DNA from: an uncultured Litoreibacter sp.
GTDB lineage: Bacteria; Pseudomonadota; Alphaproteobacteria; Rhodobacterales; Rhodobacteraceae
DNA: 64,000 bases
Direction: 5' to 3'
NCBI GenBank assembly: GCA_947494645.1
Contig: CANLVO010000001.1
Location: 2,108,001 to 2,172,000 of the forward strand
Part shown: positions 1 through 64,000 of the stretch, piece by piece
How the letters are laid out: each line of letters begins with the position of its first letter
Numbering within the stretch: the first letter of the stretch is position 1
Made by a program: the position numbers and the translations under genes
Notes under the pieces: generated by a model
Databases searched by the model: none
What the model was told of the DNA's origin: nothing
What the model saw: the letters and a program-made list of their open reading frames with translations, nothing else

Positions 1-2
1 CA

Positions 3-1322
3 AAGCGCATCACTATCAACTTGTCGCCCGCCGATATGCCGAAAGAAGGCTCGCATTTCGACCTGCCGATCGCGCTGTGCCTTCTGGCAGCGCTTGAAAT
101 TTTACCGCAGGACGAGGTGCAGCGCACCGTGTCATTGGGGGAGCTGTCTTTGGACGGCTCACTCGTTCCCGTTATCGGTACCTTGCCCGCCGCACTTGCG
201 GCGGCTCAGGAAGAATGCACGCTTCTTTGCCCCGACGCCTGTGGTCCGGAAGCCGCCTGGGTCGACAGCACGCGCGTTCTGGCGGCTTCCTCCCTGCATG
301 CCTGCATCCACCATTTCAACGGGAACGCCCCCCTCCAGCCATCTACCCCCGGCGAGGTCGCCCGCGCTGGCCACTCAAAATGCCTGCGCGACGTGAAAGG
401 GCAAGAGCGGGCCAAACGGGCCTTGGAGATTGCGGCGGCCGGGCGACACCATCTGCTGCTGGTCGGCACGCCGGGCTCGGGAAAATCGATGCTGGCAGCA
501 CGCCTACCCGGCATTCTGCCGCCGCTCATGCCCGAAGAAGCGCTGGAGACGTCAATGATCCACTCGCTCGCCGGGCTTTTGGATGAGGGAGGTATCTCTC
601 GCGATCGGCCTTACCGGACCCCGCATCACACGGCTTCAATGGCTGCAATCGTGGGCGGCGGGCGCGGCGCCAAACCCGGCGAAATTTCATTGGCCCACAA
701 CGGCGTGCTCTTTATGGATGAGTTCCCCGAATACCCCCGCGCCGTGCTTGAAACGCTACGCCAGCCAATCGAAACAGGCGACGTCGTCGTGGCCCGCGCC
801 AATGCGCATGTGAAATACCCATGCAAGTTCATGTTGGTCGCCGCCGCCAATCCCTGCCGCTGTGGCTACATGACAGACGCGGCCCGCGCTTGCCCGCGCG
901 CGCCCAATTGCGGGGACGATTATATGGGCCGCATCTCTGGGCCCTTGATGGACAGGTTCGACCTGCGCATCGATGTGCCACCGGTGGCGTATACTGACCT
1001 TGACCTGCCTGCCTCGGGTCGCAGCTCGGAAGAGATATCTCAACGCGTCGCGGACGCCCGAGACAGGCAAACAGAACGCTATGCTGGCGTCGATGAGGTC
1101 CGCGTGAACGCTGATGTCGATGGGGAGATGCTCAAAGAGGTGACGTCCTTAGACACCGACGGCGCGGCGCTTTTGGCTCGCGCGGCAGAGCATTACCGGC
1201 TTTCTGCGCGCAGCTACCACCGCGTGCTCCGCGTCGCTAGAACGGTGGCCGACTTGGCAGGAAGCGATGCGGTTCTGCCCAATCACGTGGCTGAAGCGGT
1301 CAGTTACCGCGTTGCCAACTAG
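3..1322 (+). CDS. comM: YifB/ComM family Mg-chelatase-like AAA+ ATPase (5' truncated by window edge)
   Basis: Frame is open from the window edge (KRITINLSPADMPKEGSHFDLPIAL); Walker A GTPGSGKS; C-terminal Mg-chelatase-like motifs. Confidence 0.88.
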   Translation, partial: KRITINLSPADMPKEGSHFDLPIALCLLAALEILPQDEVQRTVSLGELSLDGSLVPVIGTLPAALAAAQEECTLLCPDACGPEAAWVDSTRVLAASSLHACIHHFNGNAPLQPSTPGEVARAGHSKCLRDVKGQERAKRALEIAAAGRHHLLLVGTPGSGKSMLAARLPGILPPLMPEEALETSMIHSLAGLLDEGGISRDRPYRTPHHTASMAAIVGGGRGAKPGEISLAHNGVLFMDEFPEYPRAVLETLRQPIETGDVVVARANAHVKYPCKFMLVAAANPCRCGYMTDAARACPRAPNCGDDYMGRISGPLMDRFDLRIDVPPVAYTDLDLPASGRSSEEISQRVADARDRQTERYAGVDEVRVNADVDGEMLKEVTSLDTDGAALLARAAEHYRLSARSYHRVLRVARTVADLAGSDAVLPNHVAEAVSYRVAN

Positions 1323-1324
1323 GT

Positions 1325-2275
1325 TTACGATTTACTTGCGACCCGGCCCTCAATCGCTTCCCAAAGCTTCGCCGTGACGTTCACGCCGTCAAACCGCTCC
1401 AGCTCTTGAAGCCCGGTAGGTGACGTCACGTTGATCTCCGTCAGCCAACCGCCAATCACGTCGATACCAACGAAAACTTGCCCGCGATCCTTAAGGTCTT
1501 TGCCGATACGGGCGCAGATCTCGAGATCGCGCTCGGTCAGGGTCGTCTTCTCTGCTCGGCCGCCGACATGCATGTTCGACCGGGTCTCACCCGCCGCAGG
1601 CACTCGGTTGATGCCACCCACAGGTTCCCCGTCGATCAGGATGACACGCTTGTCCCCTTTGGCGACGTCCGGCAAAAACTTCTGCATGATCAGCGGCTCG
1701 CGGTTGATGCCTGCAAACAGCTCGTGCAGCGAGTTGAGATTGCGGTCGTTCTCATCCAGCTTGAACACCCCCGCGCCGCCATTGCCATAGAGCGGCTTGA
1801 GGATCACCGCACCATGCGCCTCTTTAAAGGCTTTCAGTGTACCCAGATCCCGCGCAATCGCAGTTGGGGGTGTCAGGTCAGGGTAATCCAGCACCTTCAG
1901 CTTCTCGGGCCAATTGCGCACCCATGTAGGATCATTCACTACCAAAGTGTCGGGATGAATGCGGTCTAAGAGATGTGTCGTCGTTATATAGCCCATGTCA
2001 AAAGGCGGATCCTGACGCAGCCAAACGACGTCCCAATCGGCGAGATCAACCTCTTTCAGCGGGCCAAGGCTGAAATGGTTATCTTTCTCACGACGCACCT
2101 CAAGATCATGCCCTTTGGCCAGCACCCGGCCTTCACGGTAAGACAGCATGTCAGGCGTGTAGAAAAACAGGCTGTGGCCGCGCGCCTGCGCCTCCTCCGC
2201 AATGCGGAAACTGCTATCGCCGTCGATATCAATCGCGTTGATCGGGTCCATTTGGATGGCGACTTTCAAGGCCAT
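1325..2275 (-). CDS. gshB: Glutathione synthetase
   Basis: [34 protein letters not shown]...; ATP-grasp motif [14 protein letters not shown]. Start placed at MALK rather than the upstream ATG. Confidence 0.93.
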
Positions 2276-2361
2276 GTGCGGTCTCCTGCAATGTTGCAGG
2301 GCATACATGACGCGATCTCGCCGCGCAGGCAATCTAAGATAGGCGCAGACGCGCTGTGCAA

Positions 2362-2715
2362 TCAGGCAGCAAGTGCATTCTCAAGAATAGAAAGCTGACC
2401 GCTGGCGTCGACCAAAGCCACGTCAAACCGACTGTCGGTTTCTTGCCCTGATGGCTGGCTCGCCAAGAACATGCTAGCGCAGTTATAAAGCCGGGCCATC
2501 TGGCGAGGCGACACGCGCTCCGCAGCGCGGGCATGAGTCGCGCTTTTCTTCACCTCAATGAACACTGTCTGGCCATCTTTCTGAGCGATGAGATCAAGCT
2601 CGCCATGTCGGGTCCGATATCGCCGTTCCGCAATGCTGTAGCCACGGCCCAGATAGCTCCGCTCGACAATTGCTTCGGCAGAAAGCCCTGCGTGGTAGCT
2701 GACCGACCCGCTCAA
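2362..2715 (-). CDS. YraN family protein (UPF0102, endonuclease-like)
   Basis: [45 protein letters not shown] pattern. Confidence 0.85.
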
Positions 2716-3578
2716 CTTTCCTGCTGCCCCAGTTTCAATGCCATTTGATAGACCTCTCGTCGTTTCGCACCGGTAGCTTCCACGACATTGGCTACTGCAT
2801 CCTTAACGCTGCCCTGTTGCAATGCAGATTTCAGCATGTCTTGCAGAGCATTCTCGTCAATTTGGGTCTTCTCGCCCCGTGCGACCAACAACACAACTTC
2901 GCCTTTAAGGCTGCGTCCCGCCATCTCTGCGGTCAATTCTGATAAGGGCGCTCGGCGCACCTCCTCGAATTTCTTCGTCAGCTCCCGCGCCATCACGGCC
3001 TCCCGATCCGGCCCGAACACCTCAACCATATCCGCTAATGATTTCTCCACCCGGTTGGGAGATTCGTAGAACACCAATGTGCCCGGGACCTCCGCCAGAG
3101 AGCGAAGGTAGCTTTGCCGAGCCCCTTTGGCGCTGGGCGCAAATCCCGCGAAAAAGAAGCTGTCTGTCGCAAGACCCGACACCGCCAAAGCCGCCAAAAC
3201 CGCGGAAGGGCCCGGTGCAGATGTCACCAAATGGCCCGCATCCGCCACAACGCGGCCCAGCTGGTAGCCGGGGTCAGCAATCAGTGGCGTGCCAGCTTCC
3301 GATGCGTAGGCCACCGACTTGCCCTCTTCAAGCGCACGCAGCAGTCGCGGCCGTTGCCCCTCGCCGTTGTGGTCATGGTATGACAGCAAAGTTCGTCCCT
3401 CCAACGCTATGCCGTGAATATCCATCAGTTTGCGCAAAGATCGCGTATCTTCTGCGGCCAGAACGTCTGCCGAGGCCAGAATATCGAGCGCCCTGAGCGT
3501 AATGTCGCGCGCAGTTCCAATCGGGGTGGCCAGAAAATAGAGCCCCACGGGGAGATTTACGCGATTTGCTGCAGTCAT
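2712..3578 (-). CDS. rsmI: 16S rRNA (cytidine(1402)-2'-O)-methyltransferase
   Basis: LYFLATPIGTARDITLRALDILASADVLAAEDTRSLRKL; 4-bp overlap with the yraN ORF. Confidence 0.92.
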   Translation of the reverse strand: MTAANRVNLPVGLYFLATPIGTARDITLRALDILASADVLAAEDTRSLRKLMDIHGIALEGRTLLSYHDHNGEGQRPRLLRALEEGKSVAYASEAGTPLIADPGYQLGRVVADAGHLVTSAPGPSAVLAALAVSGLATDSFFFAGFAPSAKGARQSYLRSLAEVPGTLVFYESPNRVEKSLADMVEVFGPDREAVMARELTKKFEEVRRAPLSELTAEMAGRSLKGEVVLLVARGEKTQIDENALQDMLKSALQQGSVKDAVANVVEATGAKRREVYQMALKLGQQES

Positions 3579-3688
3579 GATGTTTGCGCGGTCCTTCACG
3601 TTTACTTGACCCGCCAGAGCGCCTAGTTTGCGGCTGGAACAGTAGGGCCCGACAATGCGGTTCTGCAGTGAGCAGGGAGATATGGCTT

Positions 3689-4861
3689 ATGTTCAACGTT
3701 TTAGGAATGGCCCGCAAGGGCCGCAGCTTGGTGGCGGCGCTTGGGGTGACCGCAGCAGTCGCGGCATGTGATGTGGCATTGCCCACCGTCTCTGGTGGCG
3801 GGGAGGCATTGAACGAGGGCGATGCGGTTACGGTTGCCCTTCTGGTACCCTACGGCTCACCTACGCCGGGCGACGAGGGGCTTGCACGCTCTCTGGAAAA
3901 CGCGGCACGTCTCGCGGCTGCAGATTTGGGTGGTAGCGTGAACTTGAAAGTGTACCGGACGGCAGGTCAGGCCGGAACGGCTGCTGCGGTGGCAGATCAG
4001 GCAATTGCCGAAGGGGCACAGATCATTGTCGGGCCACTGCGCTCGGATGCCGCCAATGCCGCCGCTGTCGCTGCACGTGATGACGGCGTCAATGTACTCG
4101 CGTTCTCGAATAACACCTCCATCGCCGGCGGCAACCTGTTCGTGCTGGGCAACACGTTCGACAATATCGCTTCCCGGATGATGAACTACGCCAGATCACA
4201 AGGCCGCTCCAGCGTTGTGGTTGTGGCGCCCCGTACACCTGTGGGCGAGATCGCCAAGTCGTCAATCACCCGTGCAGCCGCGGGCGCGAATGTACAAATC
4301 GTAGGCGACGGCTCCTTCGAATTTAGCCAAGAAGGCATCGCCAGTGCCGTTCCAGCAATTGCGGAAACTGTACGGTCCTCGGGGGCCACGGCGATTATGC
4401 TCACGGATGACAGCGCGGGTGCATTGCCGCTCTTGGCCGAACTGCTGCCTGGTGCGGGCATCGACCCGTCTTCCGTTAAGTATATGGGCCTCACCCGCTG
4501 GGACGTGCCGCCACAAACGCTCACCCTGCAAGGGCTTGAGGGCGGCTGGTTCGCCCTCCCTGACCCGTCCCTGACCTCGCAGTTCAACGCGCGCTACCAA
4601 ACCGCCTATGGCAACCCGCCGCACCCGCTGGCCGGGCTCGCCTATGACGGTGTGGCCGCTGTCGGGGCGCTTGCGGCGAAAAATCTCAAGGCAACAGGTG
4701 GCAACCTGACGCAAAGCTCTGGTTTTGCGGGCGTGAACGGGGTATTCCGCCTCAAACGTGATGGCACCGTGCAACGGGCCCTCGCGATTGCTCAAGTCAC
4801 CAATGCTCAGGTCAGAATTGTCGATGCAGCGCCAAAGTCTTTCTCTAGCGGCGGGTTCTGA
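3689..4861 (+). CDS. Penicillin-binding protein activator / ABC substrate-binding-like lipoprotein (LpoA/YraM-like)
   Basis: Lipobox-like VAACDVALP; periplasmic-binding fold (VALLVPYGSPTPGDEGLARSLENAARLA; IIVGPLRSDAANAAA). Confidence 0.78.
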   Translation: MFNVLGMARKGRSLVAALGVTAAVAACDVALPTVSGGGEALNEGDAVTVALLVPYGSPTPGDEGLARSLENAARLAAADLGGSVNLKVYRTAGQAGTAAAVADQAIAEGAQIIVGPLRSDAANAAAVAARDDGVNVLAFSNNTSIAGGNLFVLGNTFDNIASRMMNYARSQGRSSVVVVAPRTPVGEIAKSSITRAAAGANVQIVGDGSFEFSQEGIASAVPAIAETVRSSGATAIMLTDDSAGALPLLAELLPGAGIDPSSVKYMGLTRWDVPPQTLTLQGLEGGWFALPDPSLTSQFNARYQTAYGNPPHPLAGLAYDGVAAVGALAAKNLKATGGNLTQSSGFAGVNGVFRLKRDGTVQRALAIAQVTNAQVRIVDAAPKSFSSGGF

Positions 4862-7643
4862 TCCGCTGGCAGATTTGACCGACACACAGACGCCGGGGGA
4901 TTTGATCTGCCCGGCGTCTGACATTTTTGATCTGGATGCGGTCACTGCCGAGCTTGACGCCGCTATTGCAGACTGCACCACCGCCCGCGACATACGTGAC
5001 GCAACGGTTGCGCGCCTGAAGGCCGCCAACACTGAGGGCCGCAAGAGGCTGGCAGAGGCTTTTGCCGCCGAACCAATGGCCGGGTATCCGCTGACCCATT
5101 CCTACACCTACCTAACCGACGGATTGGTGCGCGCAACTTTGCATGTCGCCCAAACTCATCTCCATCCGCTACCAAATCCGACGGAATCTGAGCGGTTGGC
5201 CCTCATGGCCATCGGCGGCTATGGGCGCGGCGAGATGGCCCCCTTCTCAGATGTCGACCTGCTGTTTCTGACCCCGTACAAGATCACTGCGTGGGCCGAG
5301 AGCGTCATCGAGTCGATGCTCTACATCCTGTGGGATCTCAAGCTGAAGGTCGGCCACGCCTCGCGCACCGTGCAGGACTGCCTGCGGCTGGGCCGCGAGG
5401 ATTACACGATCCGCACCGCCCTGCTGGAGCACCGCCTGATCGCAGGCCAAGCGCCTCTGGCCGAGGAGCTGGACCGCCGCCTCTGGGACGAATTGTTCGC
5501 TGGCACCGCGCGGGAATTCGTCGAGGCCAAGTTGGAAGAGCGCGCCGAGCGCCTGCGCCGCCACGGCGGGCAGCGCTATCTGGTCGAACCGAATGTCAAA
5601 GAGGGCAAGGGCGGGCTGCGCGACCTTCAATCACTGCTTTGGGTCGCCAAATACACGCGTCGTTTGCCCACGGTCGCAGCGCTTGTCGACGCAGGCGTTT
5701 TCACCGAGGACGAGCGGGACGACTTTGCCGCCGCCGAGAATTTCCTACTGGTTGCCCGCTCACATCTGCATCTCGCCGCGAACCGCGCAAATGAGGTGCT
5801 CAGCTTCGACATGCAGGTGGAGGTAGCCGACCGCATGGAGTACCGCGACCATGGCGGTCGCCGCGCTGTAGAGCATTTCATGCAAGACTATTTCCGCCAC
5901 GCCACCCGGGTGGGCGAGCTCACGCGCATCCTTCTGACCGACCTTGAAGCGCAACACGTGAAACAAGCTCCGGCGATCATAACCATGTTTCGCAATGCCC
6001 GCCGAAAGAAACTGAAACCAGGCTACGCGTTGACGCACAATAGGCTCGATGTGTCCGATCCTGACGCGTTTCTAAGCGACCCTCTGAGCTTGCTGCGGGT
6101 CTTTGAGGAGGCCCTGCGCACGGGCTACCTGATCCACCCCAACCTGATGCGGTTGATCGACGCCAACCTGCATCTGCTCGACGAAAAGACCCGCTGGAAT
6201 AAAGACGCGTCCAAGATTTTCCTCGACACGCTCCTGAAACACGGGAACCCGGAACGCGCCCTGCGGCGGATGAACGAGTTGGGCGTCTTGGGGGCATTTA
6301 TCCCCGAATTTGGCAACATCATCGCGATGATGCAGTTCAACATGTATCACAGCTACACGGTCGACGAGCATACGATTCAGACGATCTCTGTGCTCGCGCA
6401 GATCGAGCGCGAGGAGTTGATCGAGGAGCTCCCCGTCGCATCCTCAATCCTCAAGCGCGGCATAAATCGCAAGGTCATTTATGTGGCGTTGCTGGTGCAT
6501 GACTTGGGTAAAGGCCAGAAAGAGGATCACTCTATTCTGGGCGCGAAGATTGCACGGAACGTAGCGCCTCGGCTCGGTCTGAACCCTGAAGAATGCGAGA
6601 CAGTAGAATGGCTTGTGCGCCACCACCTGCTGATGTCCGACATGGCTCAAAAACGTGACATTGCCGACCCTCGTACCGTGCGCGACTTTGCCAAGGCGGT
6701 CAAAACCGTCAAACGGCTCGACCTGCTTTGCGTTTTGACCGTCTGCGACATTCGCGGCGTCGGGCCTGATGTGTGGAACAACTGGAAGGCCTCCCTTATC
6801 CGTGCCCTCTACCGCCAGACCAAACGCGGGTTGGAGAATGGGATGGAAGCGCTCAACCGCGAGGAACGCGGCTCCGAGGCCAAGAAAAACTTGCGCGCCG
6901 CCCTGCCCGATTGGGACAAGAAGGACATGCGCCAAGAGACATCGCGCCACTATCCGCCTTACTGGCAAGGCCTGCATGTCACCGCCCATGTCGATTTCGC
7001 CGAGCTACTGCTGGGCCTTGATGCCGATGAAATCCGCGTCAAGCTGACCCCCGACGAGGACCGTGACGCCACGCGGGTTTGCTTCGCCATCGCGGATCAT
7101 CCGGGCATTTTCAGCCGCATGTGCGGGGCTTTGGCCCTGGTTGGTGCCAATGTCGTTGACGCCCGCACTTACACCACCAAGGACGGGTTCGCGACAGCCG
7201 CCTTCTGGATCCAGGACATCGAAGGCAGCCCCTATGAGGCTGGCAAACTGCCACGTCTGAAATCCATGATCGAGAAGACTTTGAAAGGTGAGGTCATCGC
7301 GCGTGAGGCGTTGAAGACGCGCGACAAAGTTAAGAAACGCGAATCTAAGTTCACCGTTCCCACCTCGATCATTTTCGACAATGACGGCTCAGAAATTTAC
7401 ACGATCATCGAGGTCGACACCCGCGACCGGCCGGGGCTGCTCTTTGATCTGACCAGCACGCTAGCAGCCTCAAACATCTACATCGCCTCCGCCGTCATCG
7501 CGACCTACGGCGCACAGGTGGTCGACACGTTCTACGTCAAAGACATGTTCGGGCTGAAATTCCACTCCAAGGACAAACAGGCCAGCATCGAAAAACGCCT
7601 CCGCGCCGCCATCACTCAAGGCGTCGAAAGGGCCGCGCCGTGA
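4824..7643 (+). CDS. glnD: [Protein-PII] uridylyltransferase/uridylyl-removing enzyme
   Basis: GGYGRGEMAPFSDVDLLFL nucleotidyltransferase motif, HD motif (VHDLGKGQKEDHS), two C-terminal ACT domains. N-terminus probably overlaps the preceding gene. Confidence 0.95.
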   Translation: MQRQSLSLAAGSDPLADLTDTQTPGDLICPASDIFDLDAVTAELDAAIADCTTARDIRDATVARLKAANTEGRKRLAEAFAAEPMAGYPLTHSYTYLTDGLVRATLHVAQTHLHPLPNPTESERLALMAIGGYGRGEMAPFSDVDLLFLTPYKITAWAESVIESMLYILWDLKLKVGHASRTVQDCLRLGREDYTIRTALLEHRLIAGQAPLAEELDRRLWDELFAGTAREFVEAKLEERAERLRRHGGQRYLVEPNVKEGKGGLRDLQSLLWVAKYTRRLPTVAALVDAGVFTEDERDDFAAAENFLLVARSHLHLAANRANEVLSFDMQVEVADRMEYRDHGGRRAVEHFMQDYFRHATRVGELTRILLTDLEAQHVKQAPAIITMFRNARRKKLKPGYALTHNRLDVSDPDAFLSDPLSLLRVFEEALRTGYLIHPNLMRLIDANLHLLDEKTRWNKDASKIFLDTLLKHGNPERALRRMNELGVLGAFIPEFGNIIAMMQFNMYHSYTVDEHTIQTISVLAQIEREELIEELPVASSILKRGINRKVIYVALLVHDLGKGQKEDHSILGAKIARNVAPRLGLNPEECETVEWLVRHHLLMSDMAQKRDIADPRTVRDFAKAVKTVKRLDLLCVLTVCDIRGVGPDVWNNWKASLIRALYRQTKRGLENGMEALNREERGSEAKKNLRAALPDWDKKDMRQETSRHYPPYWQGLHVTAHVDFAELLLGLDADEIRVKLTPDEDRDATRVCFAIADHPGIFSRMCGALALVGANVVDARTYTTKDGFATAAFWIQDIEGSPYEAGKLPRLKSMIEKTLKGEVIAREALKTRDKVKKRESKFTVPTSIIFDNDGSEIYTIIEVDTRDRPGLLFDLTSTLAASNIYIASAVIATYGAQVVDTFYVKDMFGLKFHSKDKQASIEKRLRAAITQGVERAAP

Positions 7644-7700
7644 AAAGCTTGACCGGGCATTCGGGAACTCGAATAGTCGGGGGCTAACTGGGCGTGGCTT

Positions 7701-8705
7701 ATGGTTCTTGAGCATTTAAAGGAAATTTCGCTGGCGATGATCGCTGTCGGCGTGGCTGCAACCATCATCTTGCCTGATTTCAAGTCGCGGCGGCGGCTGG
7801 TGACCGTAACGGCCGTTTTCTTGGGGGCCATCGTCACTCTCACTGATTACTGGCTCATCGCCAAAACGGATCGCGGCATTGATGACCGGATTGCCTGCAT
7901 GCTCTACCCCGAAGGCGAGGTGTGTGCGAAGGCCTTTGCCAGCCAGATCCCGACACCCTTTGATGGCTACACTTCCTTCTGGCGCAGCGAGCCGCTCTAC
8001 AACGCCGACTGGCAAACTGTCGAGGCCGATACGACGCGCCAGCTTCTTGGCACGTTGCAGTCGCCCCATGACGGGGTGCTGAAGCTGGAAAACCTCGCCA
8101 TTCATTCCGCCCGCACCACGCGGCTGTCTTTCATCGGCAACACCGCGCTTTACGAAATCGAGCTGAGCGCCGAAGACCACGAAGACCTTGTTCTGGTCCT
8201 GCTAGCCCTGCCTGGCCGCACGGTTGTCCTGGATGGAAGCAATGACCCCGTCTATAAAATAGCGGCCTCCGGCAAGCTGCGGCTCAACAGTGCGAAAGAA
8301 GTGGAGGAATATATCCGCTTCTTCTTCAGCTACATTCGCGGAAAGCATGGCACGTTTGACCTTGTGGAGGACAGCTCCAGCCTGAACTGGACCGCGACGG
8401 CCACCGGAGAGACAAAGCTCGACGCCATGCGCGCCGTCGAACCGCTTGAGCTGATTGAATACGACCCGGAGAACAAGACTTGGCTCTTCTTCGGATATGC
8501 GGCATTCCGGGACGTGCTGTTTTCGTCGAAGTTCGAGGTCTCCCCATTGGGCCTCGTGGTGATGTCGGAGGAGGCCTTTATTCAGGAGGGCTTGCCGCTG
8601 CGCGAGCTCGACTTCACCTATCACGACTGGGGCTTCAAGGTCGGCTGGATCGACCATGAGGCAAAAGACAAAAGCGAAACGGTAACGCCCCCGGATGAAA
8701 ACTAG
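7701..8705 (+). CDS. Hypothetical membrane-anchored protein
   Basis: 334-aa ORF with N-terminal hydrophobic segments, between glnD and murJ; no family recognised. Confidence 0.65.
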   Translation: MVLEHLKEISLAMIAVGVAATIILPDFKSRRRLVTVTAVFLGAIVTLTDYWLIAKTDRGIDDRIACMLYPEGEVCAKAFASQIPTPFDGYTSFWRSEPLYNADWQTVEADTTRQLLGTLQSPHDGVLKLENLAIHSARTTRLSFIGNTALYEIELSAEDHEDLVLVLLALPGRTVVLDGSNDPVYKIAASGKLRLNSAKEVEEYIRFFFSYIRGKHGTFDLVEDSSSLNWTATATGETKLDAMRAVEPLELIEYDPENKTWLFFGYAAFRDVLFSSKFEVSPLGLVVMSEEAFIQEGLPLRELDFTYHDWGFKVGWIDHEAKDKSETVTPPDEN

Positions 8706-8725
8706 CCGCGCTATGGAGCTTTCAA

Positions 8726-10288
8726 TTGACCACGCCTGAGGCCTCTTCCAAGCGCCCCATCCGCCTGATGCGCGGCTTTGCGACCGTGGGTGTCTGGACA
8801 CTGCTGTCGCGCATCGCTGGATTTGTGCGCGACGTGCTCATTGCGGGTTTTCTTGGCTCCGGCCCCGTGGCTGAAGCTTTTCTGATCGCCTTCTCACTGC
8901 CCAATATGTTTCGCCGCTTCTTTGCGGAAGGCGCCTTCAATATGGCTTTCGTGCCGATGTTTTCTAAGAAGGTCGAAAGTGGCGAGGCCCCGCTGGAGTT
9001 CGCCCGCGACGCCTTTACCGGGCTGGCGACCATCCTGATCCTCTTCACCGTGCTGGCGCAGATCTTCATGCCCGCTTTGGTCCTGCTGATGGCCTCCGGT
9101 TTTTCCGGCGACGAGCGCCTGCCGCTGGCCACGCTCTTTGGACGGATCGCCTTCCCCTATATCCTGTTCATCTCGCTGGCGGCACTTCTCTCCGGCGTAC
9201 TCAATGCGACGGGGCGCTTTGCGGCGGCCGCAGCCGCGCCCGTGTTGCTGAACATCCTGTTTATCTCTTCTGTCACTGCCGCCTACTTTCTCGGCTGGGA
9301 CATCGGCCTGACGCTGGCATGGACAGTCCCCATCGCGGGTATCGCACAACTCGCCTTGGTCTGGGTTGCCGCCGCTCGCGCGGGTTACCGCCTCATCCCC
9401 AAACGGCCGCGCCTCACACCGGAATTGAAACGCTTGGCGATCATCGCTGCCCCCGCTGCGCTCGCAGGTGGCGTGGTGCAGATCAACCTGCTGGTCGGTC
9501 GCAACGTTGCCAGCTGGACGGAAGGCGCAATCGCCTGGGTCAACTATGCCGACCGGCTCTACCAACTGCCTTTGGGCGTGGTGGCCATTGCCATTGGCGT
9601 CGTGCTGCTGCCAGAGCTGTCACGCCGCTTGCAATCGGGTGATACCGCTGGCGGTCAAGAAGCCTTTAGCCGCGCCGGAGAGGTCGCCCTGGCCCTTACC
9701 TTGCCCTGCGCCATTGCGTTGATGGTGGTGCCTCTGCCGATGATATCCGTGCTCTTCGAGCGGGGTCAGTTCACTTCGGATGACGCTGCCGCCACGGCCC
9801 TCGCTGTTGCAGTATACGGGCTGGGGCTGCCCGCATTCGTACTGCAGAAGATCTTCCAGCCGCTCTACTTCGCCCGCGAAGACACCAAAAGCCCCTTCAA
9901 ATTTGCGCTGGTCTCCATGGTGGTTAACGCGGTGATCGCGGTTGGGCTGTGGCCCTATCTCGACTATCTCGCAGCGGCTTTGGCCACCACCTTGGCAGGC
10001 TGGACGATGGCCTGGCAGCTTTGGCGCGGCAGCCGCAAATTCGGTCAGGCTGCGGTGTTTGACGCGAGGTTTAAGTCGCGTATGCCCCGCATCCTCATCG
10101 CTTCGATCTTGTTGGGCGTGGTCCTCTATGCGCTGCAAGTGATGTTGCTGCCGCTTCTTGGCACGCCAGGGTGGAGATATGCAGCCCTCGCGATACTGCT
10201 GATCCTAGGCGGCGTCGCCTATTACCTGATCGGTAAGGGGATTGGCGCGTTCAACGCGGCGGACTTGAAAGCATCAATGCGGCGCTAG
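8726..10288 (+). CDS. murJ: Lipid II flippase (TTG start)
   Basis: GVWTLLSRIAGFVRDVLIAGFLGSGPVAEAFLIAFSLPNMFRRFFAEGAFN is characteristic of MurJ/MviN. Confidence 0.95.
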   Translation: MTTPEASSKRPIRLMRGFATVGVWTLLSRIAGFVRDVLIAGFLGSGPVAEAFLIAFSLPNMFRRFFAEGAFNMAFVPMFSKKVESGEAPLEFARDAFTGLATILILFTVLAQIFMPALVLLMASGFSGDERLPLATLFGRIAFPYILFISLAALLSGVLNATGRFAAAAAAPVLLNILFISSVTAAYFLGWDIGLTLAWTVPIAGIAQLALVWVAAARAGYRLIPKRPRLTPELKRLAIIAAPAALAGGVVQINLLVGRNVASWTEGAIAWVNYADRLYQLPLGVVAIAIGVVLLPELSRRLQSGDTAGGQEAFSRAGEVALALTLPCAIALMVVPLPMISVLFERGQFTSDDAAATALAVAVYGLGLPAFVLQKIFQPLYFAREDTKSPFKFALVSMVVNAVIAVGLWPYLDYLAAALATTLAGWTMAWQLWRGSRKFGQAAVFDARFKSRMPRILIASILLGVVLYALQVMLLPLLGTPGWRYAALAILLILGGVAYYLIGKGIGAFNAADLKASMRR

Positions 10289-10974
10289 TCTCGCCGAAGC
10301 TTGGCCACCACCCGCGCCCAGCCGCCGGGGCTCACAACGAATGACAGCAAAAAACCGGCCATAAATCCGGCGACGTCCGCGATCCAATCGTAACCGGCGC
10401 CAAAGAAAATGCCGAAGACTAGTTGGAACGCCAAGAGAAACCCGATCAGTGTAAAGGCGCGCATGGTGTTGGCTCCAACGGCAGCCAGCTGCACCCAAAG
10501 CAGGAACGTAAACGCGCCAATCAAACCGTACCCGCCCGGATAGGCCCCGATCAGCGGCGCATTGACAGAGACCAGTTCCCCATAGACCAGCGCCCCAAAG
10601 ATCGAGGAGACAAAGAATACTGCCAGCACTGCCCACGCGGCAAAGATTTCGCCTACGGCTTTTCCGATTGCCAACACGATCACCACCGCAAATGCGGCAT
10701 GTGTGAAGGAGCCGTGGAGGAAAGGGTAACTCACGAAACGCATCAGCTGCTCCGGCGGGAATTGCCCGGTGGAGCGCATGAACTCCCAAACAGCGGGCAG
10801 GAACCCATAATCTTCGAGCGCTGTCAGCCGCCATCCAATGGCTTGCGGCCCGCCTGCCAAACCGGCTTCGCCCGTTTGCAAGACGATCTCGACCGCCGCG
10901 ATCACCATGGCCAGCGCCACGACCACGGCTGGCACGGAGTTGAACGGGCTTTCATCCGCGTGGGGGTTGTGCAT
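10285..10974 (-). CDS. Rhomboid family intramembrane serine protease-like protein
   Basis: MHNPHADESPFNSVPAVVV...; multi-TM; LMRFVSYPFLHGSFTHAAF. Start placed at the ATG at 10974. Confidence 0.75.
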   Translation of the reverse strand: MHNPHADESPFNSVPAVVVALAMVIAAVEIVLQTGEAGLAGGPQAIGWRLTALEDYGFLPAVWEFMRSTGQFPPEQLMRFVSYPFLHGSFTHAAFAVVIVLAIGKAVGEIFAAWAVLAVFFVSSIFGALVYGELVSVNAPLIGAYPGGYGLIGAFTFLLWVQLAAVGANTMRAFTLIGFLLAFQLVFGIFFGAGYDWIADVAGFMAGFLLSFVVSPGGWARVVAKLRRD

Positions 10975-11052
10975 GGTGCCTTGCTCCGGTTGACCTCTGT
11001 TTGGCCCATCGGTAAGCGATGACGCAGCAACATTCCAGACGGAGCGCCCCTG

Positions 11053-12069
11053 ATGGCCACCACTTTCACACCGCGCGTGTTTTCCGGCATCCAGCCTTCG
11101 GGCGGGCTGACGCTTGGCAACTATCTGGGCGCGATCAAGCGCTTCGTCGACATGCAGGCTGACGAGTTCGAAACCATCTACTGCATGGTCGATCTGCACG
11201 CGATCACCGTCTGGCAAGACCCGGCCGATCTGCGGCGCAACACGCGTGAGCTTTGTGCGGGCTTTATTGCGTCCGGTATCGATCCGGAGCAATCAGTGCT
11301 GTTCAACCAGTCGCAGGTGCCTGAGCACACGCAGTTGGGCTGGATCTTCAACACTGTCGCCCGGATGGGGTGGTTGAACCGGATGACGCAGTTCAAAGAC
11401 AAGGCGGGCAAGAACCGGGAAAACTCCTCGGTTGGGCTGTTTGCCTACCCTGCGCTGATGGCGGCAGACATCCTGATTTACCACGCCACGCATGTGCCGG
11501 TGGGCGAGGATCAGAAACAACATGTCGAGTTGACGCGCGATATCGCGGCGAAATTCAACCATGACTATGGCGTGGACTTCTTTCCGGTCACTGAGCCAGT
11601 GATCGAGGGGGCGGCGACACGGGTGATGAGCTTGCGGGACGGGTCCAAGAAGATGTCCAAGTCGGACGCCTCGGATATGAGCCGGATCAATATGACTGAT
11701 GATGCCGATGCTATTGCCCAGAAAATCCGCAAGGCCCGGACGGATCCGGATGCTTTGCCATCTGAGGTGGAGGGGCTGAAAGATCGTCCGGAGGCGCGCA
11801 ATCTGGTCAATATCTTTGCGGCCATGGATGACCGGTCCGTGGAGGCAGTGCTGGCGGATGTGGGGGGCAAACAGTTCTCCGAGTTCAAGCCTATGCTGGC
11901 CGATCTGGCGGTGGCCAAGCTGTCGCCGATCTCAACAGAGATGGCCCGGCTGATGGAGCACCCCGATGAAATCGACAAGATCCTTGATCGAGGGGCCACG
12001 CGGGCCAGAGAGATCGCGTCTCCCATCCTCAAGAAGACCTACGAGATCGTCGGCATGGTCGGCAGCTGA
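11053..12069 (+). CDS. trpS: Tryptophanyl-tRNA synthetase
   Basis: [28 protein letters not shown]-type motif SKKMSKSD. Confidence 0.96.
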
Positions 12070-12080
12070 GCCTGTTTCAG

Positions 12081-12108
12081 CCCAACGCGGCGCATGCGCC
12101 GCATTGGG
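12081..12108. repeat. 28-bp near-perfect dyad after trpS (CCCAAcGCGGCGCATGCGCCGCaTTGGG)
   Basis: Read directly; one mismatched pair; no T-run follows on the + strand, so a canonical rho-independent terminator is not established. Confidence 0.6.
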
Positions 12109-12213
12109 TTAACTCATTGTTTCGAATATGATTTCCGAAATTCATTAACCAGCTTTTTACCCGCCTAAAGCGACCTCGCTTTCATGGCTGAGCGAAGGTT
12201 TTGAGGCTCAGGT

Positions 12214-13062
12214 TCAGTGGCGCATGTACATGGAATTATTGCGGGTCTGGCCAACCAACTCATAGCCGAGACGTCGAAATTCCGCGACACAGCCGGGGTA
12301 GTCAGCTGCTGCGCTCGCCCGCTCGATGACAATGCGGGAGGGCAATAAATCATCGGAGGCGTGCTGCAAGAAGGGAACCATGGCGCTGTCTTCATGCCCT
12401 TCGATGTCGATCTTGAGACAATCTACCCGGTCCACACCATTCTCTGACAGTATACGCAAAAGCGGTAGCATGCGAGTCAGCCCAGTTTCGCTTTCAGCCA
12501 CCCGAACATTGGCAACGTCATCTTTGACGATTTGCAAATCGACCATCGCTTCTTCCGCGCCAACGGCGACATGGACGGCTTTTATATTCTCCAATCCTGT
12601 TGCACTGGCATTGAAGGCGAGGTGGCGCAGCATGTCAGGGTTGGCGTCAATTGACAGCACCTGACCTGCGCGTCCGGCGGCTTTGGCCAAGGGCAAGCTG
12701 TAGAGGCCTATATTGCTGCCAATATCGACCGCGACGCCCCCATCCGTCAGCGCTTCTGACAAAAACCCGATCTCCTCTGCATTGTAAGTTGGACGCGTCA
12801 GAATGCCCGTTTCGATCAGGTTGTTGCGCGCCTCGATGCGGAACCGGCAGCCACGAAACTCAATATCCAGCGGGCTGGAGAAGGACATGATCAGCTTCGA
12901 CATTTTCATCCGAAGCGCACCACGTTGCAGAACCGTCTTTCTTGTGATTGCGACGATCAGTTTTTGGATCAAGTTTGGAGTGTAAGCGCCCCAAGGCAAA
13001 GAAAAGTAGTCGTGTGACGTGCTATCCTTGTCACGCTCCAATTCTCGCCAAACAGAACTCAT
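12214..13062 (-). CDS. FkbM family methyltransferase
   Basis: GGVAVDIGSNIGLYSLPLAKAAGRAGQVLSIDANPDMLRHLAFN ... VDCLKIDIEGHED. Confidence 0.85.
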   Translation of the reverse strand: MSSVWRELERDKDSTSHDYFSLPWGAYTPNLIQKLIVAITRKTVLQRGALRMKMSKLIMSFSSPLDIEFRGCRFRIEARNNLIETGILTRPTYNAEEIGFLSEALTDGGVAVDIGSNIGLYSLPLAKAAGRAGQVLSIDANPDMLRHLAFNASATGLENIKAVHVAVGAEEAMVDLQIVKDDVANVRVAESETGLTRMLPLLRILSENGVDRVDCLKIDIEGHEDSAMVPFLQHASDDLLPSRIVIERASAAADYPGCVAEFRRLGYELVGQTRNNSMYMRH

Positions 13063-13255
13063 ATCGTTCTTCCACCCAATCCTGCTTCACGGTTGTTCAG
13101 CTGAGAGTCTTCAAAATGATCCCAGCCGGATGCCCCTACCCGGCACTCTGGCCCATACCACTTTACCGATCAAACTTGATCTCTTGCAGCGGCGGAACGC
13201 GGCAAGCAAACGCCCATGTGCAAGGCGCGGGCAAGACTTCAAAACGCTCGCCCGC

Positions 13256-14134
13256 TTACCTCTGCTTGGCCAACCGGTCGCGCCACATGGTGTAGATGCC
13301 TGAAAATATGATGATGGCGGCGCCGAGCAGAGTGAGAGCGTCCGGGCGCTCTCCGAAGAGGGTGACGCCGAAAAATAGCAAGAAGAGAAGACGGGAATAG
13401 CGGTAGGGAGAGACCACCGAGACCTCGGCGACACGCACCGAACTGATGATCAACAAATAGCCCAATGCACCGCAACTGATCATGGCGATAATCAGCGGCC
13501 AGTTGGCCTCAGTCGGGATCAGCGGATCGCCCGCCAAGAGGCACCACAGGACGGCGAAGGGCACCACGGCGGCCATTGTGTAGGTGGCCAGCGCGGTTGA
13601 GGCCATGCCGGGCGGCGTCACCCGTGTGGTCAGGTCGCGGCCCGCCAGCCCGAACATGGCCAGCACCGGCCATAGCACGTTCAGATCAAACGCAGCACTG
13701 CCCGGCTTGATGATCAGCAGCACGCCGAAAAACCCCAGCGCAATGGCCGACCATCGCCGCCAGCTGACCGTTTCCCCCAACAGCAGCACCGCGCCTGCGG
13801 CGACGACCAAAGGTGTGGCTTGCAGGATCGCACCCACGGTGGAAAGCGGCACATAGGTGAGCGCCAGCACGATGCCGAATGTGCCGCAAAGCTCAGACAC
13901 GTAGCGGATCAGCAGAACAGGAGAAACCGCATCGCGAGGACGCAATGGTGCACGCTGAACCAGCGCCATGACCGCGAAAAGTATCAACCCGCCACCCGTC
14001 AGCAGCACAGTCGTCTGCGCCGGGCTCAGCGTCGTGGCCGCAAACTTGATCAGCGTGTCGGCCACCGCGAAAGCCGCCATCGCAGCGATCATCAGCCAGA
14101 TGCCACGCAGGTTCTGGTTCGGTCTGGTGGTCAT
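13256..14134 (-). CDS. DMT (EamA) family transporter
   Basis: About 10 hydrophobic segments; RGIWLMIAAMAAFAVADTLIKF; EamA-like repeats. Confidence 0.87.
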   Translation of the reverse strand: MTTRPNQNLRGIWLMIAAMAAFAVADTLIKFAATTLSPAQTTVLLTGGGLILFAVMALVQRAPLRPRDAVSPVLLIRYVSELCGTFGIVLALTYVPLSTVGAILQATPLVVAAGAVLLLGETVSWRRWSAIALGFFGVLLIIKPGSAAFDLNVLWPVLAMFGLAGRDLTTRVTPPGMASTALATYTMAAVVPFAVLWCLLAGDPLIPTEANWPLIIAMISCGALGYLLIISSVRVAEVSVVSPYRYSRLLFLLFFGVTLFGERPDALTLLGAAIIIFSGIYTMWRDRLAKQR

Positions 14135-14269
14135 GTGGCCTCCGGTTTTGGCGTGGATGGCCCTAGTGGCCCATTCAGTCGGACAGGGCAAGCGGCCCGC
14201 GAGTGAACCCGGACGGCGCTTTACATCTCCGGTGGCTTTCTGAAGGGTCGCCTAAAAAGGAGAAACAGT

Positions 14270-14752
14270 GTGACAGCCACGCCCCCAAAACTCAGTATCG
14301 GACATGTGCATCTGCGGGTCTCGGATCTGGAACGGTCCATTGCGTTCTACAGGGACGTGATCGGATTGGAGCTGCAGCTTCGCTATGGCAAGGAGGCGGC
14401 GTTCTTGTCGTCGGAGGGCTATCACCACCATCTCGGGCTGAACACATGGGACAGCAAGGGCAGCGCGCCTGCGCCTAAGGGGCATCCGGGGCTCTACCAC
14501 ACCGCGTTTCTGTACCCCGACCGCGCCGCATTGGCCGTGGCTTTGCGCCGGGCGTTGGATCATGGCGTCAAGCTGGAAGGGGCGGCCGATCATGCGGTCA
14601 GCGAGGCCGTGTATTTTTCTGACCCGGACGGCAACGGCATTGAGCTGTATTGGGACCGGTCGCCGGAAACTTGGCAACGGAATGATGAAGGCGAGATCAT
14701 TCTGGTGAACGATCCCCTTGATCTCGACGACCTGCTGTCTGAGCTTCCCTGA
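14270..14752 (+). CDS. VOC family protein (glyoxalase/extradiol dioxygenase fold; GTG start)
   Basis: IGHVHLRVSDLERSIAFYRDVIGLELQLRYG ... FSDPDGNGIELYWDR. Confidence 0.88.
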   Translation: MTATPPKLSIGHVHLRVSDLERSIAFYRDVIGLELQLRYGKEAAFLSSEGYHHHLGLNTWDSKGSAPAPKGHPGLYHTAFLYPDRAALAVALRRALDHGVKLEGAADHAVSEAVYFSDPDGNGIELYWDRSPETWQRNDEGEIILVNDPLDLDDLLSELP

Positions 14753-14812
14753 GCCGCCTTGCCTTGGACCTAAGCCGACCATAGGCTGGCTGTAACTCAG
14801 GAGGGCCTTGCC

Positions 14813-15691
14813 ATGGCGACCGGCACCAACATCAAGACCTATTTCGAAGGCGAGTGGCATGACGGCGACACCGCGATCATGCGGGCGGCCGATCACGGCG
14901 CTTGGCTGGGCAGCTCGGTCTTTGACGGGGCGCGGTTCTTTGAGGGCGTTGCCCCCGATCTCGATGCGCATTGTGCCCGGGTGAACCGCTCTGCCGAAGC
15001 GTTGATGATCACGCCGACGATGGAGGTCAGCGCCATGGTCGAGGCCGCCCGCGAAGGGCTGGCAATGTATGCGCCTGACGCCAAAGTCTATATCCGGCCC
15101 ATGTACTGGGCGCTTGATGGCGGCGATCTGGGTGTGGATCCCAAGCCCGGAGCGACCGGGTTTTGCCTCTGCCTCGAAGAAATACCGATGGCCCCTGCCA
15201 ATGCCGCGACCACCCTGACCACCACGCAGTTCCGCCGCCCCGTTCTGGAGGATGCGGTCGTCAACGCCAAGGCCGGGTGCCTCTACCCCAACAACGCCCG
15301 GATGCTGATCGAGGCGCGCAACAAAGGCTACGGCAACGCGCTGGTGGCCGACGCTTTGGGCAACGTGGCAGAAACGGCGACAGCAAACATCTTCATGGTG
15401 TGCGACGGCGAGGTCTTCACCCCTGCCCCGAACGGCACATTTCTGGCAGGCATCACCCGGGCGCGGCACATGAAGAACTTGCGCGACAATGGGGTCACCG
15501 TCCATGAGGAGGTGCTCAGCTTCGACGATTTCCGCAGCGCCGACGAGGTGTTCATGTCAGGCAACATGATGAAGGTAACCCCCGTCACCGAGTTTGACGG
15601 CACCCATTACCAGCACGGGCCGCTCACCAAGCAGGTGCGCGAGATGTATTGGGACTGGGCGCTGTCGGACAGCGCGAGCGCCGCCGCATGA
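14813..15691 (+). CDS. Branched-chain amino acid aminotransferase-like PLP enzyme
   Basis: HGAWLGSSVFDGARFFEG; YPNNARMLIEARNKGYGNALVADALGNVAETATANIFMV. Confidence 0.88.
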   Translation: MATGTNIKTYFEGEWHDGDTAIMRAADHGAWLGSSVFDGARFFEGVAPDLDAHCARVNRSAEALMITPTMEVSAMVEAAREGLAMYAPDAKVYIRPMYWALDGGDLGVDPKPGATGFCLCLEEIPMAPANAATTLTTTQFRRPVLEDAVVNAKAGCLYPNNARMLIEARNKGYGNALVADALGNVAETATANIFMVCDGEVFTPAPNGTFLAGITRARHMKNLRDNGVTVHEEVLSFDDFRSADEVFMSGNMMKVTPVTEFDGTHYQHGPLTKQVREMYWDWALSDSASAAA

Positions 15692-15771
15692 TCGGGCTGG
15701 TCTTCTGGCTGATCCTCAGCGTGCTTGTCTTCGTCGCTTTGTATTTGGCGCTGTTCGGGCGCTCCAGCTAA
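15688..15771 (+). CDS. 27-aa single-pass hydrophobic microprotein candidate
   Basis: ATGA overlap with the aminotransferase stop; translates to MIGLVFWLILSVLVFVALYLALFGRSS*. Not in the supplied ORF track. Confidence 0.45.
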   Translation: MIGLVFWLILSVLVFVALYLALFGRSS

Positions 15772-15792
15772 CCCCTTGAAAGGACATCTGAG

Positions 15793-16167
15793 ATGAAAAC
15801 CGCGAAAGACTACATGGACGCCGCCAATGCCAGTGTCACCCGCATCCCGGGCGGCGACGCGGTCACCAAACATGGCTCCGGTGCGGTGTTTGTCGACGTG
15901 CGCGACAGCGCGGCCATTGCCGAAAGCGGCACCATCAAGGATGCGGTTCGGATCCCGCGCGGCTTTCTGGAGTTTGCGGCGGACCCTGAGATGAAGTTCC
16001 ACAACCCCGCGATGCAAAAGGACGCGGAGCTGTACCTTGTGTGTGGCGCGGGCGGGCAAGCAGCGCTGGCCGGCAAAACCCTGAAGGAGATGGGCTACGC
16101 CAACGTCACCAACATTGGCGGCATCGGCGAGTGGAAAGAGGCTGGCGGACCGATGGAAGACGGCTGA
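15793..16167 (+). CDS. Rhodanese-like domain protein
   Basis: GAVFVDVRDSAAIAESGTIKDAVRIPRGFLEF ... LYLVCGAGGQAALAGKTLKEMGYANVTNIGG. Confidence 0.88.
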   Translation: MKTAKDYMDAANASVTRIPGGDAVTKHGSGAVFVDVRDSAAIAESGTIKDAVRIPRGFLEFAADPEMKFHNPAMQKDAELYLVCGAGGQAALAGKTLKEMGYANVTNIGGIGEWKEAGGPMEDG

Positions 16168-16258
16168 CACGCTTTGGCTCGGTGACAGCTTATCTCGTGT
16201 TGCGCGATGCCCCCCCTTCCCCCATGATGGCGCTTGCCGTGACCGAAGGAGTGACATC

Positions 16259-16711
16259 ATGCGCAAGTTTTTGGTCGTTTTGGATGACAGCAAGGAATGC
16301 CTGAACGCGATGCGTTTTGCCGCGATGCGGGCGGCGCGGACGGGCGGCGGCGTCGAGGTGCTGGCCGTGATCCCTCCCGAAGAGTTCAACCACTGGATCG
16401 GCGTGGGCGACATCATGCGCGAAGAGGCCCGCGAGCGGATCGTGGCCCATTTCGAGGTGTTCGCCAAATGGATGCGCGACAAGCAAGGTGTCGACCCAGA
16501 GCTGGTTATCCGCGAGGGCGAGCCGGTGCGCGAGATACTGGCGCAGGTGCAGGACGATACCGAAGTGGGCGTGCTCGTGCTGGGCGCTGGCACAGATGGC
16601 GGCCCCGGCCCGCTGGTCACAGAGCTGACGCGCAACTCGGGCTCGCTGCCTATGCCAATCACTATTGTGCCCGGCGACATGAGCAAGGAACGGCTTGAGG
16701 CGATCAGCTGA
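16259..16711 (+). CDS. Universal stress protein (UspA family)
   Basis: MRKFLVVLDDSKECLNAMRFAAMRAARTGGGVEVLAV ... VGVLVLGAGTD. Confidence 0.87.
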   Translation: MRKFLVVLDDSKECLNAMRFAAMRAARTGGGVEVLAVIPPEEFNHWIGVGDIMREEARERIVAHFEVFAKWMRDKQGVDPELVIREGEPVREILAQVQDDTEVGVLVLGAGTDGGPGPLVTELTRNSGSLPMPITIVPGDMSKERLEAIS

Positions 16712-16717
16712 CGCTAG

Positions 16718-16732
16718 TTAGAATAATTCTAA
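16718..16732. promoter_or_regulatory. ICE/Irr-box-like dyad TTAGAATAATTCTAA followed by putative -35 TTGACC and -10 CATATT
   Basis: 15-bp palindrome; TTGACC at 16737-16742 and CATATT at 16760-16765 (17-bp spacing); about 65 bp upstream of nfu. Confidence 0.6.
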
Positions 16733-16796
16733 ACTCTTGACCTTTGCAGGTCGCATGGGCATATTTGAAGCCTGATAGAAAAGGTTGGTCTCCGCC

Positions 16797-17354
16797 ATGT
16801 TTATTCAAACAGAATCCACGCCGAACCCCGCAACGTTGAAATTCCTGCCCGGCCAGTCCGTGCTTGAGGTTGGCACCGCCGACTTCCCGTCACCCGACAC
16901 GGCTGAAAGCTCGCCTTTGGCTACGCGCATCTTTGGCGTCGAAGGTGTCACCGGTGTGTTCATGGGGCTCGACTTTGTGACCGTCACCAAGGCGGATGGC
17001 GTCGAGTGGGACCACATCAAACCAGCTATCCTTGGCGCGATCATGGAGCACTATCAGTCGGGCGCGAAGGCGGTCGAGGGTGAAGCCTCTTCAGGTCATG
17101 CAGAGCATACTGGCGAGGACGGCGAAATTGTCGGCCAGATCAAAGAGTTGCTTGATACCCGCGTGCGCCCTGCTGTGGCTCAGGATGGCGGCGATATCAC
17201 CTTCCACGGCTTTGATCGCGGCGTGGTCTACTTGCACATGCAAGGTGCCTGCGCGGGCTGCCCGTCTTCGACGCTGACCCTGAAAATGGGCATCGAAAAC
17301 CTGCTGCGCCACTACATCCCCGAGGTGTTGGAAGTCCGCCCCGTGGCTGCATAG
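16797..17354 (+). CDS. NifU-like Fe-S scaffold/carrier protein (Nfu)
   Basis: MFIQTESTPNPATLKFLPGQ N-domain; C-terminal GACAGCPSSTLTLKMGIENLL with CxxC. Confidence 0.93.
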   Translation: MFIQTESTPNPATLKFLPGQSVLEVGTADFPSPDTAESSPLATRIFGVEGVTGVFMGLDFVTVTKADGVEWDHIKPAILGAIMEHYQSGAKAVEGEASSGHAEHTGEDGEIVGQIKELLDTRVRPAVAQDGGDITFHGFDRGVVYLHMQGACAGCPSSTLTLKMGIENLLRHYIPEVLEVRPVAA

Positions 17355-17364
17355 GCGCGGCCTG

Positions 17365-17784
17365 ATGACACGCGCTGCCCGGTGCTATTGCGGGGAGGCC
17401 ACGCTGTCCTTCACCGCGGAGCCGTTACAGGTCATCTATTGTCATTGCGAGGATTGCCGTCGCTGGACCGGGGCCGCGGCGCCTGTCTTTGCGGCGTTCT
17501 CTGATGACGCGGTCGCGGGGCTGTCAAAGCTCGGACCCGGTCGCTCATTCGCAAAAGGCGTGAACCGCTGGAACTGCCGAGACTGCGGCTCGCCGCTTTT
17601 GGGGCGGTTTGACTATGTGCCAGATCAATCCTGGGTGCCATTGGGCGTGATCGAGGATGCCACAGGCCTCGCGCCCAGCTTTCATTGCTTCTCCGATCGC
17701 AGACATGATTGGGTTGCTGAAGACGGTTTGCCGGGATCAAACGGAACAGGGCGCGACGCCTTGAACGCGGTCAAAAATGACTGA
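17365..17784 (+). CDS. GFA family protein (glutathione-dependent formaldehyde-activating enzyme-like)
   Basis: ARCYCGEATLSF ... VIYCHCEDCRRWTGA ... NWNCRDCGSPL-type zinc motif. Confidence 0.82.
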   Translation: MTRAARCYCGEATLSFTAEPLQVIYCHCEDCRRWTGAAAPVFAAFSDDAVAGLSKLGPGRSFAKGVNRWNCRDCGSPLLGRFDYVPDQSWVPLGVIEDATGLAPSFHCFSDRRHDWVAEDGLPGSNGTGRDALNAVKND

Positions 17785-18430
17785 ACCGATGATATTGGGG
17801 TTTGACACCTCCGGCCCCTATTGCGGCACGGCCATTTATGCGGGCGGCGACGTGATCGCTGCGCGCTATGAAAACATGGTAAAAGGTCAGGCTGAAGCGC
17901 TGATGCCTTTCATCGAATCCACGCTGCAAGAGGCGGGCATCACCCTCGGTGATCTCACCCGAATTGCTGTGGGCACTGGTCCGGGCAATTTCACCGGCAT
18001 CCGTATCGCCGTGTCGGCGGCACGCGGGTTGAGCCTGTCGCTGGGTATCCCCGCAACTGGCGTGACCCTGTTTGATGCCCTTACGGTTGCGTCGCCGTTG
18101 CCCATACTGGCCACGCTGCAGGCCACCCGTCAGGAAGTCTATGTTTGCGAAATCCACGACGGCTGGCGATCTGAGCCGCGTCAGATGGCCATCGAAGATA
18201 TTCAAGCTCCGCGTGCTGACGATTGCGTTTGCATCGGCCACCGCTCGCATGAGGTCGCCGACCATCTCGGGCTGACCGCGCAACCTGCGCCCTATGCGCC
18301 GGCTTCGGCGATTGCCCGATACGTCGCGGCGCTGGACAGTTTGCCCGACGCACGCCCGACCCCCTATTACCTAAGGCCGGCCGACGCCGCCCCGCCGCGC
18401 GACCCTGCGCCCGTCATCCTGCGCTCGTGA
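17777..18430 (+). CDS. tsaB: tRNA threonylcarbamoyladenosine biosynthesis protein TsaB
   Basis: ILGFDTSGPYCGTAIY ... RIAVGTGPGNFTGIRIAVSAARGLSLSL. Confidence 0.92.
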   Translation: MTEPMILGFDTSGPYCGTAIYAGGDVIAARYENMVKGQAEALMPFIESTLQEAGITLGDLTRIAVGTGPGNFTGIRIAVSAARGLSLSLGIPATGVTLFDALTVASPLPILATLQATRQEVYVCEIHDGWRSEPRQMAIEDIQAPRADDCVCIGHRSHEVADHLGLTAQPAPYAPASAIARYVAALDSLPDARPTPYYLRPADAAPPRDPAPVILRS

Positions 18431-18436
18431 TCTGCT

Positions 18437-18853
18437 ATGACCCATGATCAGCTGGCAGCGCTTCATGCCGCCTGTTTCACCGCGCCACGGCCCTGGCGGG
18501 CCGCTGAGTTTGCCAGCGTTCTGGGAATGCCGCACAGCTTCCTGCTGACCCAGAATGGCGGGTTTTTGATCGGGCGCGCTGTCGCGGGCGAAGCGGAACT
18601 GTTGACCCTCGCCGTCCCACCTGAGACCCGCAGGCAAGGCACAGGTGATCTGTTGGTGGAGGCCTTCTTGCACCAGATCGGCCTGCTTGGCGCAAACACC
18701 GCCTTTCTCGAGGTTGCGACGGACAACGCGGCCGCGCACGCGCTCTATTCCAAACACGGATTTGTCGAGGTTGCGGAACGCACAGCCTACATGCGTGGCA
18801 CCGATGGAAGTTTGCGCGACGCCTATATCATGCGACGTGACCTCGATATGTGA
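18437..18853 (+). CDS. rimI: GNAT N-acetyltransferase, RimI-like
   Basis: LLTLAVPPETRRQGTGDLLVEAFL ... FLEVATDNAAAHALYSKHGF; directly follows tsaB. Confidence 0.87.
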   Translation: MTHDQLAALHAACFTAPRPWRAAEFASVLGMPHSFLLTQNGGFLIGRAVAGEAELLTLAVPPETRRQGTGDLLVEAFLHQIGLLGANTAFLEVATDNAAAHALYSKHGFVEVAERTAYMRGTDGSLRDAYIMRRDLDM

Positions 18854-19084
18854 GGCAAAATCCAGCAGATGCATGTTGACGGCAGGTCAGCCTGAAATGG
18901 CAGAAAAACAGGGGCACGTTTGGCTGCACTGCGGCAAGGAATCGGTTGCCCTCCTGCCGCCAATGTTTCTTAATACGGCATGATCTGAGAGATAACTCTG
19001 CTCAACCAAACACCGGGGGGACTGCCCCGGACCTGCTGGGGACGTTAAGCCCTGCAGGCAAACAAAACATCTGGGAGACCAATA

Positions 19085-20080
19085 ATGACCCTCATGAAAT
19101 CCTTTATGGGCGCTGCCGCGACCATCGCGCTGACCGCAGGCATGGCGCTTGCCGACCCCGCGATCATTTTCGATCTGGGCGGCAAATTCGACAAATCCTT
19201 CAACGAAGCCGCTTATAACGGCGCCAAGAAATGGGCGGATGAAACCGGCGGCTCGTTCAAAGAGATCGAGATGCAGTCGGAAGCTCAGCGTGAGCAGGCC
19301 CTGCGCCGTCTGGCGGAAGCAGGCTCCAACCCGGTTGTCATGACCGGCTTCGCCTTTGGCAGCGTTCTGGGCGAGGTTGCGCCAGACTACCCGGACACGG
19401 ACTTCGTGATCATCGACATGGTTGTTGAGCAGCCAAACGTCACCTCGGTGGTTTTCACCGAGCATGAGGGCTCCTACCTCGTGGGCTACATGGCCGCGCA
19501 AACGTCGAAAACCAACACTGTTGGCTTCATCGGCGGCATGGACATCCCACTGATCCGCCGCTTCGCCTGCGGCTACGCGCAGGGCGCGAAAGCGGCCAAC
19601 CCCGACACTACGGTCATCGCCAACATGACAGGCACCACGCCTGCGGCTTGGAACGACCCGGTAAAAGGCGGCGAGCTGACCAAAGCACAGATCAGCCAGG
19701 GGGCTGACGTGGTCTATGCCGCTGCTGGGGGCACAGGCGTTGGTGTTCTGCAAGCGGCAGCTGATGCTGGCGCGTTGTCGATCGGTGTGGACAGCAACCA
19801 GAACGGGATGCACCCGGGCAAGGTTCTGACCTCGATGATGAAGCGCGTCGACGTGGCCGTGTATGACGCGTTCAAGCGCGGTACCGAGCAGCCCGGCGGC
19901 TTCTCTGTGCTGAACCTCGCCTCGAACGGCGTGGGCTATGCAATGGACGAAAACAACGCGGAGCTTGTCTCGGATGAGCTTAAAGGCGCAGTTGACGCGG
20001 TTGCAGAGAAAATCATCGCCGGTGAAATTACCGTGCATGACTATATGTCCGACGAAAGCTGCCCAGCGCTGTCCTTCTAA
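19085..20080 (+). CDS. BMP family ABC transporter substrate-binding protein (nucleoside type)
   Basis: Signal peptide, then IFDLGGKFDKSFNEAAYNGAKKW; first gene of an ABC operon. Confidence 0.92.
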   Translation: MTLMKSFMGAAATIALTAGMALADPAIIFDLGGKFDKSFNEAAYNGAKKWADETGGSFKEIEMQSEAQREQALRRLAEAGSNPVVMTGFAFGSVLGEVAPDYPDTDFVIIDMVVEQPNVTSVVFTEHEGSYLVGYMAAQTSKTNTVGFIGGMDIPLIRRFACGYAQGAKAANPDTTVIANMTGTTPAAWNDPVKGGELTKAQISQGADVVYAAAGGTGVGVLQAAADAGALSIGVDSNQNGMHPGKVLTSMMKRVDVAVYDAFKRGTEQPGGFSVLNLASNGVGYAMDENNAELVSDELKGAVDAVAEKIIAGEITVHDYMSDESCPALSF

Positions 20081-20100
20081 GCAGCTGAGCTAGATATTGG

Positions 20101-20131
20101 GGCCACGCCTGTTCATGGCGTGGCCCTTTTT
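20101..20131 (+). terminator. Rho-independent terminator/attenuator after the BMP gene
   Basis: GGCCACGCC-tgttcat-GGCGTGGCC followed by CTTTTTC. Confidence 0.8.
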
Positions 20132-20151
20132 CGCTTTGCCGGGGGGCGCGC

Positions 20152-20517
20152 ATGACCAATTCCATTGAGACATTTTTCGACGCATGGGGCATGGCGGATG
20201 ACGCCGCGCGTGCAGACGCAATCGCCTCAGTATTTGCAAGCGACGGCCAGTACGCCGACCCGCGCAGCGAGGGCGTTCTGGCAGGCCCCGCCGCAATCGC
20301 CACTTACGTGAATATGTTCAGCGCCAAACCGCCGGGCTGGACCGCCAAACTGGTCAAATCTGACGAAAACGCAGGCCTCATCCGCGCCACCATTGCCTTC
20401 GGCGGTATGGGCCCTGACGGCTCCGAAATGGTTCAGCATGGCCAGTATTTCGTAGAGACCGACGGCAACAAGATCACCCGCATGACCGGCTTTGTGGGCA
20501 CAGGAGCACCTGAATGA
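20152..20517 (+). CDS. Nuclear transport factor 2-like/SnoaL-like protein
   Basis: FFDAWGMADDAARADAIASVFASDGQYADPRSEGVLAGPAAIATYVNMF; overlaps the next gene by 4 bp. Confidence 0.75.
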   Translation: MTNSIETFFDAWGMADDAARADAIASVFASDGQYADPRSEGVLAGPAAIATYVNMFSAKPPGWTAKLVKSDENAGLIRATIAFGGMGPDGSEMVQHGQYFVETDGNKITRMTGFVGTGAPE

Positions 20518-22061
20518 ACGACGTGGCTCCAGCGATTGAGCTCAAGGGCATCTCCAAGGCTTTCGGGCCGGTGCAAGCCAACAAGGATATTTCCATCCGG
20601 GTGATGCCCGGCACGATCCACGGCATTATCGGGGAGAACGGCGCGGGCAAATCCACGTTGATGTCCATTCTCTACGGCTTCTACAAAGCCGATAAGGGGG
20701 AGGTCTTCATCAACGGCAATCAAACCGACATTCCCGACAGCCAAGCCGCCATCGCGGCAGGCATCGGCATGGTGTTTCAGCACTTCAAGCTGGTTGAGAA
20801 TTTCAGCGTCCTTGAGAATGTGGTGCTGGGTGCCGAAGACGGCGCGCGGCTTGGACCGTCGCTCGCCAAGGCCCGCAAAGAACTGACCCAGCTGGCGGCG
20901 GACTATGAGCTGAACGTGGACCCGGACGCCAAGATCGAAAATATCGGCGTGGGCATGCAGCAGCGTGTTGAGATCCTCAAAGCGCTCTACCGGCAGGCCA
21001 ATATCCTGATCCTTGACGAGCCCACCGGCGTGCTCACGCCTGCCGAGGCCGACCACCTGTTCCGTATCCTCGAAGGGCTGAAGGCGCAGGGCAAGACCAT
21101 CATCCTGATCACCCATAAGCTGCGCGAGATTATGGAGGTGACCGACACCGTCTCTGTCATGCGCCGCGGCGAGATGACGGCCACGGTCAAAACACAAGAC
21201 ACATCGCCCCAAGAGCTGGCCGAGCTGATGGTGGGCCGCAAAGTGCTGCTGCGCGTCGACAAGACACCAGCGCAACCCAAAGAGATGGTACTTGAGGTCG
21301 ATAATCTCGAAGTCATTGACAAAAAAGGCGTAAAACGCCTCAAAGGCATCTCTTTGAACGTGCGTGCCGGGGAAATTCTGGGCATCGCAGGCGTGTCCGG
21401 CAATGGCCAGTCAGAGCTGCTTGAGGTTCTGGGCGGGGTCACCACAGGCACTGGCTCCGTCAAAGTAAACGGCCAGGAGATCGACCTGACCGGCGCCCAT
21501 TCCGACGCGCGATCCAGACGCGCACGCGGCATCGCGCATGTGCCAGAAGACCGCCAGCGCGAGGGTCTTATCATGGACTTCAAGGCTTGGGAAAACGTGG
21601 CCTTCGGGTACCACCACGGGGACGAATACAACGCGGGCCTGCTGATGGATCACGCCGCCATCAAGCAAGACGCCGCCGGCAAATTTGAACGCTTCGACGT
21701 GCGTCCCGATAACCCCATGCTGGAAGCCAAAAGCTTCTCTGGCGGGAACCAACAAAAGATCGTGCTGGCTCGCGAAATCGAACGCAATCCCGATCTGCTG
21801 CTGGTTGGCCAGCCCACACGCGGTGTGGACATCGGCGCAATCGAGTTCATTCACCAGCGCTTGGTGGAGCTGCGCGACGCTGGCAAAGCGATCTTGCTGG
21901 TCTCGGTCGAGCTGGAGGAAATCCTGTCGCTGTCCGACCGCATCGCGGTGATTTTCGACGGCCAGATCATGGGCGAAAAGCTTCCCTCTGAGACCGACGA
22001 GAAAGAGCTGGGTCTGATGATGGCAGGCATGGTGAACGCACCGTTAGAAGGGGTCAGCTAA
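20514..22061 (+). CDS. Nucleoside ABC transporter, duplicated ATP-binding protein
   Basis: GENGAGKSTLMSILYG and second half GVSGNGQSELLEVLGG; SGGNQQKIVLAREI signature. Confidence 0.94.
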   Translation: MNDVAPAIELKGISKAFGPVQANKDISIRVMPGTIHGIIGENGAGKSTLMSILYGFYKADKGEVFINGNQTDIPDSQAAIAAGIGMVFQHFKLVENFSVLENVVLGAEDGARLGPSLAKARKELTQLAADYELNVDPDAKIENIGVGMQQRVEILKALYRQANILILDEPTGVLTPAEADHLFRILEGLKAQGKTIILITHKLREIMEVTDTVSVMRRGEMTATVKTQDTSPQELAELMVGRKVLLRVDKTPAQPKEMVLEVDNLEVIDKKGVKRLKGISLNVRAGEILGIAGVSGNGQSELLEVLGGVTTGTGSVKVNGQEIDLTGAHSDARSRRARGIAHVPEDRQREGLIMDFKAWENVAFGYHHGDEYNAGLLMDHAAIKQDAAGKFERFDVRPDNPMLEAKSFSGGNQQKIVLAREIERNPDLLLVGQPTRGVDIGAIEFIHQRLVELRDAGKAILLVSVELEEILSLSDRIAVIFDGQIMGEKLPSETDEKELGLMMAGMVNAPLEGVS

Positions 22062-23156
22062 ATGGAACCGTTGCCAAAATGGGCCGATCTCGTCTTGGTG
22101 CCTGTTGTCGGTCTGGTGTTGGCCTTCATCTGCTCGGCGCTGATGATCCTTGCCACTGGCCATGATCCCCGAGAGGCGGTGCAGCTTATGGTCGAGGGCT
22201 CCGTGGGCTCCACCTATGCTTGGGGCTTCACGCTCTACTACGCCACCAACTTCATTTTCACCGGGTTGGCCGTCGCAGTGGCCTTCCATGCCGCGATGTT
22301 CAATATCGGCGGCGAGGGCCAGGCGGCGTTGGGTGGTTTGGGCGTCGCACTGGTATGCCTGTTTATTCCTTGGCCCCATTGGACCTTGGCTTTGCTGGGC
22401 GCTACCGCTGCAGGGGCAGCGTTTGGCGCACTTTGGGCCACCCTGCCCGCCTGGCTGCAAGCAAGGCGCGGCAGCCATATCGTGATCACCACCATCATGT
22501 TCAACTTCATTGCCGCAGCATTGCTGAACTATGTTTTGGTCAACGTGCTGCGCCCTGCAGGCGCGATGGACCCGGCCACCGCCAAATTTACTGAGGCCAC
22601 ACACCTGCCCTCTCTCAGCGACTGGCTCAACGCCGTGGGCATCCCTTTCGCCGCCCGCACACCTGCCAACGTGACGCTGTTCATCGCGCTTCTGGCCTGC
22701 GTTTTGGTCTACCTTCTGATTTGGCGCACGAAGCTGGGCTTCGAGATCCGGTCCCTCGGCAAGTCAGAGCCAGCGGCGGTCTATGGCGGCATTTCGCCCG
22801 TTAAGATCATCATGATCTCCATGATGCTCTCAGGCGGTTTGGCAGGGCTGATGGCCATCAACAACGTCATGGGGGAAGCCGAGCGGCTGGTCCTCAACTC
22901 TGTCGAAGGCGCGGGCTTTATCGGCATCGCCGTGGCGCTTATGGGCAGGTCGCATCCGATAGGCATCCTGTTCGCGGCTTTGCTTTTCGGCGCGCTCTAC
23001 CAAGGCGGCGCAGAGCTGGGCCTCTGGACCCAAATCCCCCGCGAGCTGGTCATTGTCATTCAGGCGCTGGTGATCCTGTTTACCGGCGCGCTTGACCAGA
23101 TGATCCGGATGTTCGTCGGCAAGCTCTTTGCCATGCGACGCAAGGCGGAGGTGTAA
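22062..23156 (+). CDS. Nucleoside ABC transporter permease
   Basis: Multi-TM; ATNFIFTGLAVAVAFHAAMFNIGGEGQ. Confidence 0.92.
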   Translation: MEPLPKWADLVLVPVVGLVLAFICSALMILATGHDPREAVQLMVEGSVGSTYAWGFTLYYATNFIFTGLAVAVAFHAAMFNIGGEGQAALGGLGVALVCLFIPWPHWTLALLGATAAGAAFGALWATLPAWLQARRGSHIVITTIMFNFIAAALLNYVLVNVLRPAGAMDPATAKFTEATHLPSLSDWLNAVGIPFAARTPANVTLFIALLACVLVYLLIWRTKLGFEIRSLGKSEPAAVYGGISPVKIIMISMMLSGGLAGLMAINNVMGEAERLVLNSVEGAGFIGIAVALMGRSHPIGILFAALLFGALYQGGAELGLWTQIPRELVIVIQALVILFTGALDQMIRMFVGKLFAMRRKAEV

Positions 23157-23159
23157 GAC

Positions 23160-24296
23160 ATGGACTTTCTGACCATCATCCAAATCCTCGACTCGACCGT
23201 ACGGCTGGCCACGCCGCTGCTGCTGGCCTGCCTTGCCGGGCTGTTCTCGGAACGCGCGGGCATTTTCGACATTGGGCTTGAAGGCAAGATGCTCGCGGCG
23301 GCTTTCGCGTCGGCAAGTGTCGCGTACCTCGCCAGCCCCGGTTGGGGCGGTCTGGCCGTGTGGGTCGGGCTGTTGGCTGGTATCTTCGCCTCGGTGCTGC
23401 TGTCGCTCTTGCATGGCTTGGCCTCCATCACCTTCCGCGGCAACCAACTGATTTCCGGGGTGGCGATCAACTTCCTCGCCTCTGGGCTGACGGTGCTGAT
23501 CGGTCTGAGCGTGTTCAAGCTGGGCGGGCGCACGCCGCAATTGACAGATGGCGGGCGCTTTGAAGGCGTGACCCTGCCCTTCGCGGGCGCATTGGGCGAC
23601 ATCCCCTTCTTTGGCCCGATCTATGTCGAGCTGCTCTCAGGCCACACGATCCTTGTCTACGTTGCTATGCTTTTCGTGCCGCTCAGCTGGTTCGTACTGT
23701 TTCGCACCCGCTTCGGGCTGCGACTGCGCGCGGTGGGCGAAAACCCCGCGGCGGTCGATACGGCCGGCATCTCAGTGGTCCGGCTGCGCTACATTGCCGT
23801 CATCATGTGCGGCGTCCTGTGCGGCATCGCGGGGGCTTACCTTGCGACCGGTCTTGCCGCCGGGTTCGTCAAGGAGATGAGCGCGGGCCGGGGCTTCATC
23901 GCGCTGGCCGCGTTGATCTTCGCCAAGTGGAGGCCAGTACAGGCCTTGGGCGCGACGCTGCTTTTCGGCCTTTTGGAGGCGATCTCAAATCGCTACCCCA
24001 ACATCGACATGCCCGCATCCCTGCTCATCGTGGTGCTGGTTGTTCTGGCGGCAGTGCTGTTTTTCGCGGGCAGAAAATCGAAACTGGACCTAAGCGTTTT
24101 GGGTGGGTTGGGGGTGATCTTGCTGGCCATTGCCGCTTGGATCATGACCACCACTGGGCTGGGAGGCGTCGCGACACTGCCCAGCCAATTCATGCAGGCG
24201 CTGCCCTATATATTGACCGTGATCATCTTGGCGGGGTTTGTCGGCAAGGCGATACCACCTCGTGCAGGTGGCCAGCCTTACGTAAAAGAACGCTAA
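23160..24296 (+). CDS. Nucleoside ABC transporter permease
   Basis: Multi-TM; RLATPLLLACLAGLFSERAGIFDIGLEGKML. Confidence 0.92.
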   Translation: MDFLTIIQILDSTVRLATPLLLACLAGLFSERAGIFDIGLEGKMLAAAFASASVAYLASPGWGGLAVWVGLLAGIFASVLLSLLHGLASITFRGNQLISGVAINFLASGLTVLIGLSVFKLGGRTPQLTDGGRFEGVTLPFAGALGDIPFFGPIYVELLSGHTILVYVAMLFVPLSWFVLFRTRFGLRLRAVGENPAAVDTAGISVVRLRYIAVIMCGVLCGIAGAYLATGLAAGFVKEMSAGRGFIALAALIFAKWRPVQALGATLLFGLLEAISNRYPNIDMPASLLIVVLVVLAAVLFFAGRKSKLDLSVLGGLGVILLAIAAWIMTTTGLGGVATLPSQFMQALPYILTVIILAGFVGKAIPPRAGGQPYVKER

Positions 24297-24400
24297 CCTC
24301 CGTCCCAGTTTTCCGTTCGCGCTGCATCGCAGCATGAATTGACGGCTGGACCTATATTTTTGCATTGCCCATGCCCGCTGGACGGGCGTAAGGGGGGTCC

Positions 24401-25318
24401 ATGCAAATCTACCTGCCCATAGCCGAGGTCTCGGTCAACGCGTTCCTATTGCTGGGATTAGGCGGACTTGTGGGCATCCTGTCCGGCATGTTCGGCGTGG
24501 GCGGCGGCTTTCTGATGACCCCGCTTTTGTTCTTCATCGGCATCCCGCCTGCTGTTGCTGTCGCGACAGAAGCCAACCAGATCGTCGCCTCCTCTTTCTC
24601 AGGCGTGTTGGCGCATCTTCGGCGCAAGACGGTCGACCTCAAGATGGGAACGGTGCTGCTGATCGGTGGCCTTGTGGGCGCGGCCATGGGCGTGCAGCTT
24701 TTCGCGGCCTTGCGCGAAATGGGTCAGGTCGACCTGCTGGTCAAGCTCTGCTACGTCGTCTTCCTCGGCATCATCGGCGGCCTGATGTTCTTTGAAAGCC
24801 TCAAAGCCATCCGGCGTGCCAAAGGCCCTCATAAGGCCCCTGCCCGAAAAAAACACGGGCTGGTCCATGCGCTGCCCTTCAAGATGAAGTTCCGCACCTC
24901 TGGGCTTTATATCTCCGTCATTCCGCCGGTGCTGGTGGGTGTTTTTGTGGGTGTTCTCGCCGCCATCATGGGGGTCGGAGGCGGCTTCATCATGGTGCCC
25001 GCCATGATCTATCTGCTGGGCATGCCCACCAAGGTCGTCGTCGGCACCTCGCTGTTTCAGATCATCTTCGTCACGGGTTTCACCACTTTGATGCACGCCA
25101 CGACAAACTACACGGTCGACATGGCGCTGGCCGTGTTGCTGCTGGTCGGCGGTGTTGTCGGGGCACAGGTTGGCACGCGGATCGGGGCACGTCTGCAAGC
25201 CGAGCAACTGCGTATCCTGCTGTCGATCATGGTGCTGGCAGTCTGCTTCAAGCTGGCGCTTGATCTGTTGATCATGCCGTCCGAGTTGTACTCCATCGGT
25301 ACGGGGGGCGGGCATTGA
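24401..25318 (+). CDS. TauE/SafE family sulfite/sulfonate exporter
   Basis: GGLVGILSGMFGVGGGFLMTPLLFFIGIPPAVAVATEANQIVASS; duplicated GVGGGF motifs. Confidence 0.9.
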   Translation: MQIYLPIAEVSVNAFLLLGLGGLVGILSGMFGVGGGFLMTPLLFFIGIPPAVAVATEANQIVASSFSGVLAHLRRKTVDLKMGTVLLIGGLVGAAMGVQLFAALREMGQVDLLVKLCYVVFLGIIGGLMFFESLKAIRRAKGPHKAPARKKHGLVHALPFKMKFRTSGLYISVIPPVLVGVFVGVLAAIMGVGGGFIMVPAMIYLLGMPTKVVVGTSLFQIIFVTGFTTLMHATTNYTVDMALAVLLLVGGVVGAQVGTRIGARLQAEQLRILLSIMVLAVCFKLALDLLIMPSELYSIGTGGGH

Positions 25319-26079
25319 TCCGGGTCTTTTGCTTTTTGTTGGCGCTGTGCGTCCCGAGCTTTGTCCAAGCGCAAAAGGTCGTGGCCGACCTGTCGCAGCG
25401 CAATGTCGAGATCACCGCGAATTTCGACGGCTCCGACATCCTGATCTATGGCGCGATTAAAGGCGGGCCAGAGGACGAAGCGCTTGAGCCGCTCGACGTG
25501 ATCATTGCCATCAAGGGCCCAAATGACGCCGTCACTGTCCGCAAGAAAGATCGCCGATTTGGCATCTGGGTGAATACCGATTCCGTCAAAGTCGCCCGCG
25601 CCCCAAGCTTTTATGCCGTCGCCTCGACCGGGCCATTGAACGAAGTACTAAGCCCGCAAGAGGACATCCGGTTTCAAGTCTCAATGGAGCGCGCAATTTA
25701 TGCCGTTGGCGACGAGGCGCATGACGCCGAGGGCACGCGCGCCTTCACAGATGCTCTGATCCGGCTGCGCAGCAAGGCAAACCTGTACCAACAGCTCGAC
25801 AACTCGATACAGCTTTTTGATCAGGCGTTGTTTTCAACCACCATCGACCTGCCCGCCAATCTGGTCGAGGGCGTCTACCCGATGCGCATCTTTCTGACTC
25901 GCGACGGTCAGGTAGTCTCAAGGCTGGCCACCTTCATCGACGTCCGCAAAGTCGGACTGGAGCGCTGGATCTACGATCTGGCCCATGAAAAGCCGCTGAT
26001 CTACGGCATCCTGTCTTTGGTCATCGCGATCAGCGCCGGCTGGCTTGCTTCCGCCGTGTTCCGTTATATCCGCTTCTGA
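25315..26079 (+). CDS. TIGR02186 family putative transmembrane protein
   Basis: Signal peptide, DLSQRNVEITANFDGSDILIYGAIKG, C-terminal TM; 4-bp overlap with the exporter gene. Confidence 0.82.
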   Translation: MIRVFCFLLALCVPSFVQAQKVVADLSQRNVEITANFDGSDILIYGAIKGGPEDEALEPLDVIIAIKGPNDAVTVRKKDRRFGIWVNTDSVKVARAPSFYAVASTGPLNEVLSPQEDIRFQVSMERAIYAVGDEAHDAEGTRAFTDALIRLRSKANLYQQLDNSIQLFDQALFSTTIDLPANLVEGVYPMRIFLTRDGQVVSRLATFIDVRKVGLERWIYDLAHEKPLIYGILSLVIAISAGWLASAVFRYIRF

Positions 26080-26086
26080 TCCACGT

Positions 26087-27628
26087 CTATTCGGTCTCGT
26101 CGGTCTGCGCCTCCAGCGTCAATGGTGCAGGCGCAACGGTGCTGAGGTCTGATGTATCAAGCGCCGCCGTTGGCCTGCTGAGGCGGCTTCGGGTGATCCA
26201 GAGCAATCGATTTTCAGCCCGCGTGATCGCCACATAGGCCAGACGTTTCCACACGGGCTGTCCCGCCTCTGATCGCCCGGAACGGGCAGCGGCATAGAGG
26301 TCAGGCGCGAACACCTGCACTGTGTCCCATTGCGAGCCTTGCGCCTTGTGGATGGTCACCGCTGCACCGTGTAAGAACGCAGCCCCCATGCGGGCCGCGA
26401 AAGGGATGAACGGTTCTTCCTCATCGGGGGCCTCGATTTTGATGATCGACGCAGCGGAGACCTGCGGGTCCTCCGCCCCAATCACATGCAGCCGCGAGAA
26501 ACCGGGTTTCTTGCCCGGCCCCATATAGACCACCTGCGCGCCCTTCACGAGGCCGCGGGCCTCCAGATCAATGCGCTTCTTGCGGTGTTTTGCGGGCAGT
26601 TCGATCCCGTCGCAAATCAGCGGCTCGCCCGGCAAAAGCGTGTCCACCGTCGCGCCGTAAGCGCCGCGCCAGGCCTGGATCAGCCGGATGCGCGTCGCGT
26701 TGCGCCAGACCAAAACCGGGGAGCGGGCCATCCGGTCGGCCTCCACCCGTTCTGCGAAAACCACGCGGTCGTCTGTCTCGGACGCCTCACGAACCAGCTT
26801 CTCGAACGCGTAGAAATCCACATCCGGGTCAGCCAGCGCATGGGCCAGATCAAGGATCGGGTTGCCCGCGTCTTGTCGGTGCACACGCGACAGCTCCAGT
26901 TTGCGCCCGTCTTTCAATGTATCGAACACCATGTCGCCATTGCTGCCTACCGGGGCCAGCTGCGCCGGGTCGCCGAACAAAACCAATGTCGGGAAAATCT
27001 CGCGCAGGTCTTCGAACTGCTTTTCGTCCAGCATGGAGGACTCGTCGACAAACCCAATATCAAGCGGGTCCTCGCGGCGCTTCCACCCTTGGATGAAGTC
27101 CGACCCACGCAGCCCGGCCGCCGCCAATGCGCCGGGAATGGACTTATGCGCGTCGTAAAACTGCTTGGCACGGTCCAACGCGGCATCGGCCAGCCCCTCA
27201 ACCTCCGGCCGGTCGCCTTGGCCTGCGAGCCAGTCGGCAATCAACTCGTAGTCGGGGTCATAGAGCGGCGTGTAGAGAATGCGGTGGATCGTAGTCGCAG
27301 GCACGCCCCGATTGCGCAGCACCGAGGCCGCCTTGTTCGTTGGCGCAAGCACTGCCAGGGTCCGACGATCCTTGCGAGCCTTGCCCTCATAATCACCTGA
27401 AACCAGATCAACGCCCGATTGGGTCACCGCGTTGACCAGCTCCGCCAACAAAAGCGTCTTGCCCGATCCCGCCTTGCCGACAATCGCCATCACCTGATCT
27501 CGGCTTTCCTGCAGTGGCATGGTCTCGCCAGAGGTGATGTCTATCCCCGCGCGACCCAACAGATCGGCGACCGCGTCATAGGCCTCTGCCTGGTCTTCGG
27601 AATAGGTGATATGTGAGGGTGCGGCCAT
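26087..27628 (-). CDS. RecD-like ATP-dependent helicase (AAA family, UvrD C-terminal-like)
   Basis: VGKAGSGKTLLLAELV Walker A; HKAQGSQWDTVQVF; YVAITRAENRLLWI. Confidence 0.87.
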   Translation of the reverse strand: MAAPSHITYSEDQAEAYDAVADLLGRAGIDITSGETMPLQESRDQVMAIVGKAGSGKTLLLAELVNAVTQSGVDLVSGDYEGKARKDRRTLAVLAPTNKAASVLRNRGVPATTIHRILYTPLYDPDYELIADWLAGQGDRPEVEGLADAALDRAKQFYDAHKSIPGALAAAGLRGSDFIQGWKRREDPLDIGFVDESSMLDEKQFEDLREIFPTLVLFGDPAQLAPVGSNGDMVFDTLKDGRKLELSRVHRQDAGNPILDLAHALADPDVDFYAFEKLVREASETDDRVVFAERVEADRMARSPVLVWRNATRIRLIQAWRGAYGATVDTLLPGEPLICDGIELPAKHRKKRIDLEARGLVKGAQVVYMGPGKKPGFSRLHVIGAEDPQVSAASIIKIEAPDEEEPFIPFAARMGAAFLHGAAVTIHKAQGSQWDTVQVFAPDLYAAARSGRSEAGQPVWKRLAYVAITRAENRLLWITRSRLSRPTAALDTSDLSTVAPAPLTLEAQTDETE

Positions 27629-27676
27629 GGGCGCAACCTAGCGGCCCGCCCCTGCCGCCGCCAGCGCATTCCGCCT

Positions 27677-28303
27677 CTATGCGGCCTTCGGAATGTCTGT
27701 CCCAAAGGCGCGGGCAAACCAGAGCTGCGACAGCTCCCGGCTGACGCCTGCCGCCGCGCACATCCTGCTCAGCGTCTTTTCATCAAAGGCCCAAAGCCCG
27801 GTGCTGATCGTGTCGCGTCCGATGCCGTCGGTGCCCAGTATCTCAGGCTCCCAGCCCAATTGACGGTAAATCCGCACCATCCGGGCGTCGAATACGCCAA
27901 TGGAATGCGTCAGCCCGAACCCAACGCCCAATTGCGCGCCCGCCATCATCAGCAAGTTGGCCACGCGGGCCTTGTTGTCGCTGTTCGGGGACACGCAAAA
28001 CCGGGTCGTCTCCCAGATGCGCGGGGCGGTGATCTCCCCTCCGGCCAGATGCGCGAAATGGTCGTTGACCATCGTGTCACCCGTTGTCGACAGAAACCGC
28101 ATTGAGCCGCCATGCACCCCGCCCTCATCCCAGATCACATAGAGCGGGTTCAGCCTATCATACTGGTCTTGCTCAAATCCGTCTGCGTCCACGGTGACCT
28201 CCCATTTCAGTCGATCATGAAATTGCGTGGCACGGTCGCGCAGCATGGAGGCGCGCAGCCCCGGGTAGCGGGGCAGTTCGTCGGCGTAGATATAGCGGAT
28301 CAT
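27677..28303 (-). CDS. luxI: Acyl-homoserine-lactone synthase (LuxI family)
   Basis: ARASMLRDRATQFHDRLKWEV-type N-terminus, RFLSTTGDTMVNDHFAHL, WETTRFCV. Confidence 0.9.
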   Translation of the reverse strand: MIRYIYADELPRYPGLRASMLRDRATQFHDRLKWEVTVDADGFEQDQYDRLNPLYVIWDEGGVHGGSMRFLSTTGDTMVNDHFAHLAGGEITAPRIWETTRFCVSPNSDNKARVANLLMMAGAQLGVGFGLTHSIGVFDARMVRIYRQLGWEPEILGTDGIGRDTISTGLWAFDEKTLSRMCAAAGVSRELSQLWFARAFGTDIPKAA

Positions 28304-28307
28304 GGTG

Positions 28308-28334
28308 GCTTTCCTCTCTCAAAGTGAGGAAAGC
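28308..28334 (-). promoter_or_regulatory. Perfect 9-bp inverted repeat over the luxI Shine-Dalgarno region
   Basis: GCTTTCCTC-9nt-GAGGAAAGC, ending 4 nt upstream of the luxI ATG. Confidence 0.65.
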
Positions 28335-28426
28335 AGCCCTGTCATGTCGTAGTTAACGGCCCCAAAACGGCCCGCCCGGCCCTGTCATGGGTTCGGCAAC
28401 GCTCAGATCACGGATAAGAGGAGGGC

Positions 28427-29143
28427 TTAGACGACGATCAGCCCGTGCGTCAGCGCGGTGGCCACGGCATGGACCGTGTTCGATGCGCCCATCTTGAAAC
28501 GGGCACTCTCGATATAGACCCGTAGCGTATTTTCGGAAATGTTCAGCGCCTCGGCCACGCCTGCGCGGTTATTGCCGAGCGCCAGAAGCGTCAGCGCATC
28601 TTTCTCGCGCGGGCTCAGCGCACGGACCGGGCCTTGGTTCGGCCCACCTTCAATCTCCAGCGCTTTTTCATTCATGTAATGTGCAATCAGGATAAGGTCC
28701 GAGACCCGTTCCTCAGTAAATTTTGCCCAGCGGTCGTCATTGTCTTTTTGGTTTACGGAAAACAAGGCGAACTGCCCGGACGGGCCACGGATCGGGATTG
28801 AGAACCCTTGATTGCCTAGCCCTGCACTGGCGGATTCACCTAGGAAGTCTCGGCTTGGTTTGGCCGACCAGTCCAGCGCTTTCCAATCTATGGGCGTGAA
28901 GCGTTTGTAGCAGCCCTGAACCACCGGATCGATGCGCTCATAGCCCTTGTCGATGTAGCGTTCGACCCATTCGTTTGAATAGGTCAGCGCCGCGTATTGG
29001 CCGCCGCTGGCATTGACGGAATGGTAAACGAGGTTGTCTATGGAATATACGTCGCGCAACCCTTCGACGAAGGTCTGTAACTCTTCAAGCGATCTGGCGC
29101 TTGCAAGCGCCTCCTGCATGTCCACGAGTTTGTTCAAGCTCAC
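28427..29143 (-). CDS. luxR: LuxR family transcriptional regulator (autoinducer-binding domain plus HTH)
   Basis: Autoinducer-domain pattern and HTH ALSPREKDALTLLALGNNRAGVAEALNISENTLRVYIESARFKMGASNTVHAVATAL. Start uncertain (29182 to 29119). Confidence 0.88.
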   Translation of the reverse strand: MSLNKLVDMQEALASARSLEELQTFVEGLRDVYSIDNLVYHSVNASGGQYAALTYSNEWVERYIDKGYERIDPVVQGCYKRFTPIDWKALDWSAKPSRDFLGESASAGLGNQGFSIPIRGPSGQFALFSVNQKDNDDRWAKFTEERVSDLILIAHYMNEKALEIEGGPNQGPVRALSPREKDALTLLALGNNRAGVAEALNISENTLRVYIESARFKMGASNTVHAVATALTHGLIVV

Positions 29144-29294
29144 ATACCCTCGATACGGGCATGTCAGCGTCGGAGAGCTCACGTGCCGCTAAAGCAATCG
29201 TGTCGTCGAGCCCGTCAGCCAGTTTGCGCATACTGTTCTTCTGAGAAAAACGCTGCAGGTCGGTCAGAACGTCGATGATCCAATCATTTGTCAT
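29085..29294 (-). CDS. Small conserved-looking protein (about 69 aa) overlapping luxR
   Basis: MTNDWIIDVLTDLQRFSQKNSMRKLADGLDDTIALAARELSDA...; GGAG 9 nt upstream of the ATG. Confidence 0.6.
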   Translation of the reverse strand: MTNDWIIDVLTDLQRFSQKNSMRKLADGLDDTIALAARELSDADMPVSRVCELEQTRGHAGGACKRQIA

Positions 29295-29303
29295 AAACAG
29301 TGT

Positions 29304-29336
29304 CTCCATTAACCGTTAATCAAAGGTTAACTGGAG
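29304..29336 (-). promoter_or_regulatory. Imperfect dyad/hairpin over the SD of the luxR-leader ORF
   Basis: Minus strand CTCCA-g-TTAACC / TTTGATTAAC / GGTTAATGGAG: 11 pairs with one bulge; GGAG lies in the 3' arm. Confidence 0.6.
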
Positions 29337-29377
29337 TTTATCAGCCATTTCTTGCCAAAATATATTCGCGGTTTCCC

Positions 29378-29397
29378 CTTCACCAGAAATGGTGAGG
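29378..29397. promoter_or_regulatory. 20-bp dyad CTTCACCAGAAATGGTGAGG upstream of the luxR-leader ORF (possible lux-type box)
   Basis: 8-bp arms with one mismatch; lux-box length, but not the canonical lux-box sequence. Confidence 0.35.
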
Positions 29398-29446
29398 TAC
29401 GGATTTGTAAGTGACTGAAACTGCTAAGTTGCTATTTTTCCGACAT

Positions 29447-29478
29447 AAAAACGGCGCGAACCGGATCGATTCGCGCCG
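29447..29478 (-). terminator. Rho-independent terminator of ccr
   Basis: Minus strand CGGCGCGAA-loop-TTCGCGCCG followed by TTTTT, 31 bp past the ccr stop. Confidence 0.8.
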
Positions 29479-29508
29479 CTCAATCGTCACAGAGTCAAGT
29501 CCGGTCAC

Positions 29509-30801
29509 CTAGACTTGACGGCTGGCCTCCAGCGTATCCTCAAACGTGCTGAGCCCGGTCTGCGTCGCGGTGACAAGCACCGCCATGTTGCCCGGTTTAT
29601 GCTCGTTGCGCAGCATTTTGGTATGCGCCTGCGGGATCTCGTCCCACGGAAAAACCTCCGACATGCAGGGGTCCAGACGACGCTCCACCATCAGCTGGTT
29701 GGCGGCCGAGGCCTGCTTGAGATGCGCAAAGTGGGAGCCCTGAACACGCTTCTGATGCATCCACAAATAGCGCGCATCCATGGTCAGGTTATAGCCCGTG
29801 GTGCCCGCACAGATCACGACCATGCCGCCCTTTTTGCAGACAAACACAGACGCCGCCATCGTGCTTTCGCCGGGGTGCTCGAACACCATGTCGACATTGT
29901 TGCCCTTGCCAGTGATGTCCCAGATGGCCTTGCCAAACTTGCGGACCTCGCCGAACCATTCCTTGTACTCCGGTGAGTTCACGGTGGGCATCTGCCCCCA
30001 GCAGTTGAAATCCTTGCGGTTCAGCACGCCCTTAGCGCCCAGCCCCATAACGAAGTCACGTTTGCTTTCATCGGAGATCACGCCGATGGCGTTTGCACCC
30101 GCCGTGTTCGCCAATTGAATTGCGTAGGAGCCGAGACCGCCCGACGCGCCCCAGACCAGAACGTTCTGACCCGGCTTCAGCTCATGTGGGTGGTGGCCAA
30201 ACAGCATCCGGTAGGCCGTGGCCAGTGTCAGCGTGTAACACGCGCTTTCTTCCCAGCTGAGGTGCTGAGGGCGTGGCATAAGCTGCTGACTTTGCACCGT
30301 GGTGAACTGCGCGAAAGACCCATCCGGCGTCTCGTAGCCCCAAATCCGCTGGGAGTTGGAGAACATCGGGTCGCCGCCATTACAATGCTCGTCATCCCCG
30401 TCATCTTGGTTGCAGTGGATCACCACCTCGTCGCCGACCTTCCAACGAGTGACCTTGTCGCCCACGGCCCACACGATGCCCGACGCGTCGGAACCCGCGA
30501 TGTGGTAAGGCTCGCCATGCACGTCAAACGGGCTCAAAGGCACGCCAAGGCCGGCCCAGACGCCGTTATAGTTCACACCTGCAGCCATCACCAGAACCAC
30601 AACCTCGTGACTGTCAGGCTGTTTGACATCAACGACTTCGGACATGAAGGCCTGCTCAGGCTCGCCATGGCGTTCACGGCGGATCGCCCAAGCGTACATC
30701 TGTTTTGGTACATGGCCCAATGGGGGAATTTCACCAACCTCGTAGAGGTCCTTTATAGGGGCGTCGTAATCCATAACTGTCTCTCGCGTATCCAAAGCCA
30801 T
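29509..30801 (-). CDS. ccr: Crotonyl-CoA carboxylase/reductase
   Basis: DLYEVGEIPPLGHVPKQMYAWAIRRERHGEPEQAF; GASGGLGSYAIQLANTAGANAIGV. Confidence 0.96.
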   Translation of the reverse strand: MALDTRETVMDYDAPIKDLYEVGEIPPLGHVPKQMYAWAIRRERHGEPEQAFMSEVVDVKQPDSHEVVVLVMAAGVNYNGVWAGLGVPLSPFDVHGEPYHIAGSDASGIVWAVGDKVTRWKVGDEVVIHCNQDDGDDEHCNGGDPMFSNSQRIWGYETPDGSFAQFTTVQSQQLMPRPQHLSWEESACYTLTLATAYRMLFGHHPHELKPGQNVLVWGASGGLGSYAIQLANTAGANAIGVISDESKRDFVMGLGAKGVLNRKDFNCWGQMPTVNSPEYKEWFGEVRKFGKAIWDITGKGNNVDMVFEHPGESTMAASVFVCKKGGMVVICAGTTGYNLTMDARYLWMHQKRVQGSHFAHLKQASAANQLMVERRLDPCMSEVFPWDEIPQAHTKMLRNEHKPGNMAVLVTATQTGLSTFEDTLEASRQV

Positions 30802-30945
30802 AGCCGGTGTCCTTCACTCTTACATGCTGCCACGCAGAATCAAATGCTGCGCCGCAATAGAGATGGAATATTAGGGCCAAAGCAATATTGCAACCACAAA
30901 TGGGCATTTTTTGTAATTATATGTCGCGAGTGTTTTGCTGGTGTC

Positions 30946-32310
30946 TCAGACCAGATGAGAGATCGATTGGGCGTAATAGGCCGCCAGATCGCCGTGCTTT
31001 CCGGTGAGCTTCAACTGCCCATCATGTTGTGTCAGCAGGCCGCGCACCTCAAGCATCCGCAACGCCGCGTCCATGCCTTTAAGACTTCCCGATTGCGGCA
31101 GGCAGATGTTCACACCGCGCGCTTCAAATGTCGCGATGTCTTGCTCAAACAAGGCTTCCAGTTCGGATCGCGCCATCGCGCCGCCGGCCTTTTGAAGGTG
31201 CCATGCAATGATCGGCACCGGCAGCACCGGCACCGATTGCGCCACCCGCGCCATGACGGCTTCGCCCAAATCGGTCGCGATGTCTTCACGCGGCTCTTGC
31301 AGGAAGCTGCGTAGGGACAAGGGCGGACCATAAGCCACGGCGGCAAAGCCCAGACGGTGAAACTTGCCCGAAACCCGCTGCCAGATATGACGGCCGACAT
31401 AGCGAAACACCGTCGACATGCGAAACTTGAAGCGCGAGCGGTTGTCCCCTGCCGCGGCCACCAGCACGCGGTCTTCCAGCACCCGGTCGTAATTCAACCC
31501 GACCGGCACGAACACCACGTCGCGCGAGGTTTCGGGATCGAACCCTTCAACGATATAGCTGATCAAGCCCAGCTTGGGCTCCTGCAGTCCGCCCGTCCGC
31601 GACAGCCCTCCCTCGGGAAATACAGCCTGCGTGACGCCTTCCTTGGTCGACAGTTGCACATAGCGCGCCAGCACCTTGCGGTAGAGAGGGTTGAGCGATT
31701 TGCGCCGGATGAAATACCCGCCCATCATTTTGATGAGCGGCCTAAGCGGCCAACCCTGCGCCCACTCGCCCACCGCGTAAGACAGCGATGTGTCCTTGGC
31801 CGCCAAATACGTCACCAGCACATAGTCCATGTTCGAGCGGTGGTTGATGATGTAGACAACCGTCGCCTCTGGATCGATCCCTTCGATCTCGTCATGAGAC
31901 TTGCCAACCACCCGAACACGGTAGAGCCCGCGCGACAGCCATTTCGCCAGCCGGATGCCCAGACCAAAATAGACCGACGCACTGAAGGAGGGCACGATCT
32001 CGCGGGCATAGCGCTCGGCGGTCTCGAATGCGACATTGTCGGGAATGCCTTGGCTGTCGGCATATTCATTGACCGCCCGGATCACGTCAGGGTCATAGAG
32101 CACATTCTGGATCATGTCGTGGCGCCGGGCCAGCTTGAACGGCTGGATCGGGCGTTTCAGTTTGGTGTTCAGCTCTGCCACCACCCGCTCCGCCCGGCGT
32201 CGGAAGAACCACCGCACCGAGGGAAACAGGAAATGCGACGCAGCGGTGACCGCGGCCAAAAGCCCCATCAGGATCAACGCCCAGACGGGCAACTCTACGG
32301 TCTGAAACAT
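30946..32310 (-). CDS. Glycerol-3-phosphate/lysophospholipid acyltransferase family protein (PlsB-like)
   Basis: VVYIINHRSNMDYVLVTYLAA (HxxxxD) and FPEGGLSRTGG motifs. Confidence 0.87.
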   Translation of the reverse strand: MFQTVELPVWALILMGLLAAVTAASHFLFPSVRWFFRRRAERVVAELNTKLKRPIQPFKLARRHDMIQNVLYDPDVIRAVNEYADSQGIPDNVAFETAERYAREIVPSFSASVYFGLGIRLAKWLSRGLYRVRVVGKSHDEIEGIDPEATVVYIINHRSNMDYVLVTYLAAKDTSLSYAVGEWAQGWPLRPLIKMMGGYFIRRKSLNPLYRKVLARYVQLSTKEGVTQAVFPEGGLSRTGGLQEPKLGLISYIVEGFDPETSRDVVFVPVGLNYDRVLEDRVLVAAAGDNRSRFKFRMSTVFRYVGRHIWQRVSGKFHRLGFAAVAYGPPLSLRSFLQEPREDIATDLGEAVMARVAQSVPVLPVPIIAWHLQKAGGAMARSELEALFEQDIATFEARGVNICLPQSGSLKGMDAALRMLEVRGLLTQHDGQLKLTGKHGDLAAYYAQSISHLV

Positions 32311-32539
32311 GGCCCGGACGTTGGCAGGGAATTGCGCCGGGGTAAATCCTTGCAGGCATTCACCTCCACGCTGTCTTTCGCATGCAACATCCCCGACCGA
32401 GCCCTTAGACAAGGCTCAGCGGCAGCAGATCAACGCGCCGCGTGATTGACCGCTTTGAGCCCAAAGTCCCGAATGCTGCCGGCTCGCAAATGTCCGCTAA
32501 ACATGGAAGCCTTGAGTGGCTCAGGGACGCCTGGCTTAA

Positions 32540-32779
32540 TCAGGTGTGGCTGACGATATGTCCGACAAGGTTTCCATCGAGAGTATAACTTTGACCAGCA
32601 GCCCATCCATATTCACTAAGAGCTTCCCGTACCTGATCGCTGCTCATGTGTTTGTCACGTGACTTCTTATTGCTGGTGACAATCATCACTTCCTGCCGCT
32701 GCTCGGAATTCTTGGCGAGCCAGTTCCGAAGTTCTAGCTCCGATGAGACTTTTACACGCTTCAGTTTTGGTATGATCAT
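32540..32779 (-). CDS. Conserved hypothetical protein (about 79 aa)
   Basis: MIIPKLKRVKVSSELELRNWLAKNSEQRQEVMIVTSNKKSRDKHMSSDQVREALSEYGWAAGQSYTLDGNLVGHIVSHT. Confidence 0.65.
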   Translation of the reverse strand: MIIPKLKRVKVSSELELRNWLAKNSEQRQEVMIVTSNKKSRDKHMSSDQVREALSEYGWAAGQSYTLDGNLVGHIVSHT

Positions 32780-33248
32780 GGCATACAATCCTGTCAGTCT
32801 TGCCATCCACTATAGAATAGAAGCGGACCTTGGCGCAAACTCCGCCAAGGTTGGCTTCGTCCCGCGAACCAGACCTCCCTAGCCGGGCGCGTGCAGGACC
32901 GTAGGGTGGCACCAATACGCCCCTTCGACAGCGATTTATGGAAGCCATGCCCATCTTCCGAAAATTCGGAGCACAAAGGAGGTAGTAGCGCCAGCCCATC
33001 AGACCTTAGGTTTGCATACGGCAAAACGGGACGGTCTTGCGTTCGCCCCGCGCCTGCGGCTTGTTCCCGGGCGGATCAGAGCGCTAATAGAAGGTCCGCC
33101 CTATCCCCCGGCCGACTTAATCCGTCCAAATGGCCTCCAACACCGCCCCTGATTTTCTGCGCCGCAGCGAATTGACATTGGTATAAAATTCCCCGTATCT
33201 ACTTTCAGACGCAACAAAGTTACTCAGACCGATTCCGCGGAGGCCGCC

Positions 33249-35228
33249 ATGACCGAGACCAAGACCGACCGCCCCAAGGACAGACCTTGGCTTTTTCGGA
33301 CCTATGCCGGCCACTCTACCGCCAAGGCGTCAAACACGCTTTACAAAGGCAATCTGGCCAAGGGGCAGACGGGCTTGTCGGTTGCCTTCGACCTGCCCAC
33401 ACAAACCGGCTATGACAGTGACCACGAGCTGTCACGCGGCGAGGTGGGCAAGGTCGGCGTGCCCGTGGCGCATTTGGGCGACATGCGAGCATTGTTTGAT
33501 GAGATCCCCCTCGACCAAATGAACACCTCCATGACGATCAACGCGACCGCCCCTTGGCTGTTGTCGCTCTACATCGCTGTGGCAGAGGAACAAGGCGCGG
33601 ACATCTCCAAGCTGCAAGGCACGGTACAAAACGATATCATCAAGGAATACCTGTCGCGCGGCACGTATATTTGCCCGCCCCAGCCCTCCCTGCGCATGAT
33701 CACCGACGTCGCCGCCTATACGCGCGAGCATCTGCCCAAATGGAACCCGATGAACGTCTGTTCCTACCACCTGCAGGAAGCTGGTGCGACGCCCGAACAG
33801 GAGCTGGCCTTCGCGCTTGCCACGGCCACAGCCGTGCTGGACGACTTGCAAAACAAGGTCCCTGCAGAGCATTTCCCCGCCATGGTCGGGCGGATCAGCT
33901 TCTTCGTAAACGCGGGCATCCGCTTCGTGACCGAGATGTGCAAAATGCGCGCCTTTGTCGACCTCTGGGACGAAATCACCCGGGACCGCTACGGCGTCGA
34001 GGACCCCAAGTTCCGCCGCTTCCGCTACGGAGTGCAGGTGAACTCCCTGGGCCTGACGGAGCAGCAGCCCGAAAACAACGTCTACCGCATCCTCATTGAG
34101 ATGCTGGCCGTGACGCTCTCCAAAAACGCGCGAGCGAGAGCCGTGCAACTGCCGGCCTGGAACGAGGCGCTGGGCCTGCCCCGCCCCTGGGACCAGCAAT
34201 GGTCGCTGCGCATGCAGCAGATCATGGCGTTTGAGACCGACCTTCTGGAATATGACGACCTGTTCGACGGCAACCCCGCCGTGGACCGTAAGGTCGAAGC
34301 CCTCAAGGAAGGCGCCCGCGCCGAGCTCGCCACCATCGACGCGATGGGCGGCGCGAACGAGGCGATTGAGTATATGAAGTCCCGCTTGGTCGAAGCCAAT
34401 GCGAACCGTCTTGGCGGTATTGAGACGGGCGAAACCACCGTGGTCGGTGTCAACAAATACCAACAGCACGAAGAAAGCCCGCTGACTGCTGGCGACGAGG
34501 CCATCATGGTGGCCGACGCCGACGCAGAAGCGGACCAGATCGCGCGCCTGAACGCGTGGCGGGAGGCACGCGATCAGGCCGCGGTCGACAACGCAATGGC
34601 TGACCTGCGCGAGGCCGCGCAATCCGGTGCAAACATCATGCCGGCCTCCATTCAGGCCGCAAAGGTTGGCGTCACCACCGGCGAATGGGGCGATATGGTG
34701 CGTCAGGCGTTCGGCCAGTATCGCGGCCCCACGGGCGTGTCGCGTAACCCGTCCAACCGCACCGAAGGGCTTGACGATATTCGCCAACGGGTCGACGCGG
34801 TCTCTGACAAGCTGGGCCGCCGCCTGAAATTCCTCGTCGGCAAGCCGGGCCTCGACGGGCACTCGAACGGGGCGGAGCAAATCGCCGCCCGCGCCCGCGA
34901 CTGCGGCATGGATATCACCTATGAGGGCATCCGGCTGACCCCCGACGAGATCGTCAGCGCGGCCTTGAAAGACGAGGCACATGTCGTCGGCCTGTCAATC
35001 CTGTCCGGCTCCCACATCCCACTGATCGCCGATCTGATGAAGAAGATGCACACAGCTGGCGTCGGCCATATCCCGGTGGTGGTCGGCGGCATTATTCCCG
35101 AAGACGACGCCAAACGCCTGCGCGCGATGGGCGTGGCCAAAGTGTACACCCCCAAGGATTTCGAGCTGAACGTCATCATGAACGACCTCGTCACCCTCGT
35201 GGATCCGGCCGGAATCGCCGCAGAATAA
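33249..35228 (+). CDS. ecm: Ethylmalonyl-CoA mutase (MeaA-like, B12-dependent)
   Basis: YAGHSTAKASNTLYKGNLAKGQTGLSVAFDLPTQTGYDSDHELSRGEVGKVGV; B12-binding DGHSNGAEQIA. Confidence 0.94.
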   Translation: MTETKTDRPKDRPWLFRTYAGHSTAKASNTLYKGNLAKGQTGLSVAFDLPTQTGYDSDHELSRGEVGKVGVPVAHLGDMRALFDEIPLDQMNTSMTINATAPWLLSLYIAVAEEQGADISKLQGTVQNDIIKEYLSRGTYICPPQPSLRMITDVAAYTREHLPKWNPMNVCSYHLQEAGATPEQELAFALATATAVLDDLQNKVPAEHFPAMVGRISFFVNAGIRFVTEMCKMRAFVDLWDEITRDRYGVEDPKFRRFRYGVQVNSLGLTEQQPENNVYRILIEMLAVTLSKNARARAVQLPAWNEALGLPRPWDQQWSLRMQQIMAFETDLLEYDDLFDGNPAVDRKVEALKEGARAELATIDAMGGANEAIEYMKSRLVEANANRLGGIETGETTVVGVNKYQQHEESPLTAGDEAIMVADADAEADQIARLNAWREARDQAAVDNAMADLREAAQSGANIMPASIQAAKVGVTTGEWGDMVRQAFGQYRGPTGVSRNPSNRTEGLDDIRQRVDAVSDKLGRRLKFLVGKPGLDGHSNGAEQIAARARDCGMDITYEGIRLTPDEIVSAALKDEAHVVGLSILSGSHIPLIADLMKKMHTAGVGHIPVVVGGIIPEDDAKRLRAMGVAKVYTPKDFELNVIMNDLVTLVDPAGIAAE

Positions 35229-35339
35229 CTGATCCGCGGCATTTTTGGCCATTGCGAGCCCCTGCGCTGACCGGGTAAGGTGATCGTCAGTATTTTAAAC
35301 CGTGTTTTGGTGCCAAACCCGATTTTCTTTGAGCGCTTT

Positions 35340-36443
35340 ATGAAACCGACGCCGCCATCAGATCTGACCGACGCCGAGCCTCTGCCAACCAAGCAGTCGG
35401 ACTACGCCTATATCAGCGCCGAAGAGGCGCGCGCGCTGGCCCGCCGTCTGAAGAAATACAAAGACCCGATCCCTGCCCGCACATGGTGGGAAATTGCACA
35501 AACCGTTATCCCTTTCGCCATCAGCTGGGCCCTTGCGCTTTGGGCACTGCAGATCAGCTACCCGCTGGCGTTCTTCTTCGGGCTGACCACCGGCGTTTTC
35601 ACTATCCGGATGTTCCTGCTGCAACATGATGTGGGACACGGCGCGCTGTTCAAGACCGCTCGCGCCAATGACATGTTCGGCCGAGTGTTGGGGGTGATCA
35701 CGCTGACGCCCTATTACATGTGGCGCAAGATGCACGCCAACCACCACAAGAACCTCGGCAATCTCGATGACCGCGATATTGGTGAGGTGCACACCTTCAC
35801 CGTCAACGAATACCGCGCGCTGCCCGGCTGGCACCGCTTCGCGTATCAAATCTACCGCAACCCGGTTTTCCTGTTCGGCATCGGACCCGTTTGGTTGTTC
35901 TTCCTGCAGCACCGTCTGCCATTTGGGATGTGGAAAGACGGCTGGATCTTCTGGCGCTCCGCCATGGGCACGAACCTTGCAATCGCCTGCGTGCTGGCGG
36001 CGCTTTATGCCTATGGCGGCTGGGCCGCGATCTGGCTGATCTGGTTCCCATCGGTCTGGGTCGGCGCCTCCGCCGGGGTCTGGACCTTCTACGTGCAGCA
36101 CCAGTTCGAGGAGGCGCAGTTCGACTGGCAACCCGACTGGACCATCCACCAAAAGGCGCTGCATTCCTCGTCGCAATATGTGCTGCCCAAACCGCTGATG
36201 TGGGTCACCGCCAATATGGGCATCCACCATATCCACCACCTCTATGCCCGGATCCCGTTCTACCGCCTGCCCGAGGCATTGGAGAGTGAGCCGCTGCTGC
36301 AAGGGGCCTACAAGATGACGCTGAAGACATCGGTCAAATGCATCTGGATGCAGCTCTGGGATGAGCAATCGCGTCAGATGATCTCCTTCGCGGAGGAACG
36401 CGCGATGCGCAGAGCCGAGGCCGCGCTCGCCCCTGCCGAGTAA
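35340..36443 (+). CDS. Fatty acid desaturase family protein
   Basis: Histidine boxes HDVGHG, HANHHK, HIHHL between TM segments. Confidence 0.9.
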   Translation: MKPTPPSDLTDAEPLPTKQSDYAYISAEEARALARRLKKYKDPIPARTWWEIAQTVIPFAISWALALWALQISYPLAFFFGLTTGVFTIRMFLLQHDVGHGALFKTARANDMFGRVLGVITLTPYYMWRKMHANHHKNLGNLDDRDIGEVHTFTVNEYRALPGWHRFAYQIYRNPVFLFGIGPVWLFFLQHRLPFGMWKDGWIFWRSAMGTNLAIACVLAALYAYGGWAAIWLIWFPSVWVGASAGVWTFYVQHQFEEAQFDWQPDWTIHQKALHSSSQYVLPKPLMWVTANMGIHHIHHLYARIPFYRLPEALESEPLLQGAYKMTLKTSVKCIWMQLWDEQSRQMISFAEERAMRRAEAALAPAE

Positions 36444-36489
36444 CAGGGCGCACGTTAACCATGTGACCTAAACGTCACCGTGCGAAAAT

Positions 36490-36533
36490 CGTGTATGTAC
36501 GCGATGTGTACGGAAAGTGTACGGGTTGTGTAC
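36490..36533 (+). promoter_or_regulatory. Four phased 11-bp repeats (CGTGTATGTAC GCGATGTGTAC GGAAAGTGTAC GGGTTGTGTAC) upstream of deoD
   Basis: Direct reading; (T/A)GTGTAC core every 11 bp; last unit identical to the last unit of the lpd array. Confidence 0.8.
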
Positions 36534-36597
36534 TCGCAATTTTGGCGGCACTTCGGCCCCCTTAACCTTGTTAACCATTGCTCACAGGAGCTTCTCC

Positions 36598-37302
36598 ATG
36601 ACCATTCATATCGGCGCAAAACCGGGCGAGATTGCAGATACAGTCCTGCTGCCAGGCGACCCGTATCGTGCAAAATGGGCGGCAGAAACCTTTCTTGCAG
36701 ACGTCAAATTAGTCAATGAAGTCAGAGGGATGCTGGGCTTTACCGGTACATGGAACGGCCACCGCGTCACCATTCAGGGCTCCGGCATGGGCATGCCTTC
36801 ATTGTCGATTTATGTGAACGAGCTGATCAAGGATTACGACGCCAAAACCCTGATCCGCATCGGCTCCTGCGGCGGCATGCAACCACAAGTCGGCATCCGC
36901 GATGTCATTTTGGCATCAACATCTTCAACAGTTTCAACGCCTTCCACCGGCATCTTCAAAGAACTGAACTTCGCCCCCTCGGCTGACTTCGATCTGCTGC
37001 ACAAAGCCTTCCATGCCGCAGAGGCAAAAGGCATCAAAACCCATGTCGGCGGCATATATTCTGCAGACGTGTTCTATGACGAACGTCCTGATCTCAATGA
37101 ACAAATGACCCGTCACGGCATCCTTGCCGTCGAAATGGAGGCCGCCGAGCTCTACAATCTCGCCCTGCGCTACAACCGCCGCGCGCTGGCGGTGTTGACC
37201 GTGTCAGACCACCTCCAGACCGGAGAGGCGCTCCCTTCAGAAGACCGCGAAAAAAGCTTCGGTGACATGGTGGAAATTGCGCTTGAGGCCGCCTTCAAAT
37301 AG
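36598..37302 (+). CDS. deoD: Purine-nucleoside phosphorylase
   Basis: [33 protein letters not shown]. Confidence 0.95.
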
Positions 37303-37417
37303 CAACGCCAACCCGCTCCATTTGGTCACAAATACTCTCTGGGGGATGCCCTCGCGGCGGGGCGGGAACCGCCCCAAGAGCGAATTTCATCATGCCGCGC
37401 GCAGCGCGACCTGAAAG

Positions 37418-38266
37418 TCAGACACCATGCGTTCGGTCATACCCATTCAGCGCAGGAGGCCGCCAGCTCTCCAGCGCACCTACAGCAGGTGCAAACACCT
37501 CAACCAGCAACGGATAGCATGCCGCCTCATCACTGGAATGCTCAGACGAGCAATCCCCGCCCGGACAGGCGCTCAACGCGCCCAGCAGGTCAATTTCCGC
37601 AAAGAATTCAATGTAATCCCCCGGCCGCACAGGGCTGGCCTTCATGAAATACTGTCCCGTATCACGGGTAAATCCCGTGCACATGAAAACGTTCAGCACG
37701 TCATGGACGTAATCCTCCGCCTCGCGCGGCGTTATGCCAAGCTCACTCGCCACGGCCCGCGACAAGTTGGAATGGCAGCAATGATGATAATGTTTACCAG
37801 ATGTTAGAAGGTTATGCGTATAGGGGTCACAGCGCGTGCCGATGACGTCATGCACAGAACCACCAAATTGATCGATCCCATACCAGCCCAACGTGTCATG
37901 CGTCACCGTCGCCATCGGACGCAAGTTTGGGAAATTCGACCACATCCGCTCGCCGGTCGTTATATGCGTCCCATGCAACCCACGTGTCTTGCCAGAGTAA
38001 AAGCGTTCCGACAGGTCACCCGCGTTGAACAGGTTCAAATCCCCAACCTGCGGTCCTTCAATCGACCTGATCCGGAAAAAATGCCCCTGAGGTACCCTGA
38101 AGCAGGCCGCATCCCGCGGCTCTACCCGGATTTCTTCATACTTCGTTAAGGCTTCCCGTGCCCGCTCGTAAAGCGCCATATCCGGCGCAGGCAATGTCTC
38201 AACAGGGTAGCAAATGACGGGTTCAACGGCCTTGCGGGCGTCGCCATCACCGGGCCGCTCACTCAT
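37418..38266 (-). CDS. DUF1989/urea carboxylase-associated family protein
   Basis: EIRVEPRDAACFRVPQGHFFRIRSIEGPQVGDLNLFNAGDLSERF; IGTRCDPYTHN; HHCCHSNL. Confidence 0.82.
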   Translation of the reverse strand: MSERPGDGDARKAVEPVICYPVETLPAPDMALYERAREALTKYEEIRVEPRDAACFRVPQGHFFRIRSIEGPQVGDLNLFNAGDLSERFYSGKTRGLHGTHITTGERMWSNFPNLRPMATVTHDTLGWYGIDQFGGSVHDVIGTRCDPYTHNLLTSGKHYHHCCHSNLSRAVASELGITPREAEDYVHDVLNVFMCTGFTRDTGQYFMKASPVRPGDYIEFFAEIDLLGALSACPGGDCSSEHSSDEAACYPLLVEVFAPAVGALESWRPPALNGYDRTHGV

Positions 38267-38303
38267 ACCGGCACTCCCTCCCATATGCCGACGCGCCCCA
38301 AAC

Positions 38304-39083
38304 TTACACTTGGCGCTCGACCATCATCTTCTTGATCGCGCCAATCGCCTTGGCCGGGTTCAGCCCTTTGGGACAAGTTTTAGTGCAATTCATGATCGTG
38401 TGGCAGCGATACAGTTTGAACGGGTCTTCCAACTCGTCCAGCCGCACCCCTGTCGCCTCGTCGCGCGAGTCGATGATCCAGCGATAGGCATGTAGCAAAG
38501 CCGCTGGTCCGAGGTATTTATCCCCGTTCCACCAGTAACTTGGGCAAGATGTTGAGCAAGAGGCGCACATCACGCATTCATACAAGCCATCGAGCTTTTT
38601 GCGGTCCTCAATCGACTGCCGCCACTCTTTGCGAGGCCGGTTGGTCGTTGTCTCCAACCACGGCATGATTGAGGCATGCTGCGCATAGAAATGCGTCAGA
38701 TCCGGGATCAAGTCCTTCACCACCGGCATATGCGGCAGCGGGTAGATCTTCACGTCGCCTTTGATCTCGTCCATCCCGTAGATACAGGCCAGTGTGTTGA
38801 TCCCGTCGATATTCATCGCACATGACCCGCAAATCCCTTCGCGGCAGGAGCGGCGGAAGGTCAGGGTCGGATCGATCTCGTTCTTGATCTTGATCAGCGC
38901 GTCCAAAACCATCGGCCCGCATTTGTCCATATCGACAAAATACGTATCCACCTGAGGTGTTTTGCCATCGTCAGGATTCCAGCGGTAGATCTGGAACTTC
39001 CGGACGTTCTGAGCGCCCTCTGGCTTTGGCCACGTCTTGCCCACGGTGATGCGGGAATTCTTTGGAAGGGTCAGTTGAACCAT
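38304..39083 (-). CDS. sdhB: Succinate dehydrogenase iron-sulfur subunit
   Basis: [69 protein letters not shown]. Confidence 0.97.
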
Positions 39084-39093
39084 GGGTCTTCTC

Positions 39094-39408
39094 CTAGATC
39101 AGAAACGGCGCAATGCCGTCTTTGAGCAAACATTCGATCGTTTCACGGCGGGTCGCGATCTGAACGATCAGCTCGACGTCCGTTTGGCTGACGGTGGTCG
39201 CCCCGGCCCGCGCCAGCTGGATAATCTCCGAAGCGCTCGCGCTGTCGATCACACAGTTGGTGGCAGGTTCCAACGGCACACCAGGGAAACGTTCGGCCAA
39301 CACCGGATTGACCGCCTTGCGGGCTTGATCCCGAGCCAATTGGTCCGCCAGACCGTTATCACCGCACGCCGTCATCAGCAGCGGAACTGCAAGTAGCAAA
39401 GCTCTCAT
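39094..39408 (-). CDS. Small putative lipoprotein
   Basis: [18 protein letters not shown] lipobox; overlaps the next ORF by 4 bp inside the sdh operon. Confidence 0.75.
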
Positions 39409-39707
39409 GTGCGGCCTCCCAAAGTAATGCCGAAGCGGGTGGGCGCAGGCTCGCCATTTACGCGGCGTGCGATGCAATCGGCCAGAAACTCTTCTTCGGT
39501 TTGTGGGTTTAGGACGCGGTCATCGATGGTCACCGACCCTCCTGCCCTGACACCGCCGGTGCCGACGCCGACACCCACGTTGCCGCTCACGCCATCTGCC
39601 CCGCGCAGGTCTTCACGACATAGCGCATCTGCACGCTCCAGCGTCATCGGCTGAGGTGCACAAGCGACCGCAGCGAGGGGCAGCACTATCGCCACGACGC
39701 GGATCAA
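39405..39707 (-). CDS. Small putative lipoprotein
   Basis: [19 protein letters not shown] lipobox; overlaps the sdhA stop by 4 bp. Confidence 0.75.
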
Positions 39708-41512
39708 TAGACCCGCGCTTTGGGCGCAATTTTCTTAAGGTCAATGCCACCCTCATTATGCGAGGTCAGTGGCTCCAGATGCACGCCGCGATAGTCCAGC
39801 TTGGCTTTGTGGCCTTTGAAATAAGTCAGCGAGTGCTTACGCCATTTCTTGTCGTCGCGGTCGGGGTAGTCCTCATGCGCATGCGCGCCCCGGCTTTCCT
39901 TGCGAGCCTCGGCGGAGACCACAGTGGCGACGGCGTTTGGCATCAGGTTGGCCAGCTCGAGCGTCTCCATCAGGTCGGAGTTCCACACGAGCGAGCGGTC
40001 GGACACCTCAACGTCGTCCATCTTGGCCGCAACGTTGTCCATCTTCTCAACGCCTTCGGCCAGCGTTTTGTCGGTACGGAACACGGCCGCGTCCTGCTGC
40101 ATCGTGGTCTGCATTTCTAAACGCAGCTCAGCCGTCGGCATCGCTCCTTTTGCGTAACGCAGCCCGTCGAAACGGTCCAAAGCGCGTTGCAGGGAGATTT
40201 GATTGATCGGCGGGTTAGGCTCGTTCGGGTTGACCACTTCCGCCGCACGGATGGCGGCGGCGCGACCGAAGACCACGAGGTCAATCAACGAGTTCGACCC
40301 AAGTCGATTTGCCCCATGCACGGAGGCGCAGCCCGCCTCACCCACGGCCATCAGACCAGGCGACACGCGGTCAGGGTCTGACTTGGTCGGGGCCAGAACT
40401 TCGCCCCAGTAATTCGTCGGGATACCGCCCATGTTGTAATGCACGGTCGGCAAAACGGGGATCGGCTCTTTCGTCAGGTCCACGCCTGCAAAGATACGCG
40501 CGCTTTCCGAAATGCCCGGCAGACGCAACGCCAATGTCTCAGGCGGCAGGTGGTTCAGGTGCAAGTGGATATGATCCCCCTGCTCACCCACGCCACGGCC
40601 TTCGCGGATCTCCATCGTCATGCAACGAGACACCACGTCGCGGGACGCGAGGTCCTTATATGTCGGCGCATAGCGTTCCATGAAGCGCTCGCCTTCGGAG
40701 TTGGTCAAATAGCCCCCCTCCCCACGTGCACCTTCGGTGATCAGGCAACCCGCGCCGTAGATGCCGGTTGGGTGAAACTGAACGAACTCCATGTCCTGCA
40801 GAGGCAGGCCAGCCCGCGCCACCATGCCGCCGCCGTCGCCGGTGCAGGTATGGGCCGAAGTGGCCGAGAAATACGCACGGCCATAGCCGCCTGTCGCCAG
40901 CACGACCATCTTGGCAGAGAACAGATGCAGGGTGCCGTCGTCCAGCTTCCAGCACAAAACGCCTGTACAGACGCCGTCATCGCTCATGATCAGGTCAATG
41001 GCGAAATACTCGATGTAAAACTCGGCCTTTTGCTTCAGCGACTGGCCATAAAGCGTGTGCAGGATCGCGTGGCCGGTGCGGTCGGCTGCCGCGCAGGTGC
41101 GCTGCACCGGGGGGCCTTCGCCAAATTCCGTGGTGTGCCCACCAAAGGGCCGTTGGTAAATCTTGCCTTCTTCCGTGCGCGAAAACGGCACGCCGTAATG
41201 TTCTAGCTCATAGACCGCCTTGGGGGCCTCCCGCGCCAGATATTCCATGGCGTCGGTGTCGCCCAGCCAGTCCGAACCCTTGACCGTGTCATACATATGC
41301 CACTGCCAATTGTCCGGCCCCATGTTGGACAAAGACGCGGCGATGCCGCCCTGCGCAGCAACAGTGTGGGACCGCGTCGGGAAGACTTTGGTCACGCAAG
41401 CGGTGCGCAGGCCTTGTTCTGCCATGCCAAGGGTGGCGCGCAAACCTGCGCCGCCGGCACCCACAACCACGACATCATATTCATGGGTCTCATATTCGTA
41501 TTCAGCAGCCAT
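39704..41512 (-). CDS. sdhA: Succinate dehydrogenase flavoprotein subunit
   Basis: [50 protein letters not shown]. Confidence 0.97.
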
Positions 41513-41527
41513 GTGTTTGCTCCGAAA

Positions 41528-41899
41528 TTATAGTGCGATGCGCGCGATTGCGAAAATGCCGGTGGCGGCAATGGCGTAGCTCAGGCAGATCATCAAGATG
41601 ATCGTGACCTTCTTGGCCATGCCATGGACGTAGTCCTCGATCAGCGTCTGCACACCGCCTTTGAAGTGCATCATTGACGCAGCAATGGTCAGCGCCGCGA
41701 CAATGGCCGGGAAAGGTCGTGCGAAATAGGCAACCACCTCGGCATGCGACGACCCCAGGATCGGGCCAAAGGTGAAGATGAAAAGCGGTATCAAGATCGC
41801 CAGCCCGACCGAGCTGACCATCATCGACCAGTGGTGCGCGGTGCCTGATTTGGCCGAACCCATGCCCTCTGCGCGTTTGCGGTCTGTCAAATAAGCCAT
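41528..41899 (-). CDS. sdhD: Succinate dehydrogenase hydrophobic membrane anchor
   Basis: MAYLTDRKRAEGMGSAKSGTAHHW..., three TM segments, between sdhC and sdhA. Confidence 0.92.
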   Translation of the reverse strand: MAYLTDRKRAEGMGSAKSGTAHHWSMMVSSVGLAILIPLFIFTFGPILGSSHAEVVAYFARPFPAIVAALTIAASMMHFKGGVQTLIEDYVHGMAKKVTIILMICLSYAIAATGIFAIARIAL

Positions 41900-41910
41900 G
41901 TTATGCCCCT

Positions 41911-42294
41911 TCAAATCACGATGACGGTGAAGATGGTCAAGATCAGCGAGCCCGCGATGACGGCGTAGCCCATCTTCTCTGCGGTCTCCAACTCCCAGCC
42001 ATGGCCGCTGTCCCAGATCAGGTGCCGGATGCCGGCACAGAAATGGTACCAGACAGCCCAGAGCGACAGGAACAACACCAGATCGCCGAACCAAGAAGTC
42101 AGCACCGCGTCGGCGGTTGCGAAATACTCAGGGCCGTAGCTTGCCGCGAGAAACCACCAGACAATCAGGATCGCTGCGACCAAAAGGGCATTACCGGTGA
42201 TCCGGGTGAGGATTGAGGTCATCGACGTCAGCTGTGGCCGATAGATGGAAAGATGTGGGGAAAGCGGCCGGTTCCCCCGGTTGACGTCTGCCAT
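41911..42294 (-). CDS. sdhC: Succinate dehydrogenase cytochrome b556 subunit
   Basis: RPLSPHLSIYRPQLTSMTSILTRITG; HFCAGIRHLIWDSGHG. Confidence 0.95.
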   Translation of the reverse strand: MADVNRGNRPLSPHLSIYRPQLTSMTSILTRITGNALLVAAILIVWWFLAASYGPEYFATADAVLTSWFGDLVLFLSLWAVWYHFCAGIRHLIWDSGHGWELETAEKMGYAVIAGSLILTIFTVIVI

Positions 42295-42422
42295 GGCTGC
42301 GTCCTTCGTGTTGGCTACGATATTTGCTGCAAAGATGTTTAGACGTTTTCGCCAGAGAGTCACGCGGTTGCAGGGCGATATGGGCGCAATTGTAGCAACA
42401 TTTTCTTCAAATCATCGCGAAT

Positions 42423-42451
42423 GTGATCACTGCAATTTGCGTCGTGATCAC
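42423..42451. promoter_or_regulatory. Paired GTGATCAC palindromes, 21-bp phasing, upstream of sdhC
   Basis: GTGATCAC-TGCAATTTGCGTC-GTGATCAC; same architecture as 48624-48652. Confidence 0.82.
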
Positions 42452-43143
42452 AAATTTCCGTTTTCATACGGCAGGTCTAGGTCGGAGAGCTGCTTGGTGA
42501 TCTCGCGAAGCAGTTTGCGCCGGATCCGCTCGGGGTAATCTTCAAATTCTGCCGCCCGCATCGCAAAGGAGCCTGGGCCCACAATCAAATGCTCTTCGAA
42601 ATAGGTGGTCAGCCCTTTGTCATAGGCCTCGATCGCCAGCCCATTCACGATAATTCCATCCGCGAGCAGCGACGCGTGTAGCTCAGGCGGGCGAATACCC
42701 TCATTTGAGCGCCCGTCACCCGAGACGTCGATCACCTTACGCTCGCAATCAGAGACCTGCTTAAAGTTCCCCTGTGCGAATTGCACAGCCTCCCCCAAAG
42801 CGGTCGAGAAGTTCCGCCAGATGCGCTGATCTGCCTCGATCTCATCGGCCAGTCTATCCGTATCGTTGAAATCCTTGATCCGCGTCCAAGGCACAGAGAC
42901 CCGATGTCTTCCAGAGCCAGTCCACTGAATAACTTGCACCGCCGCCTCGCGCACCACCAACGCCTCGGAAATGGCGCCGTCACGCAGGGCCTCGGCCAAG
43001 CCTTTCATCTGTATGTCGAACTCGTTTTGGTCGACCGAACCGGACACGTCGACCGCGAGGATCAACGCAATGTCACATGCCGATGCCCTTTGCATGGGCA
43101 AAGACAAAACCGCAGAAAGCAAGAGGCCAGATACCCAACGCAT
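42448..43143 (-). CDS. DUF1194 (von Willebrand A-like) secreted protein
   Basis: Signal peptide, CDIALILAVDVSGSVDQNEFDIQMKGLAEALRD; VIDVSGDGRSNEG. Confidence 0.87.
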   Translation of the reverse strand: MRWVSGLLLSAVLSLPMQRASACDIALILAVDVSGSVDQNEFDIQMKGLAEALRDGAISEALVVREAAVQVIQWTGSGRHRVSVPWTRIKDFNDTDRLADEIEADQRIWRNFSTALGEAVQFAQGNFKQVSDCERKVIDVSGDGRSNEGIRPPELHASLLADGIIVNGLAIEAYDKGLTTYFEEHLIVGPGSFAMRAAEFEDYPERIRRKLLREITKQLSDLDLPYENGNL

Positions 43144-43209
43144 TTGCAGAGCCTAGCCAGTATTCGCTGAAATGCGCAGTCAAATTTTCGCCAAGTCACC
43201 GGGTTTTTT

Positions 43210-44247
43210 CTAAACCGGCATCAGGGCCCAATAATCAAGGTCCAGGAGCACATCAGGCAGATATTTCCCGTCGTCACCTTTCAGCGAAAACGGTGCGGCA
43301 CCAGCCCTTTGGGCCACCAACCGAAGCCGGATCGCCCCGATACCGGGAGAACTGGTTTTGGCGATATCCAACACCTCGGACCACGCCTTGATCGTGTCGC
43401 CGCTAAAGCAAGGATTGGCGTGCGCACCTGCGTTCAACCCAACAATCATTTGCGCATTGGCCAACCCGTTGAAGCTCAGCGCGCGGGCAATGGAAATAAC
43501 GTGACCGCCATAAATCAGCCGCTTGCCGTCTTCGCGTGCGGTCGCATCGAAATGCACCTTTGCGGTGTTCTGCCACATCCGAGTGGCCAACATATGCTCC
43601 GCCTCTTCAACGGTGACCCCGTCTACATGATCGATCCGCTCGCCGACCTCATAGTCTCCCAGCCGATGCGGCTCTCCTGCATGGCTGAAATTGTAGCCCG
43701 AGAAATCCAATCCTTCGGGGACAACCAGATCGTTCGCCGCGACCACGCCAGCCAATTCCGGGACGACCGTTTTCGGCGCCGAGGCGTCTATGTCCCGCTT
43801 GCGCACCATGACCCAGCGCACATAGCTCAGCACCGCTTCGCCAAGCTGATTAACCCCCGTGGTGCGCACCCAGACGACCCCGGTTTTGCCGCTGGAATTT
43901 TGCTTGACCCCGATCACCTCAGAGCGCGAGGTCAGCGTATCACCGAGATGCACAGGCTTCAGAAACCGCCCTTCGGCATATCCAAGATTGGCAACTGCAT
44001 TCAGCGACACATCAGGAACGGTTTTGCCAAACACCGTATGAAACCCGATCAGGTCGTCGAGCGGTGCCTCGTGCAGACCGCAATCACGAGCGAACTCGTC
44101 CGAGGAATATAGCGCATGTCTTGCCGGATAGAGCGCGTGATACATTGCCCGCTCGCCGCCCGACAAAGTGCGCGGGACGCCATGCTCGATCACTTGACCA
44201 ACGGAGTAGTCCTCGAAGAACCGGCCCGCATTTGTTTTGGTCGCCAT
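43210..44247 (-). CDS. mch: Mesaconyl-CoA hydratase (MaoC-like)
   Basis: MATKTNAGRFFEDYSVGQVIEHGVPRTLSGGERAMYHALYPARHALYSSDEFARDCG; context with ccr/ecm. Confidence 0.88.
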   Translation of the reverse strand: MATKTNAGRFFEDYSVGQVIEHGVPRTLSGGERAMYHALYPARHALYSSDEFARDCGLHEAPLDDLIGFHTVFGKTVPDVSLNAVANLGYAEGRFLKPVHLGDTLTSRSEVIGVKQNSSGKTGVVWVRTTGVNQLGEAVLSYVRWVMVRKRDIDASAPKTVVPELAGVVAANDLVVPEGLDFSGYNFSHAGEPHRLGDYEVGERIDHVDGVTVEEAEHMLATRMWQNTAKVHFDATAREDGKRLIYGGHVISIARALSFNGLANAQMIVGLNAGAHANPCFSGDTIKAWSEVLDIAKTSSPGIGAIRLRLVAQRAGAAPFSLKGDDGKYLPDVLLDLDYWALMPV

Positions 44248-44450
44248 CAATGCGCCCCCAGTTTGGTGTCCGGCGTGTAGGTGCCCTCCACCTCTTTCAC
44301 CACCGACTGGCCACAACGCATGACGCCTGCCTTGTGATCCCATGTCTGCGTGGGCGAGCCATAAAGCTCCCAGCCCTTATTCAACGCGTCGGTGACCTTA
44401 TGGCAAAAGGCGGATGTGTCTTCTTCACTGAGGAAACGATAAAGCTTCAT
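44247..44450 (-). CDS. DUF1737 domain protein
   Basis: MKLYRFLSEEDTSAFCHKVTDALNKGWELYGSPTQTWD; ATGA overlap with mch. Confidence 0.8.
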   Translation of the reverse strand: MKLYRFLSEEDTSAFCHKVTDALNKGWELYGSPTQTWDHKAGVMRCGQSVVKEVEGTYTPDTKLGAH

Positions 44451-44451
44451 G

Positions 44452-45021
44452 TCAGCCTCCAAATGGCGAGACGCCGAGCCATGTGTGAATGGCAGCAACA
44501 ACGCTAAACAAAATGACTGCGATCACGGCGAGAGTGATCTCCGACTTCATCGGCGCACGAGGCGGGACCACCCAAGGCCCGCTCGCCGCATTGATCAAAG
44601 TGATCGAAACCACAGCCCAGACGAGCAGACCACCAAAAAGAACAATTGAGGCCAGATCGCCATTAACCATCAAATGCGCAACCGCCCAGATGATAAACGC
44701 GACAAGCTGAGGATGCCGTATTTTGGTGCCGACCCAGACCTTGTCGGTTTTTCGAGCACTCGCGCCAAAAACATAAAATGCCAGCAACATCAGAAGGTTG
44801 TTGATATGTCGGAAAAACGATGGCGGCTCCCAGACGGGGATAAAGTCCATGCCACGGTAGCCAAGCACCATCAGGACAATCGAGAGGACCAGCAGGCCGG
44901 TGATGACACCTTTTGACCCTTCGCCCATCTTCTCAGTCATGACCCCGCGCAAACCAGGTGCCAGACGTTTCAGCCAGTGCGTAAATGTCCAGATCAGAAC
45001 GCCAATGATCAGTAGTGCCAT
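44452..45021 (-). CDS. NnrU family membrane protein
   Basis: GLLVLSIVLMVLGYRGMDFIPVWEPPSFFRHINNLLMLLAFYVFGAS; RHPQLVAFIIWAVAHLMVNGD. Confidence 0.85.
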   Translation of the reverse strand: MALLIIGVLIWTFTHWLKRLAPGLRGVMTEKMGEGSKGVITGLLVLSIVLMVLGYRGMDFIPVWEPPSFFRHINNLLMLLAFYVFGASARKTDKVWVGTKIRHPQLVAFIIWAVAHLMVNGDLASIVLFGGLLVWAVVSITLINAASGPWVVPPRAPMKSEITLAVIAVILFSVVAAIHTWLGVSPFGG

Positions 45022-45024
45022 GTT

Positions 45025-45888
45025 TCAGCCCTCCAGATGCGCAATCGCCTCGGCCTGAGCGAGGATGCGCTGTGCAGACGCAACATGCAGGTTTTCGACG
45101 ATCTTGCCATCCAAAACCGCAACGCCTTGCCCTTCCGCCTGCGCCTGCTCAAACGCCGCAATCTGACGGCGGGCCAGATCCAGTTCAGCGTCAGAGGGGC
45201 CAAAGACGTCGTTAGCAATCGCAATTTGCGCAGGGTGGATGAGCGTTTTGCCATCAAAGCCCATGTCCCGCCCTTCCGCACATTCTGCACGTAGCCCGTC
45301 TTCGTCCTTGAACGCGTTATAGACCCCATCGACACAGATCAGCCCTTCGGCCCGCGCCGCAAGCAGGCAAAGCTGCAGGCTGGTCATCATCGCCGCCCGA
45401 CCTGTGCTGCGCAGGTCCTTGGCCAGATCGTTGGTGCCCAGCACAAATCCTTCCATACGCGGGGCGGCGGCAATCTCGGCCGCGTTCAAAATGCCGCGTG
45501 GTGTCTCCATCATTGCCCAGATCTTGGTGTTTTCAGCTTGCGTGATGCCATCCAGCATCTGGGCAAGCGTCGCGATATCCGCACCGCTATTCACTTTAGG
45601 CAGCAGGATCGCATCTGGCCCGGCAGCCGCCACAGCCTGCAAATCGGCTGCACCCCACTCCGTGTCAAATCCGTTGATCCGGACAACGCGGCGCCGCGAC
45701 CCGTAATCGGCACCAGTCAGCGTTGTCGCCAGAAGGTCCCGCGCGCCGACTTTTTCATCTGGAGACACCGCATCCTCAAGATCGAAGATGATGGCGTCCA
45801 CGGCCAATCCTTGTGCCTTTTCCAATGCCCGAGGTTTGGAGCCAGGGATATAGAGCACGGATCTACAGGGTGCCGCGTAAGTTTGCAT
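45025..45888 (-). CDS. CoA ester lyase family; likely (3S)-malyl-CoA thioesterase of the ethylmalonyl-CoA pathway
   Basis: CRSVLYIPGSKPRALEKAQGLAVDAIIFDLEDAVSPDEK; 287 aa; cluster context. Confidence 0.82.
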   Translation of the reverse strand: MQTYAAPCRSVLYIPGSKPRALEKAQGLAVDAIIFDLEDAVSPDEKVGARDLLATTLTGADYGSRRRVVRINGFDTEWGAADLQAVAAAGPDAILLPKVNSGADIATLAQMLDGITQAENTKIWAMMETPRGILNAAEIAAAPRMEGFVLGTNDLAKDLRSTGRAAMMTSLQLCLLAARAEGLICVDGVYNAFKDEDGLRAECAEGRDMGFDGKTLIHPAQIAIANDVFGPSDAELDLARRQIAAFEQAQAEGQGVAVLDGKIVENLHVASAQRILAQAEAIAHLEG

Positions 45889-46179
45889 AAGGAATACCCC
45901 TCTTTTTTGTTATTTTGTTATCCACCACAGGTCCGGCTCCACTGCAAGCGGCTTTTGCTGCATCGCAGAACAGCGCGGCGTTGCATCACCCGGGCGAACA
46001 CCGCACGCAGCCTTAACGCGCAGTTGTTGATATTCGCGCCATGTTCAGCAGGTCGCAGATTGCCTCAAACGGCGCGGCCCAAGATGACACATTCACATCA
46101 CGAGCAGTGCAACCCGCCTCGTGTCTTGACTGAGACCTACCCAAAGGCGCGCTTCGCGCTCACAGACAAAGGTAGTCTC

Positions 46180-46497
46180 ATGAAGAAACAACTTTTCGCC
46201 CTGTCTTTCGGTTTTGTCGCCATGCTCGCGGCCACTCATGCGAGCCAAGCCCAGCAGCAAAACCGCTGCGCCCCGCGCGAAACGGTCATTGAACGTCTCG
46301 CGTCTGCCTTCAGTGAAACCCGTCAGTCCATTGGCATGGCTGCAAACGGCACCATCGTCGAGATGTTCGCCTCTACGCAGACGGGGACCTGGACGATCAC
46401 GCTGACGCGCCCGGATGGTGTCACCTGTCTTGTGGCCGACGGCCATGCGTTCGAGCGGATCGACGAAGAGCTGCCAGCCCGCGGCGATCCGGCTTAG
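46180..46497 (+). CDS. Hypothetical secreted protein
   Basis: MKKQLFALSFGFVAMLAATHASQAQQQNRCAPRETVIERLASAFSETRQSIGMAANG. Confidence 0.72.
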   Translation: MKKQLFALSFGFVAMLAATHASQAQQQNRCAPRETVIERLASAFSETRQSIGMAANGTIVEMFASTQTGTWTITLTRPDGVTCLVADGHAFERIDEELPARGDPA

Positions 46498-47246
46498 GTC
46501 AGCCCGTCATAGATCAGCTTGCTGCCCGCACTGACCAAAAGCACATAGGTGATGAGGAAAAACACGCGCTCCGGTAAGGCCCGGTGCGCGTAGACACCGA
46601 CGACGCAGCCCAGCAGGATTGGGCCCACAAGGATCAACCCGGCGTTGAACGTATCAACGGTGAATACACCCAGAAATGCGTACGGCACTGCTTTCATTGC
46701 GTTGATTGCCCAGAAAGCCAGCACCGTCGTGGCCTGATAGGTGGTTTTGCCCATGCCCTTGCTCAGCAAATACATTGCCGCCGGCGGGCCTCCGGCATGG
46801 CTGACAAAGCTCGTAAACCCCGAAACGACCCCGGCGATTAAACCGACGCTTTTGCCCAAAGGTGCCTTGGCCGGTGCGATCCAGCCTTGCGCGCGCGCCA
46901 TTTGAAACACCACAAATATCAGCGAGATCAGCCCGATCAGAACACGCAGCACATCCGCGTTGGCTAGTTTATAGAGCGCGGCCCCCAAGATCACGCCGGG
47001 CAGCCCGCCATAGATCAAAGCCTTGGCGGCTTCCGTATCCCATTGCTTCCAGAAGGGCCGCAGCGTCGCCAAATCCGCGATCATCAGCAGTGGCAGCATA
47101 ATCCCCAACGCCATGGCGGGCGACATGATCAACGCCATCAGAGCCGTAGCCGCAAAGGCAGGCCCGCCGCCAAACCCACCTTTCGACACGCCCGCGATAA
47201 ATGCGGCGGGAACGGCGACCAGAAAGAAGGTGGTGTCAAATTCCAT
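46494..47246 (-). CDS. TauE/SafE family sulfite exporter
   Basis: VAVPAAFIAGVSKGGFGGGPAFAATALMALIMSP; multi-TM. Confidence 0.88.
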   Translation of the reverse strand: MEFDTTFFLVAVPAAFIAGVSKGGFGGGPAFAATALMALIMSPAMALGIMLPLLMIADLATLRPFWKQWDTEAAKALIYGGLPGVILGAALYKLANADVLRVLIGLISLIFVVFQMARAQGWIAPAKAPLGKSVGLIAGVVSGFTSFVSHAGGPPAAMYLLSKGMGKTTYQATTVLAFWAINAMKAVPYAFLGVFTVDTFNAGLILVGPILLGCVVGVYAHRALPERVFFLITYVLLVSAGSKLIYDGLT

Positions 47247-47414
47247 TGGCCGGACGTTGGGAAAATCCTCGGCGATTTACAACCGCTTTCCCGCAAGCCT
47301 TTGGCGATTCCCGCGACCAGTCAGCAGCGGCGGGTCTGAACCCCGTTCAACGTTTGTCGCCACATCACGATTGAAACGCGCCCTCACGTCACGACTTCGG
47401 GGGAAAGCCTTTAA

Positions 47415-48512
<1,098 letters not shown>

Positions 48513-48536
48513 TCCACGCACAGTCAGACACCCTGA

Positions 48537-48565
48537 AGGGCTCCGTCAGACGGGGCCCTTTTTTC
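48537..48565 (+). terminator. Rho-independent terminator after mdh
   Basis: AGGGCTCCGT-cag-ACGGGGCCCT followed by TTTTTTC. Confidence 0.85.
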
Positions 48566-48623
48566 GTCATATCAATACGAATTCAGGTCGATTTTTAGAG
48601 ATTCGCACTCGCTTCGAATTTTT

Positions 48624-48652
48624 GTGATCACGCAATTTCATGGTGTGATCAC
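48624..48652. promoter_or_regulatory. Paired GTGATCAC palindromes, 21-bp phasing, upstream of sucC
   Basis: TTTTTGTGATCAC-GCAATTTCATGGT-GTGATCACAAATG. Confidence 0.82.
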
Positions 48653-48750
48653 AAATGTCGGATTTTTCTCCTGTCGTGTCATAATCTCCTTTTCTCGCAT
48701 GCCGTGTCGATGTCAAATCATGTGCAACAGCGCATGTAAGGAGAGTGACT

Positions 48751-49944
<1,194 letters not shown>

Positions 49945-50008
49945 AATCCGTACGGGCCCGTCTCCGATACCTGTCCAAGGCCAGATACGGAGCCGCCCGG
50001 TAAGAAAG

Positions 50009-50803
50009 ATGCGCGACACACCTACATATCGCCCCTGTCCCGCCTGCGACGCAGAGCACGCTAGCACCATCGCGGCCTATTCACGCGATGAGTGGGTCGT
50101 CGCGGCATGTGACGCCTGCGACTTTGTTTACCTGCGCAATCCTCCAGCCTATGAGGCCTTGGAGGAAGATTTCGCATGGGAGAAAACCTATGTTGAAAAG
50201 AAGAAGGCTTCAAAAGGCTCGACGTTCTTGTCCCCTTTCGTTCGCAGCCTAAAGCACAAAACGAAGCTTTTCATGCGCGACCGCGATGCAAAGATGCGGG
50301 CGTGGTTCAAGAACGGTGCGGTGCTCGATATCGGCTGCGGCACTGGCGGGCGCATCCCCGCACCCATGACACCATACGGCATCGAGCTGTCCACCGCGCT
50401 GCATGCACAAGCTAACGCGCATATGAAATCGAGGGGCGGATACTGCATCAAGGGCGCAGGAGCCGAGGCGATCTGGGAGTTTCCCGAAGCGCATTTTGAC
50501 GGCATCGTCATGAACTCCTACCTTGAGCATGAAACCGAGGCTCAGAAGGTACTCAAAGGCGCCCGGCGCGCGTTGAAACCAAACGGCAAAATGTTTGTCC
50601 GTGTGCCGAACTACGCTTCGCTCAACCGACGCGTAATCGGGCCCAAATGGTGCGGCTTCCGCTACCCCGACCACGTCAACTATTTCACCCCGGACACGTT
50701 GCGCAGCCTTGCCGCCAAAACCGGGTTCAACCTGAAAATCACCAATCCCCTGACGCTGCCCATTGATGACAACATCAACGCGTTGCTCAGCCCAACCGCC
50801 TAA
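50009..50803 (+). CDS. Class I SAM-dependent methyltransferase with N-terminal zinc-ribbon-like Cys pairs
   Basis: [10 protein letters not shown]...[64 protein letters not shown]. Confidence 0.85.
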
Positions 50804-50817
50804 GGAGCCAACATAAC

Positions 50818-51699
50818 ATGGCCATTCTCATCGACGAAAACACCAAGGTGATCTGCCAGGGCCTCACCGGGTCGCAGGGCACGTTCCACTCTGAACAGGC
50901 CATCGCTTATGGTACCAAAATGGTGGGTGGCGTGACCCCAGGCAAAGGCGGGCAAACGCATCTGGACCTTCCGGTCTTTGACAGCTGCCACGAAGCTGTC
51001 GAGCGTACCGGAGCAGATGCCACCGTCATCTACGTTCCGCCGCCCTTCGCCGCTGATTCAATCCTCGAAGCTTTGGACGCTGAGATCCCATTCATTTGCT
51101 GCATTACCGAAGGGATCCCGGTGCTCGATATGATGCGCGTGAAGCGCGCGCTTGAGGGCTCTTCCTCTACGCTGATCGGCCCCAACTGCCCCGGCGTGAT
51201 CACACCTGACGCCTGCAAGATTGGCATTATGCCCGGCCACATTCACAAGCGCGGCTCCGTAGGCGTGGTCTCGCGGTCGGGCACGCTGACCTATGAGGCG
51301 GTAAAGCAGACCACGGACTCAGGCCTTGGCCAGTCCACCGCAGTGGGCATCGGCGGTGATCCTATCAAAGGCACCGAGCATATCGACGTGCTCGAGATGT
51401 TTTTGGCCGATGACGAAACCCAATCCATCATCATGATCGGGGAGATCGGCGGCTCCGCAGAAGAAGAAGCCGCGCAGTTCCTGGCCGACGAGAAGAAGAA
51501 AGGCCGTTGGAAGCCTGTTGCGGGCTTCATTGCCGGTCGCACAGCCCCCCCCGGCCGCCGCATGGGCCATGCAGGCGCAATTGTTGCAGGCGGCAAAGGC
51601 GACGCGGAAAGCAAGATTGAGGCCATGCGCTCTGCTGGCATCGTTGTGGCCGACAGCCCCGCAACCCTCGGGGAAGCCGTGCTAGAGGCGATTGGCTAG
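50818..51699 (+). CDS. sucD: Succinate-CoA ligase alpha subunit
   Basis: [48 protein letters not shown]. Confidence 0.97.
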
Positions 51700-51894
51700 A
51701 TGGAACCCGTTTTTGCCCCTGCTGCAACTGCCAGAGGACGGTTTACTGTCTCAGGCCGCGCAAAGCGGGCAGACCTCTGGTGGCCTTTGAGGCCTTCGTC
51801 TCAAAGACCCCTTTGCGACCCTGCGGCTCTTTTTGCCGTTCTCACCAACTCACAAGAAGCTCAAGACGCGCACAGCACCCAATGAGGTAATCCC

Positions 51895-54864
51895 ATGACC
51901 GACCAGTCCAACAACGACCAGTTCCATGCCTCCTCTTTCATGCAAGGCCATAACGCCGAGTATCTTGAGCAGCTCTATGCACGCTATGCCCAAGACCCGA
52001 ATGCGGTCGATGAAGGTTGGCGCGCATTCTTCAAGGAACTGGGCGATACCCAGCTGGCGCAGGCCGAAGCCGCAGGGCCGTCATGGGCCCGTACCGATTG
52101 GCCGCCAGCGCCTGCTGACGATCTGACCGCGGCTTTGGACGGGCAGTGGCCCGCTGAGGCTCCGGCAGATGAAGGCAAGGCAATCGCCAAGAAGATCGCG
52201 GGCAAGGCCAGTGAGATGAAGGTTGAGGTCTCGGAAGAGCAGATCCGCAACGCCGTACTCGACAGTATCCGCGCCATCATGATCATCCGCGCCTACCGCA
52301 TCCGGGGCCACTTGGCCGCTGATCTGGACCCGCTCGATATGCGCGAGCATTCCAAGCACCCGGAACTCGACCCAGCATCCTACGGCTTTACTGAGGCCGA
52401 CATGGATCGGCCCATCTTCATCGACAACGTGCTTGGCCTTGAGACAGCGTCGATGCGTGAGATCGTAGCCATCGTAAAGCGCACCTATTGCGGCACCTTC
52501 GCGCTGCAATACATGCACATCTCCGACCCCGAAGAAGCGGGCTGGCTGAAAGAACGCATCGAAGGCTACGACAAAGAAATCACCTTCACCAAAGAGGGCC
52601 GCAAAGCGATCCTCAACAAGCTGGTAGAGGCAGAGGGTTTTGAAAAATTCCTGCACGTCAAATACATGGGTACCAAACGCTTTGGCCTTGACGGCGGCGA
52701 AAGCCTAATCCCCGCGATGGAGCAGATCATCAAGCGCGGCGGCCAGCTGGGTGTCAAAGACATCATCATCGGCATGCCCCACCGAGGGCGGCTATCGGTC
52801 TTGGCCAATGTCATGCAAAAGCCCTACAAGGCGATTTTTAACGAGTTCCAGGGCGGCAGCTTCAAGCCAGAAGAAGTCGACGGATCGGGCGATGTGAAAT
52901 ACCACCTCGGCGCGTCCTCTGACCGCGAATTTGACGGCAATTCGGTGCATCTGAGCCTGACTGCCAACCCCTCACACCTTGAGGCCGTGAACCCAGTCGT
53001 TCTGGGCAAAGCACGCGCCAAGCAAGATCAGAACAAAGACGACGAGCGCACATCCGTCATGCCGATCCTTTTGCATGGCGACGCAGCCTTCGCGGGCCAG
53101 GGCGTCGTGGCGGAAGGCTTCGGCCTGTCGGGTCTCAAAGGCCACAAAACCGGTGGCACGATGCATATCGTCGTCAACAACCAGATCGGGTTTACCACTG
53201 CGCCGCATTTCTCTCGGTCCAGCCCCTACCCCACCGACATCGCGCTGATGGTGGAGGCTCCAATTTTCCATGTAAACGGCGATGACCCTGAGGCCGTGGT
53301 TCACGCCGCCAAGGTTGCCACCGAGTTCCGCCAGAAATTCCGCAAGGACGTGGTGCTCGACATCATCTGCTACCGGCGCTTTGGCCATAACGAGGGCGAC
53401 GAGCCCATGTTCACCAACCCGGTGATGTACAAGAAGATCAAGAAGCAGAAGACCACGCTGACCCTTTATACGGAACGGCTGATCAAAGATGGGCTGATCC
53501 CCGAAGGCGAGATCGAGGACATGAAGGCCAACTTCCAGAACTACCTCAACGAGGAGTTTGAAGCAGGCCGGGACTACAAACCCAACAAAGCTGACTGGCT
53601 GGACGGCAAATGGTCCCATCTGGACCAACGGGAAAAAGGCAAATACCAGCGCGGAAAGACTGCGATCTCAGCTGAAACCATGCTGGATGTCGGCAAAGGT
53701 CTCACACAGGCCCCGGATGACTTCCCGCTCCATAAGACCGTTGGCAGGCTCTTGGATGCCAAGGCGAAAATGTTTGAAACCGGCGAGGGCTTCGACTGGG
53801 CCACCGGCGAGGCACTGGCCTTCGGCTCGCTCCTGACAGAAGGATATCCCGTTCGCCTTGCAGGGCAGGATTCAACCCGCGGCACCTTCTCTCAGCGTCA
53901 TTCCGGATTGGTGAACCAAGAAACCGAAGAACGCTACTACCCGCTCAACAGTATCCGCGAGGGCCAAGCCCATTACGAGGTTATCGACTCGATGCTCAGC
54001 GAGTATGCGGTGCTCGGCTTTGAATACGGCTACTCGTTGGCGGAGCCCAACGCGCTCGTCTTGTGGGAGGCGCAGTTCGGCGATTTCGCCAACGGTGCGC
54101 AGATCATGTTCGACCAGTTCATCAGCTCTGGCGAAAGCAAGTGGCTCCGCATGTCGGGCCTCGTTATGCTGCTCCCCCACGGGTTCGAAGGCCAAGGCCC
54201 GGAACATTCCTCCGCGCGGCTGGAACGCTTCCTGCAAATGTGCGGCGGCGATAACTGGATCGTGGCCAACTGCACGACGCCTGCCAACTACTTCCACATC
54301 CTGCGCCGCCAAATTCACCGCGACTACCGCAAGCCGTTGGTGATGATGACGCCCAAATCCCTGCTGCGCCATAAGCTGGCCGTCAGCCGGGCGGAAGAGT
54401 TCCAGACCGGCTCTAGTTTCCACCGCGTGCTGTGGGATGATGCCCAGCAAGGCAACTCGGACACCAAGCTGGTGAAAGATGACAAGATCAAGCGTGTCGT
54501 CATGTGCTCGGGCAAGGTCTACTACGATCTGCTCGAAGAGCGCGACGCACGAGGCATCGACGACATCTACCTGATGCGGTTCGAGCAGTTCTACCCCTTC
54601 CCCGCCCAGTCTGCGGTCAAAGAGCTGGAGCGCTTCCCAAATGCCGACATGGTCTGGTGCCAGGAAGAGCCCAAGAACCAGGGCGCCTGGACCTTCATGG
54701 AACCCAACATCGAATGGGTCCTGACCCGCATCGGCGCCAAGAACACGCGGCCACATTACGCTGGGCGCACGGCCTCGGCCTCCCCTGCGACGGGGCTCGC
54801 CAGCAAACACAAATCAGAACAAGCGGCGCTCGTGGACGATGCGCTTACACTGGAAGGGAACTAA
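51895..54864 (+). CDS. sucA: 2-oxoglutarate dehydrogenase E1 component
   Basis: SSFMQGHNAEYLEQLYARYAQDPNAVDEGWRAFF; GMPHRGRLSVLANVMQKPYKAIFNEFQGGS. Confidence 0.97.
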   Translation: MTDQSNNDQFHASSFMQGHNAEYLEQLYARYAQDPNAVDEGWRAFFKELGDTQLAQAEAAGPSWARTDWPPAPADDLTAALDGQWPAEAPADEGKAIAKKIAGKASEMKVEVSEEQIRNAVLDSIRAIMIIRAYRIRGHLAADLDPLDMREHSKHPELDPASYGFTEADMDRPIFIDNVLGLETASMREIVAIVKRTYCGTFALQYMHISDPEEAGWLKERIEGYDKEITFTKEGRKAILNKLVEAEGFEKFLHVKYMGTKRFGLDGGESLIPAMEQIIKRGGQLGVKDIIIGMPHRGRLSVLANVMQKPYKAIFNEFQGGSFKPEEVDGSGDVKYHLGASSDREFDGNSVHLSLTANPSHLEAVNPVVLGKARAKQDQNKDDERTSVMPILLHGDAAFAGQGVVAEGFGLSGLKGHKTGGTMHIVVNNQIGFTTAPHFSRSSPYPTDIALMVEAPIFHVNGDDPEAVVHAAKVATEFRQKFRKDVVLDIICYRRFGHNEGDEPMFTNPVMYKKIKKQKTTLTLYTERLIKDGLIPEGEIEDMKANFQNYLNEEFEAGRDYKPNKADWLDGKWSHLDQREKGKYQRGKTAISAETMLDVGKGLTQAPDDFPLHKTVGRLLDAKAKMFETGEGFDWATGEALAFGSLLTEGYPVRLAGQDSTRGTFSQRHSGLVNQETEERYYPLNSIREGQAHYEVIDSMLSEYAVLGFEYGYSLAEPNALVLWEAQFGDFANGAQIMFDQFISSGESKWLRMSGLVMLLPHGFEGQGPEHSSARLERFLQMCGGDNWIVANCTTPANYFHILRRQIHRDYRKPLVMMTPKSLLRHKLAVSRAEEFQTGSSFHRVLWDDAQQGNSDTKLVKDDKIKRVVMCSGKVYYDLLEERDARGIDDIYLMRFEQFYPFPAQSAVKELERFPNADMVWCQEEPKNQGAWTFMEPNIEWVLTRIGAKNTRPHYAGRTASASPATGLASKHKSEQAALVDDALTLEGN

Positions 54865-54867
54865 TCC

Positions 54868-56409
54868 ATGACCGAAATTCGCGTCCCAACTTTGGGTGAG
54901 TCCGTCACTGAGGCCACCGTCGCCACTTGGTTCAAAAAACCCGGCGACAGTGTCGCGGTAGACGAAATGCTTTGCGAACTGGAAACCGACAAAGTCACCG
55001 TGGAGGTGCCCTCCCCCGTGGCAGGTACGCTCAGCGAAATCGTCGCAGAAGAAGGCGCGACTGTCGGCGTCGACGCGCTGTTGGCACAGGTCTCGGAAGG
55101 CGACAGTGCGCCCGCTCCGAAACCTGCCGAGCCTAAGGCAGAGGCGGCTAAATCAACCAAAGAAGAGCCCGTCTCCGAACACACTCCTGAGGCACAACCG
55201 ATCAAGGGCGAAACGGTCGACATCATGGTGCCGACCCTTGGCGAAAGCGTCACGGAGGCCACGGTTTCCACTTGGTTCAAGAAGCCCGGTGAGAACGTCC
55301 AAGCCGACGAAATGCTCTGTGAGTTGGAAACCGACAAGGTCTCCGTCGAAGTGCCCGCGCCGGCCTCAGGCGTCCTGCAAGACGTGCTTGCCGCTGAAGG
55401 TGACACCGTCGAGGCTGGCGGCAAGCTGGCCACAATGACATCGGGTGGCGGCGCAACCACGAAAGCCGCCGCGCCTGCGGCTGCAGCGGCCCCAGCCACA
55501 AGTTCCGGCAAAGACATCGAGAACGCCCCATCGGCCAACAAGCTGATGGCAGAGAACAACTTGTCGGCGGATCAAGTCACCGGCAGCGGTAAGGATGGCC
55601 GCATCATGAAAGAGGATGTACAAAAAGCAGTGGCATCAGGCGTGGCCCCGCCGAGCGCGCCCGCCCCCGCTGCCCAGACACCACGGGCACCGGTAAGCGC
55701 AGACGACGCCTCCCGCGAGGAGCGGGTCAAAATGACCCGCTTGCGCCAGACCATTGCGCGCCGTCTGAAAGACAGCCAGAACACTGCCGCCATGCTGACC
55801 ACCTATAACGAGGTCGACATGGGTGCGGTCATGGACCTGCGCAGCGAGTACAAGGACCTGTTCCTGAAGAAACACGGGGTCAAACTGGGTTTCATGTCTT
55901 TCTTCACCAAGGCCTGCGTGCATGCCCTGAAAGAAGTCCCCGAGGTCAACGCGGAGATCGACGGCACCGACGTGGTCTACAAAAACTACGTCCATATGGG
56001 CATCGCCGCCGGCACCCCCACCGGGCTGGTGGTCCCCGTCATCCGCGACGCGGACGCCATGTCCTTCGCCGATATCGAAAAAGCAATCGCCGAAAAAGGC
56101 GCCAAGGCCCGCGACGGCAAGTTGAGCATGGCCGAGATGCAGGGCGGCAGCTTCACTATCTCAAATGGCGGCGTCTACGGCTCGCTGATGAGCTCCCCCA
56201 TTCTGAACCCACCGCAATCGGGAATTTTGGGTATGCACAAAATCCAGGACCGCCCGATGGCCATCGGCGGGCAGGTCGTCATTCGCCCGATGATGTATCT
56301 GGCTCTGAGCTACGACCACCGCATCGTCGACGGCAAAGGCGCGGTGACGTTCCTCGTGCGGGTGAAAGAAGCGCTGGAGGATCCGAGAAGGCTGTTGATG
56401 GATTTGTAA
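54868..56409 (+). CDS. sucB: Dihydrolipoyllysine succinyltransferase (E2o) with two lipoyl domains
   Basis: Two lipoyl domains ([18 protein letters not shown]..., [17 protein letters not shown]...), catalytic core ...[29 protein letters not shown]. Confidence 0.96.
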
Positions 56410-56411
56410 GG

Positions 56412-56813
56412 ATGCAAATTCAATACCGACGCAAGAGGGTTTGGGCTGCAGCCTTGATTGTGGCCCTATTCCTAGCATTGGTGTTGGCAGATGTTCTGGA
56501 GCAGGGTTTGTTTCCTGCAGAATTCCCTGTTGGCATAAGAGCCATCGGATTTCTTCCCACACTAATCGCCCTTTTTTTGCTGCTAGAGATCTATCGCGAT
56601 ACAACCCGGCAAATCGGCTTGGCAATTCTTGGTTTGGTGGTTAGCTTTTCTATGTATGCGCTGGGAATGTTTCTGACCCCACTTCGGCCGGGTGACACTG
56701 TGATCGCGCCGCTTGTCGCACTGATTTTTCTATCACTTCCCATGGTCCTGTCTTGGTCCTTCGTGATTTGGGCGTTGAAGTCTTCCAGCGACGACTTTGC
56801 TATGGAAAAGTAA
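56412..56813 (+). CDS. Hypothetical membrane protein (TctB-like hydrophobic profile)
   Basis: Four hydrophobic segments; 2 bp after the sucB stop. Confidence 0.6.
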   Translation: MQIQYRRKRVWAAALIVALFLALVLADVLEQGLFPAEFPVGIRAIGFLPTLIALFLLLEIYRDTTRQIGLAILGLVVSFSMYALGMFLTPLRPGDTVIAPLVALIFLSLPMVLSWSFVIWALKSSSDDFAMEK

Positions 56814-56855
56814 ACACCGGTAGGTTCGACGATGAGTATGTCATCACCCACCCTT

Positions 56856-56914
56856 GTCATTCCCGCGAAAGCGGGAACCCCGAAGTTACCGATCCCCGTT
56901 TTTACGGGGATGAC
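56856..56914. repeat. REP/palindromic intergenic element (GTCATTCCCGCGAAAGCGGGAA ... GATCCCCGTTTTTACGGGGATGAC)
   Basis: Two hairpins plus terminal inverted repeat GTCAT(T/C)CCC; resembles a widespread bacterial intergenic palindromic repeat. Confidence 0.8.
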
Positions 56915-56933
56915 ACTCTAAAGAGAGACGACA

Positions 56934-57344
56934 ATGACCACCGAACTCACCGTTCTCACGCTCGCGGCCCTGTTGCAGGTGGTCCAGTTTCTGCTGGTCT
57001 CCATCCCCGCCAATATCGAGCTGGCCCCGGGAAAGCTGTTGTCGCCCCGCGACCCGGACCGGTTGGGTAAGCCCATTGAGGAGCAGGTCTCCGTTCCCAC
57101 TTCGCGGCTGTTTCGCGCGTTCAACAACCATTTCGAGGCGCTCGCTTTCTTTACCATCGCGGTCGTGGTTATCACCCTGTCAGACCAATCCACGGCAATC
57201 ACACAGACCTGCGCGTGGGTCTATCTTGCCGCGCGTATCCTGTACATTCCGGCCTATGCGCTGGGCTGGGTGCCGTGGCGCAGCGCCATCTGGGCGGTGG
57301 GGTTTCTCGCGACCGTGGTGATGCTTGTGGCAGCCTTGATATGA
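56934..57344 (+). CDS. MAPEG family protein
   Basis: LSPRDPDRLGKPIEEQVSVPTSRLFRAFNNHFEALAFFTIAVVVI. Confidence 0.85.
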   Translation: MTTELTVLTLAALLQVVQFLLVSIPANIELAPGKLLSPRDPDRLGKPIEEQVSVPTSRLFRAFNNHFEALAFFTIAVVVITLSDQSTAITQTCAWVYLAARILYIPAYALGWVPWRSAIWAVGFLATVVMLVAALI

Positions 57345-57372
57345 GTGCCCAGCGGACAACACGTGTCACGAC

Positions 57373-57405
57373 GGGATGTGTACAGGATGTGTACGGGTTG
57401 TGTAC
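57373..57405 (+). promoter_or_regulatory. Three phased 11-bp repeats (GGGATGTGTAC AGGATGTGTAC GGGTTGTGTAC) upstream of lpd
   Basis: Direct reading; ends 35 bp upstream of the lpd ATG. Confidence 0.8.
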
Positions 57406-57440
57406 GCTGATTTTTGACCAATTTGAGAGAAGGAATCTCC

Positions 57441-58829
57441 ATGTCCAGCTATGACGTTATCATCATCGGCTCCGGCCCCGGCGGCTATGTCTGCGCCATC
57501 CGCTGCGCGCAGTTGGGCTTGAAAACCGCCGTGGTCGAAGGACGTGACACGCTGGGCGGCACCTGCCTGAACGTAGGCTGCATTCCCTCTAAGGCGCTGC
57601 TGCATGCATCGCACATGTTGCATGAAGCAGAGCATAATTTCGGGGCTATGGGCCTGAAAGGCAAAGCGCCGTCAGTGGACTGGAAGCAAATGCTCTCCTA
57701 CAAGACCGAGACCATCGGCCAGAACACCAAAGGCATCGAATTTCTGTTTAAAAAGAACAAGGTAGACTGGCTGAAAGGCTGGGGCTCCATCCCTGAGGCG
57801 GGCAAGGTCAAGGTCGGCGACGAGACCCACCAGGCCAAGCATATCATCATCGCATCGGGCTCTGAGGTCTCCACCCTGCCGGGCGTGGAGATTGACGAGA
57901 AGACTGTCGTCTCCTCCACCGGCGCATTGGAGTTGAGCAAGGTGCCCAACAAGATAGTCGTCATCGGCGCGGGCGTGATTGGGCTGGAACTTGGCAGCGT
58001 ATACAAGCGTCTGGGCGCAGAGGTGAAAGTGATCGAATTTCTCGACGCCATCACCCCCGGCATGGACGCCGAGATCGCCAAGACATTCCAAAGAACCTTG
58101 AAAAAACAAGGTCTTGAGTTCCAACTGGGTGCCGCCGTGCAAAGTGTAGACACTAAGGGCGGCAAGGCCAAAGTAACGTACAAATTGCGCAAGGATGATA
58201 GCGAGCATGTCGAAGACGCTGATATCGTACTCGTTGCCACTGGCCGCAGCCCGTTCACGGACGGTTTGGGTCTGGACGCGCTTGGCGTCGAGACGTCCGA
58301 GCGCGGTCAGATCAAGACGGACGGACACTACGCGACATCTGTCAAAGGCATCTACGCCATTGGAGACTGCATCGATGGCCCCATGCTTGCGCATAAGGCG
58401 GAAGATGAAGGCATGGCCATTGCGGAAATCCTTGCGGGCCAGAAAGGTCATGTAAATTATGGGGTTATCCCCGGCGTGATCTACACCCACCCAGAGGTTG
58501 CCAATGTTGGCGCCACCGAGGAACAGCTAAAAGAAGCGGGCACGGCGTATAACGTCGGCAAGTTCTCGTTCATGGGCAACGGACGAGCCAAGGCGAACTT
58601 TGCAGGCGATGGGTTTGTGAAAATTCTGGCGGACAAGACCACCGACCGCATTCTAGGAGCGCATATCATCGGCCCAATGGCTGGCGATCTGATCCACGAG
58701 ATCTGCGTTGCCATGGAGTTTGGCGCAGCCGCCGAAGACCTCGCCCGCACCTGCCATGCGCACCCGACCTATTCGGAAGCCGTACGCGAAGCTGCGCTCG
58801 CCTGTGGCGACGGACCTATTCATTCGTAG
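57441..58829 (+). CDS. lpdA: Dihydrolipoyl dehydrogenase
   Basis: [55 protein letters not shown]. Confidence 0.97.
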
Positions 58830-58847
58830 CAACAGGTTAGCGACCGT

Positions 58848-59513
58848 TCAGGTCGCCAGCATCCGCAGACCTTGAGTCACATCAGCCCGGACTGCCACAC
58901 GCAGACCGGGTTCGTCGCCAGCCTTCAACGCGGCCACAATCAGACGATGATGTTGGGGCGGGGTGGTACGATTCAGGCGGCCGTAGAGGTCACACATGGT
59001 GGGGCCAAGCTGGAGCCAGACGGTCTCTGCCATGGCCAACATCGCCGGGGCCTGTGCCCGGAGGTACAGCGTACGGTGGAATTCCAGATTTGCCCTGATA
59101 TAGCCCGGAGCATCGTGTCTTTCGATCACTTGGCCGATAGTTGCATTGATGGACTGCAAGCGGTCGATCAATGCCAAATGCGCTCTAGGAAGGGCTCGGG
59201 CCGCAAGTTCAGGCTCCAACAAGGCCCGTATCGCGGCGAGCTCTTCGATGCGGTCATTGGACAGTTCTGGCGTAGAGACCCGCCCGGAAGACGACAACGA
59301 CAAGGCACCTTCCGCCACCAAACGGCGCACGGCCTCGCGTGCCGGTGTCATAGAGACCCCGAATTCCTTGCCAATTCCCCGCAAGGTCATGGCCAACCCG
59401 GGTTTCACTTCGCCATGCATGATTTGGCTCCTAAGGCGGCGGTAAACCATGTCATTGGCGGCACCCGTAGGGGCTGAACCAGTGGCGTCTGAACTACGGG
59501 ATTGGATCAACAT
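58848..59513 (-). CDS. GntR family transcriptional regulator, FCD-type (start ATG 59513 or GTG 59531)
   Basis: VYRRLRSQIMHGEVKPGLAMTLRGIGKEFGVSMTPAREAVRRLVAEGALS wHTH; FCD-like C-terminus. Confidence 0.9.
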   Translation of the reverse strand: MLIQSRSSDATGSAPTGAANDMVYRRLRSQIMHGEVKPGLAMTLRGIGKEFGVSMTPAREAVRRLVAEGALSLSSSGRVSTPELSNDRIEELAAIRALLEPELAARALPRAHLALIDRLQSINATIGQVIERHDAPGYIRANLEFHRTLYLRAQAPAMLAMAETVWLQLGPTMCDLYGRLNRTTPPQHHRLIVAALKAGDEPGLRVAVRADVTQGLRMLAT

Positions 59514-59523
59514 GGGCGCAAAC

Positions 59524-59531
59524 GTGATCAC
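59524..59531. promoter_or_regulatory. GTGATCAC site at the start of the GntR gene, with a degenerate GATC-centred partner (TGGATCAA, 59503-59510) at 21 bp
   Basis: Direct reading; same palindrome and phasing as the sdhC/sucC sites, but the second box is degenerate. Confidence 0.5.
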
Positions 59532-59552
59532 ATATCAGCGCGGGGTCAATCC

Positions 59553-60350
59553 CTAGAACACAACACGGTGCAACGCCCCGCCATTGTCGCGCAGCCATTT
59601 CCGAGGGCGCTTGTAGTCCGGCATCACTCTTTCCACCACCGCCCAATAGGCCTCCGAATGGTTCATCTCCACCAGATGGGAGACCTCATGGGCAGCGACA
59701 TATTCCAACACCTCCGAAGGCGCGAGAACAAGCCGCCACGAATACATGAGGTTGCCTTCGGTCGTACAGGACCCCCAACGAGAGCGCGTGTCACGTAGCG
59801 TTATGCGCCCAAAGGATTTTCCGACCAACTCAGCATAATGTGCACTGGCGGCCGACAACCGGTCACGTGCCAAGTTTTTCAGGAAGGCACGTACTCTTGG
59901 CGCGGCTTTTTCGGGTCCATATGGCACCTCGATCCAATGTGGATGCAGGCGCACCACCCGGGTCGCGGTCTCTACGATTTTGCGGTCAACACCTTCCACT
60001 GGAATGACAGCACCCGGTTCCACCGCACTCGCTTCGGGCTGTTTTTCGAGATGTCTGCGGATCCACGGCTCTTTCTCTCGCAGAAAGTTTTCGGCTTCTT
60101 TCAAAGCCGAACGGTTGGGCACAGTCAGTGACACTCGACCATCCACACCCGACACCCGCAAAGACAAGCGTCGGGCACGCGATGATCGTTTTATCAATAC
60201 GTCTATCGGGGGCTGCCCGAGCTGGATGATCTGTGTCACCTCTGCCCGCTCCTTGCTGTTGCAACATGGATAATACGCCCCTATTTGGTTTAGGGAAACC
60301 CACGCCAATGCCGCAAATCGGGGGAAAGGCTTTGACACGCCTGCGCCCAT
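59553..60350 (-). CDS. M48-family metallopeptidase, YgjP-like (DUF45)
   Basis: RSRRARRLSLRVSG-type core, DTRSRWGSCTTEGNLMYSWRLVLAPSEVLEYVAAHEVSHLVEMNHSEAYW (HExxH-like HEVSH). Start uncertain. Confidence 0.87.
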   Translation of the reverse strand: MGAGVSKPFPRFAALAWVSLNQIGAYYPCCNSKERAEVTQIIQLGQPPIDVLIKRSSRARRLSLRVSGVDGRVSLTVPNRSALKEAENFLREKEPWIRRHLEKQPEASAVEPGAVIPVEGVDRKIVETATRVVRLHPHWIEVPYGPEKAAPRVRAFLKNLARDRLSAASAHYAELVGKSFGRITLRDTRSRWGSCTTEGNLMYSWRLVLAPSEVLEYVAAHEVSHLVEMNHSEAYWAVVERVMPDYKRPRKWLRDNGGALHRVVF

Positions 60351-60398
60351 GTGGCAACTGGCGAAAACCTTTATGAATATAGCTCAATGAGGACGATC

Positions 60399-60755
60399 AT
60401 GCCCAAGGAAGAATGGGGCGTTAAACGCGTTTGCCCGAACTGCTCGATCCGTTTTTACGATCTGCAGAACGACCCGATGACCTGCCCGTCTTGCGAGCAT
60501 GAGATGACGTTGGAAAGCCTGACCGGAACCAAGTCCCGGACGATGAAGGCCGACAAACCTGATGCGCAGAACAAAGACAATGACGAAGTCACATTGGATG
60601 ATGATGAAGATGTGGTTCTGGATGACGATGCTGATGCGGATGATGACGCAGATGACGTTGATCTGGGCGACGACGTTCTGGAAGAAGATGACGACGACAC
60701 GGTCAGCCTTGACGAGCTGGCAGACGTGGCGTCCGACGATGACGACGACTCATAA
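60399..60755 (+). CDS. TIGR02300 family protein with acidic Asp-rich tail
   Basis: MPKEEWGVKRVCPNCSIRFYDLQNDPMTCPSCEHE zinc ribbon, then a poly-Asp C-terminus. Confidence 0.9.
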   Translation: MPKEEWGVKRVCPNCSIRFYDLQNDPMTCPSCEHEMTLESLTGTKSRTMKADKPDAQNKDNDEVTLDDDEDVVLDDDADADDDADDVDLGDDVLEEDDDDTVSLDELADVASDDDDDS

Positions 60756-60841
60756 GAATTGACGGCACGGGGCGCGGATTTTCTGCTTGAACTGATCCGC
60801 CGTGCCGCCTAAACCACCCCTCGCGGCTAACGCCGCCTAAA

Positions 60842-60917
60842 GGGCCCTTAGCTCAGCTGGGAGAGCGCCTGCATGGCATGCAGGAGGTCAGCGGTTCGAT
60901 CCCGCTAGGGTCCACCA
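60842..60917 (+). tRNA. tRNA-Ala (anticodon GGC), CCA encoded
   Basis: Cloverleaf: acceptor GGGCCCT/AGGGTCC, anticodon stem CTGCAT-GGC-ATGCAG region, TGGTTCGATCC-like T arm, 3' CCA. Confidence 0.93.
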
Positions 60918-60958
60918 TTTCACTTGACTTGAAGCACACCCACACCAACGCTTGCGGA

Positions 60959-62224
60959 TCATAACCGAGCTCCTTCGGGGATCGTCGGTTGACTGTTATT
61001 CGTCTGCTCTACTCCAAATCCGGCGACAAGTTTGTATTTCTCGGCATGTGCAGCCATCTCGGCTACCGGGATGACATCATTAATGTCGTCAAATACTCCG
61101 CCAGAACGTTCTTCCACCACATCCAATATCGAGTCTGGTCCGGCGGTGCGATTCATCAAGACCACTTTCGACGCGGCCGGTCGCATCTCGGTCTCGTAGG
61201 CCTCAAGAGCCTCTGTAGTTACCCCATGCTTAAGAAACGCCGCCCCCAATTGCCGCGCATCCATAATCGCCGATCCCGCCCCGTTTGAACCAACGGGATA
61301 AGCTGCATGAGCTGCGTCCCCCAAAAGGGTCGTCCGACCGACGGTCCACTTCGCGATGGGATCTCGGTCCACCATCGGGTATTCGAAGACCTTTTCTGCC
61401 CCCAGGATAAGGCCCGGAATATCAATCCACTCCAAATCGAAGTTCTCAAACTGCGGGAGGAACTCGTCCAGATTGGCTTCCCTGCTGTAATCCTCAGGTC
61501 TGTATCCCTCCTCTGACGAACGGTGCAGATTGACAATCCAATTGATCGTCGCCAGCCCAGTTTCAGGATCTGGGCGCGATATCGGATAAGACACAAAGCG
61601 CAGCCCGTCATAGCCAATCATCACCATAGAAGCCCCTGATTTAAATGGCTTTGCCTGGGTCGTACCGCGCCACAATATGGACCCCGCCCACTTGGGAGGA
61701 CCTTCATCAGGGGCCATCTGTGCGCGGATCGCGGAGTGAATTCCGTCAGATCCTATGATCAGCTCACCATCTTCGATGCGCGTATCGCCGTCCCGATTGC
61801 GAAGATGCAGCCGCGCGACGTCCGCACAGCTTTCGAACCGCTCGCCGCTCCATCCCGTTTCAATGCAATCTGACCCGGCCCGCGCAACAAGCGCGTCGTA
61901 GAGCATCATGTGAAGCGCGCCGCGATGCACGGAGTACTGCGGCCACTTGTAGCCCGCCCATGTACCACGCGGTTCGGTCCAGATATGCAACCCATGTTTG
62001 GAGTACATACCGTAGTCACGCGTCCTGACACCAATCTCGTCGAGTCGATCCTTAAACCCGAGGTCCCACAACTCGCGCACCGCCGTGGGTTGCAGGTTGA
62101 TACCAACGCCCAGAGGTTTGATCTCGCGCACGGCTTCGAACACTTTGAATGGCACACCAATTTGATGGCACGTCAAAGCTGTTACCAACCCACCAATACC
62201 GCCGCCAGAGATCAAGACCGTCAT
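60959..62224 (-). CDS. FAD-dependent monooxygenase (flavin-dependent oxidoreductase)
   Basis: MTVLISGGGIGGLVTALTCHQIGVPFKVFEA; GRTTLLGDAAHAAYPVGSNGAGSAIMDARQLG. Confidence 0.9.
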   Translation of the reverse strand: MTVLISGGGIGGLVTALTCHQIGVPFKVFEAVREIKPLGVGINLQPTAVRELWDLGFKDRLDEIGVRTRDYGMYSKHGLHIWTEPRGTWAGYKWPQYSVHRGALHMMLYDALVARAGSDCIETGWSGERFESCADVARLHLRNRDGDTRIEDGELIIGSDGIHSAIRAQMAPDEGPPKWAGSILWRGTTQAKPFKSGASMVMIGYDGLRFVSYPISRPDPETGLATINWIVNLHRSSEEGYRPEDYSREANLDEFLPQFENFDLEWIDIPGLILGAEKVFEYPMVDRDPIAKWTVGRTTLLGDAAHAAYPVGSNGAGSAIMDARQLGAAFLKHGVTTEALEAYETEMRPAASKVVLMNRTAGPDSILDVVEERSGGVFDDINDVIPVAEMAAHAEKYKLVAGFGVEQTNNSQPTIPEGARL

Positions 62225-62248
62225 GCTAAGGCTCGCTTCATCTGATCC

Positions 62249-62671
62249 TCAGTTTATCTGGATTTCGCCACGGCCATAGCTCTGCGCCATGACGGAGCCA
62301 TCGTCGAATTCAAGTCGGATATCGATACTTTGCAAGCTTTCCAGAGGCGCAACAACGTAAGGCAGGTGCGTCTCGACCTTCAGAGCGCTTGGGTTGGCCT
62401 CATCACGGTAGCAAGGTTCGTGGTCAAGCGGCTGAAACCCTCCACCGTTATACGCAAAACTGATCTTCTCAATTCCGCAGCGGTAGACCAGCAGCGTCGT
62501 GAAATAGAGATGATCCTTGCCATCATAGGGCCGGATTGCCACCCATTGTGGCCGGATCAACTCAAGGATCGGCTTAACTCCAGAGGAAGTGGAAAAGTCC
62601 TGAGCGGCGCCGGGCGAGGCCCAAAAGGGCGACATGAGCGCAGGGATTAGAAACAGGCGAAGCAAGTGCAT
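62249..62671 (-). CDS. Hypothetical secreted protein
   Basis: MHLLRLFLIPALMSPFWASPGAAQDF signal peptide. Confidence 0.7.
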   Translation of the reverse strand: MHLLRLFLIPALMSPFWASPGAAQDFSTSSGVKPILELIRPQWVAIRPYDGKDHLYFTTLLVYRCGIEKISFAYNGGGFQPLDHEPCYRDEANPSALKVETHLPYVVAPLESLQSIDIRLEFDDGSVMAQSYGRGEIQIN

Positions 62672-62808
62672 AAGAAGACCCCAAACCAACGACTTCAAGT
62701 ATGGCGATCCCCGGAACACGGGTGAAGTCTTTTTGCGCGAAGTCCGCACTTTGGGGTTCCGTCGTCCCGCAAACTATCTATTCTCTGGCAAAACGCGAGA
62801 AGGCTGAG

Positions 62809-63867
62809 ATGGCCCCGAAAAAACAGAGCACCACAAAGGTCAAGACGCCTCGAAAACCGCCAGCGACTGCGCGGGTTTTCCGGAGTGACCAATATAATAT
62901 CATTGCCGTGGTTCAGGCCGGGCGGCTCCAGTACGAAGGCATTTTGCTTGCGGCCTCCCTTAGATATACTAATCCTGATTTCAAAGGCCGTCTGCTGCTG
63001 GCCGAACCGCAAATGAATGCGCGCTGGAACGCCACTCCCGAGGTACGAAATGCCGACGTTCTCGCCTGCCTTAGCCAGTTGGGCGCAGAAATAATACCTT
63101 TTGAAAACAAAGTCTTCGGGCAAAGCTATCCTTACGGGAACAAAATCGAAGCTCTGTCCCAAATGCCCAGTGACGTGCCATTTCTATTTCTGGATACAGA
63201 TACGCTGATCACAGGCGACTTGGCGCAAGTACCATTTGACTTTAACCGGCCTTCAGCCTCGATGAAACGCGAGGGAACTTGGCCCGAAATCTCTTTATAT
63301 GGTCCGGGATATTCACAGATTTGGAAGTCACTTTACGACCGGTTCGGTTTGGAGTTTGAAAGCTCTCTTGATCTCAATCAGCCGGACGAATATTGGCAGC
63401 GCTATCTGTATTTCAATGCCGGTTTTTTCTACCACGCCAACCCAAAAGAATTTGGCGACAGGTTTCTCAAATACGCAAAAGAAATTCACGAAAACCCGCC
63501 CGAGGAATTAGTTTGCCAAACCATGACGCCTTGGCTCGACCAGGTCGCGCTGCCGCTTGCCATTCACAGTTTAGGTGGGGGCCGAAAACCAGAGGTCAGC
63601 GACTTGATGGACCACGCGGTCACTTGCCACTATCGCGTCCTGCCTTTGCTCTACGCCCGCGAAAGTGATGCCGTTGTGGAGGTACTTGAGCACGTCGCTG
63701 CGCCAAACTGGATCAAAAAAGTGCTCAAGCAGTACGACCCGATGAAACGTATCATTTACCAAGGCAAAGGCCGCAAAGCGCGAGACATGTTTGACCGTGG
63801 CAACCTGCCTCGCCGCGAACAGGCGATCCGCAATCAACTCAAGCGCGCAAAACTTTGGATGAGGTAA
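62809..63867 (+). CDS. Putative glycosyltransferase-like protein
   Basis: ILLAASLRYTNPDFKGRLLLAEPQ; DVPFLFLDTDTLITGDLAQ (DxD-type motif); YFNAGFFYH. Confidence 0.65.
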   Translation: MAPKKQSTTKVKTPRKPPATARVFRSDQYNIIAVVQAGRLQYEGILLAASLRYTNPDFKGRLLLAEPQMNARWNATPEVRNADVLACLSQLGAEIIPFENKVFGQSYPYGNKIEALSQMPSDVPFLFLDTDTLITGDLAQVPFDFNRPSASMKREGTWPEISLYGPGYSQIWKSLYDRFGLEFESSLDLNQPDEYWQRYLYFNAGFFYHANPKEFGDRFLKYAKEIHENPPEELVCQTMTPWLDQVALPLAIHSLGGGRKPEVSDLMDHAVTCHYRVLPLLYARESDAVVEVLEHVAAPNWIKKVLKQYDPMKRIIYQGKGRKARDMFDRGNLPRREQAIRNQLKRAKLWMR

Positions 63868-64000
63868 AAAGGCGCAGTCAGCATTCTGCTACTTCCTGCG
63901 TCACTCCATTCGAATTTGCCTGTCTGATCAGCCGAACCAGCGGCATGTCACCTAAACCACCAAAGGCCCAGCCAATTCGCTGGAACACAGAAATCTGCGT

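Follow-up and report, generated by a model that had tools for sequence, protein, structure and literature searches.

Two pairs of the palindrome GTGATCAC precede the sdh and suc operons in the stretch of DNA analyzed in this work (hereafter the window; 64,000 nucleotides from an uncultured Litoreibacter sp.), and each pair is, with a probability of roughly 90%, a two-site operator for AkgR, a GntR/FCD regulator encoded in the same window, which would activate both operons with phased A-tracts as the link. The evidence for this reading comprises the pairs, their conservation, their co-occurrence with akgR, the whole-turn spacing relative to predicted promoters, and the phased A-tracts, all of which are observed at the level of sequence. 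The following sites and genes are concerned:

42423..42451, minus strand: two-palindrome operator upstream of sdhC; exact match, kept upstream of sdhC in relatives
48624..48652, plus strand: two-palindrome operator upstream of sucC; exact match, kept upstream of sucC in relatives
41911..42294, minus strand: sdhC, first gene of the sdh operon (sdhC-D-A-B, reaching to 38304); Pfam/NCBIfam
39704..41512, minus strand: sdhA; NCBIfam TIGR01816
48751..49944, plus strand: sucC, first gene of the suc cluster; NCBIfam PRK00696
50818..58829, plus strand: sucD, sucA, sucB, and lpd, with small genes between them; open reading frames matched to the suc genes of Cereibacter (Rhodobacter) sphaeroides
58848..59513, minus strand: akgR, GntR/FCD regulator; Pfam GntR and FCD domains, co-occurrence with the pairs, synteny

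A methyltransferase gene (Methyltransf_23; 50009-50803, plus strand) is localized between sucC and sucD, which adjoin each other directly in C. sphaeroides. Genes like those of the ethylmalonyl-CoA pathway are found around the TCA cluster (29509-30801, 33249-35228, 43210-44343, and 45025-45888), two of them between sdhC and mdh; they presumably represent crotonyl-CoA reductase-like, mutase, mesaconyl-CoA hydratase, and malyl-CoA lyase-like functions. A LuxR-type regulator with an autoinducer-binding domain is encoded at 28427-29182 on the minus strand.

An earlier note on this DNA described two perfect 8-bp palindromes at each site, separated by a 13-bp spacer (21 bp start to start), and the string GTGATCAC-N13-GTGATCAC is indeed exact at both positions. 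The distances of about 130 and 100 bp to the genes given there agree with our values of 128 bp (sdhC) and 98 bp (sucC), reckoned from the gene-proximal edge of the pair to the likely sdhC ATG (42294) and the likely sucC TTG start (48751). Two further details held only in part. The shared 3' flank is present at both sites, but its AAATTT forms half of a symmetric TTT...AAA outer flank and, as sdhC lies on the minus strand, it is upstream when seen from that gene. Likewise, CAATTT is common to both spacers of the window but is not kept in relatives, in whose alignment the spacer letters vary while the symmetric outer flank and the A/T-rich spacer centre are retained.

The window contains eight copies of GTGATCAC, against 1.04 expected from shuffles. 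Since the single palindrome is common in the genome (128 copies in 3.44 Mb), a lone copy says little, and single copies were ruled out as genome-wide targets by the same count. The scan of the whole genome for the pair with a 13-bp spacer gave two perfect matches, none with one mismatch and seven with two; the perfect ones are just the sdhC and sucC sites, i.e., the pair does not recur at random locations at a similar frequency.

Pattern searches were extended to 298 family genomes, almost all representing different genera, and revealed the pair with at most one mismatch in 264 of them, while reversed-pattern controls gave zero hits in every one of the genomes listed. The footprint upstream of sdhC and sucC, which the earlier note had proposed to look for, is thus family-wide; in loci of other orders that were searched, the pair was found in none. 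When perfect pairs were classified by the downstream gene, 111 of 114 preceded sucC (69) or sdhC (42). The remaining three were located around position 1500 of their loci: before a gene reading as fumC (L037), before sucA in a rearranged cluster (L041), and close to an rpmB-like gene (L231, genome G061). The spacer of the L231 pair is 14 bp long, and the pair may be due to chance. The L037 and L041 pairs suggest that the regulon can extend or move along with genes. With spacers of 11-15 bp allowed, 123 of 146 promoters had 13 bp and 23 had 12 bp, the 14-bp pair of L231 lying elsewhere; the distance between the two sites is therefore fixed, at about two helical turns. This strict start-to-start distance of 20-21 bp fits the "dimer of dimers" previously proposed, and it is the spacing that points to putative cooperative binding.

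The source genome encodes 16 GntR-type genes above the cut-off. A strong ortholog of the regulator from the window (E below 1e-70) was detected in 268 of the 298 family genomes; the pair with at most one mismatch was present in 255 of these, and a perfect pair appeared in 11 more once spacers of 11-15 bp were permitted. Under this relaxed spacing, the pair accompanies a clear akgR ortholog in 266 of 268 genomes vs. 7 of 30 genomes without one (Fisher p = 4e-26, a value inflated by common ancestry and obtained for akgR alone among the GntR genes). The seven genomes with perfect pairs but no strong ortholog (G115, G258, G097, G267, G276, G019, and G033) are mostly fragmented or incomplete drafts, although G115 is rated complete. 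In G110, which has no clear AkgR ortholog, locus L283 has kept a GTGATCAA half-match and A/T-rich tracts before sucC, which may be what is left of a decayed operator.

Could another regulator, of the GntR family or not, occupy the pairs, with the akgR match reflecting the shared ancestry of the genomes? The presence and absence of the pair do follow lineages, and the co-occurrence analysis considered one of the 16 GntR-type genes. Nevertheless, we regard this as very unlikely, as the palindrome recurs before akgR itself, the published AkgR motif is the same palindrome (PMC6365646), and the predicted AkgR regulon consists of the same operons (PMC4344238).

The C. sphaeroides genome was picked by means of the reaction-centre L subunit of R. 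sphaeroides; genome G051 gave a 100% match to this photosynthetic protein and was identified accordingly. It carries perfect pairs upstream of both sucC and sdhC, and its single strong match to the regulator of the window (76% identity) lies just past sdhB. This is also where, from the RSP numbering, RSP_0981 would be expected, a gene which we take to be akgR. For this GntR-family protein of R. sphaeroides, the sucCD, sdh, and 2-oxoglutarate dehydrogenase genes were predicted as the regulon (PMC4344238), and GTGATCAC is listed among the binding sites of AkgR, described as an activator (PMC6365646). The window regulator thus has the GntR and FCD domains, the sequence identity, and the position of an RSP_0981 ortholog, the identity with RSP_0981 itself being assigned by position, and its palindromes are found at both the sdh and suc promoters. 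The earlier note had named AkgR with reserve; the conservation, the co-occurrence, the ortholog position in G051, and the published regulon and motif now agree with that suspicion. Because of this agreement, the motif and the regulator should be considered as already known, and both pairs are, judging from these comparisons, almost certainly AkgR binding sites.

For the analysis of the promoter geometry, 61 sdhC and 85 sucC promoters were aligned on the downstream palindrome; it should be stressed that all promoters, in the relatives and in the window, are sequence-based predictions. The corresponding elements of the window are:

42336..42363, minus strand: predicted sdhC core promoter, with -35 GTGACT (42363-42358) and -10 TAAACA (42341-42336); offset 60
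48685..48722, plus strand: approximate sucC core promoter region; best profile match at a shift of -10, weaker than at sdhC
42376..42422, minus strand: phased A/T-tract region between the operator and the sdhC promoter
48653..48693, plus strand: A/T-tract region between the operator and the sucC promoter, shorter by one turn than its counterpart in most relatives

A GTGAC[AT]-like -35 combined with a -10-like hexamer was recognized in 56 of the 61 sdhC promoters, and their offsets from the operator to the predicted -35 fell into four classes, i.e., 48-49 (n=3), 58-61 (n=44), 70-71 (n=5), and 79-81 (n=4), with none of the 56 between them. At sdhC, the operator and the predicted promoter are hence separated by whole turns only, as is characteristic of an upstream activator dependent on the helix face. 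At least 11 changes among the four classes are needed on the sdhC tree, which is weakly supported. The window sdhC promoter belongs to the main class, and the offset in C. sphaeroides is 59. At sucC, the core promoter is only weakly defined. Most of the shorter-leader promoters there fit best or second best with the core-promoter profile moved by about one turn (L277 by two), and for a few non-modal ones no clear assignment was obtained. The window sucC promoter is one turn shorter than most relatives. The palindrome centres are placed at about -98 and -119 (sdhC) and about -77 and -98 (sucC) relative to the predicted core promoters. The window has -10-like sequences 27-28 bp downstream, which would suggest a class II position for the operator; this was rejected, as the offset is not kept in relatives and, at sdhC, better conserved -35 and -10 elements lie farther downstream.

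Upstream of akgR itself, two elements were distinguished:

59524..59531, minus strand: lone copy of GTGATCAC shortly before akgR, covering the predicted -10 region
59544..59549, minus strand: predicted akgR -35 TTGACC, 12 nt before the palindrome, read from the sequence; similar element in relatives

Among 60 ortholog loci, 49 have the palindrome close to the start of akgR. In those with a recognizable TTGAC-like -35, this element precedes the palindrome by about one spacer length, which places the palindrome over the -10 region. This suggests a candidate site for steric autorepression, by which AkgR would repress its own gene. The single site resembles a repressor site, and many GntR-family regulators act as repressors, so it might be asked whether the pairs are repressor sites as well, or whether sdh and suc are repressed by AkgR in certain circumstances. 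Such a role seems very unlikely given that the paired operators are situated far from the predicted core promoters, on their upstream side and at whole-turn distances, and that AkgR is described as an activator (PMC6365646).

In the DNA between operator and promoter, the A/T content among aligned relatives peaks every ~10 bp (near +2, +12, +22, +32, and +42). The periodic power reached 1.0 at sucC and 0.73 at sdhC, compared with at most 0.08 and 0.10, respectively, in 500 random rotations, and the phase was the same at both promoters. Within the tracts, A and T swap freely without loss of A/T content, and TpA steps are underrepresented (0.31 vs. 0.59 of A/T tetramers). Since A/T richness is common in promoters and the aligned sequences share ancestry, the tracts could represent ordinary promoter composition or inherited sequence with no role in the action of AkgR. 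We consider this unlikely: A and T interchange, sdhC and sucC share both period and phase, and promoters with a longer operator-promoter distance (n=9) have an additional tract near +54. Moreover, lag-10 autocorrelation was absent from control noncoding DNA and from the sucC promoters of AkgR-less family members and of other orders.

The mechanism that we propose is as follows. Each operator would accommodate two AkgR dimers, spaced ~21 bp apart along the same side of the helix, from where they would activate the sdh and suc operons, i.e., the route from 2-oxoglutarate through succinyl-CoA and succinate to fumarate. The phased A-tracts would link the operator with the promoter, probably via DNA curvature or via minor-groove contacts for the C-terminal domains of the RNA polymerase alpha subunits, and AkgR would therefore have to keep a fixed helical face. 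Binding by the AkgR of the source genome, its cooperativity, and bending or alpha-CTD contact are what we infer from the sequence patterns. In a broader sense, we lean towards regarding AkgR promoters as an activation module common to the family, where a phased A-tract array, varying in length by whole helical turns only, couples the two-site operator to RNA polymerase. Nothing directly relevant came up when the literature was searched for the raw motif and for phased A-tracts, and as far as the literature was checked, which was short of the primary AkgR paper, the whole-turn spacing and the A-tract array are undescribed for AkgR promoters.

Across a large bacterial family, these results connect the regulator and the paired operators with the operons that serve the succinate part of the TCA cycle, and they extend the regulon described in R. 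sphaeroides, conserved family-wide, to the source genome. Together, the whole-turn spacing and the phased A-tracts provide a testable model of a GntR-family activator reaching RNA polymerase from roughly 75-120 bp upstream. If the module reading is true, the family offers a large natural set of spacing variants.

Among known systems, class I activators such as CRP likewise require an upstream site on the right helical face, and in curved upstream activating DNA, phased A-tracts or alpha-CTD contacts can help activation. AkgR differs from class I activators in its protein family, its two tandem sites, and the four whole-turn distance classes among relatives. The nearest solved structure by sequence is E. 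coli McbR (PDB 4p9f), which matches over the whole GntR-FCD protein (E = 3e-23). The targets and operator of McbR differ from those of AkgR. PS417_07240 of Pseudomonas simiae, 32% identical to AkgR, has GTGATCAC as its proposed site (PMC6365646), but this regulator of a deoxyribonate cluster involves one palindrome close to the start codon and a different pathway. The closest system is the AkgR (RSP_0981) regulon of C. sphaeroides, with the same palindrome (PMC6365646), the same target operons (PMC4344238), an orthologous GntR/FCD gene near the sdh-suc cluster, and paired sites at sdhC and sucC; it differs in that akgR is located past sdhB rather than past lpd and lacks the palindrome which precedes akgR in the source genome.
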